Assembly (NCBI RefSeq): GCF_000953825.1
Contig: NZ_BBUL01000092.1
Location: 1-64,000 of the forward strand
DNA: 64,000 nt
DNA from: Cellvibrio sp. OA-2007
GTDB lineage: Bacteria; Pseudomonadota; Gammaproteobacteria; Pseudomonadales; Cellvibrionaceae
Direction: 5' to 3'
Both the position numbers and the translations under genes were made by a program. Positions 1-64,000 of the stretch are shown piece after piece (position 1 is the first letter of the stretch; each line of letters starts with the position of its first letter). Below the pieces are notes generated by a model. It worked only from the letters and a program-made list of their open reading frames with translations. It searched no databases and was not told the origin of the DNA.

Positions 1-78
1 CAAGAAGCACAAGAAGCACAAGAAGCACAAGAAGCACAAGAAGCACAAGAAGCACAAGAAGCACAAGAAGCACAAGAA
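1..78 (+). repeat. In-frame 9-bp tandem repeat (Gln-Glu-Ala)n
   Basis: Eight perfect copies of CAAGAAGCA fill positions 1-72, and a partial copy (CAAGAA) ends at 78. The array touches the window edge, so the true copy number is unknown. A unit of 9 bp keeps the frame, so slippage would change the length of the encoded linker, not switch the gene off. Confidence 0.95.
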
Positions 79-1044
79 CAGCCTGGCTTTATCGCGCGTT
101 TATGCAAATCATTCAAAGACGATAGCTTACTTTGGATTATTGGCGCTCTCTTTGCGTTCTGGCCTGTCGCGATCATTCACTCGGTACGTATCGGCAACGA
201 TCCGATGTTGTATTGTCTATTTACTGCCAGCCTTTATTTTATTGTCCGCTGGTATAGGCACGATCAAAAACGTGACCTGATGATCGCCAGCTTGGTCGGT
301 GCTGCCGCCATTATCACTAAAGCAAACGGTGAGATATTAATAGCCGTACTCGGTGTTATTGGCTTGTACAAAATGATCAGCACCAAGCAATGGGTCACTT
401 ATTTCAAAATGGCAATTGTGCCCTGTGTAGTCATGTTGCTTGCCGTAGCTATTACCGTAGGCCCTGGCCTGATGTTAAAAATCCAAGGTAAACGAGACAA
501 ATTATATATCGACAATATTGATGGCCTGTCACAAGCAAATTTGGTGGGTAATACAGCAACGAATTATTTTTGGTTTGATGTGAAAATTTTTATTACCGAA
601 CCCTTTACCGACCCTTATGATGACCGTATGGGTCGCCAATTTTTCTGGAATTATCTAGGCAAAACTGGCTTGTTTGGTGAATTTAAATACCCGAGTCTGA
701 TGTCAGTAAATACCGCCGTATCGACCAGTTTTCTTGCGGTACTTATGTTCATCTACATGATCTGCGGGATTTACTATATGGCGAAAGAAGATTTTAAACG
801 CATGGCTCCCATACTACTCTCAGGGTTTTTCTTGTGGGCAGGGGTGACTTATATGCGTATGACCTTTCCCGCTAATATTGATTTCCGTTATATAGTGCCG
901 ATCCTTGTGACCTTCTGTGGACTCTACGCGATCAGCATATTAAGCTTTGAACGAATTGGTGCAACACGCATGGCCAACATAGGCAAAGCGCTTTCAATTC
1001 TATTTTCAATATCCAGTGTTTTATTTATTCTCGGTATTGTTTAA
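1..1044 (+). CDS. Membrane glycosyltransferase-like protein, C-terminal part (5' end outside window)
   Basis: The frame is open from the first base and ends in TAA at 1044, giving the last 347 residues. The visible part starts with eight Gln-Glu-Ala repeats, followed by a basic linker and several hydrophobic segments separated by short loops (LLWIIGALFAFWPVAIIHS, later FLAVLMFIYMICGIYYM and ISILFSISSVLFILGIV). This looks like the multi-pass C-terminal half of a GT39/ArnT-like (PMT_2) enzyme, which moves sugars from polyprenyl-phosphate donors at the periplasmic face of the inner membrane. The catalytic N-terminal loop is not in the window, so the family call is an inference. The next gene is convergent. 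Confidence 0.6.
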   Translation, partial: QEAQEAQEAQEAQEAQEAQEAQEAQEQPGFIARLCKSFKDDSLLWIIGALFAFWPVAIIHSVRIGNDPMLYCLFTASLYFIVRWYRHDQKRDLMIASLVGAAAIITKANGEILIAVLGVIGLYKMISTKQWVTYFKMAIVPCVVMLLAVAITVGPGLMLKIQGKRDKLYIDNIDGLSQANLVGNTATNYFWFDVKIFITEPFTDPYDDRMGRQFFWNYLGKTGLFGEFKYPSLMSVNTAVSTSFLAVLMFIYMICGIYYMAKEDFKRMAPILLSGFFLWAGVTYMRMTFPANIDFRYIVPILVTFCGLYAISILSFERIGATRMANIGKALSILFSISSVLFILGIV

Positions 1045-1083
1045 TGATTCAATCGCAGCATGATCATTCAACTATATATCTGA

Positions 1084-2463
1084 TCATGCTGCGCCTCGCT
1101 CTCGCGCTGCCACTCCCAAATACTGCCAATTGCCATTCTTCCAGCGCCAGTATTTAATCAATGCGCGAATAAACTCATCTAATACTGCAGCAATTAACAA
1201 TCCATACAAACCTAGTTCGCAGGGTACAGCCAACACATAAGCAAGCGGCACAGAGAATAGCCAAATCACCACGATACTGGAAATAGAGGTGAACGCAGCA
1301 TCACCCGTGCAGCGCAACGCACTACCAATAGTAATATTCACTGTGCGCCATGGCTCAGCTAAAAAACTCAATAAAAATGCCCATAAACCGATCGCAATTA
1401 CCTCTGGGTCATCGCTGAATATTTGCAGTATGGACTTATTAAAAAGCAACCAGACAAATGCCAGTGCAGTTGTGCCGATCAAAGAAATTTTTAGAGTCTG
1501 CTTGAGTTGCCTATTAATTAATTCAAATTCTTGTCGCCCAACCCGCTGCGCAATGATGGCTTCTGTAGCCATTGCCAAGGCAATTGAAATCATCAAGCAG
1601 AATAAAAAAGTATTGTAGGCATAAACTTTTACTTTTAAGGCAAGATCACCCACCTCAGCCGCAATCCAATTAAGTGCAATCATATAAGCTTGAAATGACA
1701 TAGGTTCAAGAATAGATGGTGCGGCAATCATCACCACCGGAGCAATTAACACTGAAAAATTTCGCCAGCCTTCGCGCAGTGGAATATGAATACGCAACTT
1801 TACATGCACTACTAACATCACAAATAATAAACTGACACCCGCAGCAACAATACTCGCTATAGCAACACCCAAGACCCCGGATGGGGGAATACCCATAAAT
1901 CCATAAACTGCAATAAAGTTTCCAAGCAGATTCACCGAAAATAAAACAAGATTACTGTAGGTATTCCACTGCGGTTCTCCGTAAATATTGAGTATGGTTT
2001 GATAGATTACCCGGCAACCCCAGAGCGCCACCATCCAACCAATAATCGATAAATAGGTTCGCGCATGCTGCTCTACGTCAACGCCTAGGGACATGGCCGA
2101 TGCGACCCAAGGGCCACCGTGATTTAATGTAAGCGCTGCAATCAACGCCAGCACCACAACAAATATTGTATAGGCAGCGATAGTGGCATTGCCGCGCTGA
2201 TAATCATTGGCACCAATACGCTGGCTCGCAATACTCGCACCGGCAAATGCGCTTACAATTAAAAACGCATTAGCAACAAAAACCAAAGGTGTAATAGCAC
2301 CAACCGCAGCAGCGGCGCTATCGGATATACGGCTGAGAAAATACATATCCACTAATGGAATGGTATAAGTCACTGCCTGATCGAGAAACATAGGGCGACT
2401 CATGCCCCAAAGGCCTTTTTCGAGCACGCGGCTCTGCGGCACTTGTTTAGGTGCAGATTTCAT
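1084..2463 (-). CDS. MATE-family multidrug/Na+ efflux transporter
   Basis: About 459 residues with some twelve hydrophobic segments and the two-lobe layout of MATE exporters. The opening (LEKGLWGMSRPMFLDQAVTYTIPLVDMYFL) is typical: the first helix ends in a P-x-x-D segment. These inner-membrane antiporters expel cationic drugs or metabolites using Na+ or H+. I chose the ATG at 2463. An ATG at 2526 would add 21 residues that look non-coding, and neither start has a well-spaced ribosome site. It follows the ABC permease on the same strand by about 90 bases and may be its distal operon gene. Substrate unknown. Confidence 0.85.
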   Translation of the reverse strand: MKSAPKQVPQSRVLEKGLWGMSRPMFLDQAVTYTIPLVDMYFLSRISDSAAAAVGAITPLVFVANAFLIVSAFAGASIASQRIGANDYQRGNATIAAYTIFVVVLALIAALTLNHGGPWVASAMSLGVDVEQHARTYLSIIGWMVALWGCRVIYQTILNIYGEPQWNTYSNLVLFSVNLLGNFIAVYGFMGIPPSGVLGVAIASIVAAGVSLLFVMLVVHVKLRIHIPLREGWRNFSVLIAPVVMIAAPSILEPMSFQAYMIALNWIAAEVGDLALKVKVYAYNTFLFCLMISIALAMATEAIIAQRVGRQEFELINRQLKQTLKISLIGTTALAFVWLLFNKSILQIFSDDPEVIAIGLWAFLLSFLAEPWRTVNITIGSALRCTGDAAFTSISSIVVIWLFSVPLAYVLAVPCELGLYGLLIAAVLDEFIRALIKYWRWKNGNWQYLGVAARERGAA

Positions 2464-2556
2464 AGAGACTTTTGTCGAGTAATAATAGGAGCGCCTGTCG
2501 AGCAATAAAATGATCAAGCGAAGCATACTCCGCTTGATCTGGCTGTACAGAGGGAA

Positions 2557-5055
2557 TTATGCGGCTTCGCGCAAGACAACCGCTGGTGGTGTTGTGACCG
2601 TGTGACGACAACAGATATAGCCTAGCGCAGAAACAAAAACGGCGCCGCTCAAAGGCGATAACAGCCAATAAATATAATGCGGTTGTATCGGGGTTTGCAG
2701 GACAAATTTTTGCAGACTGATGAGTAAAATTTCTGTCCCGATAATTGCAATCAATCCGGCCAGAAAACCCAGTATGGCAAACTCTGCGCAAATACTGCCC
2801 ACAATCAACCGGCGCGGACTACCGAGTGCGCGCAGCAAACCAGCCTGCTGTTTACGTGCGGCAATACTGCCCATTACCGCGGCTAACAACACCAAACAGC
2901 CGCCAATCAATGTCAGCCATAGTACCAACAACACACCATCGCTGACTTGATTCACGATGCTGCGTATCTGCTCAATAATCCGGTCTAGTTCCATTACTAA
3001 AATAGTGGGATGATCTAATAACAATTCGTTGATAAAAGATTTTTGCTGCGCCGGTAAATAAATACTAGTGATAAAGGTGGGTGAGTAGGCATCCAGCGAA
3101 CCTGGCTCAAAAATAAAAAAGAAATTGGGCCGCATACTACGCCAATCAAGGCTGCGAAAGCTGGCAACTTCGGCCTCTAACAATAAACCACCAAAGGAAA
3201 ATTGAAGTTTATCGCCAAGTTTTAATCCGATTTCTGTTGCCGTGTTTACCTCGACTGATACGCCCGGCAAATTCGCTGCGCTGCGCTGCCACTTATCCCA
3301 CCAGAGACCTTCAAGAATTTTATTGTCCGCCGCCAGCGTATCAGCCCAGGTCACATTTAATTCACGCCGCAGTGCATTGCTCAGTGAGCGCTGTTCCTCT
3401 GTTGTTTCTACATCATTAATATGCGTCAGGCGTGCGCGCATCATGGGATACAGCGGCTCAGGGCGCACCTTAGCTTGCTCAAGTAGCTGCTGCACCTGCG
3501 GCAATTCTGCTGGGGGAATATTCACCAAGAAATGATTGGGGGCATCATCAGGCACTTGCACTCGCCACTCTTCAATTAAGGATGTGCGCACGATGGTGAG
3601 TGTAAACAGCAACATAATCGCAATGGAAAAGACCAAAATCTGGATCAGGCTTTGGCCGCGCTGACGCTGCAAGTTAGCAAATGCCAAGCGCCAAAAACCA
3701 CCCAACCGCAACACCATTTTTTTACTGAGCGACAACAATCCATAGGCAGCGATAATCGTTACAAAAATAACAGCCAACAATGCCCCGCTAATACTTAATG
3801 CCAGTTCCAGATCGCGACTAAACAATATCACCAGTGTTAATACGGCAAACAAAGCCAACGCCGCTTGTTGCCATACTTGTGGCATATTCACTGCCAACTC
3901 ACGGCGCAAAATTTTGAGTGGCGGCACTGTAGGTAAATGCCAGAGCGCAGGTAAAGCAAAAAATACCAAACACATCAGCCCACTAAAAAAACTTAAACCA
4001 TAGGGATAAAAACTGGCAGTGCCTAGGCGTATCTGATAAACCTGCTGCAAACTGGTGGCTACCGTGCGCTGTAGTAATTCACCAAACCCCAATCCTATTA
4101 GCGATGCAATGACACCCAAGAAAATTAACTGTGCAAAATAGAGTGTGCGAATTTGTACAGCACCTGCACCGAGGCTTTTCATTAAGGCGACTTGATCGGT
4201 ATGGCGCGCGGAAAATTGCCGCGCGGTGATTGCAATCGCCACACCTGCCAACAACACCGCAATCACTGCTGACAGCAATAAAAATTGTCTGCTGGTTTTT
4301 AGGGTGCGCCCTACTCGCTCTTGCGCGGACTCTATATCAATTAAACGCTGATGCTTACTCAGTTGCGGCTTTAGTTGTTCGACAAAACGTTTTAATTGGC
4401 TATTGTTGTCCGATGCAATTAACCATTGATAATCCACTCGACTGCCCGGTTGCACCACCTGGGTTTTGACAAGATCGGCAATATTCATGATCAGACGCGC
4501 ACCGGTCATGCTAAACGGATTAGCGCTATCGGGTTCACGAATCAATACATGAGTCACGGTTAACTCGTATTCACCTACAGCAACCTTATCGCCCAATTGA
4601 ATTTTTAGTAGCGGCAATAAACGTGAATCAACCCAAGCTTCGCCGGGCGCTGGAATTGTTTTAGCAATTTCGATATCAGCAAGATCCATTGCAAAGGGCA
4701 CACGACTAATCTCAAATTGCCCGCGCAAGGGGTAACCCGCGTCAACGGCCTTAACTGACGCGAGATGCATTTCATCGCCGGCGAACACCATAGAGGCAAA
4801 CAGTGCCGCTTGCGTCTGTTGAATATTGTCTTTTTCTGCAGCGCTTGGCCAATCCGAGTTGTGGGGTTGGGAACCTCGTACTATATAATCTGCACCCAGC
4901 ACGCTATTACTTTCGCTAATTAATGTTGCTTCCAAGCGATCAGTAAAAATAGAAATACCGCTCAATACCGCAACCGCTAGCAACAATGAAAAACCCAATA
5001 ATTTTAATTCGCCGCTGCGCCAATTGCGCCTTAATAAATTAATCGCCAACATCAT
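2557..5055 (-). CDS. ybbP: ABC transporter permease, FtsX/YbbP type
   Basis: About 832 residues: an N-terminal helix, a large periplasmic domain, three helices near residues 250-380, a second half with another periplasmic domain, and three C-terminal helices. This is the duplicated FtsX/MacB-like layout of YbbP. The start is the ATG at 5055, after a GGGAG site 8 bases upstream and five bases after the stop of the ATPase gene; the longer ATG at 5115 would overlap the ATPase. The ybbA/ybbP pair beside tesA is as in E. coli. It probably works with the ATPase as a mechanotransmission-type ABC complex in the inner membrane; the substrate is not established. Confidence 0.88.
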   Translation of the reverse strand: MMLAINLLRRNWRSGELKLLGFSLLLAVAVLSGISIFTDRLEATLISESNSVLGADYIVRGSQPHNSDWPSAAEKDNIQQTQAALFASMVFAGDEMHLASVKAVDAGYPLRGQFEISRVPFAMDLADIEIAKTIPAPGEAWVDSRLLPLLKIQLGDKVAVGEYELTVTHVLIREPDSANPFSMTGARLIMNIADLVKTQVVQPGSRVDYQWLIASDNNSQLKRFVEQLKPQLSKHQRLIDIESAQERVGRTLKTSRQFLLLSAVIAVLLAGVAIAITARQFSARHTDQVALMKSLGAGAVQIRTLYFAQLIFLGVIASLIGLGFGELLQRTVATSLQQVYQIRLGTASFYPYGLSFFSGLMCLVFFALPALWHLPTVPPLKILRRELAVNMPQVWQQAALALFAVLTLVILFSRDLELALSISGALLAVIFVTIIAAYGLLSLSKKMVLRLGGFWRLAFANLQRQRGQSLIQILVFSIAIMLLFTLTIVRTSLIEEWRVQVPDDAPNHFLVNIPPAELPQVQQLLEQAKVRPEPLYPMMRARLTHINDVETTEEQRSLSNALRRELNVTWADTLAADNKILEGLWWDKWQRSAANLPGVSVEVNTATEIGLKLGDKLQFSFGGLLLEAEVASFRSLDWRSMRPNFFFIFEPGSLDAYSPTFITSIYLPAQQKSFINELLLDHPTILVMELDRIIEQIRSIVNQVSDGVLLVLWLTLIGGCLVLLAAVMGSIAARKQQAGLLRALGSPRRLIVGSICAEFAILGFLAGLIAIIGTEILLISLQKFVLQTPIQPHYIYWLLSPLSGAVFVSALGYICCRHTVTTPPAVVLREAA

Positions 5056-5060
5056 ATTAA

Positions 5061-5744
5061 TTACTCCCGCCCAGACACTATAGCGCCCGCTGCTAATTCC
5101 ATTCGATGCTGACACAACTGTGACAAACGCTCTTCATGGGTAATTAAAATCAAGGTTGTACCCTGCGCGCGATTTAACTCGAATAACAATTCAATAATAC
5201 GTGCACCTGTGGTGCTATCGAGATTGCCTGTCGGCTCATCGGCAAATAAGACTTTGGGCTCACTGGCGAACGCGCGCGCGATAGCCACACGCTGCTGCTC
5301 ACCACCAGATAGTTGTTGCGGATAATGATGCAAGCGTTGTGCTAAACCCACACGCTCCAAAAACTCCCGCGCTTTGTTGCTCGCCGCTTTATCACCACGC
5401 AGCTCCAACGGCAACATCACATTTTCGTGGGCGCTTAGCCCAGGCAACAACTGGAATGATTGAAAAATAAATCCTACGTTGCCAGCGCGAACTTTTGCGC
5501 GCCCTTCCTCGTCTAATTGCGAGAGGTTGTTGCCATTGAGGATGACCTCGCCGGTACTGGGCACATCCAAACCAGCGAGAATGCCCAATAACGTGGATTT
5601 TCCTGAACCGGATGCACCGGTGATCGCCAGTGACTCACCGGCCATCACTCGCATTGAAATTGGGTGAAGAATTGTTAAGGTACCTTCTTGCGTATTAACC
5701 TGTTTGGTAACTGAATTCGCTTGAACCATAGCAACAGCAGACAT
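5061..5744 (-). CDS. ybbA: ABC transporter ATP-binding protein (YbbA/LolD-like)
   Basis: 227 residues with a complete ABC ATPase set: Walker A GASGSGKST near residue 40, signature LSGGEQQRVAIARA near 145, Walker B VLFADEP near 165 followed by the D-loop TGNLD, and a switch histidine in ILITHE. Its length and sequence fit the MacB/LolD/YbbA group, which pairs with FtsX-type permeases such as the one five bases downstream. It supplies the ATP-driven power stroke at the cytoplasmic face. It is divergent from tesA; the 78-base gap between them must hold both promoters. Confidence 0.92.
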   Translation of the reverse strand: MSAVAMVQANSVTKQVNTQEGTLTILHPISMRVMAGESLAITGASGSGKSTLLGILAGLDVPSTGEVILNGNNLSQLDEEGRAKVRAGNVGFIFQSFQLLPGLSAHENVMLPLELRGDKAASNKAREFLERVGLAQRLHHYPQQLSGGEQQRVAIARAFASEPKVLFADEPTGNLDSTTGARIIELLFELNRAQGTTLILITHEERLSQLCQHRMELAAGAIVSGRE

Positions 5745-5822
5745 AATTGAGTAACCTTTAATAAACGAGCACGTTAATAAAATACGAATGATTCATTCTA
5801 TTGGCATAGGATTTTGATAACC

Positions 5823-6452
5823 ATGCACAAACTAAAGATTTACCTGTTTTTACTCCTGACAATTGTCACCAGTCTCACCTATGCGCAAAACGCACCGGCA
5901 CATGCAACAAAAATACTGGTGATGGGTGACAGCTTGAGCGCCGCTTATGGCATTGATATTCAACAAGGCTGGGTAAATCTGCTGGAACAAGCGTTAACGA
6001 AAAAATATGCAGTTCAGATCATTAATGCAAGTGTCAGCGGCGAAACCAGCTCTGGCGGCAATACTCGCCTGCCCGCACTGCTCGCAGAACATCAACCGAA
6101 TATTGTTATTGTAGAATTAGGTGGCAACGATGGCCTGCGCGGCCAACCGCTGAAACTCTTGGAAAAAAACTTGCAGGCGATGATAGATGCAAGCAAAAAA
6201 GCCAATGCAAAAGTATTGCTCGCAGGAATGCAGATTCCACCGAATTATGGCGCACGCTATAGCAATCAATTTAAAGATCTTTACGGAAAACTCGCCAAAA
6301 AGAACGATTTGGAATTAATTCCCTTTTTATTGGAGGGGATTGGCGGCAATGAAGCACTAGTGCAGCGAGATGGCATTCACCCCACCGCTGAGGCGCAACC
6401 GATCATTGTCAGCAATGTATTGCCTGAATTGGAAAAAATCCTGGCAAGATAA
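5823..6452 (+). CDS. tesA: Multifunctional acyl-CoA thioesterase I / arylesterase / lysophospholipase
   Basis: 209 residues with a signal peptide (helix ending near TYAQNA), so the mature enzyme is periplasmic. It is a GDSL hydrolase: block I VMGDSLSAAYG (nucleophile Ser), block III GGNDGLRG (oxyanion Gly and Asn), block V DGIHPTAEAQ (catalytic Asp and His). TesA enzymes hydrolyse acyl-thioesters and esters, including lysophospholipids. I take the ATG at 5823; a TTG at 5814 is also in frame. It is divergent from ybbA-ybbP, the order seen in E. coli and Pseudomonas. Confidence 0.93.
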   Translation: MHKLKIYLFLLLTIVTSLTYAQNAPAHATKILVMGDSLSAAYGIDIQQGWVNLLEQALTKKYAVQIINASVSGETSSGGNTRLPALLAEHQPNIVIVELGGNDGLRGQPLKLLEKNLQAMIDASKKANAKVLLAGMQIPPNYGARYSNQFKDLYGKLAKKNDLELIPFLLEGIGGNEALVQRDGIHPTAEAQPIIVSNVLPELEKILAR

Positions 6453-6474
6453 AAAATTAACTGAATTAGCAGCC

Positions 6475-8211
6475 TTAGTGCGCTGCTAATTCCAAATAAT
6501 CCACCAACAATTGCACTGTTGTATTGCCGCGAAATTCGTTGATATCCAATTTATAGGCTACGCGAATTTTTTGGGCTTGCGGATTAGGCCAAATCGCTGG
6601 ATCTATATTAAACGCAATGGCATCCACCAAATTCTGCCCTTGTGCATCATGGGCAAGCGTCATTTTTAAATGTTTTTCTCCCACCAGTTTTTGTTGCACC
6701 AGATAAAACTCACCATCAAAAATCGGCTCGGGAAAATGTTGCCCCCAAGGGCCAGCTTCGCGCAATTGCGTGGCAATTTGCAGTGAAAACTCTTGCGCAG
6801 TCAGTTCGCCGTCACTCACCACCACCGCTTGTAAATCATCGGCGCTTAGCTGCCGACGCACCTCATCATCAAACGCTTGTGCAAATGCTGGAAAATTTTC
6901 GCGGGTTAAACTCATACCGGCCGCCATGGCATGACCGCCAAATTTTTGCAGCAACTCCGGGTGACGCGCTGCGACTGCATCCAGCGCATCGCGTATATGA
7001 AAACCGGGCACCGAGCGCGCAGAGCCTTTAATATCACCTTCACCAGCATCGGCAAATACAATCGTCGGGCGATGGTATTTATCTTTAATGCGCGACGCCA
7101 AAATACCAATCACACCTTGATGCCAGGTTTCATCAAACAAACACAAACCCCAAGGCAAACTTTCTGCATCCGCCTGCACCGTTTTTTGCAGCATGGTCAT
7201 CGCCTCTTGCTGCATGCCGGTTTCAATGGCTTTGCGATCGCGATTCAATTCATCGAGCTGCGCTGCCATTTCGCGCGCGAGATTTTCGCTCTCGCACATT
7301 AAACACTGAATGCCGAGCGACATATCATCCAAGCGCCCTGCCGCATTCAAACGCGGGCCTAGCGCAAAACCAAAATCACTCGCCACCAATTTGTTCGCCT
7401 GTTTGCCAGACACTTCCAGCATGGCTTTAATACCGGGGCGACACACACCGGCACGAATACGCTGTAACCCCTGCGCGACTAAAATACGATTGTTGTAATC
7501 CAGCGGCACCACATCGGCCACTGTACCGAGCGCCACCAAATCCAAAAAGCTCGCCATATTGGGCTCTGCAATACCGCTCTCTTCAAACCAACCCATTTGG
7601 CGCAACTCGGCGCGCAAGGCATTCATCACATAAAAAATGACACCGACGCCGGCCAAATTTTTACTGGGAAATTCACAACCGGGTTGATTGGGATTCACAA
7701 TCGCATCGGCATTCGGCAACTGCGCGCCGGGCAAATGGTGATCGGTAACAACCACTGCGATACCCAACTTGCGCGCAGCTTCAACACCTTCAATACTGGA
7801 GATGCCATTATCAACCGTGATAATAATATCTGGCTGTTGTGCAGCGGCGACGGCAACAATTTCCGGCGTTAAACCATAACCATATTCAAAGCGATTCGGC
7901 ACCAAAAAATCGACATGCGGCAAACCCATCGCCCGCAGCGCCAGTACGGCTAATGCACTGCTGGTTGCACCGTCCGCATCGAAGTCACCCACAATAATAA
8001 TTTTTGCCTGCGCAACCACGGCATCCGCCAACAAGCTAACGGCATCCTGCAATCCTTTAAAGTTCGGCTTATGCAAATTCGCCAATTGATATTGCAACTC
8101 GCGCTCATGCTGCACACCACGCGCGCTGTAAATGCGCTGCAGAAGCGGATGAATGGCAGTTTTAAATTCAACTGGCTGAACTGGATTGCGGCGGCGTATA
8201 GTTTTTTGCAT
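6475..8211 (-). CDS. recJ: Single-stranded-DNA-specific 5'-3' exonuclease RecJ
   Basis: 578 residues, normal for RecJ. The DHH phosphoesterase motifs are present: VGDFDADGATSSA near residue 75 and VTDHHLPG near 155, the latter giving the DHH signature, with LNAAGRLDDMSLG near 285. A DHHA1 domain (GGHAMAAGMS) and an OB-like C-terminus follow. It degrades single-stranded DNA 5' to 3' with Mn2+/Mg2+ in RecF-pathway recombination, mismatch repair and base-excision repair. It lies downstream of thrC, from which a hairpin terminator at 8252-8277 separates it. Confidence 0.97.
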   Translation of the reverse strand: MQKTIRRRNPVQPVEFKTAIHPLLQRIYSARGVQHERELQYQLANLHKPNFKGLQDAVSLLADAVVAQAKIIIVGDFDADGATSSALAVLALRAMGLPHVDFLVPNRFEYGYGLTPEIVAVAAAQQPDIIITVDNGISSIEGVEAARKLGIAVVVTDHHLPGAQLPNADAIVNPNQPGCEFPSKNLAGVGVIFYVMNALRAELRQMGWFEESGIAEPNMASFLDLVALGTVADVVPLDYNNRILVAQGLQRIRAGVCRPGIKAMLEVSGKQANKLVASDFGFALGPRLNAAGRLDDMSLGIQCLMCESENLAREMAAQLDELNRDRKAIETGMQQEAMTMLQKTVQADAESLPWGLCLFDETWHQGVIGILASRIKDKYHRPTIVFADAGEGDIKGSARSVPGFHIRDALDAVAARHPELLQKFGGHAMAAGMSLTRENFPAFAQAFDDEVRRQLSADDLQAVVVSDGELTAQEFSLQIATQLREAGPWGQHFPEPIFDGEFYLVQQKLVGEKHLKMTLAHDAQGQNLVDAIAFNIDPAIWPNPQAQKIRVAYKLDINEFRGNTTVQLLVDYLELAAH

Positions 8212-8251
8212 AAATCAGATTCTAAAGAAAAAATTGCGGCAGAAATAAAAA

Positions 8252-8277
8252 CGCCGCATTAGTAAACCAATGCGGCG
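8252..8277 (-). terminator. Rho-independent terminator of thrC
   Basis: On the minus strand a 9-bp GC-rich stem (CGCCGCATT paired with AATGCGGCG) with an 8-base loop is followed by five T. It sits between the thrC stop and the recJ start, so recJ probably has its own promoter or depends on readthrough. Confidence 0.85.
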
Positions 8278-8301
8278 CTTTGTGAACACAAAACCTAGCG
8301 A

Positions 8302-9699
8302 TTACTTGCGCACATTGGCCGCAACAAATTGCTGCACTTTGGCCAGATCTTGCGGGAGTACAGTGAAACGCTCTTCACGCTCGAACAAATCCTGCATGTG
8401 ATGTGGCAAAGCCGGGTCGGCATCCTGCCCTGCTTTACGCACGGCTTCCGGGAATTTGGCCGGATGTGCAGTTGCCAAGACCACCATGGGGATATCCTGA
8501 CGGCGACGGGTTTTGCGCGCGGCATCCACACCAATGGCGGTGTGTGGGTCGAGTAGGTATTCGGTGCGATCAAACACCGAGCGAATCACATCAATTGTGA
8601 CTTCATCGCTCACACCGTGACTGGTAAATAATTCACGCGCGCGAACTAATGCAGATTCTTTTAAGGTCATGCTGCCGGATTTAAAATCTTCCATCAACTG
8701 ACGAATCGCATTGCCATCGCGGTCGTACAAATCAAACAACATACGTTCGAAGTTGCTCGATACCATAATGTCCATACTGGGCGACAAGGTGTGTTGCAAT
8801 TGATTCTTGCTGTGGTCATTACTGCTGATGCAGCGATGCAAAATGTCATTGCTGTTAGTCGCAATCACCAACTGATCAATCGGCAAGCCCATTTGTTTAG
8901 CCAGGTAACCGGCAAAAATATCGCCAAAGTTACCGGTGGGAACTGAAAACGCAACGGGGCGATGAGGCGCACCCAATGCCAAACCGGCGTAAAAGTAATA
9001 AACGATTTGCGCCATGATACGCGCCCAGTTGATTGAGTTAACTGCAACCAACTGACGACCTTCCGGCAGGAAAGACTGATCGCCAAAACTGGCTTTCACC
9101 ATGTTCTGACAATCATCGAAGTTACCTTCGAGTGCGATATTAAATACATTCGGCGCAAGTACAGTCGTCATCTGACGACGCTGCACATTGGATACACGAT
9201 TATTCGGGTGCATGATAAAAATATCGATGTTATCGCAGCGACGGCAACCTTCAATTGCGGCAGAACCTGTATCACCTGAAGTAGCACCCATCACCACAAC
9301 TTTTTGATTGCGTTTTTTCAGCAAGTGATCGAGCAAGTGACCTAAAAACTGCAATGCGAAATCTTTAAACGCGAGAGTTGGCCCTTGGAATAATTCCAAT
9401 ATCCACTCGTTGTGACCGGTCTGCACCAAGGGCGCAATCGCATCGTGACGGAAAGTTGCGTAGGACTCGGCAATAATTTGTTTGAATTCTTCGTCGCTAA
9501 CCGCACCGGCAACAAAAGGTTTCATTACATTAAATGCGAGCTCTTGATAGGACAGGCCAGCCCAAGAGGCGATTTCTTCTTTGCTGAATTTAGGCAGAGT
9601 TTCTGGTACGTACAGACCGCCATCTGGGGCTAAACCAGTCAGTACCACTTCTTCAAAACTGAGTGCGGGCGCTTGGCCGCGAGTGCTGATGTATTTCAC
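8302..9699 (-). CDS. thrC: Threonine synthase
   Basis: 465 residues, the long type II threonine synthase. The Lys that binds pyridoxal phosphate is in the segment PTLAFKDFALQ near residue 113, and the phosphate-binding loop is in GATSGDTGSAA near 140. It converts O-phospho-homoserine to threonine. The start codon is GTG (9697-9699), preceded by AAAGG. It is 32 bases downstream of hom, so the two steps from aspartate semialdehyde towards threonine are probably co-transcribed. Homoserine kinase (thrB) is not nearby, as in Pseudomonas. Confidence 0.97.
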   Translation of the reverse strand: MKYISTRGQAPALSFEEVVLTGLAPDGGLYVPETLPKFSKEEIASWAGLSYQELAFNVMKPFVAGAVSDEEFKQIIAESYATFRHDAIAPLVQTGHNEWILELFQGPTLAFKDFALQFLGHLLDHLLKKRNQKVVVMGATSGDTGSAAIEGCRRCDNIDIFIMHPNNRVSNVQRRQMTTVLAPNVFNIALEGNFDDCQNMVKASFGDQSFLPEGRQLVAVNSINWARIMAQIVYYFYAGLALGAPHRPVAFSVPTGNFGDIFAGYLAKQMGLPIDQLVIATNSNDILHRCISSNDHSKNQLQHTLSPSMDIMVSSNFERMLFDLYDRDGNAIRQLMEDFKSGSMTLKESALVRARELFTSHGVSDEVTIDVIRSVFDRTEYLLDPHTAIGVDAARKTRRRQDIPMVVLATAHPAKFPEAVRKAGQDADPALPHHMQDLFEREERFTVLPQDLAKVQQFVAANVRK

Positions 9700-9731
9700 A
9701 GTAGCTAACCTTTCAAAATTTTTAATTTCGC

Positions 9732-11036
9732 TTATTTCAATGCTTCAACGCGAATACGTTGCACCGGCCCGGCAATTGCGTAGAGCGACTCAATACCGCG
9801 AATCGCAGCAGCCAGTTTCTTTTCTTGTACTTTGTTAGTGAGCAGAATCAGCGGCACGGTGAGCTCGCCTTCTTTTGCTTCTTTCTGAATCATCGCTTCG
9901 ATACTGATGCCCGCATCGCTGAGAATGGTAGCGATCTTGGAGAGTACACCGGGTTTATCTTGCGCTGACATGCGCAGATAGTTAGCGGTTTCCACATCGT
10001 CAATGGACATGATCGGCTGCTCGGTCACAAAGTCAGTGCCGAAACCTAAATAGGGAACACGATGCTCAGGTGCAGCAGTCAATGTACGCGCGACATCAAC
10101 TATATCGCCCACAATCGATGAACCGGTTGGCTCGGCACCGGCGCCGGCACCGTAATACATAGTGGCGCCCACAGCGTCACCTTTTACCAATACTGCGTTC
10201 ATCACACCATCAACATTGGCGATCAAACGTTTGGCTGGGATTAATGTCGGGTGTACACGCAACTCAATGCCCGCTTCAGTACGACGTGCGATACCCAGAT
10301 TTTTAATGCGATAACCCAATTCTTCGGCATAGACCACATCTTCCGTGGCGATTTTAGTTATGCCTTCAGTAAATACTTTATTAATTTCCAACGGAATACC
10401 AAACGCCAGCGAGGCCAAAATCACTAGCTTATGTGCAGCATCTATACCTTCCACATCAAAAGTCGGATCAGCTTCGGCGTAACCCAAAGCTTGTGCTTCG
10501 GCCAATACATCTTCAAATGAACGGCCTTTATCGCGCATTTCGGTCAAAATAAAGTTGCCGGTGCCGTTGATGATTCCAGCAAGCCATTCGATTTTATTTG
10601 CAGCTAAACCTTCGCGGATAGCTTTAATAATGGGAATACCGCCTGCAACGGCCGCTTCAAATGCGACAGTCACACCTTTGGCTTTTGCTGCTGCAAAAAT
10701 TTCATTGCCATGATGGGCAATCAGCGCCTTATTAGCGGTGATGATGTGTTTACCGTTTTCGATGGCCTTGAGAATCAGATCTTTGGCTACAGTAGTACCG
10801 CCCATCACCTCAACCAGCACGTCGACGTCGGGGTTGTTGGCAACATCAAACACATCGCGTGTTACGTTGAAGCTCGACGTATCACAGTTAGGATTATCGC
10901 GACGAGCACCAATCTGCACGATGGTAATGTCACATCCGGCGCGGGCATCAATCAGCGCCTTGTTGCGCGTGAGAATATTAACTGTACCGCTGCCCACGGT
11001 GCCCAGACCGCAGATACCAATTCTTACCGGATTCAA
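9732..11036 (-). CDS. hom: Homoserine dehydrogenase
   Basis: 434 residues. The N-terminal Rossmann motif is GICGLGTVGSGTV (residues 7-19), the catalytic domain contains NGTGNFILTEM and AEADPTFDVEG, and a C-terminal ACT domain (residues about 355-430) begins with YLRMSAQDKPGVL. It reduces aspartate semialdehyde to homoserine with NAD(P)H; the ACT domain is the usual site for threonine feedback. The protein begins at a TTG codon (11034-11036) with GAGGAA about 6 bases upstream; no ATG fits. It is a monofunctional enzyme, not fused to aspartokinase. Confidence 0.97.
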   Translation of the reverse strand: MNPVRIGICGLGTVGSGTVNILTRNKALIDARAGCDITIVQIGARRDNPNCDTSSFNVTRDVFDVANNPDVDVLVEVMGGTTVAKDLILKAIENGKHIITANKALIAHHGNEIFAAAKAKGVTVAFEAAVAGGIPIIKAIREGLAANKIEWLAGIINGTGNFILTEMRDKGRSFEDVLAEAQALGYAEADPTFDVEGIDAAHKLVILASLAFGIPLEINKVFTEGITKIATEDVVYAEELGYRIKNLGIARRTEAGIELRVHPTLIPAKRLIANVDGVMNAVLVKGDAVGATMYYGAGAGAEPTGSSIVGDIVDVARTLTAAPEHRVPYLGFGTDFVTEQPIMSIDDVETANYLRMSAQDKPGVLSKIATILSDAGISIEAMIQKEAKEGELTVPLILLTNKVQEKKLAAAIRGIESLYAIAGPVQRIRVEALK

Positions 11037-11079
11037 GGTGGATTCCTCGTCAAATGCTAGTGAAATTTACGCCAATACC

Positions 11080-11113
11080 AAAAAAGACGGCCACCATACT
11101 CATGGTGGCCGTC
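11080..11113 (-). terminator. Rho-independent terminator of dsbC
   Basis: A perfect 12-bp stem (GACGGCCACCAT with ATGGTGGCCGTC) and a 4-base loop are followed on the minus strand by a run of six T. It lies between dsbC and hom, so hom-thrC should start from a promoter in 11037-11080. Confidence 0.93.
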
Positions 11114-11181
11114 AGTGTCAATTGCGCTTTGGAGCAGCTGCTCAATATAGTAACAATGCTGCTTTCAAGCAGGATCACTCA

Positions 11182-11985
11182 TTAAATACCCAGAGTTTTT
11201 GCCAGTTCTTCTGGCGGGGTATAGCCAGGTACTAATTTGCCATCAGGCAAGAATAATGCGGGCGTGCCATTCACGCCTAATTGACCACCCAATTGGAATT
11301 GGGCTGCAACCGGGTTGTCACAGGTTGCGCTTGGGATGGACTCATCCACTTTTAATTTAGTCAAAGCGCCCTGCTTATCTTTTGCACACCAAGCTGAAAT
11401 CAACTTATCAGCCGAAGGGCTGGGGATGCCGGCACGCGGGTACGCCAAATAGCGAATCTCAATACCCAGATCGTTATAGCCAGGTTTTTGCTGACCACCT
11501 TCGTTATAGGCATGCATTTGACTGTGAAGCTTACGGCAATAACCGCAATCCACATCAGTAAACACATAAACTACGGCCTTGGCTTTGCCTTTTGGTTTAA
11601 AGTTGATGCTTTTTTTACTATCAAGGCCAGCCAGCGCTTTCTTTCGCTCTTCGATAACATAAGGATCTTCGATTTTAGCGAAGCCATTACTATCGATGCC
11701 GAAGATTTCACCAGCAATAAATTTATCGCCTTCCGGAGTTACATATAAAACTGGACCGCCGGGAACCTGCACCTGATACAAACCTTTAATCATTGAAGGG
11801 CGAGGCTGGCCAAAATTAATATCTGGACGCGCCTTGTGCAGATTTTCCAAAATTGTCTCTTCAACCGTTTTACGCTTGAGCAATTCACTCTGCGCAGAGG
11901 CCATCGGAACTGCCATAAAAGCAGACAAAGAGAAGCCCGCTACAGCAGCAAAGCCAAGCGTTTTTAATGTTTTTATCATAATCAT
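11182..11985 (-). CDS. dsbC: Periplasmic thiol:disulfide isomerase DsbC
   Basis: 267 residues: a signal peptide ending near MASAQS, an N-terminal dimerisation domain (residues about 30-95), a linker helix, and a thioredoxin-fold domain with the active site DVDCGYCRKLH (CGYC, as in DsbC) near residue 150. A second cysteine pair (WCAK and ATCD) matches the structural disulfide of DsbC. It corrects wrong disulfides in the periplasm and is kept reduced by DsbD. Two starts are close (11985 and 11979); AAGAGA fits the second slightly better. It follows xerD by 35 bases, the usual order in pseudomonads. Confidence 0.94.
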   Translation of the reverse strand: MIMIKTLKTLGFAAVAGFSLSAFMAVPMASAQSELLKRKTVEETILENLHKARPDINFGQPRPSMIKGLYQVQVPGGPVLYVTPEGDKFIAGEIFGIDSNGFAKIEDPYVIEERKKALAGLDSKKSINFKPKGKAKAVVYVFTDVDCGYCRKLHSQMHAYNEGGQQKPGYNDLGIEIRYLAYPRAGIPSPSADKLISAWCAKDKQGALTKLKVDESIPSATCDNPVAAQFQLGGQLGVNGTPALFLPDGKLVPGYTPPEELAKTLGI

Positions 11986-12020
11986 ATCTCTTACAGGTTT
12001 ATAAATTCTTGATAGCCAAC

Positions 12021-12947
12021 TTAACCGCGCGGATGATGCTGCGCGTGCTGTTGCTTCATGCGCAGCTTAGCAACATGGGTGTAAATTTGTGTCGTCGATA
12101 AATCGCTGTGCCCTAACAGCAACTGTACCACACGCAAATCGGCACCGTGATTCAATAAATGGGTCGCAAAGGCGTGACGCACAGTATGCGGCGACAATTC
12201 TTTTTTGATGCCAGCCACCATCGCCCAATGCTTGATGCGATACCAGAAGGTCTGACGAGTCATCGGCTGGGCACGCGTGCTAGGAAATACTACCTCATCC
12301 GGCATATTATTCAGCAACACAGGTCGCGCTTCGCGTAAATATCGCACCAACCATGCTGCAGCCTCCTCTCCCATAGGAATTAAACGCTCTTTACTGCCTT
12401 TGCCCATTACCCGCACCACATTCTGGCGCAAGTTAACTTGCGGCATAGTCAATTCCACCAACTCAGTGACACGCAAACCACAGGCATAAAGCACCTCTAG
12501 CATGGTTCGATCACGCAACCCGATTGGGTCGGATAAATCTGGCGCGGCGAGCAAAGCTTCGACATCGCTTTCGCTTAAAGATTTCGGCAAAGGACGTGAT
12601 AATTTCGGATTATCGACCAAAGCGACAGGATTTTCGCTAATTCGACCCTCACGCAACAAATAGCGATAAAAACCGCGAACACAGGAGAGAAAGCGAGCCG
12701 ATGTGCGGCTCGACAGTTTTTGCTGCAGGCGCACCTCCAAATATTCTTGCACCAACGCTGCATCAACCCCAATTAACTGCTGCCCCTGCTGATTTAACCA
12801 GAGGGCAAATTGCTCCAGATCACGCCGGTAGGATTCCTGAGTATTGTCGCTTAGCCCTTTTTCCATCCAAATCGCATCCAAATACTCAGCAATAAGCTGC
12901 GTATCTGCAAGTACCGGAGTTAATTCCAACGACTTAGCAGCAACCAT
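12021..12947 (-). CDS. xerD: Site-specific tyrosine recombinase XerD
   Basis: 308 residues from the ATG at 12947; a GTG at 12983 would add 12 hydrophobic residues not typical of the family. The N-terminal SAM-like core-binding domain spans residues about 10-100. The catalytic domain has the full set: Arg in YACGLRVTELVEL, Lys in VMGKGSKERLIPM, HxxR in LSPHTVRHAFATH, His in LLGHSDLSTTQ and the nucleophile Tyr in IYTHV. With XerC it resolves chromosome dimers at dif under FtsK control. It lies directly upstream of dsbC. Confidence 0.95.
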   Translation of the reverse strand: MVAAKSLELTPVLADTQLIAEYLDAIWMEKGLSDNTQESYRRDLEQFALWLNQQGQQLIGVDAALVQEYLEVRLQQKLSSRTSARFLSCVRGFYRYLLREGRISENPVALVDNPKLSRPLPKSLSESDVEALLAAPDLSDPIGLRDRTMLEVLYACGLRVTELVELTMPQVNLRQNVVRVMGKGSKERLIPMGEEAAAWLVRYLREARPVLLNNMPDEVVFPSTRAQPMTRQTFWYRIKHWAMVAGIKKELSPHTVRHAFATHLLNHGADLRVVQLLLGHSDLSTTQIYTHVAKLRMKQQHAQHHPRG

Positions 12948-13025
12948 AATCCAAACCAAAAGCGAAAAACCGACTGTAACCACTCGCCCTTAGTAAGGCA
13001 ATCAAAAAGCAAGGCAAAGAAAAGC

Positions 13026-13055
13026 AAAAAGCCGAAGCGGTTTCCCACTTCGGCC
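13026..13055 (-). terminator. Terminator of the rpsP-rimM-trmD-rplS operon
   Basis: A 7-bp GC-rich stem (GCCGAAG with CTTCGGC) and a 10-base loop are followed on the minus strand by five T, about 32 bases after the rplS stop. Confidence 0.85.
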
Positions 13056-13087
13056 TTCTGAAAATCGATATGAATATCGATTTGATC

Positions 13088-13438
13088 TTATACCAGCTTC
13101 TCTTTAATACGAGCTGCCTTACCAGTAAGGTCACGCAGGTAGTAAAGTTTAGCTTGACGCACATCACCACGACGCTTCAGCGATACGCTGTCGATCATAG
13201 GGCTGTGAGTTTGGAAAGTACGCTCAACGCCTACACCGTGAGAAATTTTACGCACAGTGAATGCAGAGTTAAGGCCGCGATTACGAATAGCGATTACAAC
13301 GCCTTCATAAGCCTGTACACGCTCACGATCGCCTTCTTTAACTTTCACGTTTACAACAACGGTGTCGCCTGGTGAAAATTCAGTAAGGTTTGCTTTCAGT
13401 TGCTCGTTTTCCAACGCCTGAATAATTGGGTTACTCAT
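13088..13438 (-). CDS. rplS: 50S ribosomal protein L19
   Basis: 116 residues, the usual length, with the family opening ([13 protein letters not shown]), the FSPGDTV segment and the C-terminal [27 protein letters not shown]19 sits at the 30S-50S interface and contributes to intersubunit bridges. It is the last gene of the four-gene operon and starts 10 bases after trmD. Confidence 0.98.
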
Positions 13439-13448
13439 TGATATTCTC

Positions 13449-14222
13449 CTAAGAGTCTATAGCTTCACAGCTAGAGTTTGTCGTATCAAGGTCACGACGA
13501 TATTCCGTCAACAGCTTTTGCTGCTCCTCGGTTAAATTTATTGCGTGCAATAAATCAGGCCTTTTCAGCCAAGTTCGCCCTAACGCTTGTTTCAAGCGCC
13601 AGCGCCGAATCAGTTCATGATTACCAGATACCAACACCTCCGGTACACGCATTCCTTCAAATTCTTCAGGACGGGTGTAATGAGGGCAATCTAATAATCC
13701 ATCTGTAAATGAATCTTGCTCTGCCGATTGCGCATGCCCAAGAGCACCCGGAATCAACCGTGTTACCGCGTCGATCAGCACCATCGCTGGCAGCTCACCG
13801 CCACTTAACACATAGTCACCGATGGACCATTCTTCATCGATAACCGTTTGTATTAATCGCTCGTCGATACCTTCGTAACGACCCGCCACCAATACCATAT
13901 TGCTGTAGCTTGCCAATTCAGCAACACCGGACTGATCCAATGTTCTGCCTTGGGGCGACAGGTAAATGACTTTAGCATCATCACCTGCCCAAGCCTTTGC
14001 TGCTGCGATGGCATCGCGCAACGGCTGCACCATCATCACCATTCCAGGACCACCGCCGAAAGGGCGATCATCTACTGTTGAGTGGCGATCATGGGCAAAA
14101 TCCCGTGGTGTTATGACTTTTAACTCCACCAGACCTTGTTTAATCGCACGACTGGTTATCCCAAAGCCGGCAATTCCGTTAAACATGTCAGGAAAAATAG
14201 AAACAACCGCAATTTTAAGCAA
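13449..14222 (-). CDS. trmD: tRNA (guanine-N1-)-methyltransferase
   Basis: 257 residues. The SPOUT trefoil-knot region that binds S-adenosylmethionine is clear ([15 protein letters not shown], then [18 protein letters not shown] near residues 115-150). The early FGGGPGMVM segment is also typical. TrmD methylates G37 next to the anticodon of tRNAs reading CNN-type codons, preventing +1 frameshifts. The start appears to be TTG (14220-14222) with GGAG about 10 bases upstream; no ATG is available. Its gene sits between rimM and rplS in the conserved ribosomal operon. Confidence 0.97.
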
Positions 14223-14297
14223 TTGACGATTACTCCTCTCGCCTCACAGCGTTTACGCCAAAATAAAGTTGAGCTCTAAACTTTTAATTTATAAAGC

Positions 14298-14834
14298 TTA
14301 AAACTCGGGATCCCAATCAACCAGCATTTCACCAGCTTCGAGATCAACAGCCAGCACAAACTGCTCAGGCACATAAGGTATCAAGCGCTCACGCTGATCG
14401 ATACTTTCTGCATCCGCCGTTACGACGAGAACGTCGTTTGCACCGGTTTCCATCAATTTGGAGATTACCCCGAGACGCTTACGCTCACCATCAAACTGAG
14501 TAAACACCACCAAGCCTTCAAGCTGACTCCAGTAATATTCACCATCATCCAATTCAGGCAATAAATCGCGCTCAACGGCTATATCTGCAGCGGTGTATTG
14601 CGCAGCCAAATCGCGGTCATCAACACCGACAATATGGGCAACAAATGCATCGCCATGAGGACGCGCCTCATCTATCTCAATTTTTTTGACGCCATGCTTG
14701 GTTTTTAACCACCAAGGATGGTACTCAAATAAATTTTCTTGCGGCTCGGTGTAAGAGTGGACTTTCACCCAACCCTTTACACCATAAACAGCGGTAATTC
14801 GCCCGACATTAACTAAATTGGATTCCGCAGACAT
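14298..14834 (-). CDS. rimM: 16S rRNA processing protein RimM
   Basis: 178 residues. The N-terminal beta-barrel domain starts with VGRITAVYGVKGWVKVHSYTE. The C-terminal PRC-barrel domain includes DGEYYWSQLEGLVV and ends LIPYVPEQFVLAVDLEAGEMLVDWDPEF. RimM binds protein S19 and helps mature the 30S head. It follows rpsP by about 33 bases. Confidence 0.97.
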   Translation of the reverse strand: MSAESNLVNVGRITAVYGVKGWVKVHSYTEPQENLFEYHPWWLKTKHGVKKIEIDEARPHGDAFVAHIVGVDDRDLAAQYTAADIAVERDLLPELDDGEYYWSQLEGLVVFTQFDGERKRLGVISKLMETGANDVLVVTADAESIDQRERLIPYVPEQFVLAVDLEAGEMLVDWDPEF

Positions 14835-14867
14835 CAGGCGCCTTCGACTATTTATTTAGCGAGGCTA

Positions 14868-15116
14868 TTAAGCCGCTTTTTTGCTTTCTTTAACCAGTTG
14901 TTCAACGCGCTCAGACAACTGTGCACCTTGACCAACCCAATGAGCCAAACGGTCAGCATCAACACGCAGACGCTCTTCTTGACCACGAGCAACTGGGTTG
15001 AAGAAACCAATACGCTCGATGAAGCGGCCGTTACGGGCGCTGCGGCTGTTGGTTACGGTCAGATGATAAAACGGGCGCTTTTTAGAGCCACCACGTGACA
15101 GACGAATAGTTACCAT
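14868..15116 (-). CDS. rpsP: 30S ribosomal protein S16
   Basis: 82 residues beginning [19 protein letters not shown], the strongly conserved S16 start, with the downstream [11 protein letters not shown] segment. S16 binds 16S rRNA early in 30S assembly. It is the first gene of the operon; the promoter should lie in 15117-15240. Confidence 0.98.
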
Positions 15117-15283
15117 TGAGGTCTTCTTCCTGTATTTACTTATGGGGGAAAGCGAGCCTTCCCAGTTAAAAATCGACTTTCAGGTTAAAAAATCGTTAGT
15201 CGCACAATAAGCTATGCGAAAGGCGCGGCATTTTAAGGGAAAGATTGGGCTTTGTATAGGCTAATAAATTATTAAGTAAGATA

Positions 15284-15312
15284 ACCTCACCACCTTACCT
15301 ATGGGGTGAGGT
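15284..15312 (-). terminator. Probable terminator of fabY
   Basis: An 8-bp stem (ACCTCACC with GGTGAGGT) and a 13-base loop lie just past the fabY stop. On the minus strand the trailing sequence is only moderately T-rich (TTATCTTA). On the plus strand six T follow, but no plus-strand gene needs it. Confidence 0.6.
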
Positions 15313-15329
15313 ATTTTTTACCACAATAT

Positions 15330-17237
15330 CTAGTCACACATGTCCGCAAAACGGTTACCAAAGGTGAGATCAATCGCCTGCGCAAACCCAGGCAAACTCA
15401 GACGCTCTTGATCCACTTTAATTAGAGCTTCATCAATCAACCCTTCACCAAAGTGATAAATGGTCGCAAAACTGCCCTGCAAAGCAGCCTGATCATAGGC
15501 CGACGATACCGCACGCACCTGCTCGCGTTTATCTTTGTAGCGATTAAATATTGCATCACCATAACGGCGCGCCAGCATAGACTCCACAACATGAGGCGCA
15601 AAAATACTGGCTGTTGCATTGTTGCCACCAAACCCTTTCGAGTTAAGGAAGGCAACATCCAAAGGCTGACTGCACTTTTCATCCTTTGTGGAAATCTGCA
15701 AACGCTCAGCAAAAACATCATCGGCGACCTTGTCGATGGTTTTAATGCCGGGAATCAAACCGTATTTGAAAATACCGAGGCTGGCAATCAACTGCTCGCC
15801 ACTGGCAGCCGACAAGGAATGGCCTACGTAGGCTTTGACTGCAGACACTGGCCAACTGGTGATATTAAACACCTGTGCAATCTGATCAAAAATTTGCGAT
15901 TCGGTCACCCGATTTTGCGGTGTACTGGAGCCGTGCGCCTGCACCATCGAACGCAGCCGAATAGATTCATCACCCAAAATGGCACGCGCCGAAGCCACAG
16001 CTTTTGCCATGGTGATGTAATTTCCCGGGCCTGGAGCTGAAATCGACTTTTTAAAACCGTCGGCGTTGATAAATACATCACCTACCGCGCCGTGAACATC
16101 AGCACCCAGCTCGATAGCCAAAGCATCATCCATCAACACTACATATTGACTGGCCTCAGCCATAGTAAAACCAGCATTTTCACCAAACGGACGACTGCTA
16201 CGGCGCAGGTCAGCCTCTTCGGCTCCATCCAGCTTTTTCAGCTTATCTTCACTGGCAAGCGCACCCATAGTCGCATAACCATCGATAATCTCCGGAACGA
16301 TTGGCGCCTCTGCGCAGCCCACTACCGCAACACGACATTTGCCGGATGCTATGTCATCCGCCGCGGCCTGCAAGTTATAGAGGAATGATGCACAAGCACC
16401 GGTGATTGCGCCCGTTTGACCAACACTCCCCAAAAGATAAGCATTCACAAAATCTGCTGGCATGGTATTCAAACCCAACGGACACTGCTTGGCGCTAACC
16501 CGCGAGCCCTTAAGGCGCGATTGCAGCAAACCACCAAACCCATTTTCATCCATCTGGCTCATCACATTACTGGCATACACTCCAACCTGATCAGGCTTAA
16601 TCGCACTCATTACTGTCTGCCACACCAACCCGGTAGATTGAATTGCATCAGACGCACCAATTACCGCCAACTGCAAGGCGCGAGGATGATAGTGCGAGTT
16701 ATACAGCGCACCCGGATTAAAACCCTGCGGCAGCTGTCCGGCTGACTTTACCGGCAGATCGCGATAACTATCGAACTTAACTTCAAGCCCAGATGCCGCA
16801 GTGACGCGAACGCGATCATCGTCGATAGATTCCACTTGCCAATCAGCAGGCACAGGTTCAGGCAAATCGCGCTTACGCATCTCCACCACCAGAGGTGAAT
16901 CACCTGCACCCAAGGTGGCCGACTTTTGCCAGTGCGCAGCGTCTACATCAAAAAACTCTTTATCGATTCGACGTATCAAGGTGCCATTTAATATTTGCTC
17001 ACCAAAACGGATTTCCAAATCCGCGAGGCTAAGAGCCGCACCTTCTGCGTCGCGGTAGCTGTTATCGTCAAATCTAACCAAGCCCATCATGACCGCCAAT
17101 CCGGCCAACGTCTCCTGCCGATCTGATGGCTGCAGACTTTCAATTACCATGCGACGATAAGCATGATGACCGGAACTGCGACCCGCTGCACTGAACCCAC
17201 CAAAGCCCACAATCACCGGCAAACGCGCAACAGACAT
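15330..17237 (-). CDS. fabY: Beta-ketoacyl-ACP synthase, FabY type
   Basis: 635 residues from the ATG at 17237, which has GGGAG five bases upstream; the longer start at 17258 is less likely. It opens SVARLPVIVGFGG, as FabY of Pseudomonas aeruginosa does. The thiolase-fold triad is visible: Cys in ITGACASFLYNLQ, His in VQAHGSSTPQ and His in KAYVGHSLSAASG. FabY condenses acetyl-CoA with malonyl-ACP to start fatty-acid synthesis, replacing FabH in pseudomonads. It is much longer than FabB/F/H (about 400 or 320). It stands alone and is divergent from the GlxA-type regulator. Confidence 0.9.
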   Translation of the reverse strand: MSVARLPVIVGFGGFSAAGRSSGHHAYRRMVIESLQPSDRQETLAGLAVMMGLVRFDDNSYRDAEGAALSLADLEIRFGEQILNGTLIRRIDKEFFDVDAAHWQKSATLGAGDSPLVVEMRKRDLPEPVPADWQVESIDDDRVRVTAASGLEVKFDSYRDLPVKSAGQLPQGFNPGALYNSHYHPRALQLAVIGASDAIQSTGLVWQTVMSAIKPDQVGVYASNVMSQMDENGFGGLLQSRLKGSRVSAKQCPLGLNTMPADFVNAYLLGSVGQTGAITGACASFLYNLQAAADDIASGKCRVAVVGCAEAPIVPEIIDGYATMGALASEDKLKKLDGAEEADLRRSSRPFGENAGFTMAEASQYVVLMDDALAIELGADVHGAVGDVFINADGFKKSISAPGPGNYITMAKAVASARAILGDESIRLRSMVQAHGSSTPQNRVTESQIFDQIAQVFNITSWPVSAVKAYVGHSLSAASGEQLIASLGIFKYGLIPGIKTIDKVADDVFAERLQISTKDEKCSQPLDVAFLNSKGFGGNNATASIFAPHVVESMLARRYGDAIFNRYKDKREQVRAVSSAYDQAALQGSFATIYHFGEGLIDEALIKVDQERLSLPGFAQAIDLTFGNRFADMCD

Positions 17238-17371
17238 AACAACTCCCAAGATTCGCAAGGTTAAAAACTCGATAAAGTGTAAGAGTATTAAATCCGAATG
17301 TCCCTGTTAATTTGGTCATTATTGATGGTAAATTGGCCACAACAGACTCACTCACACCACGCGACCACTCA

Positions 17372-18376
17372 ATGAGCAAAAACCCGCCAATCCGCATTCA
17401 CTTTCTGCTCTGCGAGCGCATGCTCGCCACCAGTAGCACCCTGCCAATGGAAATGCTACTCGCAGCTGAAAGCGCCGTGACCAGCATGCTACCCAAAGAT
17501 CAGCAGCGCCCTCTCGATATCAAAACCATCAGCCTAGACCTTACCCCCGTCACCAGCCGCACCGGACTTTTGTGGCAGCCCGATCTAACCATCGCCAGCA
17601 AACCCGCCAGCGATTTGATTTACATTCCAGGCTTGTGGCGCAACCCCCGCCCAGCCGTACAACAACATAGCGAAACATTGGAGTGGCTACGCGAGCAACA
17701 CCAAAACGGAGCAATTATTAGCGCTGTCGGCACGGGCGTTTGTTTTCTGGCAGAGGCAGGATTATTAGATGGCAAAGCAGCAACAACTCACTGGCACTAC
17801 TTTGATCAATTTCAAAAAGACTATGCAGCCGTACAACTGAAACGCCAATATTTCATCACCCAAGCAGGCAATCTTTATTGTGCGGCAAGCGTCAACTCAC
17901 TGGCCGATTTAACCGTGCATTTTATCCAGCGTTTTTTTGGTAAAAAAATTGCCAGCCATGTAGAGCGGCATTTCTCCCACGAAATTCGTCAGGCTTATGA
18001 GACAAGAGGTTTTTTTGAAGCACAAGAAAATCGACACCCAGATGAAGACATTACCCAAATACAAATCTGGCTACAGGACAATTACCAGCGCGAGATTTTA
18101 TTTCCACAAGTCGCCCTGCGTTTTGGCATGAGTGTACGCACGCTAAATCGTCGTTTCAAAAATGCACTAGGGCAAACACCGCTAGATTATTTACAAGAAA
18201 TTCGCATCAACATCGCTAAGGATTTATTAAAAACCAGTAATTTGTCGATTAACGAAATTGCCGACAAGGTGGGCTATCAAGACACAGGTTACTTCACCAT
18301 TCTTTTTAAGAAAAAATTAGCGACCACACCCAATGCCTACCGGGATACAGTGCGCGCAAAGTTATTCAGCACCTGA
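17372..18376 (+). CDS. GlxA-type transcriptional regulator (DJ-1/PfpI domain plus AraC HTH)
   Basis: About 334 residues from the ATG at 17372; an in-frame TTG at 17312 would add 20. The N-terminal 190 residues form a DJ-1/PfpI-like domain. Its nucleophile-elbow position reads ISAVGTGVCFLAEAGLL, so the family Cys is probably in GVCF. The C-terminal 100 residues hold two AraC-type helix-turn-helices (VRTLNRRFKNALGQTPLDYLQ, then INEIADKVGYQDTGYFTILFKK). It is a cytoplasmic DNA-binding regulator. It is divergent from fabY with about 130 bases between, so it may control fabY or itself; the effector is unknown. Confidence 0.88.
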   Translation: MSKNPPIRIHFLLCERMLATSSTLPMEMLLAAESAVTSMLPKDQQRPLDIKTISLDLTPVTSRTGLLWQPDLTIASKPASDLIYIPGLWRNPRPAVQQHSETLEWLREQHQNGAIISAVGTGVCFLAEAGLLDGKAATTHWHYFDQFQKDYAAVQLKRQYFITQAGNLYCAASVNSLADLTVHFIQRFFGKKIASHVERHFSHEIRQAYETRGFFEAQENRHPDEDITQIQIWLQDNYQREILFPQVALRFGMSVRTLNRRFKNALGQTPLDYLQEIRINIAKDLLKTSNLSINEIADKVGYQDTGYFTILFKKKLATTPNAYRDTVRAKLFST

Positions 18377-18397
18377 TTTTTTGCATTAATTGTAAAA

Positions 18398-18430
18398 AAT
18401 AACCCCAGCATCAATGATACCGGGGTTATT
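18398..18430 (+). terminator. Bidirectional terminator between the GlxA-type gene and ibpA
   Basis: A 9-bp stem (AATAACCCC with GGGGTTATT) lies between the two convergent genes. It has A/T-rich flanks on both sides, so it can stop transcription from either direction. Confidence 0.8.
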
Positions 18431-18453
18431 TTGAAGGCATATATTACGCTGTC

Positions 18454-18924
18454 TTATGCCGCATCTGCACCGGCAGACACAACCGTTAACTTATCTGCGG
18501 TTTGCACACCAATTGGAATAGTGCGTGGTTTCATCGATTCTGGAATCACGCGCTGCAAATCTATATGCAGCAATCCACTTTCATAATTGGCCGATTTAAC
18601 TTGCACATGATCAGCCAACTGAAAGCGCCGCTCAAAACTACGCGCCGCTATACCTTGATGCAAGTAAGTGCGCTGCTGCTCATCAGCAACCTTGTTTGCT
18701 GAAACCGTTAAATTATTTTGATTCACCTCAATATTTAATTCAGACTGATCAAAACCGGCAACAGCCATAGTAATTCGGTATTTATCTTCGCCCGTCAGTT
18801 CAATGTTATAAGGCGGATAACTGGGTTGATTCTGTTCTGCGCGAGATAGGCTATCTAGCAAATTAGCCATACGATCAAAACCAATGGCAGAACGATAAAG
18901 TGGAGTGAAATCAAAATTACGCAT
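18454..18924 (-). CDS. ibpA: Small heat-shock protein (Hsp20/IbpA)
   Basis: 156 residues from the ATG at 18924, which has GAGGAT seven bases upstream. It opens MRNFDFTPLYRSAIGFDRM, the IbpA/IbpB start. The alpha-crystallin domain runs from about residue 35 to 130 (YNIELTGEDKYRITMAVAGF, then the GIAARSFERRFQLADHV loop typical of the family). It ends with a short tail containing the IPI-like motif (RTIPIG). It holds unfolding proteins in cytoplasmic oligomers for DnaK/ClpB. A sigma-32 promoter and a hairpin over the ribosome site lie upstream, so both transcription and translation should rise with heat. Confidence 0.96.
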   Translation of the reverse strand: MRNFDFTPLYRSAIGFDRMANLLDSLSRAEQNQPSYPPYNIELTGEDKYRITMAVAGFDQSELNIEVNQNNLTVSANKVADEQQRTYLHQGIAARSFERRFQLADHVQVKSANYESGLLHIDLQRVIPESMKPRTIPIGVQTADKLTVVSAGADAA

Positions 18925-18927
18925 AGT

Positions 18928-18950
18928 CAATATCCTCATTTGAGCAATAT
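18928..18950 (-). promoter_or_regulatory. ROSE-like RNA thermometer hairpin at the ibpA ribosome site
   Basis: On the minus strand, ATATTGCTC, a loop of AAAT, and GAGGATAT can fold. CTC pairs with GAG, a G faces a G, and a bulged T separates the A/T pairs beyond it. The ribosome site GAGGA is thus inside the stem. This matches the final hairpin of ROSE elements, where UUGCU faces AGGA with a G-G pair. The roughly 90-base leader (18925-19016) has room for the extra hairpins of the class. Folding was judged by eye. Confidence 0.65.
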
Positions 18951-19022
18951 AAAGAGTTGGACTTATCTTATCGATCAAGTCATTTACATTTCGTGATCCT
19001 CTACCGAGCCATCACACAAATG

Positions 19023-19050
19023 AGATAGGGCCATACAAAATCATTTCAAG
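19023..19050 (-). promoter_or_regulatory. Sigma-32 heat-shock promoter of ibpA
   Basis: On the minus strand CTTGAAA (rc of 19044-19050) is followed after 13 bases by CCCTATCT (rc of 19023-19030). This closely matches the RpoH consensus CTTGAAA / CCCCATNT with normal spacing. It implies a leader of about 90 bases. Confidence 0.85.
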
Positions 19051-19349
19051 GAAAATTCAAAAAAATAATTCTTCAACCAAATATCAACACCTCACCAATA
19101 GACAATAAACAGCAGAAAAGATAGCCAAGAGGCGCCGAGGTAAAACAAAGCTGAGGTGGCAAAAACTGACATGCTTATCGCTGCTAAGATCATTAGCTTT
19201 TAAACAAAGATCGAAATGTTATTAAGAAGTTTAAACAAAAACTTGCTATTCGTCGGAAGATCATCAATATAGATAGGGAGGGTCGGGATTGTTCGCGGGA
19301 CTCAACGCAGAACCCCTGCCCCCTAACATAAACGTTAAGGAGCCTTACG

Positions 19350-19673
19350 ATGAAACCTGCTGTCGACGTTGTATATCGTGATTTGGATTCTTCAGTTACA
19401 TTTTCCGCTCTAAATGACATCATCACCAAGAAGCTTGAAAAGCTCAGCCGTTACACCGACCAAATTGTTCATAGCCGCGTAGTTCTTGACACCCCCCATC
19501 ACCACAAGCACAAAGGTAAACAATTCCGAGCCTCTATTGAACTGGATATAGTAGGCCACCCAATGGCCATCACTCAGAATGACGAATCCATCCACGTTGC
19601 AGTGCGTGATGCCTTTTCAAGCGCAGAACGCAAAGTTAAACAGCTGGTCGCTCGCCAACGCAACACTCGTTAA
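19350..19673 (+). CDS. hpf: Short hibernation promoting factor / ribosome-associated inhibitor
   Basis: 107 residues, the length of short HPF/YfiA proteins. The fold signature is present: alternating strands and helices with ALNDIITKKLEKLSRY in the first helix and DESIHVAVRDAFSSAERKVKQL in the second. The tail is basic. These proteins bind the 30S subunit where mRNA and tRNA would sit and put ribosomes into a resting state in starvation. AAGGAG lies seven bases before the ATG. Unlike in E. coli, the gene is not next to rpoN. Whether it acts like HPF or RaiA cannot be told from sequence. Confidence 0.88.
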   Translation: MKPAVDVVYRDLDSSVTFSALNDIITKKLEKLSRYTDQIVHSRVVLDTPHHHKHKGKQFRASIELDIVGHPMAITQNDESIHVAVRDAFSSAERKVKQLVARQRNTR

Positions 19674-19714
19674 ATCACAGACCAAAGCGCCAAACGATTT
19701 CATTTCCCCCAAAT

Positions 19715-19746
19715 GAAAAAAGCCGGGATCATGACTGATCCCGGCT
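19715..19746 (-). terminator. Terminator of the sapC-type gene
   Basis: A perfect 9-bp stem (GCCGGGATC with GATCCCGGC) and a 6-base loop are followed on the minus strand by a run of six T. It lies between the convergent hpf and sapC-type genes. Confidence 0.9.
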
Positions 19747-19775
19747 CTGACACTACCAATAGGCAATATAACTGC

Positions 19776-20525
19776 TTAGCTTACCGCACCCAACTTGGCT
19801 GATTTTTTACTGATCAGGTGATTCAAATTGGCCAGTGACTGCATATGGCTATAAATCAATTCCAAACCGTCTTTTTTGAATAAATCCAACGCTTCTGCAT
19901 CACCCAAAGCCTTCAGCTTTTCACGCTTCACTACGTAAAAGCCCATCAAATTCATATTAGACTCTTCGCGCCCTTTAAATGTAATGTTTGCCTGCATAGG
20001 CTCCAGTAAATCAAGCTCATGCAGACGTTTACAAAACACTTTCGTCATTTCAGCGCGATATTGATAATCCTTCAAAAACTCTACCACTTCTTTTAAATGA
20101 GCTGATTGCTCACCATTTTCCTCAAACAAACGACGCCCTTTACTGCCATCTTTCAATACAGTTTGGCTATCGGCGTCAATACACAATGCCATAGTATCGG
20201 CGTTTTTATCACCACCCAACACAAACGGATAACGACGAATAAAAGCAGGAATATAACGCGAGGTGAACTGGAAGTTTTCATCCAAAGAAAGGTTTTCGCC
20301 CTCCTTCAAACCCATAATCGCCAAGGGAATATATTCACCCTCGTTTGCCGTTGCAGAAAACACAATGGGAAATTCACTTGCAGCAAATGGAATCTCTGTG
20401 GCCAACAAGGGCGCAGAAATCATATGCGATACAAACGCGTAGTTATCAACCTGAACAGACCAATTGCGATGAACATCGGATGACAGTGGTTGAATGTTGT
20501 CATAAATCATGAGTTGTTTTGCCAC
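19776..20525 (-). CDS. SapC-family protein
   Basis: 249 residues matching the SapC family: an N-terminal NWSVQVDNYAFVSHMISAPLLATEIPFAASEFPIVFS-like core, then PLAIMGLKEGENLSLDE and RYIPAFIRRYPFVLGG. The name comes from a Campylobacter surface-layer locus, but this protein has no export signal. The family is common beside TonB receptors in carbohydrate-degrading gammaproteobacteria; here it stands alone. Its molecular role is not known. Confidence 0.8.
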   Translation of the reverse strand: MAKQLMIYDNIQPLSSDVHRNWSVQVDNYAFVSHMISAPLLATEIPFAASEFPIVFSATANEGEYIPLAIMGLKEGENLSLDENFQFTSRYIPAFIRRYPFVLGGDKNADTMALCIDADSQTVLKDGSKGRRLFEENGEQSAHLKEVVEFLKDYQYRAEMTKVFCKRLHELDLLEPMQANITFKGREESNMNLMGFYVVKREKLKALGDAEALDLFKKDGLELIYSHMQSLANLNHLISKKSAKLGAVS

Positions 20526-20671
20526 GAGGATACCTCTATTTATTGTCTCGGCTTGGAAAAAACACTAGGGATGGAAAGCAAAAATAAAGATGCATGGTAG
20601 CACTTTCACAAACGACTGCCACAGCAAGAAGAACATTAAACAACCTTAGCGCAAACATAAATTACAAATAC

Positions 20672-20699
20672 AAAAAAGCCTGCTAAAAAGCAGGCTTTT
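20672..20699 (-). terminator. Terminator downstream of tRNA-Pro
   Basis: A 7-bp stem (AGCCTGC with GCAGGCT) has a six-base A-rich loop, six A on its left and four T on its right. On the minus strand it follows the tRNA gene directly. Confidence 0.8.
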
Positions 20700-20723
20700 A
20701 AGTTATTGATTCTTAATTAAAAA

Positions 20724-20800
20724 TGGTCGGAACGGCGGGATTTGAACCCACGACCCCTACACCCCCAGTATAGTGCGCTACCTGACTGCGCTACGCTCCG
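20724..20800 (-). tRNA. tRNA-Pro (anticodon GGG)
   Basis: 77 nt including an encoded CCA tail (rc of 20724-20726). The acceptor CGGAGCG pairs with CGTTCCG. The D stem is GCGC, the anticodon stem CTATA/TGTAG, and the loop CTGGGGG places anticodon GGG at 20764-20766. The T arm is GTGGG-TTCAAAT-CCCGC. A G at position 37 is the TrmD target. It lies downstream of the merR-type gene, as in Pseudomonas. Confidence 0.97.
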
Positions 20801-20951
20801 ATATTTTTTGCGAACACAAGCTTTAGCACCTGTATCGCGAGGGATGGGCATAATACCTTAATTTATTGTCAATGCAATCAAAGAATTAAGAAATAACACC
20901 GATGCTCAATTAACAAACAAATACTCAAAAAGCAGTGCCTTTAAGTACGCT

Positions 20952-21311
20952 TTATTTAATTTTCAGCAGCTCGAGCAAGTGCTCCAAATCATCAATCATG
21001 CGCACCACCAATTGATTTAACTGACCCGATTCAGACGGTGTACTCTCGCTTGACATCTGCAAGCGCGCACCACCAATAGTAAAGCCTTGGTCGTACAAGA
21101 GGCTGCGGATTTGGCGGATAGTTAACACATCCTGACGCTGATAATAACGGCGATTCCCACGGCGCTTAACTGGCTTTAATTGCGGAAACTCCTGCTCCCA
21201 ATAGCGCAGTACATGTGGCTTTACCGCACACAATTCACTGACTTCACCAATAGTGAAATAACGCTTACCGGGAATTACGGGAAGTTCGTCGTTATGACTC
21301 GGTTCCAACAT
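20952..21311 (-). CDS. MerR-family transcriptional regulator
   Basis: 119 residues. The N-terminal winged helix-turn-helix ([28 protein letters not shown], then [14 protein letters not shown]) is that of MerR proteins. A dimerisation helix follows, and no C-terminal metal or drug pocket is visible. It overlaps ihfA by 20 bases. This small MerR-like gene after ihfA is conserved in pseudomonads; its targets are not established. Confidence 0.9.
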
Positions 21312-21600
21312 ATGTTTCTACTCGTGCCTTAAGTTTTTGTCCTGGACGGAAAGTAACCACACGCCGGGCGCTGATAGGAATTTCTTCACCCGTCTTGGGA
21401 TTCCTCCCCGGACGCTGACTTTTGTCGCGCAATTCAAAATTGCCGAAGCCTGAAAGTTTGACCTGTTCATTATTTTCCAAAGCGTGGCGGATCTCTTCAA
21501 AAAAGAGTTCCACCAGTTCTTTGGCTTCCCGTTTATTGAGTCCGAGATCCTCATAAAGTTTCTCGGCCAAATCAGCTTTGGTCAGAGCGCCGTCCGACAT
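21292..21600 (-). CDS. ihfA: Integration host factor alpha subunit
   Basis: 102 residues of the HU/IHF fold: [33 protein letters not shown] at the N-terminus, the conserved [27 protein letters not shown] arm with the DNA-intercalating Pro, and [13 protein letters not shown]. With IhfB it bends DNA sharply at specific sites. It starts 12 bases after pheT, so it is co-transcribed with the synthetase genes, as in E. coli. Confidence 0.97.
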
Positions 21601-21612
21601 AATTATTATTCC

Positions 21613-23988
21613 CTATCTGAGGGTAGCGGAAAAATTCACCCCCAGATACTGAACAATCGAGTCAATGGAGGCGTTGATCTCATCTTCATTAAGAGTGCGT
21701 GAAGGATGCTGAAAGGTCAACCCCATTGCAATACTTTTTCTATGTGGATCAATACCTTTGCCCATATATACGTCAAATACCTTTAAGTCGATAAGGTAGT
21801 CTCCCGCCTGTTCTTTAATCGCATTTAACAGCTGCTGAGCAGCCACATCGCGATCCACCAAAAGTGCCAAATCGCGGCGCACTTCAGGGAACTTTGACAA
21901 AGGAGTAAAGGCAGGAATTCGCGCTTTTAGCAATGAACTGAGACGCACTTCAAACAAATAAACTGATTGAGGAATATCCAACTGTTGCAGCAAACTGGGG
22001 TGCAGCGCACCTATAACACCCTGCCATTCGCCATCGCGATAAATATCGGCCGTCTGGCCAGGATGCAGCGCCGAATGAGAACCTGACTTAATCGTGAATG
22101 CAGACTCATCACCGGTTAGGGCCAAAAGTGATTCAAGGTCGCCCTTGAGATCAAAGAAATCGACAGTTTCTGCAGCATTCGCCCAAGACTCAGGCACACG
22201 ACTACCGTAAATAAGACCGGCAAGCATGGCTTCTTGCTTAAGGCCATCGGCAGATGGAACAAAGCGCAAGCCAGACTCAAACAAGCGCACGCGATTTTGT
22301 TGGCGGTTCAGGTTGTTGCGCAAAACACTCACCAAGCCCGGCATCAAACTGGTACGCATGGCCGCCATATCGGCACTGATAGGGTTGCGCAGCAGAACTG
22401 GTGCAGTATTGGGGTCAAACAGAGCCGATAATTTTGGCTCGATAAAGCTGTAGGTGATTGCCTCTTGATAACCGCGTGCGATCAGCTGATTACGCAACGC
22501 AGGCAAGCCCATTTTCGCCTCGGGATGCGGCTCTATATCGAGCGGTGCCGCCAGGCTGCGAGTGGGCAAGCGGTTATAACCGTACACCCGCGCCAGCTCT
22601 TCAAGCAAATCAGCTTCGATGGAGATGTCAAAGCGATAGCTGGGCACAGAGAACACCCAACCTTCCGGGTTTTGCGATAAAAGCGTCAAGCCCAAACGCG
22701 CAAGGATATCGACCACTTCATCATCGGCCATTTCCAGACTCAAACCGCTGACAATGCGCGCCTTACGCAAGCTGACTTGGCGCTCCTGTGGCAAATGTTC
22801 ATTGGTGACATGAACAACCGGACCGGCTTCACCACCGACAATTTCCAGCAGCAGAGCAGTAGCTCGCTCAATGGCATCCAACTGCAAGCTGTAATCTACA
22901 CCTCGCTCAAAGCGATGGGATGAGTCGGTATGCAAACCGTATGAGCGGGCACGACCGGCAATCGCCAATGGATTAAAGAACGCACTTTCCAGGAAAATAT
23001 CGCGCGTTGCCTCAGTTACTGCAGTTTCTTCACCACCCATAATGCCCGCAACGGCCAAGGCCTTGTGTTGATCGGCAATTACCATGGTATCGGCATTGAG
23101 TTTGATTTCCTGGCCATCCAGCAAGCGGAGTAACTCACCCTGTTGCGCCATACGCACATGAATTGCATTACTCAGTTTAGACAGATCAAACGCATGCATA
23201 GGCTGCCCTAACTCAAGCAGCACATAGTTAGTCACATCCACAACCGCATCAATGCTACGCAAGCCGGAACGGACTAATTTGTCTTGTAACCATGCCGGGC
23301 TTGGGCGGCTGATATCAATATTGCGGATCACGCGACCCACATAGCGACTACAAGCGGAACCGGCTTCAAGATGCACCGGGAATTCATCGGCAATCGAGGC
23401 TGCAACAGCGGGAATAGCAGGTGCAGTCACTGGGGCGCGATTCAAGACACCCACTTCGCGCGCTATACCTTTTACACTCAAACAGTCGCTGCGGTTGGGA
23501 GTCAAGTCAACCTCGATTAGTTTGTCATCGAGATTCAAGTACTCACGCAAATTAGCACCCACAGGCGCGTCAGCTGCCAACTCCCACAGACCTGTATCGT
23601 CGTCACCGGCTTTCAATTCTGTTTGGCCGCAGAGCATGCCAAAAGATTCAACACCGCGCAGCTTGGCCTTTTTGATCTGGAAGTCGCCTGGCAATTGCGC
23701 ACCTATAGTGGCAAAGGGGATTTTAATTCCAACACGCGCATTAGCCGCACCGCAGACCACCTGCGTGGGACCATCAGGCAGACCAGCCACTTGGCAAACA
23801 CGCAGCTTGTCTGCATCCGGGTGCTGCTCACAGCCGACAATCTCACCGACGATCACGCCGGTAAAATCGCCTGCAACTGATTCAACTGCATCCACTTCAA
23901 GCCCAGCCATGGTCAACTGGGCAACTAATTCATCGGTACCTATGACTGGATTAACCCACTCGCGCAGCCAGGATTCACTGATTTTCAT
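21613..23988 (-). CDS. pheT: Phenylalanyl-tRNA synthetase beta subunit
   Basis: 791 residues, full length. It has an N-terminal tRNA-binding (EMAP-like) domain with VGEIVGCEQHPDADKLRVCQV near residue 45, B3/B4 editing domain, B5 domain, the catalytic-like core (residues about 480-680) and the C-terminal ferredoxin-like anticodon-binding domain (FPEVRRDLALLVD). In the alpha2-beta2 enzyme the beta subunit edits mischarged Tyr and binds tRNA-Phe. It follows pheS by about 15 bases. Confidence 0.98.
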   Translation of the reverse strand: MKISESWLREWVNPVIGTDELVAQLTMAGLEVDAVESVAGDFTGVIVGEIVGCEQHPDADKLRVCQVAGLPDGPTQVVCGAANARVGIKIPFATIGAQLPGDFQIKKAKLRGVESFGMLCGQTELKAGDDDTGLWELAADAPVGANLREYLNLDDKLIEVDLTPNRSDCLSVKGIAREVGVLNRAPVTAPAIPAVAASIADEFPVHLEAGSACSRYVGRVIRNIDISRPSPAWLQDKLVRSGLRSIDAVVDVTNYVLLELGQPMHAFDLSKLSNAIHVRMAQQGELLRLLDGQEIKLNADTMVIADQHKALAVAGIMGGEETAVTEATRDIFLESAFFNPLAIAGRARSYGLHTDSSHRFERGVDYSLQLDAIERATALLLEIVGGEAGPVVHVTNEHLPQERQVSLRKARIVSGLSLEMADDEVVDILARLGLTLLSQNPEGWVFSVPSYRFDISIEADLLEELARVYGYNRLPTRSLAAPLDIEPHPEAKMGLPALRNQLIARGYQEAITYSFIEPKLSALFDPNTAPVLLRNPISADMAAMRTSLMPGLVSVLRNNLNRQQNRVRLFESGLRFVPSADGLKQEAMLAGLIYGSRVPESWANAAETVDFFDLKGDLESLLALTGDESAFTIKSGSHSALHPGQTADIYRDGEWQGVIGALHPSLLQQLDIPQSVYLFEVRLSSLLKARIPAFTPLSKFPEVRRDLALLVDRDVAAQQLLNAIKEQAGDYLIDLKVFDVYMGKGIDPHRKSIAMGLTFQHPSRTLNEDEINASIDSIVQYLGVNFSATLR

Positions 23989-24003
23989 AATTCATTCGTT
24001 CCA

Positions 24004-25190
<1,187 letters not shown>

Positions 25191-25192
25191 AT

Positions 25193-25228
25193 AAAAAAAG
25201 GGAAGAACCCTAAAGCCCTTCCCCTTTT
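25193..25228 (-). terminator. Terminator after rplT
   Basis: GGGAAG (25200-25205) pairs with CTTCCC (25218-25223). Flanking A/T pairs extend the stem, and seven T follow on the minus strand. It could also act as an attenuator for pheST, but I see no Phe-rich leader peptide. Confidence 0.75.
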
Positions 25229-25273
25229 CATCGCGTTCGCAAAAGCTCTTGCGAGCTTAAGGTTGTTGGACGA

Positions 25274-25633
25274 TTAAGCAGCCAGAGCTGATTTAGCCTT
25301 CGCAACAACAGCAGCAAATGCCGCTTTGTCGTACACAGCCAGATCAGCCAGTACACGACGGTCGAGAACGATGCTCGCCTTTTTCAAGCCAGCAATCAAC
25401 TGGCTGTAGGACATGCCTTCAGCGCGTGATTGAGCATTGATACGAGTGATCCACAGAGCACGGAAATTACGCTTTTTAACGCGACGATCGCGGTAAGCAT
25501 ACTGACCTGCTTTGATAACGGCTTGTTTGGCAACACGGAATGTACGCGAACGTGCACCGTAGTAACCTTTAGCTGCTTTTAAAACTTTCTTGTGACGACG
25601 ACGCGCCTCTACACCACGCTTAACACGGGCCAT
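25274..25633 (-). CDS. rplT: 50S ribosomal protein L20
   Basis: 119 residues starting [19 protein letters not shown], with the usual basic N-terminal helix and globular C-terminus ([26 protein letters not shown]). It binds 23S rRNA early in 50S assembly and in E. coli represses its own operon. It follows rpmI by 35 bases. Confidence 0.98.
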
Positions 25634-25668
25634 ATCTCTATCCTCTCAAAATTCGCAATTAGCGCTGA

Positions 25669-25866
25669 TTAATTAGCACGGAACAAACGTTTTACGCGTG
25701 GTACGTCGGCTGCATCAACGATGCTGGTGCCGCGCAATTGACGCTTACGCTTGGTGGTCATTTTGGTCAGGATGTGGCTTTTGTTAGCGTGCTTGAACTT
25801 AAAGCCCGCGCCAGTCTTTTTGAAGCGCTTTGACGCGCCACTGTGTACTTTAGCTTTGGTTGCCAT
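25669..25866 (-). CDS. rpmI: 50S ribosomal protein L35
   Basis: 65 residues from the ATG at 25866, with GGAG about 9 bases upstream; a start 5 codons earlier is less likely. The sequence [19 protein letters not shown] and the ending [15 protein letters not shown] are typical of L35. Confidence 0.97.
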
Positions 25867-25927
25867 GTGATGAAACTCCACACATTTAGGTAAATAGTAT
25901 TAATAATCAAGGCAGCTAAAAGCCCGA

Positions 25928-26476
25928 CTATTTTCTCTTTTTGGGGGCGATAACCATAGTGAGCTGCTTACCTTCCATTTTGGCAGCCTGCTCAACGGTA
26001 CCCATTTCAGCCAGGTCGGTCTCGATGCGCTGCATCATTTCCATCCCCAACTCTTGGTGGGCGAGCTCGCGACCGCGGAACTTTAACGTTACCTTGGCCT
26101 TATCCCCATGCTCTAGGAAGCGCATCAGAGCCTTTAATTTGACCTGATAGTCAGCTTCCTCCGTCCCTGGGCGAAACTTCATTTCCTTCACCAACTGCTG
26201 CTTTTGCTTCTTTTTCGCAGCAGCTTTGGTTTTTTTGATTTCAAACAGATGCTTGCCGTAATCCATAATCTTACAGACTATTGGATCGCTATCAGCAACG
26301 ATCTCCACCAGGTCCAGCGTTGCCGCTTGCGCTTGGGCAAGTGCATCACTCAGGCTCACAATACCGACTTGCTCGCCTTCTGCGTTGATTAAACGAACCT
26401 GCTTGGCTTCGATCTGATCGTTGATCCGCGCTTTCTTAGAATTGCCTTTGGCTGCGGGGGCGTTATCTCGTTTGAT
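25928..26476 (-). CDS. infC: Translation initiation factor IF-3 (apparent ATC start codon)
   Basis: 182 residues when read from an ATC at 26474-26476. No ATG, GTG or TTG lies at the conserved N-terminus; the first such codon in frame is the GTG at 26359, which would cut off the N-domain strand [25 protein letters not shown] lies 8 bases before the ATC. infC of E. coli starts with ATT, which lets IF3 repress its own translation by rejecting non-AUG starts, so a rare start here fits. The N-domain, lysine-rich linker ([14 protein letters not shown]) and C-domain ([15 protein letters not shown]) are all present. Confidence 0.93.
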
Positions 26477-26550
26477 AGTTGTATCTCCAGTAAATTAATA
26501 GAAACAAATCTTTTTTCGCTTTAGCGATCTATTCGTCAAAAAAATTTCTT

Positions 26551-28476
26551 TTAGGCAGAAATATTTCGACCTCGACGCGCTATATCGGCGGTCAAGTGCG
26601 CGATGAAAGCTTCCAGATTCATTACACCCAAATCTTGTCCGTCCCTTGTGCGAACTGCAAGTGATTGATTTTCAACCTCTTTATCGCCAATGACGAGCAG
26701 GTAGGGTACCCGCTGAATTGTGTGCTCGCGGATTTTAAAGCCGATCTTCTCATTTCTCAAGTCCGGAATGACGCGAATGCCCTTTTCACGCAAGGCTTTT
26801 TCGATCATTTTGACGTAATCGGCCTGATTATCGGTAATATTCATCACCGCAACCTGGGCTGGCGCCAACCAAGTTGGAAAGGAACCTTCATAGTGTTCAA
26901 TGAGAATACCAAGGAAGCGCTCGAACGAACCAAGAATAGCGCGATGCAACATCACCGGACGCTTACGGACGTTATCTTCGGCCACATATTCTGCATCCAA
27001 ACGCTCAGGCAGGACAAAATCGAGCTGTATGGTACCACATTGCCAGGAGCGACCCAGCGCGTCCTTAATTTGATATTCAATCTTGGGACCATAAAAGGCA
27101 CCTTCGCCCGGCAATTCTTCCCACTCAAGGCCAGATTCACGCAGCGCATGGCGCAGGCCATCTTCTGCCTTATCCCAAACTTCATCGCTACCGGCACGTT
27201 TTTCCGGGCGCAAAGACAATTTCACCGCGACATCAGTAAAACCAAAGTCATCGTAAATTGATTTGAGCATTTGGTTGAAGTCAGATACTTCGCTGACGAT
27301 ATGGTCTTCAGTACAGAAGATATGTGCATCGTCCTGCACAAAACCGCGCACACGCATAATACCGTGCAACGCACCGGAGGCTTCATTGCGATGACAGGAA
27401 CCAAATTCCGCCAAACGCAACGGCAGGTCTTTGTGGGAGCGCAAGCCGTGATTGAAGATTTGTACGTGGCCCGGGCAGTTCATCGGTTTAACCGCAAAAT
27501 CGCGCTTTTCCGATTCAGTGGTAAACATACCTTCGCGATAGTTTTCCCAGTGGCCGGATTTCTCCCAGAGCACACGATCCATAATCATCGGGGTTTTGAC
27601 TTCTTGATAACCCCAATCATTTTGTTTGGCACGCATGTACTGCTCGATTTGTTGCCACAGAGTCCAGCCCTTGGGGTGCCAAAACACCATGCCCGGCGCT
27701 TCATCTTGCAGATGGAAGAAATCAAATTTTTTCGCCAGTTTCCGGTGATCGCGTTTGGCCGCTTCTTCGAGCAGATTCAAATAGGCTTTTAACTGCTTGG
27801 CATCGGCAAAGGCAGTGCCGTAGATACGCTGCAACATTTTATTGTTGGAGTCGCCGCGCCAGTAGGCGCCAGAGGTGCGCATCAATTTAAAGTTCAAGCA
27901 GAAACGCATGTTGGGCACGTGTGGGCCACGGCACATGTCGACGTATTCTTCGTGGTGATACAAACCGGGAGTCGCGTCTTTAGGCACGTCGCGATCCAAA
28001 ATCTCCAGCTTGTAAGTCTCGCCGCGCGCAGTGAAAACGTCGTAAGCTTCTTGCCAGCTAACCGCTTTTTTCACTACGTCATATTCAGTCTTGGCCAATT
28101 CCAGCATGCGCGCTTCAAGGCGGGCAACATCTTCATCCGTCAGTTTTTGCTCTAGGTCGATGTCGTAATAAAAGCCGTTGTCGATGGTTGGGCCAATGGC
28201 CATTTTCACATCGGGAAACAACTGCTTGATCGCATGACCGAGCAAGTGCGCGCAGGAGTGGCGAATAATTTCCAAACCGTCTTCGTCTTTCGGGGTGAAG
28301 ATCACTAAGTCAGCATCTTCAGTAATCAAGTCATGAGCATCAACACGTTGACCATTGACACGGCCACCTAGCGTGGCTTTTGCCAAACCAGCGCCAATTG
28401 AGGCGGCAACTTCATAAACAGAAACAGGATTGTCGAAGGGACGTTTGGAACCGTCAGGGAGAGTAATAACAGGCAT
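26551..28476 (-). CDS. thrS: Threonyl-tRNA synthetase
   Basis: 641 residues, full length. The TGS domain (residues 1-60), the editing domain with [16 protein letters not shown], the class II core (motif 2 [19 protein letters not shown] and motif 3 [21 protein letters not shown]) and the C-terminal anticodon-binding domain are all visible. The zinc ligands are Cys in MNCPGH and the downstream His residues. It is the first gene of the unit thrS-infC-rpmI-rplT, with infC starting 74 bases after it. Confidence 0.98.
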
Positions 28477-28540
28477 GATAAACCTCTGTCAGTGGTGACC
28501 CCTACCAAAGGTCACGTGATAAAAAGCGGGAACCGCAAAT

Positions 28541-28571
28541 AAAAAAGCCCGCACCTACGATTGTGCGGGCT
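28541..28571 (-). terminator. Terminator of the iron-uptake operon
   Basis: A 9-bp stem (AGCCCGCAC with GTGCGGGCT) and an 8-base loop are followed on the minus strand by six T. It lies between the diflavin reductase gene and thrS. It could also be a thrS leader attenuator, but the simple reading is the end of the upstream operon. Confidence 0.88.
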
Positions 28572-28612
28572 GGGGAGTATAGGGGAGCTTAAGGACTGGA
28601 GGCAACCTCAGC

Positions 28613-30118
28613 TTAATAAACATCGCGACAATAACGCTGCGCGTCGGCAAGAGATTCCAATTCATCGGCACCCAAAATTTTAGCTAACGCAGCGTCAACA
28701 CCCTGCGCCATTCCCTGTAAACTGCCGCATACAAAAATGGCAGCACCGTCAGCAACCCAGCGCTGAATTTCTTCTGCATTAGGCATTAATAAGTCCTGCA
28801 CATAACGCGGCGCATTGGGTTGTTCTTTTAGCGGTGCATCGCGGGAAAATATTTTATTAACGCGCGTCAACCGGCCAGATTGCTGCCAGCGGTGTACATC
28901 TGCACTGAAAAAATCATCGCCCAATTCACTTCGCTCGCCAAAAAATAACCATTGCCGCCCATTGGCACGGGCAGGATTGGCGATGTGTGCGCGCAAACCG
29001 GCAATGCCGGTGCCATTGCCAATTAAAATCAACGGGCATGAATCTGCTGGGGCATGAAAATGTGGATTAGCGCGAATACGCAAACGAATCGTTTGATTTA
29101 CACCCGCGTATTGGGTTAACCAACCGGAACCCAAACCCAGCTGGTTGTTGGCATCACGCACTTGGCGCACTAACAAATCCAGCGAGCCTTCGCTGGGAAC
29201 TGAAGCAATGGAGTATTCGCGATGTGGCAATTCGCTGAGTGATTCAAGTAATAGTTGATCGTCCTGCGTTTTTAGTTCAACGAGTTTTTCGTCGCTGATT
29301 GATAGGCTGCGGGTGATTAATAATTCCGGGGCGATGGGGCGCCCGAGGCGCTGTAAAAAAGTATCGATTGCTGCGCGCGAATTACAGGGGCCGATTTCAA
29401 CTACATCGCCCGCCTGCCACAAGTCCGGGGTAATTTCCCCTTGCATAGGTTGCAATTGAATATGAAATGCGGAAGCACCCACTCCGTTAGGGTTAATACA
29501 CTCGCGCGCTACAATACCCCACTTTTCATAGGTGGGTTTGCTCCAATCACTGAAGTGAGTATTGCCGGAAAGCTGACCTAAATAATATTGCCAATGGCGC
29601 AGTGCGCTGTCATCAAGGCGATCGACCTCAATCACATCGGCCATAAAATGCGCGCCGCGTTCATGCAATGCATGCTGCAGTTGATGTGCAAAACCACAAA
29701 AATAGTCATAGCTGGAATCGCCCAGCCCGAGAATTAATACTTGTTGATGCTGCAAACTTTTGGCGTCAAGCCCACGTAATGCGCGAGCAATAAAACGGTT
29801 ACCATTATCAGGCGCTTCACCTTCACCATAAGTACTGGCAATCAGCAGCAGCTTAGCGGTTTGCGTGAGCAATTCAGATTCAATTTGATTGAGCGGCAAT
29901 AGAGTTACCAGCTTCCCCGCTTGCTCTAACTGTTGCGCCGTCTGCTGGGCAATACGGGTAGCGCTACCAGTCTGGCTGGCGTAACCAATCAAAATGCAGT
30001 CCGCACCCTCTATTTCGCCCGCTACAGCAACGCCCTGCTTGCGCCGATATTGCCGCCAACACAACCAACAAAAAATAAGATAAGAAAAAATTAATACACT
30101 TGCGGCAAGATAACGCAC
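28613..30118 (-). CDS. Membrane-anchored diflavin reductase (CysJ/sulfite reductase flavoprotein-like)
   Basis: 501 residues. One N-terminal helix (residues 3-20) anchors it, followed by basic residues, so the catalytic part is cytoplasmic. The flavodoxin domain has the FMN loops GYASQTGSATRIA (near 48) and STYGEGEAPDNG (near 93). The reductase part has the FAD motif REYSIAS (near 300), an NADP-binding GNGTGIAGLRAH (near 365), CGSLQGMAQG and a C-terminal Tyr that can stack on FAD. Such enzymes pass electrons from NADPH through FAD and FMN. As last gene of the iron cluster, beside PepSY and DUF2271 genes, it may reduce ferric siderophores; this is inference. Confidence 0.85.
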   Translation of the reverse strand: MRYLAASVLIFSYLIFCWLCWRQYRRKQGVAVAGEIEGADCILIGYASQTGSATRIAQQTAQQLEQAGKLVTLLPLNQIESELLTQTAKLLLIASTYGEGEAPDNGNRFIARALRGLDAKSLQHQQVLILGLGDSSYDYFCGFAHQLQHALHERGAHFMADVIEVDRLDDSALRHWQYYLGQLSGNTHFSDWSKPTYEKWGIVARECINPNGVGASAFHIQLQPMQGEITPDLWQAGDVVEIGPCNSRAAIDTFLQRLGRPIAPELLITRSLSISDEKLVELKTQDDQLLLESLSELPHREYSIASVPSEGSLDLLVRQVRDANNQLGLGSGWLTQYAGVNQTIRLRIRANPHFHAPADSCPLILIGNGTGIAGLRAHIANPARANGRQWLFFGERSELGDDFFSADVHRWQQSGRLTRVNKIFSRDAPLKEQPNAPRYVQDLLMPNAEEIQRWVADGAAIFVCGSLQGMAQGVDAALAKILGADELESLADAQRYCRDVY

Positions 30119-30158
30119 ACTGCTCTCGCTTGTATCAGAAGTTAAATAAGCAGGCTCA

Positions 30159-30689
30159 CTATGGTTTTAGGCTCAACCTGACCTTACCTAATTCCTTGCG
30201 ACCGTTTTGATTATGCTCTGCCACTTTTTCGACAGGCCATGTAAAAGGAATTTTAATTAACTCGCGCCCACCGACTTCGCGTGCTGCCTCAACCATCAAT
30301 GTATATTTACCTTGTTTCAAGCTGCCTAATGGCAATTGCCCTTCAGGGAATATGAATAGATGTTTTCCAGGTGCACGAGTTGCGCCGCTAACACCATCAA
30401 TCGGCATAGCCCTATTGCGCCCATCACGGCGCCACCACTGGCGCAAATCTTTTAACCAATCCTCACCGTGATCACTCTCCTCCCCATCTTCGTGGGTTTG
30501 GTAAAGCACTGCAAGATTAATGGGCGAAGAGTCTGGGCCATCAATCCAAATGGCGACATAAGGCCGATGATACTCAGCCACATCAAGGCGCGGAATCTCA
30601 AGCGACACCTCAAGCTCACCCGCCATTGCAGGTACAAACAAAAATAGGTTGAAGAAAAAAGACCCGCACAAAAACAAATAACGACACAT
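30159..30689 (-). CDS. Secreted DUF2271-family protein
   Basis: About 176 residues from the ATG at 30689, which has GGGAA upstream. A signal peptide (helix FLCGSFFFNLFLFVPAMAGE) sends it to the periplasm. The mature part is a beta-rich domain with HRPYVAIWIDGPD and KYTLMVEAAREVGGRELIKIPFTWP, typical of DUF2271. The family often sits beside PepSY membrane proteins and diflavin reductases in iron-uptake clusters, as here. Its exact role is unknown. Confidence 0.82.
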   Translation of the reverse strand: MCRYLFLCGSFFFNLFLFVPAMAGELEVSLEIPRLDVAEYHRPYVAIWIDGPDSSPINLAVLYQTHEDGEESDHGEDWLKDLRQWWRRDGRNRAMPIDGVSGATRAPGKHLFIFPEGQLPLGSLKQGKYTLMVEAAREVGGRELIKIPFTWPVEKVAEHNQNGRKELGKVRLSLKP

Positions 30690-30730
30690 AAAATTCCCTA
30701 CCAATGAATAATTCAACACTTATAAAAAAA

Positions 30731-31339
30731 TCAGTGCATAAACAACAATATGAGCAGCCAAGGCAACACAAGCCCTAAGCCCACTAATGGCCAAGTTGCA
30801 AAGCGCGTACTGGCATAGCGCTGTAGCAGCAGCAAGCCGGTAATACAAAAAATAATGCAGGCAACGGCAAACACATCGATAAACCAACTCCAAACGCCAC
30901 CGGTATTTCTGCCCTTGTGAAGATCATTAAAATAGGCGATCCAACCGCGATCAGTTTGTTCGTAAATTACCTCACCTGAAGTCAGGTCAATACTGACCCA
31001 TGCATCGCCGCCGGCTCGTGGTTGCGATAAATAAATATCATCTTCACTCCACTCAGCCATTCCATTGACAAGCGCGATAGAGTGATTGTCATCCAGCCAG
31101 TTTATAAGTGCGTCAGGTAGCGGAGCATGGGTGGGGAAATTATCCTTTGCAATTTGTTGCTGCAGATCTTTCAATAACGGCTTGGATAAAAACGCATCCT
31201 GTGTTTTCACGACTGGCTTGCTGGGGATTTGCGCAGCATGGTTTAGCGTAATGCCGGTAATTGCAAATAACAGCATACCCACGAGGCACAGCGCCGAACT
31301 CATCCAATGCCACTGGCGCACAGAACCCAACCAGGTCAT
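30731..31339 (-). CDS. PepSY-associated membrane protein
   Basis: 202 residues: an N-terminal helix (LCLVGMLLFAITGITLNHAAQ), a periplasmic PepSY-like domain (residues about 40-130, with AWVSIDLTSGEVIYEQTDRGW), and two or three C-terminal helices (WSWFIDVFAVACIIFCITGLLLL). The DLHKGRNTGGVWSWFID segment is typical of PepSY-TM proteins, some of which take part in ferric-siderophore reduction. It lies between PiuC and DUF2271 in the iron operon. Confidence 0.85.
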   Translation of the reverse strand: MTWLGSVRQWHWMSSALCLVGMLLFAITGITLNHAAQIPSKPVVKTQDAFLSKPLLKDLQQQIAKDNFPTHAPLPDALINWLDDNHSIALVNGMAEWSEDDIYLSQPRAGGDAWVSIDLTSGEVIYEQTDRGWIAYFNDLHKGRNTGGVWSWFIDVFAVACIIFCITGLLLLQRYASTRFATWPLVGLGLVLPWLLILLFMH

Positions 31340-31390
31340 TTAGTACCTCACACAAACGATTAAGTAAAAATTAATTTTTTTAAACAGCGA

Positions 31391-32074
31391 TCAAGTCGTT
31401 GCCCAACGGCGCAACAGGTTGTGATACACACCGGTAAGTTTCAGCAAATTGGCATCATCTGGTGCGACTGTCGGTGTGAGTGCTTGAATCGCCTGATCCA
31501 AATCAAACAACATACTGCGCTCAGCTTCATCACCGACGAGACTTTCGATCCAAAAAAATGACGCGATCCGCGCGCCTTTTGTCACCGGTGTCACGCGATG
31601 CAAACTGCTGGATGGATAGAGCACCATATCGCCAGCGGCCAATTTAATGACTTGCACCCCAAAAGCAGTTTCAATTTCCAGCTCGCCGCCCTCATACTCT
31701 TCTGCATCAGACAGAAATAAGGTTGCCGATAAATCACTGCGCAGCGAAACCGCAGTGCCGGGCACATGCATAATGGCACTGTCCACATGAGTGCCGTAAT
31801 GCCCGCCTTGGGTGTAGCAATTAAATTTAGGCGGATAAATTTTGTTAGGAAGCGCGGCAGACACAAATAGAGAATTAGCCGCTAACGTGCGCAACAAATG
31901 ATTGCCCAAGCTGCGCGCCAATTCACTCGCGTCATCCAGTTGCAGATTTTGTTTTGCAGAACGCGCCAATGTACCCGCGGTTTTAACGCCATCCTGCCAA
32001 TTGGCCTGTGCCAAGTGCTGACGAAATTGTGCAATTTCTTCGCTCGTTAATACTTGTTGAATCGTTATCAGCAT
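31391..32074 (-). CDS. piuC: Fe(II)/2-oxoglutarate-dependent PKHD-type hydroxylase (PiuC/YbiX)
   Basis: 227 residues from the ATG at 32074, the usual PiuC length. The iron triad is visible: HVD in [14 protein letters not shown], and a distal His in [11 protein letters not shown], followed by the Arg that holds 2-oxoglutarate ([10 protein letters not shown]). It starts four bases after the stop of the oxidase gene. PiuC/YbiX genes regularly accompany Fiu/PiuA receptors; the substrate is unproven. Confidence 0.92.
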
Positions 32075-32078
32075 AAAT

Positions 32079-33218
32079 TTACTCACCAGAAAAATGGACA
32101 GCGCCAATAGTGGGAGCGCTGACCGCAGGCATTAAATAGGTTGTATCTATATCGCTAATGGCCGAACAGCCTGCCATTGCCATACACACTTCCAATTCTT
32201 CACGCAATAATTTCATCATATGCGCCACACCCAATGCACCGGCCACACTGAGCGCATAAATTTGTAAGCGGCCGATTAACACTCCATCGGCGCCCAGAGC
32301 TAGCGCTTTAAAAATATCCTTGCCAGAGCGGATACCGCTATCTAACAGCAATGGGAATTCTGCACCTACCGCACCGCGAATCAGTGGCAACATTTGCATA
32401 CTGGTAGCCACACCATCCAAACCGCGACCACCATGATTTGATACCACAATGCCAGTAATGCCGAGAGCTTTTAGGGCTTTGGCATCCTCTGGGTGCAACA
32501 CGCCTTTAACCCAAATAGGCAGCTTGGTTTGTGCTTGCAGCCATTGCAGATCTTGCCAGTTTGGAGCATTGCGCAGCAGCGAAAAAATATTTTTTGCAGG
32601 TGCAGCAGCAGACGATTCTGAACAATAGGAGCGCAAATTAACCGCACTAATTTCAGGCGGCAAATAAAAACCTGCATGTTGCGCGCGGCGGCTTGGTACT
32701 TGAATGGAGGCGTCCAGCGTGACTACCAAAGCACTATACCCGGCAGCCTCTGCGCGCTTAACCAAATCAAGCGTGTGCTCGCGCACTGGTTGAAAATAAA
32801 GTTGAAACCATTTATTGGCAGGCGTGGCAGCGGCAACATCTTCCAGCGAATGGCTAGATAAAGTACTGAGGATCAGCGTGGAATCCGTCGCGGCAGCGGC
32901 TCGCGCGCTATCTATTTCACCACCAGGATGCACTAAACGTTGATAGGCAACGGGCGCCAATAAAATCGGATGTGCAAATTGCTTTCCAGCGATGATGGTA
33001 TGCGTGGTTGCACTGGAGAGATCACGCAATAAACGCGGGCAAATTACATACTGTGAAAATGCCGCGCGATTTGCGGCGAGGGTTTCGTCCTGTGCACTGC
33101 CACCAGCTATATAGGCATAGGTGGGCGCAGGAATAAACCGCTGTGCAAGAGCTTCGTAGTCCTGCGCGGTAACAATATCCGCAGGAATACTCGTTAATGA
33201 TTTTAAGAGATTAGTCAT
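32079..33218 (-). CDS. FMN-dependent alpha-hydroxy acid oxidase/dehydrogenase (LldD-like)
   Basis: About 379 residues. The TIM-barrel FMN family marks are present: [33 protein letters not shown], the catalytic His and Arg in [12 protein letters not shown], and the FMN phosphate site [25 protein letters not shown]. It oxidises a 2-hydroxy acid such as lactate or a longer relative. The start is uncertain: the ATG at 33218 has no ribosome site because a terminator U-run lies just upstream, and a TTG at 33239 lies within the hairpin. A place between a Fiu-type receptor and piuC is unusual for this enzyme. Confidence 0.85.
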
Positions 33219-33224
33219 AGATAT

Positions 33225-33247
33225 AAAAAAGCCGGGCAAGGCCCGGC
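33225..33247 (-). terminator. Hairpin terminator after the Fiu-type receptor gene
   Basis: A 7-bp stem (GCCGGGC with GCCCGGC) and a 3-base loop are followed on the minus strand by six T. It sits 17 bases after the receptor stop and 7 bases before the next ATG, so it probably lowers expression of the downstream genes. Confidence 0.88.
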
Positions 33248-33264
33248 TTCTCGTTAATTACGAT

Positions 33265-35616
33265 TTAAAAATCGTAGGTTAAAGTCACGCGAACATTTCG
33301 TGCATCACCCATATACAGGAATGAACCTGAACGATAAGCCGCAAGATAATAATCTTTGTCAGTGACGTTACCAACATTCAAACGAACATCCAAGTCTTCA
33401 TTAAACTCGTAGGTAGAGAACAAATCATACACAGTGTATGACGGTACTGGCTGACTGTATTGCCCCTCGGCGTTGAAGCTTGCAGCCGTATCAGGTTGAC
33501 CGGCAAATTTTTCACTTTCGTATTTAGCCGCGGCGCCAAATGAAAAATTGTCGGTAAATTGATATTTAAGCTGCAGCACCGCAGTTTCTTCAGCAAAGTT
33601 ACTCAAGGTTTTACCGACATAGGTTGCAGTAGCCGACTCAAGCACTTCTGCATCCATAATGGTAATGCCGGCTTGCACAGTTAACTTGTCAGTTATCGCA
33701 CCTGTAGCACCAAACTCAATCCCTTTTACACGGTTTTCACCGGTATTAAATGTACCGACCGAATCGTAGTTCGCGCCCTCCATAATGTCGGATTTGGTAA
33801 TCTGAAAGATCGCTGCAGTTAACAACAACTGCTCATCAAAAATATTCCACTTGGTACCCAGTTCGATATTTTTTGAAGATTCCGGATCAGCAGCGGCAAC
33901 TTCGCCATTATTAATCACTGTACCGCCATAACCACTACTGGTGCCTACGTCTGACTCACCGCCATTGATATCACTGGCGGTAGCGTAGCTGAAATAGATA
34001 TTACCCACACTGTTTATATCATAGGTAATACCTACATAACCGTTCACCAGCGTATCGGAATAATCGTATTCCGCCTGTGCAAGAGTACTGGTATTTTGTG
34101 TTTTCAAATCAAAATCAAACTGGTCGGCACGGACACCAGCAAAAACTGTCCAGTCATCAGTTAAATCAACCGTATCCATTAACGCCAAGGAGGTGGTTTC
34201 TACCGCCCAATCAGTATCCCAAGTACCTTTGGTGATTTGACGATTCATCAAGGTATTCAAGCCATTTACACTTTTGCCATTAGCACCCACTGCGCACCAT
34301 GTAGAACTTGTAGTGCCTGCTGTACGACCGGGAACAATGCAGTTTTGACCTGAACTGCCAACGCTGTAGACACCGTTCAATACACTGTGATCGGTGTATT
34401 CCAAACTGACTATAAATTCGTGATCTTTACCCGCCAGATTTTTGTTGATAAACAAATTGGTTTGATTGGCGAAATAATCAACATCCTGCCAGCCTTGGTG
34501 AGTACTTAAAGTAATCGTTTCGTAAATTCCGCCCGGATTAGTAGCTGCAGTGGTTGCACTGCGCGCGCCTGTCACCACATAACCATTTTCCGAAGTGCCC
34601 TGACGAGTAATGTTGCTTAAACGCACATCGGAATTGAAACGGTACTTCACTCGCGCAGTAAAAGTATCGACATCAGATTCTTGAAAGTCTTGCTGTTGCG
34701 CGTACACCGGAACGCTTTTTGCGGGCTTACGATTAGGAACATCTCCAATCAAAAAGCCACCCAAATCCGGATTGTCTTTTGCATCCATACCGTAATAATC
34801 GAGTACAACTTCTAATTCGTCAGATGGCATATAAAGGCCGGAAAGCGCAACACCTTTACGCTCGCGATCTGCCGGTGCACGATCAGGTACTTCTTCATAA
34901 CCATACAAAAGGTTAGCGCGCACAGCGGCTTGTTCATTGATTACCTGGTTGGTATCCAAGGTTACTCGCGTGTGTTTATCGCTTCCAATACCCGTTGCCA
35001 ATGTACTGAAATCATAATCAGTAGTGGCTTGCTTGGTGATCGCATTAATTGCACCGCCTGAGGTACCGCGCCCGGCAAAACTGGAATTAGGCCCCTTGGA
35101 AATTTCAATTTGCTCAACTACAAAACTTTCACGTGTTGTCATGCCGGGATCGCGCAAACCATCCACAAACACATCACTGCGCGCTTCCTGACCACGAATA
35201 ATGTAACGGTCGCCAAAGGCATTCCCATTTTCACCCGTACCCAGTGTGATACCTGGCTGTGCATCGAGAATTTGTTTAAGGTCGGTATAACCAGATTCAT
35301 CGATTTGTGCCTTGGTGAGCACAGAAATATTTTGGGGTGTTTCGGCCAGTGGGCGAGTATGGCGCTCGTCGCCAGAAAATTGCGCTTTGTACGGAACACC
35401 TGGTTGCGCATTAGGATTAGGGTCAATCGCAGCGGCTTCAACCTTTACAACATTGAGTTTGTTATCAGGTTGATCTTGTTTTTCATCGGCGGCAAATGCT
35501 GCCAAAGGCAATAACATGGCAGCGGCAATACCAGCGGCCAGACTATTTTTGTTTAGCGCGTTATTGGCATAAGTAGGGGTGCGAAAACTCGCAATAGTTT
35601 TGATCTGCTTAGACAT
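33265..35616 (-). CDS. fiu: TonB-dependent siderophore receptor (Fiu/PiuA type)
   Basis: 783 residues. A signal peptide ends near AAFAADE. A TonB-box-like stretch (LNVVKVEA) comes before the plug domain (residues about 75-200: PLAETPQNISVLTKAQI, IIRGQEARSDVFVDGLRD, EQIEISKGPNSSFAGRGTSGG). The rest is a 22-strand beta-barrel ending in the usual aromatic residue (VTLTYDF). Such outer-membrane receptors import ferric catecholate complexes with energy from TonB-ExbBD. It is flanked by PepSY upstream and piuC downstream, which matches Fiu/PiuA clusters. Fur regulation is likely through the box upstream of the PepSY gene. Confidence 0.92.
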   Translation of the reverse strand: MSKQIKTIASFRTPTYANNALNKNSLAAGIAAAMLLPLAAFAADEKQDQPDNKLNVVKVEAAAIDPNPNAQPGVPYKAQFSGDERHTRPLAETPQNISVLTKAQIDESGYTDLKQILDAQPGITLGTGENGNAFGDRYIIRGQEARSDVFVDGLRDPGMTTRESFVVEQIEISKGPNSSFAGRGTSGGAINAITKQATTDYDFSTLATGIGSDKHTRVTLDTNQVINEQAAVRANLLYGYEEVPDRAPADRERKGVALSGLYMPSDELEVVLDYYGMDAKDNPDLGGFLIGDVPNRKPAKSVPVYAQQQDFQESDVDTFTARVKYRFNSDVRLSNITRQGTSENGYVVTGARSATTAATNPGGIYETITLSTHQGWQDVDYFANQTNLFINKNLAGKDHEFIVSLEYTDHSVLNGVYSVGSSGQNCIVPGRTAGTTSSTWCAVGANGKSVNGLNTLMNRQITKGTWDTDWAVETTSLALMDTVDLTDDWTVFAGVRADQFDFDLKTQNTSTLAQAEYDYSDTLVNGYVGITYDINSVGNIYFSYATASDINGGESDVGTSSGYGGTVINNGEVAAADPESSKNIELGTKWNIFDEQLLLTAAIFQITKSDIMEGANYDSVGTFNTGENRVKGIEFGATGAITDKLTVQAGITIMDAEVLESATATYVGKTLSNFAEETAVLQLKYQFTDNFSFGAAAKYESEKFAGQPDTAASFNAEGQYSQPVPSYTVYDLFSTYEFNEDLDVRLNVGNVTDKDYYLAAYRSGSFLYMGDARNVRVTLTYDF

Positions 35617-35715
35617 TTTTTTACCTAGTTCTTGTATGTGTGTGTATTACGGTTTGCGTACAGCCATGCATTCATTATTCAATTGAATGTCTTGTTTTCA
35701 TGAAATCAATGCGCA

Positions 35716-36015
35716 TTAGTCACGGATTTTTTTCTTGACCAGAGCACCAGTCACTGGATCGAAATAAGCTTCAATTTCTTCAAATTTTTTGCCGTCTTTA
35801 CTTAAACCCCAGCCATAAATTTCATAGCAGGTACCGGCAACCTGAAATTTTTTGATCGCAAAGCCATGTTCATTCACGATCTTTTTTTGCATATCTAAAA
35901 TGTGCAGCCATTGTTCGCGCGGAGCATCGGTACATTTAGCACTGACATGTGCTTGCAACGCGCCACTGCTCAGCAACATAGCGGCACCCGCCAACAGAAC
36001 AGACAATCTCTTCAC
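35716..36015 (-). CDS. Small secreted PepSY-domain protein
   Basis: 99 residues with a signal peptide (SVLLAGAAMLLSSGALQAHV). The mature part is a PepSY-like fold (FAIKKFQVAGTCYEIYGW, then FEEIEAYFDPVTGALVKK) with two cysteines that can form a disulfide in the periplasm. It is the first gene of the iron cluster; the receptor follows after about 100 bases. Small PepSY proteins of this kind are common next to Fiu-type receptors; the role is unknown. Confidence 0.82.
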   Translation of the reverse strand: MKRLSVLLAGAAMLLSSGALQAHVSAKCTDAPREQWLHILDMQKKIVNEHGFAIKKFQVAGTCYEIYGWGLSKDGKKFEEIEAYFDPVTGALVKKKIRD

Positions 36016-36098
36016 GATACCAACCCCTTACCTAACAGATATGGAACTCTCAATATGACTTTAGCCGCGCAGTGCACCGCACGATACAGCTAACACTA

Positions 36099-36125
36099 AT
36101 GCAAATACTAACAATTCTCATTATC
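36099..36125 (-). promoter_or_regulatory. Fur box upstream of the iron cluster
   Basis: On the minus strand GATAATGAGAATTGTTAGT matches 14 of the 19 bases of the Fur consensus, with two tandem GATAAT-like hexamers at its start. It lies about 85 bases before the PepSY gene, the right place for iron-dependent repression. Confidence 0.75.
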
Positions 36126-36350
36126 TTGGTGAAGATAAAAAAAATCAAGCAGAACCTGAGATAATGTGTAGAGGCCATACTAAGGATTAAAAAAACGTAC
36201 AGAGAGAGACTACAAGCAGTCCTGATGGGGCATTGCGATTGATTAGCAGAGCAAATAAGCGACTTTTATGCACCAAAAATAACGCTGGATAGGCTCAAAT
36301 ACAGAGCCAACTCCAATAAAGCGGTACACCTATACTAATTATCTGACAAA
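36126..36350. other. Intergenic region with no gene seen
   Basis: Between the Fur box and the nfuA terminator I see no open frame with a ribosome site and no clear dyad. It is A/T-rich and probably holds the distal promoter region of the iron cluster. Confidence 0.5.
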
Positions 36351-36386
36351 AAAATACCGCCTCAGAACGCTCTGAGGCGGTATTTT
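36351..36386 (-). terminator. Terminator of nfuA
   Basis: A perfect 16-bp stem (AAAATACCGCCTCAGA paired with its complement) around a 4-base loop, followed on the minus strand by a T run. It could also work on the plus strand. Confidence 0.93.
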
Positions 36387-36410
36387 TTTGCGTAATTTTT
36401 TTAAACCGAA

Positions 36411-36998
36411 TTACATATAGGCATTGGTGCGATCGGTATGGTCGGTCACATCGCGGATACCTTTTAGCTCGGGCAATTTATCCATCAATTGCACTTCAAT
36501 ACCCTGCTTCAGAGTAATTGCTACCGAGCCGCAACCTTGGCAGCCGCCACCAAATTTCAGAATGGCGATCATATCGTCAGTCACCTCTACCAGGCTGACA
36601 TTACCGCCATGCGCGGCGAGGCTCGGGTTTACATCGTTATACAACACATAATTGATGCGATCTTCCAGTGGACTGTCGTCGGTCACGCGCGGCATTTTGG
36701 AGTTGGGCGCGCGAATGGTTAACTGGCCACCCATACGATCTGCCGAGTAATCCACTTTCGCATCTTCCAAAAACGGCAAGCTGCGCTCCTCAAAGTAGGC
36801 ATTGAAGCCATTGAGCGGAACAATCACATCGCCCTCTTTTTCTTCGCCCGGGCGACAGTAAGCAATGCAGGTCTCTGCGTTGGATGTACCCGGGTTCGCA
36901 ACAAACATGCGGATGCCAATGCCATCGTTGTCTTTCTGCTTATCTAACAACTCTTTCAAATATTGCTGGGCGGATTCGGTGATATCGACGTTGACCAT
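36411..36998 (-). CDS. nfuA: Fe-S cluster carrier NfuA
   Basis: 195 residues. The N-terminal A-type-like domain (degenerate, without all three Cys) runs to about residue 95. The C-terminal Nfu domain has the cluster-binding CxxC in [17 protein letters not shown] near residue 150. The protein holds and delivers 4Fe-4S clusters, especially under oxidative stress or iron limitation. It stands as a single gene with its own terminator. Confidence 0.96.
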
Positions 36999-37335
36999 AG
37001 TAACCTTTCTGTAAATACCTAATACCTGATTAAATTACTCGGGTATTCTACTGCAAAGGCACCATTCAAGGCACTAGCAAAGCCTTAAAAGAAACAAGTA
37101 ATTTACAATCGCAACTATAGTCCCAGGATTTATAAGGATTATCCGAATAACAGAATCAGCTTATTTCAGGGCTACCGTTCATATCCGCCATGCTACCGAC
37201 CATCTGTTGTTAACATTCCTTTAACAAATAAACGTGATATCTGTCACAATTGTCATTTAAGATTGCATTAATCAGGCTATGCTTTAATCAACACCTGTAA
37301 AAAAATTGTACGCCAGCATCAACCGGAGGCTCCCG

Positions 37336-37560
37336 ATGAGCGACCCCCAAGACTTTTTACTCAACGCCAAAAACCTGAGAATAACCACCTATCTCAGTCT
37401 TGCCATCGCCAATATGCTGTTTGGCGCACTTCACCCAGAATCAATCGTGGTAGCTGGTTGTGGTTTCGCATTCTTCGCCGCACTCACCTTGAGCAACCTG
37501 CGCCCCAACGAGCAGGAAAAAGACCGCTCCGACAAAAAGCTGGCACATATCGATAAATAG
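37336..37560 (+). CDS. Small membrane protein of unknown function
   Basis: 74 residues from the ATG at 37336, which is preceded by a strong GGAGG site 7 bases away. Two hydrophobic stretches (residues about 25-55: TYLSLAIANMLFGAL and SIVVAGCGFAFFAALTL) and a charged C-terminus (EQEKDRSDKKLAHIDK) suggest a small two-helix inner-membrane protein. I do not recognise the family. Confidence 0.7.
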   Translation: MSDPQDFLLNAKNLRITTYLSLAIANMLFGALHPESIVVAGCGFAFFAALTLSNLRPNEQEKDRSDKKLAHIDK

Positions 37561-37667
37561 CCGCTTGCGTTTATCGCTCTACCCCTGCAACAGCCAATCC
37601 CGACTAAACTCATATGCGGATTGGCTGGCTCTCCCGACTCTATCTACCCGATAAATCCTGCGCAGCT

Positions 37668-37688
37668 CCGCCCCTGATGGCGGGTTTT
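37668..37688 (+). terminator. Weak terminator before metH
   Basis: A 5-bp GC stem (CCGCC with GGCGG) and a 6-base loop, followed by G and four T, lie downstream of the small membrane protein gene. Confidence 0.5.
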
Positions 37689-37689
37689 C

Positions 37690-37698
37690 TGCTAGAAT
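37690..37698 (+). promoter_or_regulatory. Possible extended -10 promoter of metH
   Basis: TGCTAGAAT matches the extended -10 form TGn-TATAAT with one mismatch. It lies about 80 bases before the metH ATG; no convincing -35 is visible. Confidence 0.35.
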
Positions 37699-37778
37699 TC
37701 GCGCCAATTTTCTATATCAATCTTTTTTGATATTGCCCGACTTTCAAGCGGGCGATAGCCCATAGCAAAGGTTTCCCG

Positions 37779-40700
37779 ATGACTATTCCAGCCGCACTCA
37801 AAGCCCGTATCGATTCACTCCACAACGCCATTAAAGAGCGCATCCTGATTCTGGATGGCGGCATGGGCACCATGATCCAAAGCTACAAGCTGCAGGAGGC
37901 GGATTATCGCGGTGCGCGCTTTGCCGATTACCACATGGATATCGCCGGCAATAACGATTTGCTCAGCATCACCAAACCCGAAGTCATTCGCGATATTCAG
38001 CGCGCCTATTTAGAGGCCGGTGCGGATATTCTGGAAACCAACACCTTTAACTCCACCCGCATCTCCATGGCCGATTACGACATGGAAGAGCTGGTGTACG
38101 AGCTGAACTTCGCCTCGGCCAAACTTGCGCGCGACCTCTGCGATGAAATGACTGCACAGAATCCAGCCAAACCGCGTTTTGTCGCCGGGGTGCTGGGGCC
38201 GACCAGCCGCACCTGTTCTATTTCACCCGATGTCAATGACCCCAGCGCGCGCAACGTGACCTTTGATTTGCTCGTTGAAAACTATGTGGAAGCCCTGGGC
38301 GGATTGGTCAACGGCGGCGCCGATATTATTTTGATCGAAACCATTTTCGATACGCTTAACGCCAAAGCCGCCGTATTTGCGGTGAAAAAATATTTTGATG
38401 AGGTCGGCTTTGAATTGCCGATTATGATTTCCGGCACCATTACCGATGCCTCTGGCCGCACCCTGTCCGGCCAAACTACCGAAGCCTTTTACAACTCCCT
38501 CGCCCACGCGCGCCCACTGAGCATGGGCTTGAACTGCGCACTGGGCGCCAAAGAACTGCGCCAATACGTGCAAGAGCTGTCCCGCGTGGCCAACTGTTTT
38601 GTCAGTGCGCACCCCAATGCCGGTTTGCCCAATGAATTTGGTGAGTACGATCAAACCGCGCAAGAAATGGTGGAGATTGTTGAAGAATTTGCCGCGAGCG
38701 GCTTCTTAAATATTATTGGCGGCTGCTGCGGTACTACACCCGCACACATCAAAGCCCTCGCCGATGTAATGAGCAAATACGCTCCGCGCCAAATTCCCGA
38801 GATCGAACCTGCTTGTCGCTTGTCTGGTTTAGAGCCGTTCAACATCACCAAAGATTCATTGTTTGTAAACGTGGGCGAGCGCTGCAACGTAACTGGTTCG
38901 GCGCGTTTTAAACGTTTGATTGTGGAAGAAGATTATTCCACTGCATTAGAAGTTGCGCTGGAACAAGTTGAAAACGGTGCGCAGATTATCGATATCAACA
39001 TGGACGAAGGCATGCTCGATGCCGAAAAAGCCATGGTGAAATTTTTGAATCTGGTTGCCGGTGAGCCCGACATCGCCCGCGTACCGATTATGGTGGATTC
39101 CTCAAAATGGGAAATCATCGAAGCCGGTTTAAAGTGCATTCAAGGTAAACCGATTGTTAACTCGATCTCATTAAAAGAAGGCGAAGAAGAATTTCTCGCT
39201 AAAGCCAAACTCTGTATGCGCTACGGTGCAGCCGTGGTGGTAATGGCGTTTGATGAAACCGGCCAAGCCGATACCATGGCGCGCAAAAAAGAAATCTGTG
39301 AGCGCTCTTATCGCACCCTCGTCGATAAATTAAATTTCCCACCGGAAGATATTATTTTCGACCCAAATATTTTTGCGGTCGCCACCGGTATTGAAGAGCA
39401 CAACAACTACGCCGTCGATTTTATTGAAGCCACCCGCTGGATTCGCCAAAACCTGCCCCACGCCGGTGTGAGCGGCGGCGTATCTAACGTGTCTTTCTCC
39501 TTCCGTGGCAACAACCCGGTGCGCGAAGCAATTCACTCAGTATTTTTGTATCACGCGATTAAAGCGGGTATGAACATGGGTATCGTTAACGCCAGCCAGT
39601 TGGCGGTGTACGACGACTTGCCGCAAGAATTAAAAGACAAAGTGGAAGACGTAATTCTCAACCGCAACAGCAACGGCACTGAAGCCCTGCTCGATATCGC
39701 TGAAAAATATCGCGGTGACGGTTCAACTGGCGAAGTAAAAGAAGACGCGGAATGGCGCTCGCTGCCGATTGCCAAGCGCATCGAACACTCGCTGGTAAAA
39801 GGGATTTCCACCCACATTATTGAAGACACCGAAGAAGCACGCCAACACTACCCTCGCCCACTGGATGTGATCGAAGGCCCACTCATGGACGGCATGAACG
39901 TGGTCGGCGATTTGTTCGGCGCCGGTAAAATGTTTTTGCCGCAAGTGGTGAAATCCGCGCGCGTAATGAAGCAATCAGTCGCTTATTTGCAACCTTATAT
40001 CGAAGCAGAAAAAACCGAGGCCTCAAAACCTAACGGCAAAATTCTTATGGCCACGGTCAAAGGCGATGTGCATGACATCGGCAAAAATATTGTCGGCGTA
40101 GTATTGCAGTGCAATAACTTTGAAGTGGTTGACCTGGGTGTAATGGTGCCCTGCGATAAAATTATCGATACCGCCATTGAACAAAACTGCGACATCATCG
40201 GCCTCTCAGGTTTGATCACTCCATCACTGGATGAAATGGTATTTGTTGGCCGCGAAATGGAACGCCGTGGTATTAATCTGCCGCTAATGATCGGCGGTGC
40301 CACCACCTCCAAAGCACACACTGCGGTAAAAATTGATCCGGTATTTAAACTCAATCAAGTAGTTTACGTAGCTGACGCCTCACGCGCGGTAGGTGTAGCT
40401 AGCACTTTATTGTCAGACGAGTTGCGTCCGAAATTTGTAGCAGATTTAAAACAAGAATACATCGAAGTACGCGAGCGCAATGCCAACCGCAAACCGCGCG
40501 GCACAGTACGCACCTACCCTGAAGCTATCGCCAAAGGCCTGAAACTGGATTGGGATAATTACACTCCCCCAGCGCCCGCCTTTACCGGCGTAAAAGTCTT
40601 TGAAGATTACGATTTAAATACACTGGTTGATTTTATCGACTGGACACCGTTTTTTATCAGCTGGGATCTCGCCGGTAAATTCCCGCGCATTCTGGACGAT

Positions 40701-41501
40701 GAAATCGTCGGCGAAGCCGCGCGCAATTTGTTTGCCGACGCGCAACAAATGCTGCGTAAATTAATCGACGAAAAACTCATCAAAGCCAACGGCGTTATCG
40801 GTTTTTGGCCTGCCAATTCTGTCAATCACGATGATATTGCGGTGTACGATGCTGCAGGCAATCAAATTAATACCTTACACCACATTCGCCAGCAACATTT
40901 AAAACAAGGCATGGAATCACGCCCGCATTATTCGCTGGCAGATTTTGTTGCTCCAAAAGAAACCGGCAAACAAGATTACATCGGCGGCTTTGCGGTCACT
41001 ACCGGCATAGGCGCCGAAGAACTCGCCAAGCAATATCAAGACGCAGGCGATGACTACAACAGCATCATGGTAAAAGCCCTCGCCGACCGCTTAGCCGAAG
41101 CCTTCGCTGAACACATGCACTTGCGTGTGCGCAAAGAATTCTGGGGCTACGACCGCGAAGAGAATTTATCAAACGAAGATTTAATCAAAGAGCAATACAA
41201 AGGCATCCGCCCCGCGCCCGGCTATCCTGCCTGCCCGGATCACACGGAAAAAACACAGTTATTTAAATTGTTAGACGGCGAAAAAAATACCGGCATCACC
41301 CTCACCGAACATTTCGCCATGCTGCCAACTGCTGCAGTTTCCGGCTGGTACTTCGCCCACCCGGAAGCCACCTATTTCAATACTGGCAAAATTGAAAAAG
41401 ATCAAGTGGAAAGTTTGGCGCAACGTAAGGGAGTGAGTGTGCAGGAAATTGAGCGGTGGTTGAGCCCAGTGTTGGCTTATGAGCCGGGGGCTGCTGAGTA
41501 A
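37779..41501 (+). CDS. metH: Cobalamin-dependent methionine synthase
   Basis: 1240 residues, full length, with all four modules. The homocysteine domain (1 to about 330) has zinc Cys residues in GLNCALGA (near 253) and [10 protein letters not shown] (near 315). The methyl-tetrahydrofolate (pterin) domain (about 360-630) starts [13 protein letters not shown]. The B12 domain (about 660-890) has the cobalt-ligand His in [11 protein letters not shown] (near 765). The reactivation domain (about 910-1240), which binds S-adenosylmethionine, has [12 protein letters not shown]. It transfers the methyl group from 5-methyl-tetrahydrofolate to homocysteine. It stands alone. I see no cobalamin or SAH riboswitch upstream. 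Confidence 0.98.
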
Positions 41502-41517
41502 TTTTGGATTTTTGTAG

Positions 41518-41602
41518 GGCGGGTTCGTGAAGCAACCCGCCGTAGATTCAATTAAACGGAAAAAATAATAACCCGTAGGTGGGGCAGCTCGACCCAACCT
41601 AC
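41518..41602. repeat. Two REP-like hairpins downstream of metH
   Basis: GGCGGGTT (41518-41525) pairs with AACCCGCC (41534-41541) over an 8-base loop. GTAGGT (41575-41580) pairs with ACCTAC (41597-41602), with further G-C pairs inside. Neither is followed by a good T run. The form resembles dispersed palindromic elements of gammaproteobacteria. The first could help end metH transcription. Confidence 0.55.
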
Positions 41603-41692
41603 CAAACGATAAATAATTTATTTTTTGCCAATCGATAAGCCGCTGTTGCGGTTCGTTCCTCACCAGCAACCTACCAAACCGTATTTGCCATT

Positions 41693-41711
41693 TATACGCA
41701 GTTAGCGTATA
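41693..41711. promoter_or_regulatory. Palindromic operator upstream of the antitoxin-like gene
   Basis: TATACGC and GCGTATA form a perfect 7-bp inverted repeat with a 5-base spacer (AGTTA), 35 bases before the start of a helix-turn-helix gene. Autoregulating antitoxins usually bind such sites. Confidence 0.7.
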
Positions 41712-41746
41712 TTTTTTGATTGTTCAATTTTTGGCAAGAGATGATT

Positions 41747-42058
41747 ATGGCACGCAATCCATTCGACGAAATTACAGCGGGGCTGCACGCGTTTCGCAAG
41801 AAACGTGCGGGGAAAGTTTCTTTAAAAAAACCGCCGCAAGAAAAAGTAGCGCCACCGGAATTACAAACCGGTGAAATAATTAAACTGCGCGAAAAATTAA
41901 ATGTTTCTCAAGCCGTTTTTGCGCAATACCTGCGCATTAACAAACGCACATTGGAAAATTGGGAACAAGGCCGGGTAAAACCGAACTCACAAGCCGTTAT
42001 GTTAATTAAGCTGGTAGAAAAATATCCCGATACCCTAACCCGTTTGGCAAGTCTTTAA
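41747..42058 (+). CDS. HigA/MqsA-like helix-turn-helix regulator (antitoxin-type)
   Basis: 103 residues from the ATG at 41747, 6 bases after AAGAGA. The N-terminal half is basic and flexible. The C-terminal half is an XRE-type helix-turn-helix (KLREKLNVSQAVFAQYLRINKRTLENWEQGRVKPN, then SQAVMLIKLVEKYP), the form seen in antitoxins of RelE/HigB-type pairs. There is no toxin gene: only about 245 bases separate it from metH, and the next gene downstream does not look like a toxin. It is either an orphan antitoxin or a stand-alone repressor. Confidence 0.78.
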   Translation: MARNPFDEITAGLHAFRKKRAGKVSLKKPPQEKVAPPELQTGEIIKLREKLNVSQAVFAQYLRINKRTLENWEQGRVKPNSQAVMLIKLVEKYPDTLTRLASL

Positions 42059-42068
42059 GGAGGCAGCT

Positions 42069-42290
42069 ATGACCACCCCAGCAAACGAAGACCTTATCCA
42101 AGCATTAAAAATTGCCTTTTGTTATATGCCTAAAGCTATCGAAGTGAATAAGTACGAATACGGGGATAGATACCAAACCGTGCTTGACCATATTCAAACC
42201 GTGCGCGAGGTTTTACTGATGAATGAGGTAGATCCAGAAGAAGTCCATGGTGAAATTAATCCTGACACCACACCGAATTCCTCGTATTAA
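42069..42290 (+). CDS. Small conserved-looking protein of unknown function
   Basis: 73 residues with a strong GGAGG site 6 bases before the ATG, starting 10 bases after the antitoxin-like gene, so the two are one operon. It is acidic and helical (NEDLIQALKIAFCYMPKAIE, then YQTVLDHIQTVREVLLMNEVD), with no export signal or known motif. It has none of the RelE/HigB toxin features. Confidence 0.7.
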   Translation: MTTPANEDLIQALKIAFCYMPKAIEVNKYEYGDRYQTVLDHIQTVREVLLMNEVDPEEVHGEINPDTTPNSSY

Positions 42291-42356
42291 TCAGCAGGGC
42301 GATTTGACGCTCACACAGGGTATAATCCACCTATCACTTTTTGGATTGCCCTCCCC

Positions 42357-43103
42357 ATGTCTGCCACCGCGCTCTACACCGACTTATCCAGCTATTACGA
42401 TTTAATGTGTGCTGATATTAATTATCGCGAACAGAGTGACTATGTGCGCAGATTGCACCAGTTGTTTGGCAACCAAGGGACAGATTATTTGGATTTAGCC
42501 TGCGGTACCGGGCCGCATATTCGCCACTTTATCGATTTTGGCTTTACCGCCAATGGCGTAGACCTCAATCAACCCATGCTGGATATAGCACAGCTGCGTT
42601 GCCCCGAAGCGCAATTTACTCAGCAGGACATGTGCGAGCTTAAAACAGCCAGCCAGTTAGATTTAATCAGTTGTTTTTTGTATTCCATTCACTACAACCA
42701 AAGTATTGCCACACTCACCAAGTGCATCGCCAATATCCATGCCGCACTCAAGCCCGGCGGCATTTTTTGTTTTAATGCGGTCGATAAAAACACCATTGAT
42801 AATCGCGCGGGCATCAAGCGCAATCTGCAGCAAGATAACAGCGATTTTTGCTTTCAATCCAATTGGTATTATTGCGGAACCGGCGAGCAACAAGAATTAC
42901 AGTTGAGCATCCAAAAAACCAATAATGGCGTAACAGAATACTGGCGCGACCAGCACACCATGGTTGCGCTGAGCTTCCAACAGCTGCAAGAGCTACTTGA
43001 GCCCTATTTTGAAGTGTATGTGTTGGCACACGATTATGAAAAAATAATGCCTTGGCAAAACGGCTCAGGTAATGCGTTTTTTGTGGGCATAAAACGTGGA
43101 TAA
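42357..43103 (+). CDS. SAM-dependent class I methyltransferase
   Basis: 248 residues. Motif I is DYLDLACGTGPHIRHF near residue 43, with the acidic end of strand 2 in GVDLNQPMLD. Motif II/III positions follow in LDLISCFLYSIHY and LKPGGIFCFN. The enzyme is cytoplasmic; the substrate is not evident. It overlaps the sulfotransferase-like gene by 8 bases, so the two are translationally coupled. Confidence 0.88.
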   Translation: MSATALYTDLSSYYDLMCADINYREQSDYVRRLHQLFGNQGTDYLDLACGTGPHIRHFIDFGFTANGVDLNQPMLDIAQLRCPEAQFTQQDMCELKTASQLDLISCFLYSIHYNQSIATLTKCIANIHAALKPGGIFCFNAVDKNTIDNRAGIKRNLQQDNSDFCFQSNWYYCGTGEQQELQLSIQKTNNGVTEYWRDQHTMVALSFQQLQELLEPYFEVYVLAHDYEKIMPWQNGSGNAFFVGIKRG

Positions 43104-43725
43104 ACTTTTCATCATCGGCCTGCCCCGCACCGGCACCACTAGCATTAGTGTGGCACTATTGGATTACGGCTTTAAGGTGGCGCACACGGCTTATACCAAA
43201 CGCGCATTTGAATTGGCGGATGTAATTTCCGATGCACCCTGTTTTGCCGATTATCAAGAGCTGGACGCGCTATTCCCCAATGCTAAGTTTGTGTATTTGA
43301 GCCGAGCATTGGACGCGTGGGTGCCCTCTATGCAAATGTTATTGAATAAGATGCTGCCGGAGTTAACCCCCAAAACAGGCTACCTCAACCCAGTACTCAA
43401 ACGCTGCATGAATGAAACCTTTATGCCGCTCAGCACCGCAGAGCCGCTTAGCCGCGAACATTTGGAGCAGTGTTATCTCACGCATCAGCAAGCAGTGCTA
43501 AGCTATTTTTCAAAGCGGAATAATTTGTTAAAAATTGATATCAGCCAAACGGGCAGTCTGAAACAATTGCTGGAATTTTTAGGTATTGATGCTCAACATG
43601 CAGGAGAATTTCCGCACTTAAATATCGGCAAACAGGTTGATAACTGGAAAACGTTCAAACACCCCAATAAAGTGAACTCGCTCAGTGCGGGCAAAGAACA
43701 TCGGAAATTTTTTGATTATCAATAA
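43096..43725 (+). CDS. Sulfotransferase-like protein
   Basis: 209 residues starting at a GTG inside the end of the methyltransferase gene. The N-terminus MDKLFIIGLPRTGTTSISVAL holds a PAPS 5'-phosphate-binding loop. The segment AKFVYLSRALDAWVPSM is in the position of the 3'-phosphate-binding Arg/Ser motif. It is like the small single-domain sulfotransferases that modify small molecules or lipids. The coupling to a methyltransferase suggests both act on the same product. This is inference. Confidence 0.78.
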   Translation: MDKLFIIGLPRTGTTSISVALLDYGFKVAHTAYTKRAFELADVISDAPCFADYQELDALFPNAKFVYLSRALDAWVPSMQMLLNKMLPELTPKTGYLNPVLKRCMNETFMPLSTAEPLSREHLEQCYLTHQQAVLSYFSKRNNLLKIDISQTGSLKQLLEFLGIDAQHAGEFPHLNIGKQVDNWKTFKHPNKVNSLSAGKEHRKFFDYQ

Positions 43726-43765
43726 AGCCCCATCGCTAATAGTAACTATTAAGGAGATGCACGCT

Positions 43766-44122
43766 ATGACCATTCTGACCAATATCCTGATCGCGCTTAT
43801 CGCTCTGCTCCATGTGTATATTTTGGTACTGGAAATGTTTCTCTGGGAAAAACCCGCGGGTTTGCGTGCGTTTCGCAACACTCCGGAAAAAGCCGCAGCA
43901 ACTAAAGTACTCGCCGCTAATCAAGGTTTGTACAATGGTTTTTTAGCCGCAGGCTTAGTATGGGGGTTATGGCTGGGCGCTGCAGGCACATCGATTAAGA
44001 TTTTCTTTTTAGTGTGTGTTGCGCTTGCCGGTATTTATGGCGCAGCGACTGCCGCACGCAAAATTGTATATATACAGACACTTCCGGCCGCCATTGCGCT
44101 GGCTTTCATCCTGCTGGTTTAA
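43766..44122 (+). CDS. DUF1304-family membrane protein
   Basis: 118 residues from the ATG at 43766, with AAGGAGA about 9 bases upstream. Four hydrophobic helices make up nearly all of it (LTNILIALIALLHVYILVLEM; GLYNGFLAAGLVWGLWLG; FFLVCVALAGIYGAATA; LPAAIALAFILLV). The EMFLWEKPAGLRAF segment after helix 1 is typical of DUF1304. No biochemical role is known for the family. Confidence 0.85.
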   Translation: MTILTNILIALIALLHVYILVLEMFLWEKPAGLRAFRNTPEKAAATKVLAANQGLYNGFLAAGLVWGLWLGAAGTSIKIFFLVCVALAGIYGAATAARKIVYIQTLPAAIALAFILLV

Positions 44123-44242
44123 ACTCGTTATCACGCTCAAATTTATTGACGCACACGGCATGTGGCATAAAATTACTGCTGACTGCGCCGGTGCCTATTA
44201 CTCTCCGGCGTGTTTATCCAATCTGATAAGGTGATCCAGCAT

Positions 44243-44455
44243 ATGCAATTACAACAAAAACTAGGCTTCGGATTTATTCTCTTTGGTGTTGTCTTGATTA
44301 TCGGGATGTATTTTGTAGCCAATGGCGGAGGGTTTTTATTTTCGGCGTTAATTGGTTTGATGGCGGTTTTCTTTGGCGCATTTCAGTTGATGATAAGCGC
44401 TGATATGAACGCAAAACCCGCCACCAAAAGCAAAGCTAAAAAAAGCCACAAATAG
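44243..44455 (+). CDS. Small two-helix membrane protein
   Basis: 70 residues from the ATG at 44243, 8 bases after AAGGTGA. Two adjacent helices (GFGFILFGVVLIIGMYFVA and LFSALIGLMAVFFGAFQLMI) are followed by a basic tail (KPATKSKAKKSHK) that would stay in the cytoplasm. I do not recognise the family. Confidence 0.7.
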   Translation: MQLQQKLGFGFILFGVVLIIGMYFVANGGGFLFSALIGLMAVFFGAFQLMISADMNAKPATKSKAKKSHK

Positions 44456-44507
44456 CGTCTGGCTGCATGGATTGCCACTTATCCCACGCAATCCATGCCC
44501 TCCCTGG

Positions 44508-45977
44508 TTATTCTTTTGCCATCGCGACCTGATTGCGCCCTAAATGTTTCGCGGTATAGAGCGCTTGGTCGGCACGTTTAATCCAATCACCTGCAACTTC
44601 ATTAGGTAGCAACTCAGCTACCCCCAAACTAATACTGAGCGGCTCTGTTACTCCAAAGTTTGCTGTACATATTGCCTGGCGCAATTTCTCTGCAACATTA
44701 GCAGCCGCGGTAAGGTTAATTTGCGGCAGAAGAATCAAAAACTCCTCGCCCCCCCAGCGCCCCAACAAATCAGATTGCCGCAGGTTTTTACTCAGAATAT
44801 CGCTAACTTGGCGCAATACCTTATCGCCCATTGGGTGGCCGTAATTGTCATTCACCGCTTTAAAATGATCCAGATCCAGCAAAATCAACGCGGTAGATTG
44901 TTGGTAGCGCTGCGCCCGCTCTAGCTCATCTTGGACTAAGGATTCCATATGGCGGCGATTAAATAACTGGGTCAAGGAATCAGTTATCACCAAAATATTG
45001 GCAGCGGCGAGCGCATCCTGCAATGCTTGGGTACGCTCATCTACCCGTGCCTCCAAATGACTTTGATAGTCGAGGTTGTCATCTAACACTATGCCCATCA
45101 ATAACATGGGCGTTCCCAGTGCGAGCACAATCAGCGACCAGCGACTAAACGCCTCAATGCCAGCGCCAAAATTCAGCGGATCAAGTCCGAGTATTACCAA
45201 TAACGCCGCACTACCGCCCGCGACGGCAACAGCAAGCGCAGCACCAACAAAACGCAAACGAATAATAATAAAAGCTACTAGCGGGAATAATAATGCCGCT
45301 AGCGATGGCTCAATCCGAGCCAACAAGAGTGGAATTGGAATCGCCAATGCGCTGAAAAAAAGTGGGTAGCTGATGATGGCGGTAGCGTCTCGCCGCAACG
45401 CCAGCCACAGTGGAACCAGTAAAAATAACCCCTGCATATCTGAGAGTGCCATCATCGTAAACCGCGTTAAAAGCTCATCGATATGAATAAGCCCAACAGC
45501 CAAATGCAATAGCGCAATGCCAGCAATACTCACCGACACCGCCACAATAATGGCGACTAAAAAACGCTGTAAACCAATACGACTAAAGCGCGGCTCCCGA
45601 TCCAGGCGCCACAAGCGCCAAGCGAGAAAACTTTGCAATGTATCGAATAAGGGGCTGAAAAAAATCAACGCTGCCGTACCGGCCACACCATTGTCAGGTA
45701 AATGCTGCAACGCATAAGGCGTATTGATTAACAGCGATGCGCACCACACAACAGGGATGGCAACACGGCCTAAGAGGCAAAACATAATCAAGCCGACCCC
45801 TGAGGCCAACCAAACCTGAGCGAAAAAGGTACCGGGAAAAGCAGCGTAATGAATCCCTAAATGGCCGAGCGCTGCATATACCAGTATGAGTAAAAGCGCC
45901 TGCGACCAAGGGAATAGCGCTTGGGCAGACGCCGTAGTTGATCGAAACAAACACACCTCCACACCCAGCAAGTCCAT
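44508..45977 (-). CDS. MASE1-GGDEF diguanylate cyclase
   Basis: 489 residues. The N-terminal ~300 residues form a MASE1-type sensor with about eight helices (LILVYAALGHLGIHYAAF, WLASGVGLIMFCLLGRVAIPVVW). A short coiled coil (near 305-330) leads to the GGDEF domain. The active site reads GGEEF at about residues 409-413, and an inhibitory I-site RQSD lies five residues before it, so the enzyme should make c-di-GMP and be product-inhibited. A TTG at 45950 has a better ribosome site (GGAGG) than the ATG at 45977, so the first nine residues are uncertain. It is convergent with the small gene to its left. Confidence 0.93.
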   Translation of the reverse strand: MDLLGVEVCLFRSTTASAQALFPWSQALLLILVYAALGHLGIHYAAFPGTFFAQVWLASGVGLIMFCLLGRVAIPVVWCASLLINTPYALQHLPDNGVAGTAALIFFSPLFDTLQSFLAWRLWRLDREPRFSRIGLQRFLVAIIVAVSVSIAGIALLHLAVGLIHIDELLTRFTMMALSDMQGLFLLVPLWLALRRDATAIISYPLFFSALAIPIPLLLARIEPSLAALLFPLVAFIIIRLRFVGAALAVAVAGGSAALLVILGLDPLNFGAGIEAFSRWSLIVLALGTPMLLMGIVLDDNLDYQSHLEARVDERTQALQDALAAANILVITDSLTQLFNRRHMESLVQDELERAQRYQQSTALILLDLDHFKAVNDNYGHPMGDKVLRQVSDILSKNLRQSDLLGRWGGEEFLILLPQINLTAAANVAEKLRQAICTANFGVTEPLSISLGVAELLPNEVAGDWIKRADQALYTAKHLGRNQVAMAKE

Positions 45978-46115
45978 TGAGTATAGTAATGATTGTCGCT
46001 TAAACCATTATTGATCGAGAGATATACCCGACTTTTTCGACATCACTCTGCAACAATTAACCGTTAACCTGAGCTTCTCATTAGCACGCCCAGCAGAAGG
46101 CCTATCAGGTTCACT

Positions 46116-47273
46116 ATGAATTCAGCGTTGCAGCAACTATCCAGCATAGGCCATAAACTCGACGGCACACTCCAACGCTATAAATCCGTTCTCTATCCAC
46201 AGCGATATCTGCAATATCGCCGCTGGCTGAAACAGCAGCGGCAGGATCTCCCCCAGAACCAACCGTTGGTGGTGTTTGATTTTCGCGATACTCGCATCGA
46301 CGGCCCCCAGGGCAGGCGCTTTTATTGTCTATTTATTTTTTTTGTTCGCGCCGGGTTTTATCCGGTATTGCGTGATAATTATTTTGCACTAAGCAATATT
46401 CAGGAAAAGTACAAACAGCTCTGTCTGCGAGAACATTTTTCTGTACTCCAACACGAGCGTGATTTACCGCAAGACTATTTACTAGTCAGCGATAAGTGGT
46501 ATTCAAGCCTCGCGCGCAATGCGAAAAAAATCATTACGGTCAACTACCAACCGGATTATCAGGCAGGCGATGCATGTTTTCCTATGCCGTTTCCAATGTT
46601 CCCGCCGATTTATGCGGCGCAGCAGGATTTACAGCTGGAGACTTATCGCCAACAGCAGCGCCACTGGACGGTGTTTTTTGGTGGCGATGCCGAGCGCGGT
46701 AAATACAATAAAAAATCGATCCGGAAAATTTATGCCAAATTAAGCCGCGCCCAATTATTGCAAAGCATCGAGAAAATACTGCGACCAGAATGCATTATCG
46801 AATTACAAAATGAGGGGATGCTGCAAAACGCAAAAGAAAAACACCATACCGGACTAGTAGTTATGAACACCCGGCAATGCAAGGTCGCAGCGGAGGACTG
46901 GTTGAGCACTATCGCCCGCGCTCGCTTCTTTTTAGCCTGCCCCGGGGTGCGCTACCCTATGTCGCACAATAGTATTGAAGCAATGGCGGTGGGCAGCATC
47001 CCCATCACCCAGTATCCGGAAATGTTTTTTCCACCACTGGAAGATGGAAAAAATTGCCTGACCTTTTCCAATGAGACGGAATTACAAACCGTTATTGTTA
47101 AAGCGATGGCAATGGATGAGAGTGCTGTTGGCGCCTTGGCACAAGCAGCCGCTAGCTATTACGACCAGTATTTAGCGCCCACCGCCAGCATCCAACACTT
47201 GCTTAACCATCGGCCAAAGCGGATTAGTTTGCGCATACTGCCATTCTTAAAAGCCGGTGGCGGGTTCGCATAA
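46116..47273 (+). CDS. Putative glycosyltransferase (exostosin-like)
   Basis: 385 residues, no signal peptide. The C-terminal third has the form of a nucleotide-sugar-binding domain: STIARARFFLACPGVRYPMSHNSIEAMAVGSIPITQYPEMF, with the Glu of the typical E-x7-E region and GSIPI as in GT47/exostosin-like and GT-B enzymes. The basic N-terminal region is not recognised. It lies alone between a cyclase (divergent) and an HD-GYP gene. The sugar and acceptor are unknown. Confidence 0.65.
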   Translation: MNSALQQLSSIGHKLDGTLQRYKSVLYPQRYLQYRRWLKQQRQDLPQNQPLVVFDFRDTRIDGPQGRRFYCLFIFFVRAGFYPVLRDNYFALSNIQEKYKQLCLREHFSVLQHERDLPQDYLLVSDKWYSSLARNAKKIITVNYQPDYQAGDACFPMPFPMFPPIYAAQQDLQLETYRQQQRHWTVFFGGDAERGKYNKKSIRKIYAKLSRAQLLQSIEKILRPECIIELQNEGMLQNAKEKHHTGLVVMNTRQCKVAAEDWLSTIARARFFLACPGVRYPMSHNSIEAMAVGSIPITQYPEMFFPPLEDGKNCLTFSNETELQTVIVKAMAMDESAVGALAQAAASYYDQYLAPTASIQHLLNHRPKRISLRILPFLKAGGGFA

Positions 47274-47414
47274 AGCAGACTATCCAAAATAATAATTTAC
47301 CCGCAATGTCTGGCGCCTCCCTCTTCCTGATCTATTCTTACAGAAGCCCCTAATCCTGCACTCTTGGCACACCTTATATGTGCCATCTGCAGCTCTATTC
47401 AGTTGGACTCCTGT

Positions 47415-48734
47415 ATGGCCGATAGTCAACAAAATCACTATTGTCTCAACCTTATAGAAGTAAATAAAAAGCAGCCCGTTGCCACCAATCAAAAAATTTA
47501 CAACCAGCAGGGAGTATTGTTGTTGGCTGAGGGTGCCAGCCTCGATGAAAACCGCTCGCAAATTCTGCTACAGCACAAACTACACAAACCTCTGGAGCAT
47601 TGTGTAGGCATTGCCAACAGTATGGATGCCCAACAACTGTTTGCTTATTTGAATAAGTTCGCCAAAAATTTGCCCGGCCTTTATGCTGTAACTAACAATG
47701 AGGGGTATCAAAAAACCCTGCGTTTAGCCTGCCTGTTTTATGAGAAATTTCCGCTCTTACAACAAAACCTGACTGTACTGGCCTTGCGCGCCAAGCATAT
47801 TTACCATCAAGGCCTGTTCAGCGCATTGGCCGGAATTGCCATTGCACGCAAACTCAATCTGAGCCTGCCAGATATTCACGCCACTTTTATTGCCGGGTTA
47901 TTTCACGATGTGGGCTTTTTATATCTGGCTCCCGAACTACGGGAAAAAAGCCATGGTTTCAGTGCCGAAGAATGGAAAGCTTTGCAAGTACACCCGCTCA
48001 TCGCCCAGCGTTTTTTAGATATGGTGCCAGGGCTACCTAAAGAAATCGGCATTGCGATTATCGATCATCACGAACGCATTGATGGTACCGGTTATCCCCG
48101 TCATGTCTTTGGCGATAAAATTTCCAAGGTCAGCCAAATTATCGCGGCGACAGATCATATTATTTTTAATCATAGTCGCTACGCAGATTATGGTGTACAC
48201 GCACATAGTATGCTGCTCGCCGCATTAAAGCTCAGCGACAATATTTATTTTGAATCGGTATACAATGCGGCAACGATTTTATTTAAAGAGGCACCGCCCC
48301 CTACTGAAACACTTGTGCAATTACCCTCAATTGATTTATTGCTTACCCGGCAAAAAAAATTGCGCAGTCAATTTGAAATAGCGAAAGAGCTCGCACAGCA
48401 ACTTTTTGCCAGCAGCAAAAACCCACTAGTGCGCTCAGTCGCCGCAGTTATGGGCAGGCTCGCCATTTCTGTAGTACGCAGCGGTATTTTACAGCCCGAG
48501 CAAGAAGATTGGCTGGTCAATATCAGCCCCGGCCACAATAATTCTGAAAGCTGGTCGCTGGTTGAAATCAGCGTGATGCAAGATCAGATTTACGATCAAT
48601 TAGTACACCTTAAAAACCTGATGGAACGTATCATTGAAAGCACTGCGCGGGAGGATGACACACAATTTAATCACCTTACCAATACACTCAATAAGATCGA
48701 TCTGCACGAGACCGCACTCGTCTCGCCAGGTTAA
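47415..48734 (+). CDS. HD-GYP domain protein (probable c-di-GMP phosphodiesterase)
   Basis: 439 residues from the ATG at 47415. The N-terminal ~140 residues have no clear motif. The HD-GYP domain (about 150-290) carries the metal His-Asp in AGLFHDVGFLYL and the signature HHERIDGTGYPRHVFG, with the later ISKVSQIIAATD. The C-terminal ~120 residues are helical. HD-GYP enzymes hydrolyse c-di-GMP to pGpG or GMP. With the MASE1-GGDEF gene nearby, the locus holds one maker and one breaker of the same messenger. Confidence 0.9.
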   Translation: MADSQQNHYCLNLIEVNKKQPVATNQKIYNQQGVLLLAEGASLDENRSQILLQHKLHKPLEHCVGIANSMDAQQLFAYLNKFAKNLPGLYAVTNNEGYQKTLRLACLFYEKFPLLQQNLTVLALRAKHIYHQGLFSALAGIAIARKLNLSLPDIHATFIAGLFHDVGFLYLAPELREKSHGFSAEEWKALQVHPLIAQRFLDMVPGLPKEIGIAIIDHHERIDGTGYPRHVFGDKISKVSQIIAATDHIIFNHSRYADYGVHAHSMLLAALKLSDNIYFESVYNAATILFKEAPPPTETLVQLPSIDLLLTRQKKLRSQFEIAKELAQQLFASSKNPLVRSVAAVMGRLAISVVRSGILQPEQEDWLVNISPGHNNSESWSLVEISVMQDQIYDQLVHLKNLMERIIESTAREDDTQFNHLTNTLNKIDLHETALVSPG

Positions 48735-48776
48735 AAACCTTTATACTGGCGTTTTTCCAGTTATAGAGGTACTCCC

Positions 48777-49064
48777 GTGAATTACGATGCCCGCACCAAC
48801 ACTTCAGAGGCCGAGCGCACTGCCTTTGTTCAATGGCTCACCGAACAAACCGTCGCCGAATTACAAGCCGCACGCGACAACGAAAGCGCAATCCACACCG
48901 CAGTGAAAAATTACGTCAAACATGCGCTGGATGCCCATCTCCCCTTTGAAGAAATCGAAGAACTACTCGGTATCAATGAACCCTGCATTATGGATTTGGC
49001 GGAATTGTCAGAGTCCGATGAAGAAGCCGTTGTCGATGCGTTTGAAGACCTGTGTAATGCCTGA
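48777..49064 (+). CDS. Small acidic protein of unknown function
   Basis: 95 residues starting at GTG (48777), with AGAGG about 7 bases before. It is very acidic and helical, ending EELLGINEPCIMDLAELSESDEEAVVDAFEDLCNA. It overlaps the next gene by 8 bases. No known motif is seen. Confidence 0.7.
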   Translation: MNYDARTNTSEAERTAFVQWLTEQTVAELQAARDNESAIHTAVKNYVKHALDAHLPFEEIEELLGINEPCIMDLAELSESDEEAVVDAFEDLCNA

Positions 49065-49284
49065 TGCAGTCCCACCGCTAGCGCACCGCCAATGCCCCCT
49101 GTGCGGTCAACCCAATCATTGTACTCCCGCAAATACCGGCAGTTTTGCCGGTTCCTGCTGGTGTAAAACACAACCATTTCCACCCGAATTACTGGCTCAG
49201 CTTGCTCCCGAACAACGCAACAACAGCTGTATCTGCCAAGCCTGTGTCAATCACTTTCACAACCAACAATCACACTCACTATGA
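49057..49284 (+). CDS. Cysteine-rich CWC-family protein
   Basis: 75 residues from the ATG at 49057, which overlaps the gene before by 8 bases. Cysteines form two pairs, CPLCGQPNHC and SCWCKTQ, with a further CICQAC near the end. The CWC motif (Cys-Trp-Cys) gives the family its name. The Cys spacing suggests a zinc site. Function unknown. It ends in an ATGA overlap with the following gene, so the three small genes are coupled. Confidence 0.82.
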   Translation: MPDAVPPLAHRQCPLCGQPNHCTPANTGSFAGSCWCKTQPFPPELLAQLAPEQRNNSCICQACVNHFHNQQSHSL

Positions 49285-49718
49285 CGATGAATCACTGGCA
49301 AACCCAAAACTCCGCACAAGGCGTTCTCTATATATTTACGCCTGCAGCGCAGATGTCGTTAAAAGACGCGCTGGAAACCTGCGCCGCAAAAGCCATTAGC
49401 CTATTAGATGAAAACATTCAGGACGAGTCGCTCTATTTATTATTTGAATGGAATACCACACGCGCCGACCTGACTATTGTGGTTACCGATGGCCGCAAAC
49501 AACAGGATGCCGACATTAAGGTCTGCACCCATTTTGTACAACTGCAACAAGAGCTGCAGTCATTACCGGAAAATGAACAACAAGAAAAAATCTCCGCCAC
49601 CAACGAGTTGGTGAAATTCTTATTAAGTGATTACCTCGCCAGTTGCAGTACATTTTTCCGCTACTCACTGGTTGCCATATTTCATTCAAGCACGCGCGAC
49701 AACAGCCAATTACTATGA
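49281..49718 (+). CDS. Hypothetical protein coupled to the CWC gene
   Basis: 145 residues; its ATG shares ATGA with the CWC stop. The fold looks alpha/beta (SLYLLFEWNTTRADLTIVVTDGRKQQDADIKVCTHFVQLQQELQ). No signal peptide or known motif is visible. It is followed by a long A/T-rich gap. Confidence 0.65.
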   Translation: MTMNHWQTQNSAQGVLYIFTPAAQMSLKDALETCAAKAISLLDENIQDESLYLLFEWNTTRADLTIVVTDGRKQQDADIKVCTHFVQLQQELQSLPENEQQEKISATNELVKFLLSDYLASCSTFFRYSLVAIFHSSTRDNSQLL

Positions 49719-50023
49719 TTTTTTATATTTAAAAAATATCCAATACAAGCCGTAAAACCAAAAACAGAAAACTCACATTTCATAACAGCAAAATAGAATA
49801 TTAAAAACAAAAGCGGAAATTTAGTAACAGAACATTTTGAGTAAATTATCCACATAAAAATCTATTTTGTTTATTTGGTTGGTTGATACGACATATTGCG
49901 CAGCGACCTTTGACAGCCCCTACCCTCATCCCTTATCAATAACGGGCACAAGGAAATATCCCTTTCGATAGGTGCATTAATCTTTATGGATTACTTCATC
50001 ACTCTTGTCGCAAGGGGGTTTTT
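49719..50023. other. Intergenic region, no gene seen
   Basis: A 305-base A/T-rich gap before the secreted CxxCH protein. I find no convincing open frame or hairpin. It ends in AAGGGGG, the ribosome site of the next gene. Confidence 0.5.
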
Positions 50024-51865
50024 ATGCAAGCCAGGAATAGCTTGTTTTCAGCCAGTATGCTGCTGTTATTAAGCAGCACCGTCATTGTGTCGGCTGCATC
50101 GGCGCAACATAACACCAGCAAACCCAGTGAACTCAACATCACCAAATTAGACGACACAACCGCTACTATTAGTGCGCGTTTCCCCACCCTATCTGAACGC
50201 GAAAAAAAGCTCAGTATTATGCTCGACAAAAAAATAATCACCTTATCGGATGATGGGGAAAACGGTGATCTACGTGGCGGTGATGGATTGTTAAGTGCCA
50301 AAGTAGAATTTGATTTTGATGCGTTTACCAAAGCAAATAAACAATTGGCGCAAACCGCAGCCAATAAAGAAACGCGATTTTTTGCATCAGGAGGAAGGCA
50401 AGAATTAACGCAACAGCGTATTAACATCGGCGCTAATACATTGGACTTTATCGGTTTAAATAACGGCAAAGAAAAACTATTTTCACTGCCATTTGATGCA
50501 TCCAGCATTAAAACCAATCAGCCGATCGCACTGCCGCTGTTAAATTTTCCGCTGGGTTTACCTGGCGATATAACACCTGCTGCAACAGCCGTTAGCATTC
50601 CGCAATCGCTGATGATTACCGACATCAGCGTAGTGAATGACTCCAGCCGCACCTGGGCATGCGCCACTAACAATACATCGCCAAATGGCAATCCGACCGG
50701 CGAATGGACTTTTTGGCGATTAATGGAAAATATGGCCAACGGCACCTCGTCCACTTCCGACTTTATTAAAGTTTTATTTAAACACTGGACAGTTAATCAA
50801 ACGATCAACGGTTTCAATGTTGCTGCTCGCCCCGGTGTTTATCAAAAAGTGATTAAGGATTGGGAAATTCGCAGCGGTGGTCCAGGCGCAACCCTATTGC
50901 CACAGGAAAGCCCATTTCGGTTACTCGGCATTGTATTGCGCGCGGATTTGCGCGGCGGCACCGGCCCCTACGCCAGTGGTGATGCGGGCGAAGGCCGCTT
51001 TGTATTTGCCCTGCACGATGGCAACTGCAACAACCTGAGCAAAACCCTGATTCTCGAATACAAGGTGCCCATCGCAGGCTGTACGAATATTCGCACTTGG
51101 GCGCAAAAATGGGTCGCTCTGGCCAGTTCTGCCAATTACAACAGCGACCTCGCAAATTTGACCAATGTGTTCACCGCAGCGGGCGCCAGCCCCTCATCAC
51201 CAAACCAAAGTGCGATAGGTCAAGTGCGCACCAATGAACTATTGCCCGGCTCACCATTTTGGGAACTGCGCGAATTTGTGCTGCCCACCAGCGGCGGCAA
51301 CTTGATCGAAACAGATGTAAAACAAGAGCCCCATCTCAGCTTCAATAATTCGGCTACCCTGGCCACTTACATCAATAGCAATTGGCCACTACTGGTCGGC
51401 CCACCTGCGGGGCAGCACACAATCCCGCTAAGCTTTTTAGGCAACCCATTTGCAGCTGGCAGTGCGCCTGTTATGTCGATGTGGAATGCACCAGCAGGCT
51501 TATTAACGGTGCCTGTAACGCCAGCGCCAGTAACACCACCACCCGCTACTGTACGAGATGATGCGCTCTTTGAACTGGCACTCAACACCTGCAGCGGCTG
51601 TCACCTTATGGAAACCGGCACCCCCTTTGCGCATTTGGATTACAACTCGGTTCCCGGAATGCCAGCACAACTCTCTGGTTTTCTCACCGGAATCTCCATT
51701 CCCGACCCGCGCAACCCGGCGGTGATGCGCAATTTCAATGATTTGGCCCGCCGCGCAACAGATTTAAATCTGGCCGCCAGCATGAGCTGCAGCAAAATAG
51801 CGCCGCTCGGCAATCTGCTGTTAAACCAATTAAGCACCCCGGCACAGCTTAGAGCCGTTCACTAA
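50024..51865 (+). CDS. Large secreted protein with a C-terminal CxxCH haem-binding motif
   Basis: 613 residues with a signal peptide (SASMLLLLSSTVIVSAASAQ). An N-terminal segment of about 160 residues is helical and polar. The central part has segments such as WTFWRLMENMANGTS and FVLPTSGGNLIETDVKQEPH. A proline-rich linker (VTPAPVTPPPATVRDD, near 500-515) leads to CSGCH at residues 523-527, with MSCSK and RNF near the end. One CxxCH suggests a small haem c domain at the C-terminus; the nearby axial Met is not certain. The main domain is not recognised. It is a single gene with a strong terminator. Confidence 0.75.
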   Translation: MQARNSLFSASMLLLLSSTVIVSAASAQHNTSKPSELNITKLDDTTATISARFPTLSEREKKLSIMLDKKIITLSDDGENGDLRGGDGLLSAKVEFDFDAFTKANKQLAQTAANKETRFFASGGRQELTQQRINIGANTLDFIGLNNGKEKLFSLPFDASSIKTNQPIALPLLNFPLGLPGDITPAATAVSIPQSLMITDISVVNDSSRTWACATNNTSPNGNPTGEWTFWRLMENMANGTSSTSDFIKVLFKHWTVNQTINGFNVAARPGVYQKVIKDWEIRSGGPGATLLPQESPFRLLGIVLRADLRGGTGPYASGDAGEGRFVFALHDGNCNNLSKTLILEYKVPIAGCTNIRTWAQKWVALASSANYNSDLANLTNVFTAAGASPSSPNQSAIGQVRTNELLPGSPFWELREFVLPTSGGNLIETDVKQEPHLSFNNSATLATYINSNWPLLVGPPAGQHTIPLSFLGNPFAAGSAPVMSMWNAPAGLLTVPVTPAPVTPPPATVRDDALFELALNTCSGCHLMETGTPFAHLDYNSVPGMPAQLSGFLTGISIPDPRNPAVMRNFNDLARRATDLNLAASMSCSKIAPLGNLLLNQLSTPAQLRAVH

Positions 51866-51892
51866 TACGCCGTATTTGAGTCATAACCACTC

Positions 51893-51928
51893 AACCACAA
51901 GCGTTCTTTGCGCTTGTGGTTTTTTTAT
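51893..51928 (+). terminator. Terminator of the secreted CxxCH protein gene
   Basis: An 11-bp stem (AACCACAAGCG with CGCTTGTGGTT) around a 7-base loop is followed by a run of T. Confidence 0.92.
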
Positions 51929-52024
51929 TTTAATCAAATCGAAAATCTGGTTAGCAGTTACCATGACATAGAATCAGCTATAGTTGTGAAACACCTCGCC
52001 ACACCACTGCCGCAGGAACCCGCT

Positions 52025-52555
52025 ATGAATCCCTATCACCAAAGCCTTATTTTGATTGGAATGCCCGGTGCAGGAAAAAGCACCCTGGGATTATTACTGG
52101 CAAAAAATCTCGCCAAAGATTTTATCGATACAGATTTGTTAATTCAGCTGGAACACCGCAAAACCCTGCAAGATATTTTGCATGAAAAAGGCTATCTGGC
52201 GCTGCGCGAAGCCGAAGAGCAAGTGCTACTCAAGGCACAATACCCCAACCATATTATCGCCACTGGCGGCAGTGCGGTTTACAGCGCAACCGGTATGCAG
52301 CACTTAAAACAATTCGGCCCGATTATTTTTCTGGATGCCAGCATCGCCACACTGGAGCAGCGCATCCACAATATGGAGACCCGCGGCATAGCGCGCCCCG
52401 CCAATCAAACCTTTGCCGATGTCTACGCCGAGCGCCGCCCGTTGTATTTGCAATATGCCGATATAGTGATCGATTGCAATGGCAAACATCAGGAGCAATT
52501 ACTAGATGAGATCATCTACGCCGAGGCCGATAACTTTATTCAGGACGAGGCCTAA
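52025..52555 (+). CDS. Shikimate kinase-like protein
   Basis: 176 residues from the ATG at 52025 with AGGA upstream; longer starts read into the terminator. The P-loop GMPGAGKST (near residue 12), the shikimate-contact Asp in DFIDTDLLIQ (near 35), and ATGGSAVYSATG (the GG-G site) mark it. The lid region with Arg is ETRGIARPANQTF. Shikimate kinases phosphorylate shikimate to shikimate 3-phosphate on the way to chorismate. The usual aroK lies beside aroB, which is not here, so this is probably a second kinase or a relative with another substrate. Confidence 0.8.
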   Translation: MNPYHQSLILIGMPGAGKSTLGLLLAKNLAKDFIDTDLLIQLEHRKTLQDILHEKGYLALREAEEQVLLKAQYPNHIIATGGSAVYSATGMQHLKQFGPIIFLDASIATLEQRIHNMETRGIARPANQTFADVYAERRPLYLQYADIVIDCNGKHQEQLLDEIIYAEADNFIQDEA

Positions 52556-52661
52556 TCGCCCAAAGATGAACTGCTCAGCCACAAAAACCCGTTAAAAGGG
52601 GTGAAATCCGGTGCCTATGGGCGTAGAGTTGCAGCCCCGTTTAATACCGCCGAGATGCATT

Positions 52662-53393
52662 ATGGAACCTACCAGCACCGCCCTTCCTCCAGAGGAACCC
52701 GCCCTGCTCAATGCCATTGAAGCTCGTGTGTTGGGTTCGCTGATGGAAAAACAGCTCACCACTCCCGACCAATATCCTTTAACGCTAAACAGCCTATTAC
52801 TGGCCTGCAACCAGAAAACCAGCCGCGAACCGATTAGCAACTACGAAAGCGGCGCAGTACAGCGCTGTGTCAGCGAACTGCAAGACCGCAACTATATCGC
52901 CGTCGATTACGGCAACCGCGCCGCGCGCTACGACCAGCGCCTGACCCGCGTGTTGAGTGTGGACAAACAGACCCACGCGATTTTGACGGTATTACTGCTG
53001 CGCGGCCCGCAGACCATCGCCGAAATATTAACCCGCACCCAGCGCATGGCGGAATTTGCCAGCCACCAAGCTCTGGAAGAAAAACTGCAACAGTTGTGCA
53101 ATAAAACCAAACCGCTGATCGTTCACATTCCACGTCAAGTTGGCCAGCGCGAAGACCGCTATATGCACCTGCTCTGCGGCGCACCCGATCTAGCCGCTAT
53201 CGCTGCTATGCAAAATGCCAGCACCGACAGCTCTGCCAATAAAAGCAGCTCTTTCAGTAAAAACAATAACGATGAACAAGTAACGCAGCTGGAACAAAAA
53301 GTTCAGCAATTAGAAAACCGTATCGACTTGTTGGAAAAACAAGTCGCCACCCTGATGGATTTAAATGGCGTGAGCAATGCTGACCTCAGCTAA
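52662..53393 (+). CDS. yceH: YceH-family protein (DUF480)
   Basis: 243 residues from the ATG at 52662. Two winged-helix domains: the first starts NAIEARVLGSLMEKQLTTPDQYPLTLNSL, the second follows LRGPQTIAEILTRTQRM. The C-terminus is a coiled coil (VTQLEQKVQQLENRIDLLEKQVATL) that should make it a dimer. Its function is not established; the structure suggests nucleic acid binding. Confidence 0.9.
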   Translation: MEPTSTALPPEEPALLNAIEARVLGSLMEKQLTTPDQYPLTLNSLLLACNQKTSREPISNYESGAVQRCVSELQDRNYIAVDYGNRAARYDQRLTRVLSVDKQTHAILTVLLLRGPQTIAEILTRTQRMAEFASHQALEEKLQQLCNKTKPLIVHIPRQVGQREDRYMHLLCGAPDLAAIAAMQNASTDSSANKSSSFSKNNNDEQVTQLEQKVQQLENRIDLLEKQVATLMDLNGVSNADLS

Positions 53394-53447
53394 GCGCCGC
53401 CACGCAAATTATTAATGCAAGTTTGATGTTAAAGAAAGGTAAAAACC

Positions 53448-53828
53448 ATGACCGCAGTAAGCCATGCAAACGACAATACAAACAACAAAAAAGCCCCACA
53501 GCGCAGCAAACGTTTGCGTAAGAAATTATTTCAAGACGAATTCGCCACCTTTGGTTTTGAACTGGAATGCGAATTCAAAAATGATTTGACCGACGAAACC
53601 ATCAGTCAATTTGTCGATAGCTTTTTTATCGATGCCATCAACGCAGAAGGCCTGGCATTCGGCGGCGGCTTATCCAGCAAACGCCTGTCTGGTTTTGTCG
53701 GCTCCAACAAACGCTACGGCTCTGCCACTGAAGCAGACAAAGCAAAATTGCTCGCATGGCTCAAATCACAACCCCAAGTTGCCACAGTAGAGCTGGGCGA
53801 TATTATTGATGCGAATTACTATATTTAA
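53448..53828 (+). CDS. yggL: YggL-family ribosome-associated protein
   Basis: 126 residues. The N-terminal ~30 residues are basic and disordered, then KRLRKKLFQDEFATFGFELECEF, SFFIDAINAEGLAFGGG and DKAKLLAWLKSQPQVATVELG match YggL (DUF469). YggL binds the 50S subunit in E. coli. It is followed by a hairpin terminator. Confidence 0.9.
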   Translation: MTAVSHANDNTNNKKAPQRSKRLRKKLFQDEFATFGFELECEFKNDLTDETISQFVDSFFIDAINAEGLAFGGGLSSKRLSGFVGSNKRYGSATEADKAKLLAWLKSQPQVATVELGDIIDANYYI

Positions 53829-53846
53829 TTCGTAATCACCAGCAAT

Positions 53847-53881
53847 AAAAGCCCGCACAATTATGTTGTACGGGCTTTTTT
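53847..53881 (+). terminator. Terminator of yggL
   Basis: AAAAGCCCG (53847-53855) pairs with CGGGCTTTT, with further pairs inside the stem and one mismatch. A T run follows on the plus strand. Confidence 0.88.
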
Positions 53882-53894
53882 ATTTTGCATCAAC

Positions 53895-54032
53895 TCAACC
53901 TTGGTTGTCTGTATAGCCGTCACTCCACTTTGGCGATTCATCGTGGCTGCGAAGATCGACACCGCAATCCACAGCAGCTTTCATCGCCATCAAAACTGAC
54001 ACCCACCCGGCGGCCATTTCGATGCGAATCAT
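53895..54032 (-). CDS. Possible small protein or gene remnant (45 residues)
   Basis: An ATG at 54030-54032 opens 45 codons ending in TGA at 53895. The product (MIRIEMAAGWVSVLMAMKAA, then VDCGVDLRSHDESPKWSD) looks like real protein: helical, with low use of rare residues. The frame stays open upstream to a stop at 54096-54098, and that part reads plausibly, but no ribosome site is clear for the ATG. It could be the 3' remnant of a lost gene. Confidence 0.3.
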   Translation of the reverse strand: MIRIEMAAGWVSVLMAMKAAVDCGVDLRSHDESPKWSDGYTDNQG

Positions 54033-54052
54033 TTCGTCGACTTTTGTAGCTA

Positions 54053-54074
54053 GGAGCGTGAGACCTGTCGCTCC
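54053..54074. repeat. REP-like hairpin
   Basis: GGAGCG (54053-54058) pairs perfectly with CGCTCC (54069-54074) over a 10-base loop. TAGGAGCG is also the core of the element upstream of pheS, as in pseudomonad REP sequences. Confidence 0.55.
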
Positions 54075-54226
54075 CTTATCGTCCTCTTCGAGTGTTTACG
54101 GCCACGAGGATGAAGCTGTGATTTAAAGCGGGAAAAAACAAGCAAGACTAACAAAAGTATTTATTAAGTGAGTGCAAGTATAGTATTGCGCCACTAGAAA
54201 TAGTGCTAATAGCGGCGCGCAGTATT
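54075..54226. other. Gap downstream of the pchB-like gene
   Basis: A short A/T-rich stretch between the REP-like hairpin and the end of the pchB-like gene. I see no gene and no clear terminator for that gene. Confidence 0.4.
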
Positions 54227-54541
54227 CTAAACATTCATGTCTTTCCAGCGCTCCATTTCTTCCTGAATAAAATAATTCACCAAATCTGAGTAGAGCTTTT
54301 CAATTACATCCGGATGTAACCCCTGTTCTTGCGCCCATTCGCGACGCTGCAATAACATAGCCTTAAAACGTTCGGGAGCGCACACTGTGGTTTCAGAGGT
54401 TTTAAACTTAGCGGCCGATTTAACATATTGATAGCGCTGGCCAATCAGTTGAATGATACTGCGATCAAGCAGATCAATCTCTTCGCGGATATCAGCCATA
54501 TTGGCGCATTGTTCTGGTGTTAACTTATTAGATACTTCCAT
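54227..54541 (-). CDS. pchB: Isochorismate pyruvate lyase / chorismate mutase (PchB-like)
   Basis: 104 residues from the ATG at 54541, the size of PchB (101). The AroQ-type helical fold shows the active-site positions: Arg in MADIREEIDLLD, Arg in IGQRYQYVKSAAKFKTSE with the loop Lys of FKTSE, and Gln in NYFIQEEMERW. The sequence is closer to PchB (CTGLADIREAID, FKASE) than to housekeeping chorismate mutases. PchB makes salicylate from isochorismate. No isochorismate synthase or salicylate-using enzymes lie nearby. It follows a TonB receptor on the same strand, with 120 bases between them. Confidence 0.82.
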   Translation of the reverse strand: MEVSNKLTPEQCANMADIREEIDLLDRSIIQLIGQRYQYVKSAAKFKTSETTVCAPERFKAMLLQRREWAQEQGLHPDVIEKLYSDLVNYFIQEEMERWKDMNV

Positions 54542-54661
54542 TTTATTTCTTCTTTTACATCTGAATTGATTTATCTTGAAAGATGATTGGCAATGCCCCT
54601 TCATCAATACCTGACCCTGAACCAGCCTGCTCGATTTTTATCCGCATTACTTTTTAACGCA

Positions 54662-56812
54662 TCATTCCATTTTATAATTAATGGCCAATCCATAACTGCG
54701 CGGTAGATTGTACAAACCTCGCGGCACCCGAAGAAACGAAAGAGACCGCTGGCGAAGGTTGGTTTCATCGGTAATATTTTTCACCCACAATGAAATATCC
54801 CAACCAGCATCCATCCTGATTCCCATGCGTGCATTGGCAGTAAAATAATTGGCGATAGCATTGTTGGCACTGTTATCAGGATTGGAGAAATAATCGCCGG
54901 TATAACCGTAATCGATATGGCCATAAACCTCTGTTTGATTGAACAGCGGCCTGTTGTAGTCCATGGCGATAAAGTAGGTAATTTCGGGAGCATAAGGTAG
55001 ATAGTTAGCATCGTAATCCACCCCTAAGCCGCCACCATTTTTAAATTCGTCAAACCGCGCTTGGGTAAAAGCAGTATTCAAACTCACACTCAAATACTCA
55101 GTTAGCAGTGATTTGATATCCAGCTCAATTCCTTTGCTGGTGACTTTTCCAGCATTGGTCAATGACAATACAGTGCCGGACGACTGGGTTTGCACAAATT
55201 GAAATACCTGAAAGTCATCAAACTTTGTGATAAAACCAGCGAGATTGACGGTGAGCCGCTGATCAAAAAATACCGATTTTGCGCCTATTTCATAATTGAT
55301 GGCGTATTCCGGGTCAAACTGGAAATTGTCCAATGTGGTAATAAAATCCGCATTCCAGCCCCCACTTTTATAGCCACGCGCAACGCTGCTATAGAGTAAT
55401 ACATCCGAATTGAGCTGAAAATTTATAGCGATTTTCGGCAGTGGCTCATTAAAAGTTTTTTGATCCTGCAGATGATTTACATCAAGAAATAAACCAGTGC
55501 TATCGATACTGGAATAGTCTATATCCTTGCGTTCATGTACATAACGGATACCGCCAGTCAAACGCCATTGCGCATTAATATTGTAATTTCCCTGCGCAAA
55601 TAACGACGCTGATTGCACTGCTGCTGTGGCCGGTGTCTGTACCGATGCATTAGGCGCTGAGCGAAACATTGCACCAGTTACAGCACGGCGCTGGGTTGAG
55701 ATGTCCTGCTGTAAAAAATAAGCACCGATGACATAATCGCCATTCTCACTCGTGGGAGAGGCCAATCTCAATTCTTGACTAAATTGATCGCTTTTTTCAT
55801 CAAACACACTGAAGGCAACATCCAGTGGGGAATAATCTTCTTCACTCAGCTCGCTGAATTCATTGGTGCGAATGCCGGTAATTGAGGTCCAGCGAAAGTG
55901 TTGCGGAGTATCATAAATCGCTTCAATCGTTGTGCCTTTTAATTCGCGCCGCTCATACTCATCGGCATTGTGCGCCACCACAAATGGCTCCGGCGCCAGG
56001 GTAAATCCATTAAGGCCGCCATTAGCAAGAGCTTCGGCGTTAGTGGATTGATCGTCATCTTTTAGATAATCAAAACCCATATCCAAGGTTAGATTTTCAG
56101 CCCCTATGTAACGAAACTTTAATTTCGCTAGATCGCGCTGAACACCCTGCAGATTGCGCTTGAGCGTGATGTTATCAATGTAGCCATCTTGCTCAGTAGC
56201 ACCCAGTAACAAACTGGCAAACAAATCGGCAGTCAGGGGGAGATTTATTTTCCCTGTGAGGGAACGCAAGTTGTAATTACCGATATTGCTAAGCAATTCC
56301 GCGTTAAAAGTATCTTCTGGTTTTTGCGTAATAATATTGATTGCACCGGCCAGAGCATTAGTACCGGCCAAGGTGCCCTGCGGGCCGCGCAATACCTCTA
56401 TGTGCGCAACATCCAATAAGCTCTGATCGAAACTGGAAGAGCGCCCGGTCAACACACCATCAATATAAACCGCCACACGCGCATTGGTGCCTATATTGCG
56501 CGCATAATCGCCGACGCCGCGTATCGCAATTTCTCCGCGAGTATTTCTATCGCCCCGCCCAAAGTTGATATTGGGAATTGCCGTTTCCATTTCCGTTAAA
56601 GAACTTGCCCCCACTTGAGCGATAAAATTTTTATCGTAAACACCTATTGCAATAGGTATGGCTTGCGCATTTTCATCGCGCATTTGCGCCGTTACAATTA
56701 CCTCCTCCAACTCGAAGCTACTGGTATTTTGCGACCAAACCACCGGGCTATACGCCGTTGCAATAGACAATCCCGCAAACCAAAAACCACTAGGAACTAG
56801 TATTTTTTTCAT
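54662..56812 (-). CDS. TonB-dependent outer-membrane receptor
   Basis: 716 residues from the ATG at 56812 (other in-frame starts at 56821 and 56839). A signal peptide (FWFAGLSIATAYSPVVWSQ) is followed by a TonB box (LEEVIVTAQ), a plug (IRGVGDYARN, DGVLTGRSSSFDQ, IEVLRGPQGTLAGTNALAG), and a barrel ending in YGLAINYKME. It belongs to the large group of receptors for diverse substrates, and the sequence does not give the ligand. A GATAAT-like A/T stretch around the start (56812-56834) could be a weak Fur site. It lies between a response regulator and a PchB-like gene, which suggests uptake of a salicylate-type chelate; this is inference. Confidence 0.88.
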   Translation of the reverse strand: MKKILVPSGFWFAGLSIATAYSPVVWSQNTSSFELEEVIVTAQMRDENAQAIPIAIGVYDKNFIAQVGASSLTEMETAIPNINFGRGDRNTRGEIAIRGVGDYARNIGTNARVAVYIDGVLTGRSSSFDQSLLDVAHIEVLRGPQGTLAGTNALAGAINIITQKPEDTFNAELLSNIGNYNLRSLTGKINLPLTADLFASLLLGATEQDGYIDNITLKRNLQGVQRDLAKLKFRYIGAENLTLDMGFDYLKDDDQSTNAEALANGGLNGFTLAPEPFVVAHNADEYERRELKGTTIEAIYDTPQHFRWTSITGIRTNEFSELSEEDYSPLDVAFSVFDEKSDQFSQELRLASPTSENGDYVIGAYFLQQDISTQRRAVTGAMFRSAPNASVQTPATAAVQSASLFAQGNYNINAQWRLTGGIRYVHERKDIDYSSIDSTGLFLDVNHLQDQKTFNEPLPKIAINFQLNSDVLLYSSVARGYKSGGWNADFITTLDNFQFDPEYAINYEIGAKSVFFDQRLTVNLAGFITKFDDFQVFQFVQTQSSGTVLSLTNAGKVTSKGIELDIKSLLTEYLSVSLNTAFTQARFDEFKNGGGLGVDYDANYLPYAPEITYFIAMDYNRPLFNQTEVYGHIDYGYTGDYFSNPDNSANNAIANYFTANARMGIRMDAGWDISLWVKNITDETNLRQRSLSFLRVPRGLYNLPRSYGLAINYKME

Positions 56813-56882
56813 TATTATTCTCATGAATAATTGGCTCAATAAAGTGGAATGATAAAGTGGTGGATATTATTGAATACAACGA

Positions 56883-57629
56883 TCAGGCATTGCGGGAGTA
56901 TGCCTGCAAGATATTTTGTAGCCCCTTCATGGACAGGGGTTTTTCAAGGAAATCGGTAAATCCCCTGGCCAGCAATCCCGATTGATTAGCGCCTAGCGGC
57001 AAACTCGTCAGGCCGATAATAATCGTTTCATTACTAACACGGGTGCGCAAGGCAATCGTTGCCTGCTCTCCGTTCATCTTGGGCATATGCAAATCCATCA
57101 GAATCAAATCATATTGTTTCTGCTCACATTTACGGATGGCTTCCAAGCCATTTTCGGCAAAATCCACTTGGTAATGCGGGGCGAGCAAACTCTCGCCTAT
57201 ATCGCGATGTACAACCTCATCATCGACTAACAGAATCGTTTTGATGGCAGGGGTTCTTACCGATGGGATCATTGCTTGATCGAGATTCAGATTCGGAATT
57301 TTGGCGCCTAAATTATCACCAAGCGGATATGTGCCAAAATTATTGGCCTGATGTTGAATGGATTCAGACAGCAGATTTATTTTTTTTTGTACCACCTCCA
57401 GATTCGAAACCATGATTTCCGGTGCGCTGATCAGCGCATCAATCACTTTTTTGTCGTCGGGTAATAGGTGCAGCAAATGGGGCGACTCGGCCAAGGTTTT
57501 AATGAGCTGCGGCAGATAGGATGCGAGCAACCCAGCTTTTATTTTGGCAATCAGTAACGGCGTGGCGATGTCATGAAATAGCGTTTCGGTGCTATCCAAC
57601 TCAGAGTGGGCTTGATTAGTTTCTGTCAT
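56883..57629 (-). CDS. Response regulator with N-terminal kinase-like H-box and C-terminal receiver
   Basis: 248 residues. Residues 1-125 carry LFHDIATPLLIAKIKAGLL (His19), which resembles the phospho-accepting H-box of histidine kinases (HDxxTPL), followed by a helical stretch. There is no ATP-binding domain. Residues 130-245 are a complete receiver: acidic pair D136-D137, phospho-acceptor D179 in ILMDLHMPKMNG, T208 and K230. So a DHp-like part and a receiver are fused without the catalytic domain, and no DNA-binding domain exists. It is divergent from the synthase-kinase genes, with 356 bases between, and upstream of a TonB receptor gene by 70 bases. Confidence 0.88.
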   Translation of the reverse strand: MTETNQAHSELDSTETLFHDIATPLLIAKIKAGLLASYLPQLIKTLAESPHLLHLLPDDKKVIDALISAPEIMVSNLEVVQKKINLLSESIQHQANNFGTYPLGDNLGAKIPNLNLDQAMIPSVRTPAIKTILLVDDEVVHRDIGESLLAPHYQVDFAENGLEAIRKCEQKQYDLILMDLHMPKMNGEQATIALRTRVSNETIIIGLTSLPLGANQSGLLARGFTDFLEKPLSMKGLQNILQAYSRNA

Positions 57630-57985
57630 TACTTGCGGACCTTAAATTTTTAATTGTGAAGTCCTTAAAGTGCTACCTCCGTTATACCAGGCGGAGACTT
57701 ATCGCCTTATTTTTCTCGCACGCCCGTGCAACCACACCACCCCTCCTCCAGCACCACCATACAACGTTAAATGGCAACGCCAACTATTTCGCACCATTCA
57801 ATCACTTCGTTATGAAGATTTAAAGTGTTGTTTTAGGTCGCATACTTTTTGAGCATAATGGAGTTTGACGCCAAGTCCAAGTCGAACATGGCGCCAAGAG
57901 TATTTATGTGGCACTTAAAGCATCATTTGCATTTTTTGTGCTCGCATTATCCAAATTTAATGTGCACTTAGCCGAGAGGTATCAT
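57630..57985. promoter_or_regulatory. Divergent control region with repeated TTAAAGTG sites
   Basis: This 356-base gap separates the divergent response regulator and acyltransferase genes. TTAAAGTG occurs at 57665-57672 and 57820-57827, and its complement form at 57912-57919 (CACTTAAA), with a further partial copy (GCACTTA) at 57964-57970. Two sites lie on each strand, as would suit a dimeric regulator. No open frame with a ribosome site is visible. Confidence 0.45.
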
Positions 57986-58600
57986 ATGTTTACTACTGCC
58001 CTTCAAACCCAAGAAAAACCACAAAGTGATTACTATAGTGTAATAGCAAAAGGGCCCATGCTAGACCGGGTGTATTCAATGCGCTATAGAAGTTATAGTG
58101 CAGAAGGCTACATTGAAGAGAACTCTTCGTTAAAGTTTATTGATGAATATGACAACCAGCCGAATAGCATTTGTTTTTTGGCATACCAAAATACTAAGGC
58201 CATTGGTTCAATGCGCGCGTGTGTCTACACCCCATCCGAGGATGCTTTAATTCCTGTAATGGAAGTATTTGAGAACGAAATTCGCGATAACGTTGGCTAT
58301 GATGACATTTTGGTAGAAATGAACAAATTTGTTATAGACCCCACATTTCAGCGCAAAGGCGGAATGCAAGCCAGGCTCACACTAATGGGATCGGTTTTAA
58401 CTGAGTCGGTCAACAGAAACGCCAAGGCCGTCTTAGTCGCAGTTCGCCCTGAGCACACCAGATTTTATCAATTATTTGGCGCCAAGGTAATTTCGGGTAT
58501 TAAGTCCTACCCCCACTTAAGTTTTAAAACTGTCTTAATGGTATGCAACGATCTTGATGCGGCAGGGAATATTTTAAGAAGTAAATTGCGAGCGGCGTGA
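57986..58600 (+). CDS. LuxI/FeeM-type N-acyltransferase (putative signal synthase)
   Basis: 204 residues from the ATG at 57986, which has GAGGT upstream. The fold is GNAT-like. Residues match the LuxI active-site spacing: an Arg in MRYRSYSAEGY (R33), an Asp pair in IDEYDN (D53, D56) and Arg77 in IGSMRACV; in LasI they are R24/D45/D48/R70. The family Trp and the first Glu are not evident, and the substrate pocket is unlike LuxI proper. The remainder (EMNKFVIDPTFQRKGGMQAR, VRPEHTRFYQLFGAKVISG) is closer to FeeM-like N-acyl amino acid synthases. It likely makes an N-acyl signal from acyl-ACP, by inference. It is one base from the kinase gene. Confidence 0.78.
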   Translation: MFTTALQTQEKPQSDYYSVIAKGPMLDRVYSMRYRSYSAEGYIEENSSLKFIDEYDNQPNSICFLAYQNTKAIGSMRACVYTPSEDALIPVMEVFENEIRDNVGYDDILVEMNKFVIDPTFQRKGGMQARLTLMGSVLTESVNRNAKAVLVAVRPEHTRFYQLFGAKVISGIKSYPHLSFKTVLMVCNDLDAAGNILRSKLRAA

Positions 58601-58601
58601 A

Positions 58602-60683
58602 ATGATTCAATACCTAATCACAGCAATTATTGACATTGCTGTGGGAATTTTAGCTTTATCGAAAAAAGAAAACCCCGCAGCAAAAGCTCTGGGGTTTACC
58701 ATCTGCTGCTTAGGTTTTTGGTCATTAGAACTATACTTTTTGACAACCATTACTGACATGAAATTGCTGGATACCCTTTTTCATTTAACGCGATGGGGTA
58801 TGTTTCTTGCCCCATCTATTTTTACATTACTAGCGTGGCGACTGCTAGGGAGCCGCTCAATCACCTTTAGGAATATTATTATTATTCCTAGTTTCCTTAT
58901 GAGCTTTCTTTTAGCATTTGGTAACTTCTTTATTTTCCCATCAGAACTAATTAAAACTGAAGGTGGATACCTACCGAAACCTGACTTTATTTTTTATGCA
59001 TTTGCAGCGTATTTTATTTGGTGCTTTATTGGATCCCTTGCCTTAGTTACATTTTCTTATAAATCATCATTAAGCCGTGAGAAACAACGCCTAAAGTGGA
59101 TTCTTATCACACTGCTGGTTTGCTTTTTAATAGGCATTCTCTTAATAGGAGCCATGCCAAAAAGCTTTTACTTATCAAAGCTAATGGGACCCATATCAAA
59201 TATCATATTTGTGGCATTCTTGTTTTATACAACAATTCAACACAACCTAATGGATTTCAGATTGGCGCTCAGTGTTGGCTTATCCAAAGCTATTTTGCTG
59301 GGATTCTTTATTTGGTTGTATTTTGTTGTGACTTCAGTGGTCGGCGATCACACTGAATCTGTAGGTGGAGTATTAATTCTATTGTTATTTGTGGCATTAA
59401 TCCTGGAGGCTTATCCAAGATTATTAAAATGGATTTTGCCCAACGCAAAGAAGATTTTAGCCAAACATGGCTATGAATTTGATCAAGTCAAAGAGGATAC
59501 AGAAGTTGCACTGAGAAACTCAATTAACTTCTCGATGATGACTGAAGTACTGGATCATTTATTTTTAAAGGTACTTAGACTCACTAACTACAAAATTCTG
59601 ATGATTAGACAGCAGGTCGAATCAGTGGATGGCGATATTAACAACAGGTTAAGCAGCCTACCTTTTGAAGTCATTAGCGAAGACAAACCACTAGTCACTT
59701 ACTGCGCTCAACAAACGCAATTGATTATGGCAGATGAAATGCCAGATCTCATGCGCACTGAAATGGAACATCATAGCGCCGGATTATGCTTTCCGGTACT
59801 TTCAGAACAAAAAATTCTAGCCATTGTGCTGGTCGGCAACCCCACACACTTTTCCTATTATCGCTATGATGATATGAAAGTTTTTGAGTGGCTGCGAACA
59901 GAGTTAGAGCAGGTATTCAACCGGGTTATTCGCCTAAATAATATGCATGAACAATTGGGCGAAGCAAAAAAAACACTGTCAATGCTCAGCCTGATGAATC
60001 ACTACCATCACGACATCAAAGCACCTTTTGCTATTATCGACGGCATTCTGTCAAATGACATCTATGATCGCGACAAGCAGCGGGACATAGTATTGGCTCA
60101 GGTTGAGCGCGGCTCCAAGTTGATCGCTACAATGGCAAGCATTTTGGGTGGGCACCATAAACGGAGAATTCAATCCTGTTCATTGGAAACACTGGTTCAA
60201 GACTGCCTCTATTTATTCGAAAAATCTTTCGACCGTATCGAATACGAACTAAGCGGAATTCCCCACATCAAAGGTGACGCGGAAGACCTAAAAATTCTCT
60301 TTATTAACTTGATCAAAAATGCCGCCGAAGCTCGCCGCGACGCAGAAGAGCTAACGATCAAAATTAAATCCTGGGTCGAAAATAATAATGTTTACTTTTC
60401 CATCTCAGACAACGGCACCGGTATGACCAAGAGCCAACTAGCCAACTTATGGGAAGCAGGCTTCAGCGGGAAAAAATTTGGCAATGGTATTGGTATGCAA
60501 GCCATTAAGCGCATCGTTGATGAGCATAATGCGCATATTGATGTGACAAGTGAAGTTGCAAAGGGATCTGAATTTACGCTGTGCTTTTTTGCTTCCCAAA
60601 TTGCTCATGAAGGTGACAAGGCAAAAGACGAGTTAGCAGAAAGGCGCGCCGCCAATCTGCTAGAAAAGAGAAATATTCAATGA
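58602..60683 (+). CDS. Multi-pass sensor histidine kinase
   Basis: 693 residues. Residues 1-275 hold about eight hydrophobic helices, in the style of 7TM/PrsK-type sensors that detect membrane-borne or lipid-like ligands. Residues 290-445 form a GAF-like segment. The H-box is MNHYHHDIKAPFAIIDGIL with His470. The catalytic domain has an N-box (NLIKNAAEARR near 570), G1 (SISDNGTGMTK near 603) and G2 (FGNGIGMQAIKR near 628). It starts one base after the acyltransferase stop, so the two are translationally coupled. There is no receiver. It could sense the product of its neighbour. Confidence 0.92.
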   Translation: MIQYLITAIIDIAVGILALSKKENPAAKALGFTICCLGFWSLELYFLTTITDMKLLDTLFHLTRWGMFLAPSIFTLLAWRLLGSRSITFRNIIIIPSFLMSFLLAFGNFFIFPSELIKTEGGYLPKPDFIFYAFAAYFIWCFIGSLALVTFSYKSSLSREKQRLKWILITLLVCFLIGILLIGAMPKSFYLSKLMGPISNIIFVAFLFYTTIQHNLMDFRLALSVGLSKAILLGFFIWLYFVVTSVVGDHTESVGGVLILLLFVALILEAYPRLLKWILPNAKKILAKHGYEFDQVKEDTEVALRNSINFSMMTEVLDHLFLKVLRLTNYKILMIRQQVESVDGDINNRLSSLPFEVISEDKPLVTYCAQQTQLIMADEMPDLMRTEMEHHSAGLCFPVLSEQKILAIVLVGNPTHFSYYRYDDMKVFEWLRTELEQVFNRVIRLNNMHEQLGEAKKTLSMLSLMNHYHHDIKAPFAIIDGILSNDIYDRDKQRDIVLAQVERGSKLIATMASILGGHHKRRIQSCSLETLVQDCLYLFEKSFDRIEYELSGIPHIKGDAEDLKILFINLIKNAAEARRDAEELTIKIKSWVENNNVYFSISDNGTGMTKSQLANLWEAGFSGKKFGNGIGMQAIKRIVDEHNAHIDVTSEVAKGSEFTLCFFASQIAHEGDKAKDELAERRAANLLEKRNIQ

Positions 60684-60832
60684 TTTAGCTCTCATCTGAT
60701 ATCCCTCCTAATCGCTGAGGCTTGTTTGATTACCCCTCCCCCGTATAATTGGCTTACAATATCTATCACATACTTTACATAGTCGGCTCATTTGCAAGCC
60801 ATTAAGCCTTTATATTACTTGGGATTCTTAGT

Positions 60833-61807
60833 GTGAAATCAAAAATTCCTCTTTGTTTTTATCCAACACAAATTGTGTTTGTCGATGATAACCCAGACTT
60901 TTTAGATGCGCTGTCTACAAACTTTTCCAAGCAATTCAATGTGAAAACTTTCGATAATACCGACGCAGCCTTGCGGTATATAAACGAATATCAGCGCGAA
61001 GCCGAACTTGTTGCTAATGGCGAAAAACCCAAACCGCAGGGCGACTCAGACGCTTGGGTGAAGCAAGTTCTTACCCACAAAAATGTCAAACGTTTTGATG
61101 AATTGCGCATCAGAGAAGTGTCCGTATTAATAGTAGACTACTCCATGCCGAATATGAATGGCATCGAATTTTGCGCACAGATAAACAATCTATCGATTAA
61201 AAAAATTCTATTGACTGGCTATGCCACTCCAGCTGATGCGGTAAGAGCTTTTAATAACAATACCATTCATTATTATCTTAAAAAGAATGATGAGAACATG
61301 CTTCAAGATTTAGAAGCAGCCATTCATCAATTACAACACGCGTATTTCAATGAATTATCAAGCAGCCTAAAAGCAGAAGCCATCGATAGCGGCACACCTT
61401 TTTTTGCTGACCCTCAACTGGCGCGTTACTTTGAAGAGACCTGCGAATCACTGGGAGTGACCGAATACTATTACTTAACCAACCCTTCGCGTTTTGCCTT
61501 GCGCACACGGGATGGCGATAACTTCTCCTGTGTTATTTATACTGAGGAGGACATTACTGAACATCTGCAGATACTGCAGGAAGAAAGCGCACCCAAATCG
61601 CTTTACAACGCAATAGAGTCACGCAAACATGTACCTTTATTTCACACAGCAGATGGGTATTACGAGCCAGGTATGGCAGACGCTACAGCCAGCATTTACC
61701 CAGCAGTGCATGTATCAGGAGTGGTGAATTATTATTGCGCGGTTGTCGCCGACACGGGCGCTATAGAAGCACCCGCTATCAAACTGTCCAAAGGGTCACT
61801 TCATTAG
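60833..61807 (+). CDS. Response regulator with an inserted receiver segment and unknown C-terminal domain
   Basis: 324 residues from GTG at 60833. The receiver is complete: D18-D19, phospho-acceptor D102 in LIVDYSMPNMNG, T128 and K150. Between strand 2 (about residue 50) and strand 3 (near 96) lies a charged insertion of about 45 residues (REAELVANGEKPKPQG and after). The C-terminal ~155 residues (ARYFEETCESLGVTEYYYL, DGDNFSCVIYTEEDITEHL, YPAVHVSGVVNYYCAVVAD) contain no helix-turn-helix, GGDEF, HD-GYP or PAS that I can recognise. It lies 149 bases after the kinase gene and is likely its partner. Confidence 0.85.
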   Translation: MKSKIPLCFYPTQIVFVDDNPDFLDALSTNFSKQFNVKTFDNTDAALRYINEYQREAELVANGEKPKPQGDSDAWVKQVLTHKNVKRFDELRIREVSVLIVDYSMPNMNGIEFCAQINNLSIKKILLTGYATPADAVRAFNNNTIHYYLKKNDENMLQDLEAAIHQLQHAYFNELSSSLKAEAIDSGTPFFADPQLARYFEETCESLGVTEYYYLTNPSRFALRTRDGDNFSCVIYTEEDITEHLQILQEESAPKSLYNAIESRKHVPLFHTADGYYEPGMADATASIYPAVHVSGVVNYYCAVVADTGAIEAPAIKLSKGSLH

Positions 61808-61841
61808 TAACACAGAGATCCCTCTCTGCAGATAAATATAT

Positions 61842-62294
61842 TTAAGCGACATCCCGGAACAATTTACGGAATGTGCTTGGCGACAAACCTGTCCAACGCT
61901 TGAAGGCATTGGTGAAACTAGTTCTGTCAGAGAAATCCAGCGCACGCGAAACAAGATCCACACTTAAATTGTCATCAATTAAGTATTTGATGGCGTAATG
62001 GAATCGTAGATCATCGCGCAACTGAGCAAAATTGGTATTTTGGCTTTGCAGCCGACGCTGCAAGGTGCGCTTGGTAAGGTTCAAATCTGAAGCGATTTTC
62101 TCTATCGATAGCTCAGTGTGACCAACACGTAAATGCAGTGCATTGATAACGCGTGCAGGCACTCCATCACAATGGGGGATTCTCGCTAGCGTAAGATACT
62201 CTTCATAGGTAAGTGTATACGGCTGACTTAATTCGCCCTCAGTAGAGCTATTATTATTGTAAGTATTACTATAGTTGCGCTGCAGCTGAATCAT
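61842..62294 (-). CDS. Short AraC-type transcriptional regulator
   Basis: 150 residues. The C-terminal ~100 residues have both AraC helix-turn-helices (IEKIASDLNLTKRTLQRRLQ and VDLVSRALDFSDRTSFTNAFKRWTGLSPSTFRK). The first ~40 residues are Asn/Ser-rich, and no sensor domain is present. It is convergent with the response regulator; 34 bases separate them. It is a DNA-binding protein without a ligand domain of its own, or with one lost by truncation. Confidence 0.85.
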   Translation of the reverse strand: MIQLQRNYSNTYNNNSSTEGELSQPYTLTYEEYLTLARIPHCDGVPARVINALHLRVGHTELSIEKIASDLNLTKRTLQRRLQSQNTNFAQLRDDLRFHYAIKYLIDDNLSVDLVSRALDFSDRTSFTNAFKRWTGLSPSTFRKLFRDVA

Positions 62295-62426
62295 TTAAGC
62301 TACTCCTTACGCCATTAGGCACGTGAGAAATTAAAGGGAATCCTTGCAGCGAGCGCCAAATCATTTCAAGCCACGCGCACTGCTCTTGTATCGATCATAA
62401 CACACCCATTTTGAAGTAGTCTGCAC

Positions 62427-63380
62427 TCACAGTGTTCGCGACAACTGCCAAATGCGATACACACTCCAACCCACCATGAACAACAACCACATACCCACCC
62501 AGAACAGCCCCGTTCCAATAACATGGTTAGCCAACTCAAGCATTTTTACCGGTTCAACCAGCGGATTATGGGTAGGTACTAAAATCTGATCCAAGCGACT
62601 GAGCTTGAGCAAAATCACAGCCGAGGCCAGATTAATCAATGCTTCTATCACCAACTTGGGAACAGTCCAATAACGATAGACCATATTCCATACACCAAAA
62701 AGCAAGGAGACAATCATCACCGCCGAAAGCAATGGAACCCATTCACTAACCGAATCAGAAAACACCGCCGCTAAGCCTGATACTTTCTCTGAAGGCATCC
62801 AAAAACTGTAGTTGAGCAATAGTAAGAAAAATAAATCACTAGCAAAATCTACACCCTGCTCCCCACCACTTATACGCTGCCAAGATCTTTTAACAGGAGG
62901 CAATTTTTCTGGTGCCCAAGACTGATATGGGCTAAATAAAGGTTTACCTCCGGGAGGATTACTAAACACATAAAAGAGCCCAGTAATCACCGCAAAAGTA
63001 ATCAGACCCTTCATCACAAAACCATGCAACAGACCGATAAAGTCCATATAACCAGAGCTGAGAAAACCCACCGCAAACTGAATCAACCCCAAAATGAACA
63101 CCAAAATCACACCGTAATGTAGTGACTGTTTGTAGAGAGGGAACAAATCGGCCGTGACCAACTGCTGCGCAGGTAAAAAGCGACTGGCAACCTGCTGCGG
63201 ATGCCCTAGTTCTTTCAACAGGGCAGATACATCCGCTTCGGTAGCCTCTCGCCCCTGCTGCTCTGCCAAACTTTCCAGCTTATCGAGAATATTGGCACGC
63301 AACTCGCGCACAATTTCATCGCGACGAACCTCGGGTAAATAAGAAGCCACAGCACTCATATATCGATCAATTAATTGCAC
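62427..63380 (-). CDS. HAAS-domain membrane protein
   Basis: 317 residues. The first ~80 residues form a HAAS domain (DRYMSAVASYLPEVRRDEIVRELRANILDKLE, then EADVSALLKELGHPQQVASRFLP). The rest has some six helices. HAAS proteins are usual partners of PadR regulators and are thought to pass signals to or from a membrane. It overlaps the PadR gene by 14 bases. Confidence 0.85.
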   Translation of the reverse strand: MQLIDRYMSAVASYLPEVRRDEIVRELRANILDKLESLAEQQGREATEADVSALLKELGHPQQVASRFLPAQQLVTADLFPLYKQSLHYGVILVFILGLIQFAVGFLSSGYMDFIGLLHGFVMKGLITFAVITGLFYVFSNPPGGKPLFSPYQSWAPEKLPPVKRSWQRISGGEQGVDFASDLFFLLLLNYSFWMPSEKVSGLAAVFSDSVSEWVPLLSAVMIVSLLFGVWNMVYRYWTVPKLVIEALINLASAVILLKLSRLDQILVPTHNPLVEPVKMLELANHVIGTGLFWVGMWLLFMVGWSVYRIWQLSRTL

Positions 63381-63714
63381 GATCCACCTCCACTATTTTG
63401 CCTACATGATTGTTCAACGCTTGCCACTCAGCAGTTAAACTCTCGAGCAGTACAGCTCCTTCAGGTGACAACTGATAATAGCGTCGCTCCCGCCCCTCCC
63501 CTTGTTGCCATTCGCTAGACAATAAACCTTGATCTGCCAAACGGCGTACCAGCGGATAAAGAGTTCCCTCATCTATATCCAGACCAGCGTTTTGCAATTG
63601 CTTGCGCAGCGAATAGCCGTAGTGAGGCTGGCGCAAAGAGCCCAACACCGCTAACACCAAAATCCCTCGCCGCAACTCCTGTCGCAACTTATCTAAATGC
63701 TCTTCTGACATCAT
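63367..63714 (-). CDS. PadR-family transcriptional regulator
   Basis: 115 residues with a winged helix (GSLRQPHYGYSLRKQLQNAGLDIDEGTLYPLVRRLADQGLLSSEWQQ, and the wing RYYQLSPEG). Two ATGs lie at the start (63714 and 63711). It is upstream of the HAAS gene and probably represses both from the dyads in 63722-63765. Confidence 0.92.
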   Translation of the reverse strand: MMSEEHLDKLRQELRRGILVLAVLGSLRQPHYGYSLRKQLQNAGLDIDEGTLYPLVRRLADQGLLSSEWQQGEGRERRYYQLSPEGAVLLESLTAEWQALNNHVGKIVEVDRAIN

Positions 63715-63721
63715 AAACCCA

Positions 63722-63765
63722 TATACTGTGTATCACACAGCAATTACTATGTACCGTACAGTATA
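63722..63765. promoter_or_regulatory. Probable PadR operator dyads
   Basis: TATACTGT (63722-63729) and ACAGTATA (63758-63765) are perfect 8-bp arms 28 bases apart. Inside, CTGTGT and ACACAG (63726-63740) form another dyad. They lie 8 bases before the padR start. Confidence 0.65.
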
Positions 63766-63784
63766 AAAATGCAAGTGCGATCAT

Positions 63785-63823
63785 AAAAAAAGGGGGGAGC
63801 CCGTTGAGCCCCCCCCTTTTTTT
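63785..63823 (-). terminator. Bidirectional terminator between padR region and the last gene
   Basis: Seven A, a stem of G and C runs, and seven T make a hairpin that works on either strand. On the minus strand it follows the ribbon-helix-helix gene. Confidence 0.85.
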
Positions 63824-63857
63824 GGTTTAAGAATTATTTAGCAAAGCCCCGCCCTCA

Positions 63858-64000
63858 TTAGCTTGGCTCTTCGCCACCACCCTCTAGCGATTCAAGATCT
63901 GTTATGACTTTTTGGGTGAGCTTAACGCGCCCGCTTTTTACTAAAGCTTCACGAAGTACAAACTCAATTTGTGCGTTCAGGCTACGCAAATCATCATCTG
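63858..64000 (-). CDS. Ribbon-helix-helix (Arc-like) protein, C-terminal part
   Basis: The frame is open from the window edge to a TAA at 63858-63860, giving the last 46 or so residues. It reads DLRSLNAQIEFVLREALVKS and then a Gly/Glu-rich tail. SLNAQIxxxLREAL is the second-helix signature of Arc-type ribbon-helix-helix proteins, which bind DNA as dimers and are often antitoxins. The beta-strand that contacts DNA is outside the window. Confidence 0.68.
   Translation of the reverse strand, partial: DDDLRSLNAQIEFVLREALVKSGRVKLTQKVITDLESLEGGGEEPS

Follow-up and report, generated by a model that had tools for sequence, protein, structure and literature searches.

A predicted FeeM-family synthase paired with a membrane histidine kinase in Cellvibrio: a probable signalling system with a type-specific cassette

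Gene content of the locus

The window analysed here is a stretch of 64,000 nucleotides from Cellvibrio sp. OA-2007. It carries, on one strand, genes for a predicted N-acyltransferase, a membrane histidine kinase and a response regulator, which a preliminary description had recognised as a three-gene set. All three genes are present where they had been placed, but the set is larger, as an H-box/receiver protein and a TonB-dependent receptor encoded on the opposite strand had been missed (Table 1).

Table 1. Features of the locus, with positions in the window
Feature	Position	Strand	Remarks
TonB-dependent receptor, linked partner	54662..56839	-	start codon uncertain; TonB_dep_Rec_b-barrel and Plug (Pfam)
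H-box and receiver protein without ATPase domain, proposed phosphorelay partner	56883..57629	-	248 aa
Conserved block 5' of synthase, promoter/operator candidate	57822..57874	+	8 intergenic regions aligned
FeeM-family N-acyltransferase, proposed signal synthase	57986..58600	+	204 aa; PF21926 profile and fold match
Cassette that differs by type, spanning synthase residue 55 (approximate) to kinase residue 210 (approximate)	58148..59231	+	type-fixed sites, DNA identity drop, Mantel tests
Membrane histidine kinase, proposed receptor	58602..60683	+	693 aa; HisKA_7TM and HATPase_c matches
LqsR/PhcX-type response regulator	60833..61807	+	324 aa; near full-length match to 6sy9_A

The synthase gene starts at an ATG (57986) directly preceded by GAGAGG, and a single base separates its stop codon (58598-58600) from the ATG of the kinase gene (58602). 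The 3' half of the conserved block upstream is found in 8/8 loci of the genus and the 5' half in 6/8, with up to 4 mismatches. A sigma-70 scan returned 7 promoter-like sites, against a mean of 10.5 in shuffles, and none of them lies inside the block. The idea that the block marks a larger regulon found no support: in the own genome it occurs once exactly and once with 3 mismatches, while the reversed control also matches twice.

The synthase

Using a Pfam search, we found that the FeeM profile (PF21926) matches the synthase ORF with 116.6 bits (cut-off 27, E 1.2e-33) and is the sole family above cut-off. This match spans residues 55-214 of the 230-aa ORF, so that the likeness to FeeM noticed earlier for the second half of the protein is real and had been understated. 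By contrast, the LuxI profile (PF00765) failed to match even with an E threshold of 1. The comparison of a predicted structure with LasI and FeeM, proposed as a check, places FeeM first: the best Foldseek match of the AlphaFold2 model (pLDDT 86) is FeeM 2g0b (E 3e-12), FeeM chains fill the top six rows (query TM 0.63-0.68, target TM 0.70-0.78), and the AHL synthases BjaI and LasI come lower, at ranks 11 and 47.

Four synthase residues, R33, D53, D56 and R77, are invariant among 14 aligned sequences (own and 13 others) with a spacing of 20/3/21, against 21/3/21 for Arg, DxxD and Arg in LuxI. The residues reported at LuxI spacing are thus present, but since all four are also kept in 23/37 other FeeM-family proteins they are no LuxI-specific mark. 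LuxI membership was dropped, given the lack of a PF00765 match and the far better FeeM profile and fold; by its sequence and modelled fold, the enzyme belongs with FeeM and not with LuxI, and the kinase-paired FeeM-family proteins form a separate clade.

The predicted product is more likely an N-acyl amino acid than a homoserine lactone. A system that resembles LuxM/LuxN, in which a different synthase makes an acyl-homoserine lactone read by the membrane kinase, seems unlikely to us: R, DxxD, R and E of the synthase do stand at LuxI-like places, BjaI and LasI do appear in the fold search, and LuxN-type sensing of AHLs is established, but the FeeM profile and fold match far better than any LuxI model and, where the ExxR motif of LuxI has its second Arg, these proteins have Lys or Arg.

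Sensor kinase, regulator and opposite-strand partners

The kinase had been described as having about eight membrane helices and lying one base from the synthase gene; the coordinates, a HisKA_7TM match at residues 4-219 (Pfam, E 2e-7) and about eight hydrophobic segments inside residues 1-280 (Kyte-Doolittle scan) all agree with this. HATPase_c matches residues 558-662, and H469-H470-D471 and the ATP-site residues are invariant (n=12 sequences, own included). The HisKA_7TM literature that we found concerns archaeal and eukaryotic kinases only. No LuxR-type receptor had been seen beside these genes, and a profile search of the own genome likewise gave no Autoind_bind match over the cut-off of 23 bits, a single one below it (22 bits) falling in a 40-aa frame with stops.

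Residues 4-301 of the regulator match PDB 6sy9_A, which we take to be Legionella LqsR, with E 3.1e-36 (phmmer), covering a receiver and a special C-terminal domain. D18, D19, D102, T128 and K151 are invariant (n=9 sequences); D102 is the candidate phospho-acceptor, the aligned 6sy9 chain having D at 128, and D108 is the phospho-acceptor of LqsR. The gene lies 3' of the kinase as described, but what had been called an unusual response regulator fits, by its sequence, the known LqsR/PhcX family. In some genomes, for example G046 and G006, the regulator is found apart from the kinase. Elsewhere, LqsR-type regulators adjoin other candidate signal enzymes (thioesterase, ketosynthase, radical-SAM or aminotransferase), and the LqsR chassis therefore seems modular.

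The H-box/receiver protein has Response_reg as its sole Pfam match. Its H19, in an HD[IV][AS]TP-like box, is invariant in 12 sequences, one of which reads HN, and the predicted structure comprises a helical hairpin (5-48/60-98) followed by a receiver. As the 50 best Foldseek matches listed for this model are receiver domains only, the helical half is assigned from its H-box motif and from the hairpin prediction. Close relatives of the TonB-dependent receptor occur in 13/86 genomes, 11 of which are kinase genomes, and the gene stays linked in loci L029 and L031 despite an altered gene order. That this receptor imports the signal is speculative.

Distribution of the synthase-kinase pair

FeeM-type genes are common: counting the own genome, 32 of the 369 genomes sampled from the class have them. 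Conservation of the pair across genomes, which had been put forward as a first check, is borne out: the kinase lies directly 3' of the synthase in 15/15 strong Cellvibrionaceae loci (own included) and, in genome G514 from another order, at each of the two FeeM loci read. These loci rule out a pair confined to one genus.

The kinase is present in 14/86 relatives, of which 12 have the synthase and all 14 the regulator and the H-box protein; the second pair of G025 and locus L148 have no adjoining regulator or H-box gene. In G024 and G040 the kinase is present and the synthase undetected, and tblastn of the DNA 5' of the kinase for a decayed synthase gave chance-level matches (G040, 1.1 kb, best E 0.57; G024, 2 kb, best E 0.66). 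To have the kinase but no synthase is what would be expected of a listener.

A type-specific cassette

The analysis of allelic types covered seven Cellvibrio loci, and the labels A, B and C were assigned once the identities had already been seen. The laboratory isolate C. mixtus J3-8 carries the set as type C. Synthase identity correlates with that of kinase residues 1-210 (Mantel, r 0.95, exact p 0.0018) and at r ~0 with the remainder of the kinase, the regulators and the flanking genes, which correlate among themselves. Type-fixed sites lie at synthase 66-204 and kinase 9-206, with one stray at 527. DNA identity drops within the cassette, both edges of which lie in well-conserved DNA; one edge is the end of the kinase membrane domain, and the transmitter half, the regulator and the flanks stayed. 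A type-specific TonB receptor was ruled out (r 0.03 with the synthase, against 0.86 with the kinase transmitter half).

In the tree of the cassette, each type comes out as a single group. Every one of these groups is rejected by the backbone data, as are the backbone groups by the cassette data, and the three types are distributed across two backbone lineages. On the backbone tree the type labels require 4 changes where the minimum is 2, and therefore more than one event with the same edges took place. Loci that share a type but differ in backbone show third-position identity close to background, so the sharing of types is old, with no recent transfer.

Synthase and sensor half adjoin, so that any exchanged block includes both, which counts against a signalling reading. 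We regard it as improbable that an adjacent block was exchanged for reasons other than recognition, the two stretches simply hitch-hiking. Their contiguity is compatible with this, as are edges in well-conserved DNA, the most favourable place for homologous recombination, but the repeated events with shared edges and the position of the edge at the end of the membrane domain, with transmitter half, regulator and flanks unmoved, speak against it.

Co-variation of synthase and sensor half without kinase core or output is, at the sequence level, the signature of quorum-sensing pherotypes, and suggests that the membrane domain reads the product of the enzyme. Related strains appear to have exchanged the enzyme and only the reading half of the sensor, like dialects. 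The co-segregation lends independent support to a putative sender-receiver set that works through a two-component system; together with the conservation of the pair, it upholds the earlier proposal of such a set for an N-acyl signal.

It is unlikely that the product is an aminolipid of the membrane or a surfactant, gauged by the kinase of the same cell for homeostasis and without communication. The synthase and kinase genes are tightly coupled, and N-acyl tyrosines of FeeM relatives are known as antibiotics or surfactants (available text of PMC12479983), but three deep synthase-sensor types across lineages fit self-recognition and not a household lipid, and the kinase is retained in G024 and G040 although no synthase could be detected there.

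Proposed mechanism

We consider it likely that the locus encodes a self-contained cell-cell signalling system of the quorum-sensing type, with a specificity cassette of enzyme and sensor half. The sequences show the gene identities, their conservation and co-occurrence, and a co-segregation that breaks off within the kinase gene; chemistry, ligand binding, phosphotransfer and uptake are inferred. The enzyme would attach a fatty acyl chain to an amine, with an amino acid as the likeliest acceptor, giving a lipid-like signal that the kinase membrane half (residues 1 to about 210) would recognise. Phosphate would then pass from the kinase to the LqsR-type regulator, and probably also to the H-box/receiver protein, with output through the LqsR mechanism. 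Enzyme and sensor half would form a specificity cassette of at least three types, which may have moved between Cellvibrio lineages, or persisted in them as old alleles, with transmitter half and regulators staying in place.

More tentatively, and with somewhat less than even confidence, the system could represent a new Gram-negative quorum-sensing class, in which N-acyl amino acids or similar FeeM-type products of a dedicated synthase are read by a multi-pass kinase, with a self/non-self dialect cassette of synthase and sensor half, a modular LqsR chassis and signal entry through a dedicated TonB-dependent receptor. A FeeM or N-acyl amino acid synthase together with a histidine kinase was not found in the literature searched (titles and abstract openings, mostly without subscription papers). 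FeeM-type products are, in the literature available, mainly antibiotics, surfactants or lipids, to which a cognate receptor would add a signalling role. The cassette pattern provides natural specificity pairs, in which recognition is testable by exchange of sensor halves, and the varied enzymes beside LqsR-type regulators suggest a search route to new bacterial signals, through the gene adjoining an LqsR-linked kinase.

Comparison with known systems

LuxI/LuxR and LuxM/LuxN use an N-acyl signal, and LuxN is a membrane kinase; the present locus differs in that neither the LuxI nor the LuxR family gives a match above its cut-off, and the description of it as unlike the LuxI/LuxR scheme holds. 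In the ComQXP and Agr peptide pherotypes, the kinase varies in its membrane half in step with the signal-making gene and is conserved in its core, a joint variation also seen here, whereas their signals are Gram-positive peptides and ours would be a small acylated molecule in a Gram-negative.

The synthase shares its protein family and predicted fold with the N-acyl amino acid synthases FeeM and NasY (2g0b; PMC12479983), but their neighbours in the available text of that paper are adenylation/cyclase and nitroreductase genes, and here a sensor kinase. The Phc system of Ralstonia, as far as the available text describes it, likewise has a fatty signal, a membrane kinase (PhcS), several receiver proteins without a DNA-binding domain and, adjoining the cluster, an LqsR-family regulator, PhcX, reported as a former part of Lqs; it differs in that the methyltransferase PhcB makes hydroxy fatty acid methyl esters (PMC10653808, PMC11960443).

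Lqs of Legionella and Cqs of Vibrio also combine a signal synthase with a multi-pass membrane kinase, Lqs having in addition the response regulator LqsR. In the accessible text of PMC3376566, LqsA and CqsA are PLP-dependent aminotransferase-fold enzymes making alpha-hydroxyketones, LqsS and CqsS have six membrane helices, and H-box/receiver or TonB genes such as those found here are not described. In our cluster the synthase is FeeM-type and no LqsA/CqsA-type aminotransferase is present; the kinase gives a HisKA_7TM match and about eight hydrophobic segments. The scheme is thus closest to Lqs, Cqs and Phc signalling, but with a different synthase.

Synthase, kinase and regulators

The five genes considered here are listed in the table below. 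The synthase scores 116.6 bits against the Pfam FeeM model, for which the cut-off is 27, and gives no Pfam match to Autoind_synth at E values up to 1. Using phmmer against the PDB, its sole match is FeeM (2g0b), a weak one (E 0.017). The AlphaFold2 model of the protein (pLDDT 86, pTM 0.82) has a predicted fold for which the first six rows of the Foldseek search are all FeeM chains (E 3e-12 to 3e-10), followed by acetyltransferases and AHL synthases, with BjaI at rank 11 and LasI at rank 47.

Features of the synthase region and its upstream neighbours
Feature	Coordinates	Strand	Length	Position	Basis
FeeM-family acyltransferase (synthase)	57986-58600	+	204 aa	first of three genes at 57986-61807	Pfam
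Histidine kinase	58602-60683	+	693 aa	starts one base past synthase	Pfam
Response regulator, LqsR/PhcX-type	60833-61807	+	324 aa	third of three genes at 57986-61807	
Receiver (H-box) protein	56883-57629	-	248 aa	upstream of synthase	
TonB-dependent receptor	54662-56839	-		upstream of synthase	

Synthase residues R33, D53, D56, R77, E111, R154 and H157 are invariant in 14 aligned sequences, our own among them, and in a wider alignment all seven are retained in 16 of 16 kinase-paired rows and in a lone gene, L050; the four LuxI-like residues are also kept in 23 of the 37 other FeeM-family rows. In a synthase tree of the 32 rows of fitting length with both arginines, one branch (support 100/98) unites the 16 kinase-paired rows with L050, which has no kinase yet falls inside this branch. 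L050 (8278-8877; 39% identity to our synthase in the alignment) lies on a contig of a MAG titled Calothrix, among partition and plasmid-like genes and with no adjacent kinase. The genome of the window also carries a second FeeM/Acetyltransf_5 protein (G000:C6, L037:6848-7648), placed after a 791-aa outer-membrane-receptor-like ORF and with no kinase of the synthase-paired type nearby.

Residues 4-219 of the kinase match HisKA_7TM (E 2e-7) and its C-terminus matches HATPase_c; H469-H470-D471 and the ATP-site residues are invariant in 12 sequences. Regulator residues 4 to 301 align with PDB 6sy9 (E 3.1e-36), an entry named 'Response regulator' in the file and which we take to be Legionella LqsR. 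One study, which places LqsR and Ralstonia PhcX in the same family, reports members in 310 proteobacterial genomes, compares their output domain to a degenerate diguanylate cyclase and states that no activity was detected (PMC10653808).

The H-box protein has an invariant His within an HD[IV][AS]TP-like box and, in its model (pLDDT 78, pTM 0.50), a helical hairpin preceding the receiver. It resembles a kinase reduced to its phospho-accepting half, with the ATPase missing, and is thus likely to act as a connector or phosphatase. In two Cellvibrio genomes, relatives of this protein adjoin a 595-aa protein (L132:6256-8827 and L133:6200-8807, in G003 and G005), which in L132 carries HisKA, HATPase_c and a receiver. 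Proteins of this family may thus partner kinases more widely.

Conservation among relatives

The genome of the window groups with Cellvibrio. A scan of genome contigs with the synthase alignment retained 11 loci, out of 26 stretches matching a pattern, with titles of Cellvibrio, Saccharophagus, Teredinibacter, Marinagarivorans, two Gammaproteobacteria and one contig of the MAG titled Calothrix. At E values up to 1e-3, a synthase match was found in 15 of 145 relatives, our own counted; the G033 match (E 2e-4), like a second match in our own genome and one in G001, is weak and of a different kind. The kinase lies directly downstream of the synthase in all 15 strong loci (14 genomes), the contig stopping inside the kinase in G011 and G006. 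In G079 (L035), stops or frame changes interrupt both genes, pointing either to a system in decay or to errors in the sequence.

Fourteen of 86 genomes, our own counted, carry the kinase sensor; 12 of these have the synthase, the exceptions being G024 and G040. All 14 have the regulator somewhere in the genome and a full-length H-box protein, while the 72 kinase-free genomes contain no strong synthase match, a full-length regulator in seven and a full-length H-box protein in two. G040 (L099) and G024 (L097) retain kinase, regulator and H-box protein with no synthase detected, and are possible listeners. Few genomes of the order carry the synthase: 2 of 293 at E 1e-10, our own counted. In the other, G149 (E 3e-14), no kinase of this kind adjoins it.

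Synthase and sensor half vary together

Pairwise identities by region were compared for the seven Cellvibrio loci with the full set, using exact Mantel tests (5040 orders). The synthase correlates with kinase residues 1-210 (r 0.95, p 0.0018) but not with kinase residues 250-693 (0.01), the regulator (-0.07), the H-box protein (-0.03), the TonB receptor (0.03) or the AraC flank (0.02), these five being mutually correlated at 0.82-0.96. A sliding scan places the change point at about kinase residues 200-260. Between G010 and G013, DNA identity is 65-72% in the intergenic region and synthase start, 57-66% in windows starting at 58186-58986, 78-80% from 59286 and 84-92% over most of the remainder, with 85-89% across the H-box gene.

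Three types of this cassette can be distinguished: A (our own, G014), B (G001, G010) and C (G002, G013, G015). Trees of the backbone unite our own genome with G001 and G002 (99/95) and G010 with G013 and G015 (90/99). Tested on backbone data, none of the three types survives (p-AU 4e-5 or lower), and neither backbone group survives on cassette data (p-AU 9e-6 or lower); the outgroup branches in these tests are long, and the groups were named once the identities had been seen. The 30 type-fixed synthase sites all lie at 66-204, and of the 33 in the kinase, 32 lie at 9-206 and one at 527. Fixed differences between B and C occupy 28 synthase and 33 kinase positions, with none past kinase residue 250 or in the regulator, H-box protein or TonB receptor. 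Sites fixed by backbone are distributed the other way round: the synthase has 2, kinase 1-200 none, the later kinase 33, the regulator 22, the H-box protein 20 and the TonB receptor 43.

Across backbones, members of one type show third-position identity close to background; their sharing of a type is therefore old, either through ancient exchange or as long-kept alleles. ComQXP and Agr are pherotype systems, and the cassette pattern resembles what such systems look like. Linkage may also explain why synthase and sensor half co-segregate, because adjacent DNA moves together.

TonB-dependent receptor

With up to 13 candidates scored per genome, close TonB receptors were found in 13 of 86 genomes, 11 of them kinase genomes; in G006 there is a fragment at a contig end. 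The kinase genomes G024 and G046 have no close receptor, and in G047 a receptor occurs although the kinase is absent. The receptor and regulator of G008 each open a contig, so an assembly gap may conceal the middle. Uptake of a hydrophobic signal through an outer-membrane importer is plausible, given the reported link between FadL and long-chain AHLs in rhizobia (PMC9938287). Because the receptor shows no variation by type and some kinase genomes lack it, its role is the weakest link.

FeeM-family genes and LqsR-type regulators in other settings

FeeM-family genes are widespread, occurring in 32 of 369 class genomes and 40 of 398 phylum genomes, our own counted. At the 39 places examined, of 77 outside our own genome and some shortened by contig ends, a kinase of this type adjoins the FeeM gene at two, both in G514, from another order; one of these (L146) also has the H-box/receiver protein, and the HisKA_7TM match of the L146 kinase is under the cut-off. 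An ordinary histidine kinase lies two or three genes from the FeeM gene in L155, L167, L175, L178 and L179. In L149 (5722-9345) the FeeM-family gene adjoins a large PAS/GGDEF/EAL protein (Pfam, L149 only), with similar neighbours in L151 and L153, a possible link from N-acyl products to c-di-GMP.

In four Cellvibrio genomes without the synthase (G003, G005, G007, G017; L092, L093, L094, L096), the LqsR-type regulator lies between a hotdog-type thioesterase and a different membrane kinase, assigned by Pfam for two thioesterases (4HBT_2) and one kinase (HisKA_7TM) and otherwise by phmmer; the same AraC-type gene comes next in G003 and G005. These genes may form a further signal system, with the LqsR-type regulator as part of a shared, modular chassis. 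In L103 (5002-8416; G091) a ketosynthase-III-like gene precedes kinase and LqsR-type regulator. Among 28 regulator places examined in the class sample, of 37 outside our own genome, an Lqs-like aminotransferase occurs at three (G410, G539 and G733, the last placed by regulator search and absent from the ORF list), a radical-SAM protein at two (G534, G385) and a haem-oxygenase-like protein at one (G521); at the remaining 22 no enzyme was recognised among the neighbours scanned. The radical-SAM (two loci) or haem-oxygenase-like (one) gene is directly upstream of kinase and LqsR-type regulator (L120:6612-9972, L125:2168-5399, L119:5746-9131).

Proposed mechanism and comparison with known systems

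We propose that the FeeM-family enzyme would make an N-acyl signal, that this would meet the membrane half of the kinase, and that phosphate would pass from the kinase to the LqsR-type regulator and the H-box/receiver protein. Searches of a collection of open-access papers found no description of this synthase-kinase-regulator combination. The Phc system provides a precedent, in that its kinase PhcS reportedly acts on several receiver proteins without a DNA-binding site (PMC11960443).
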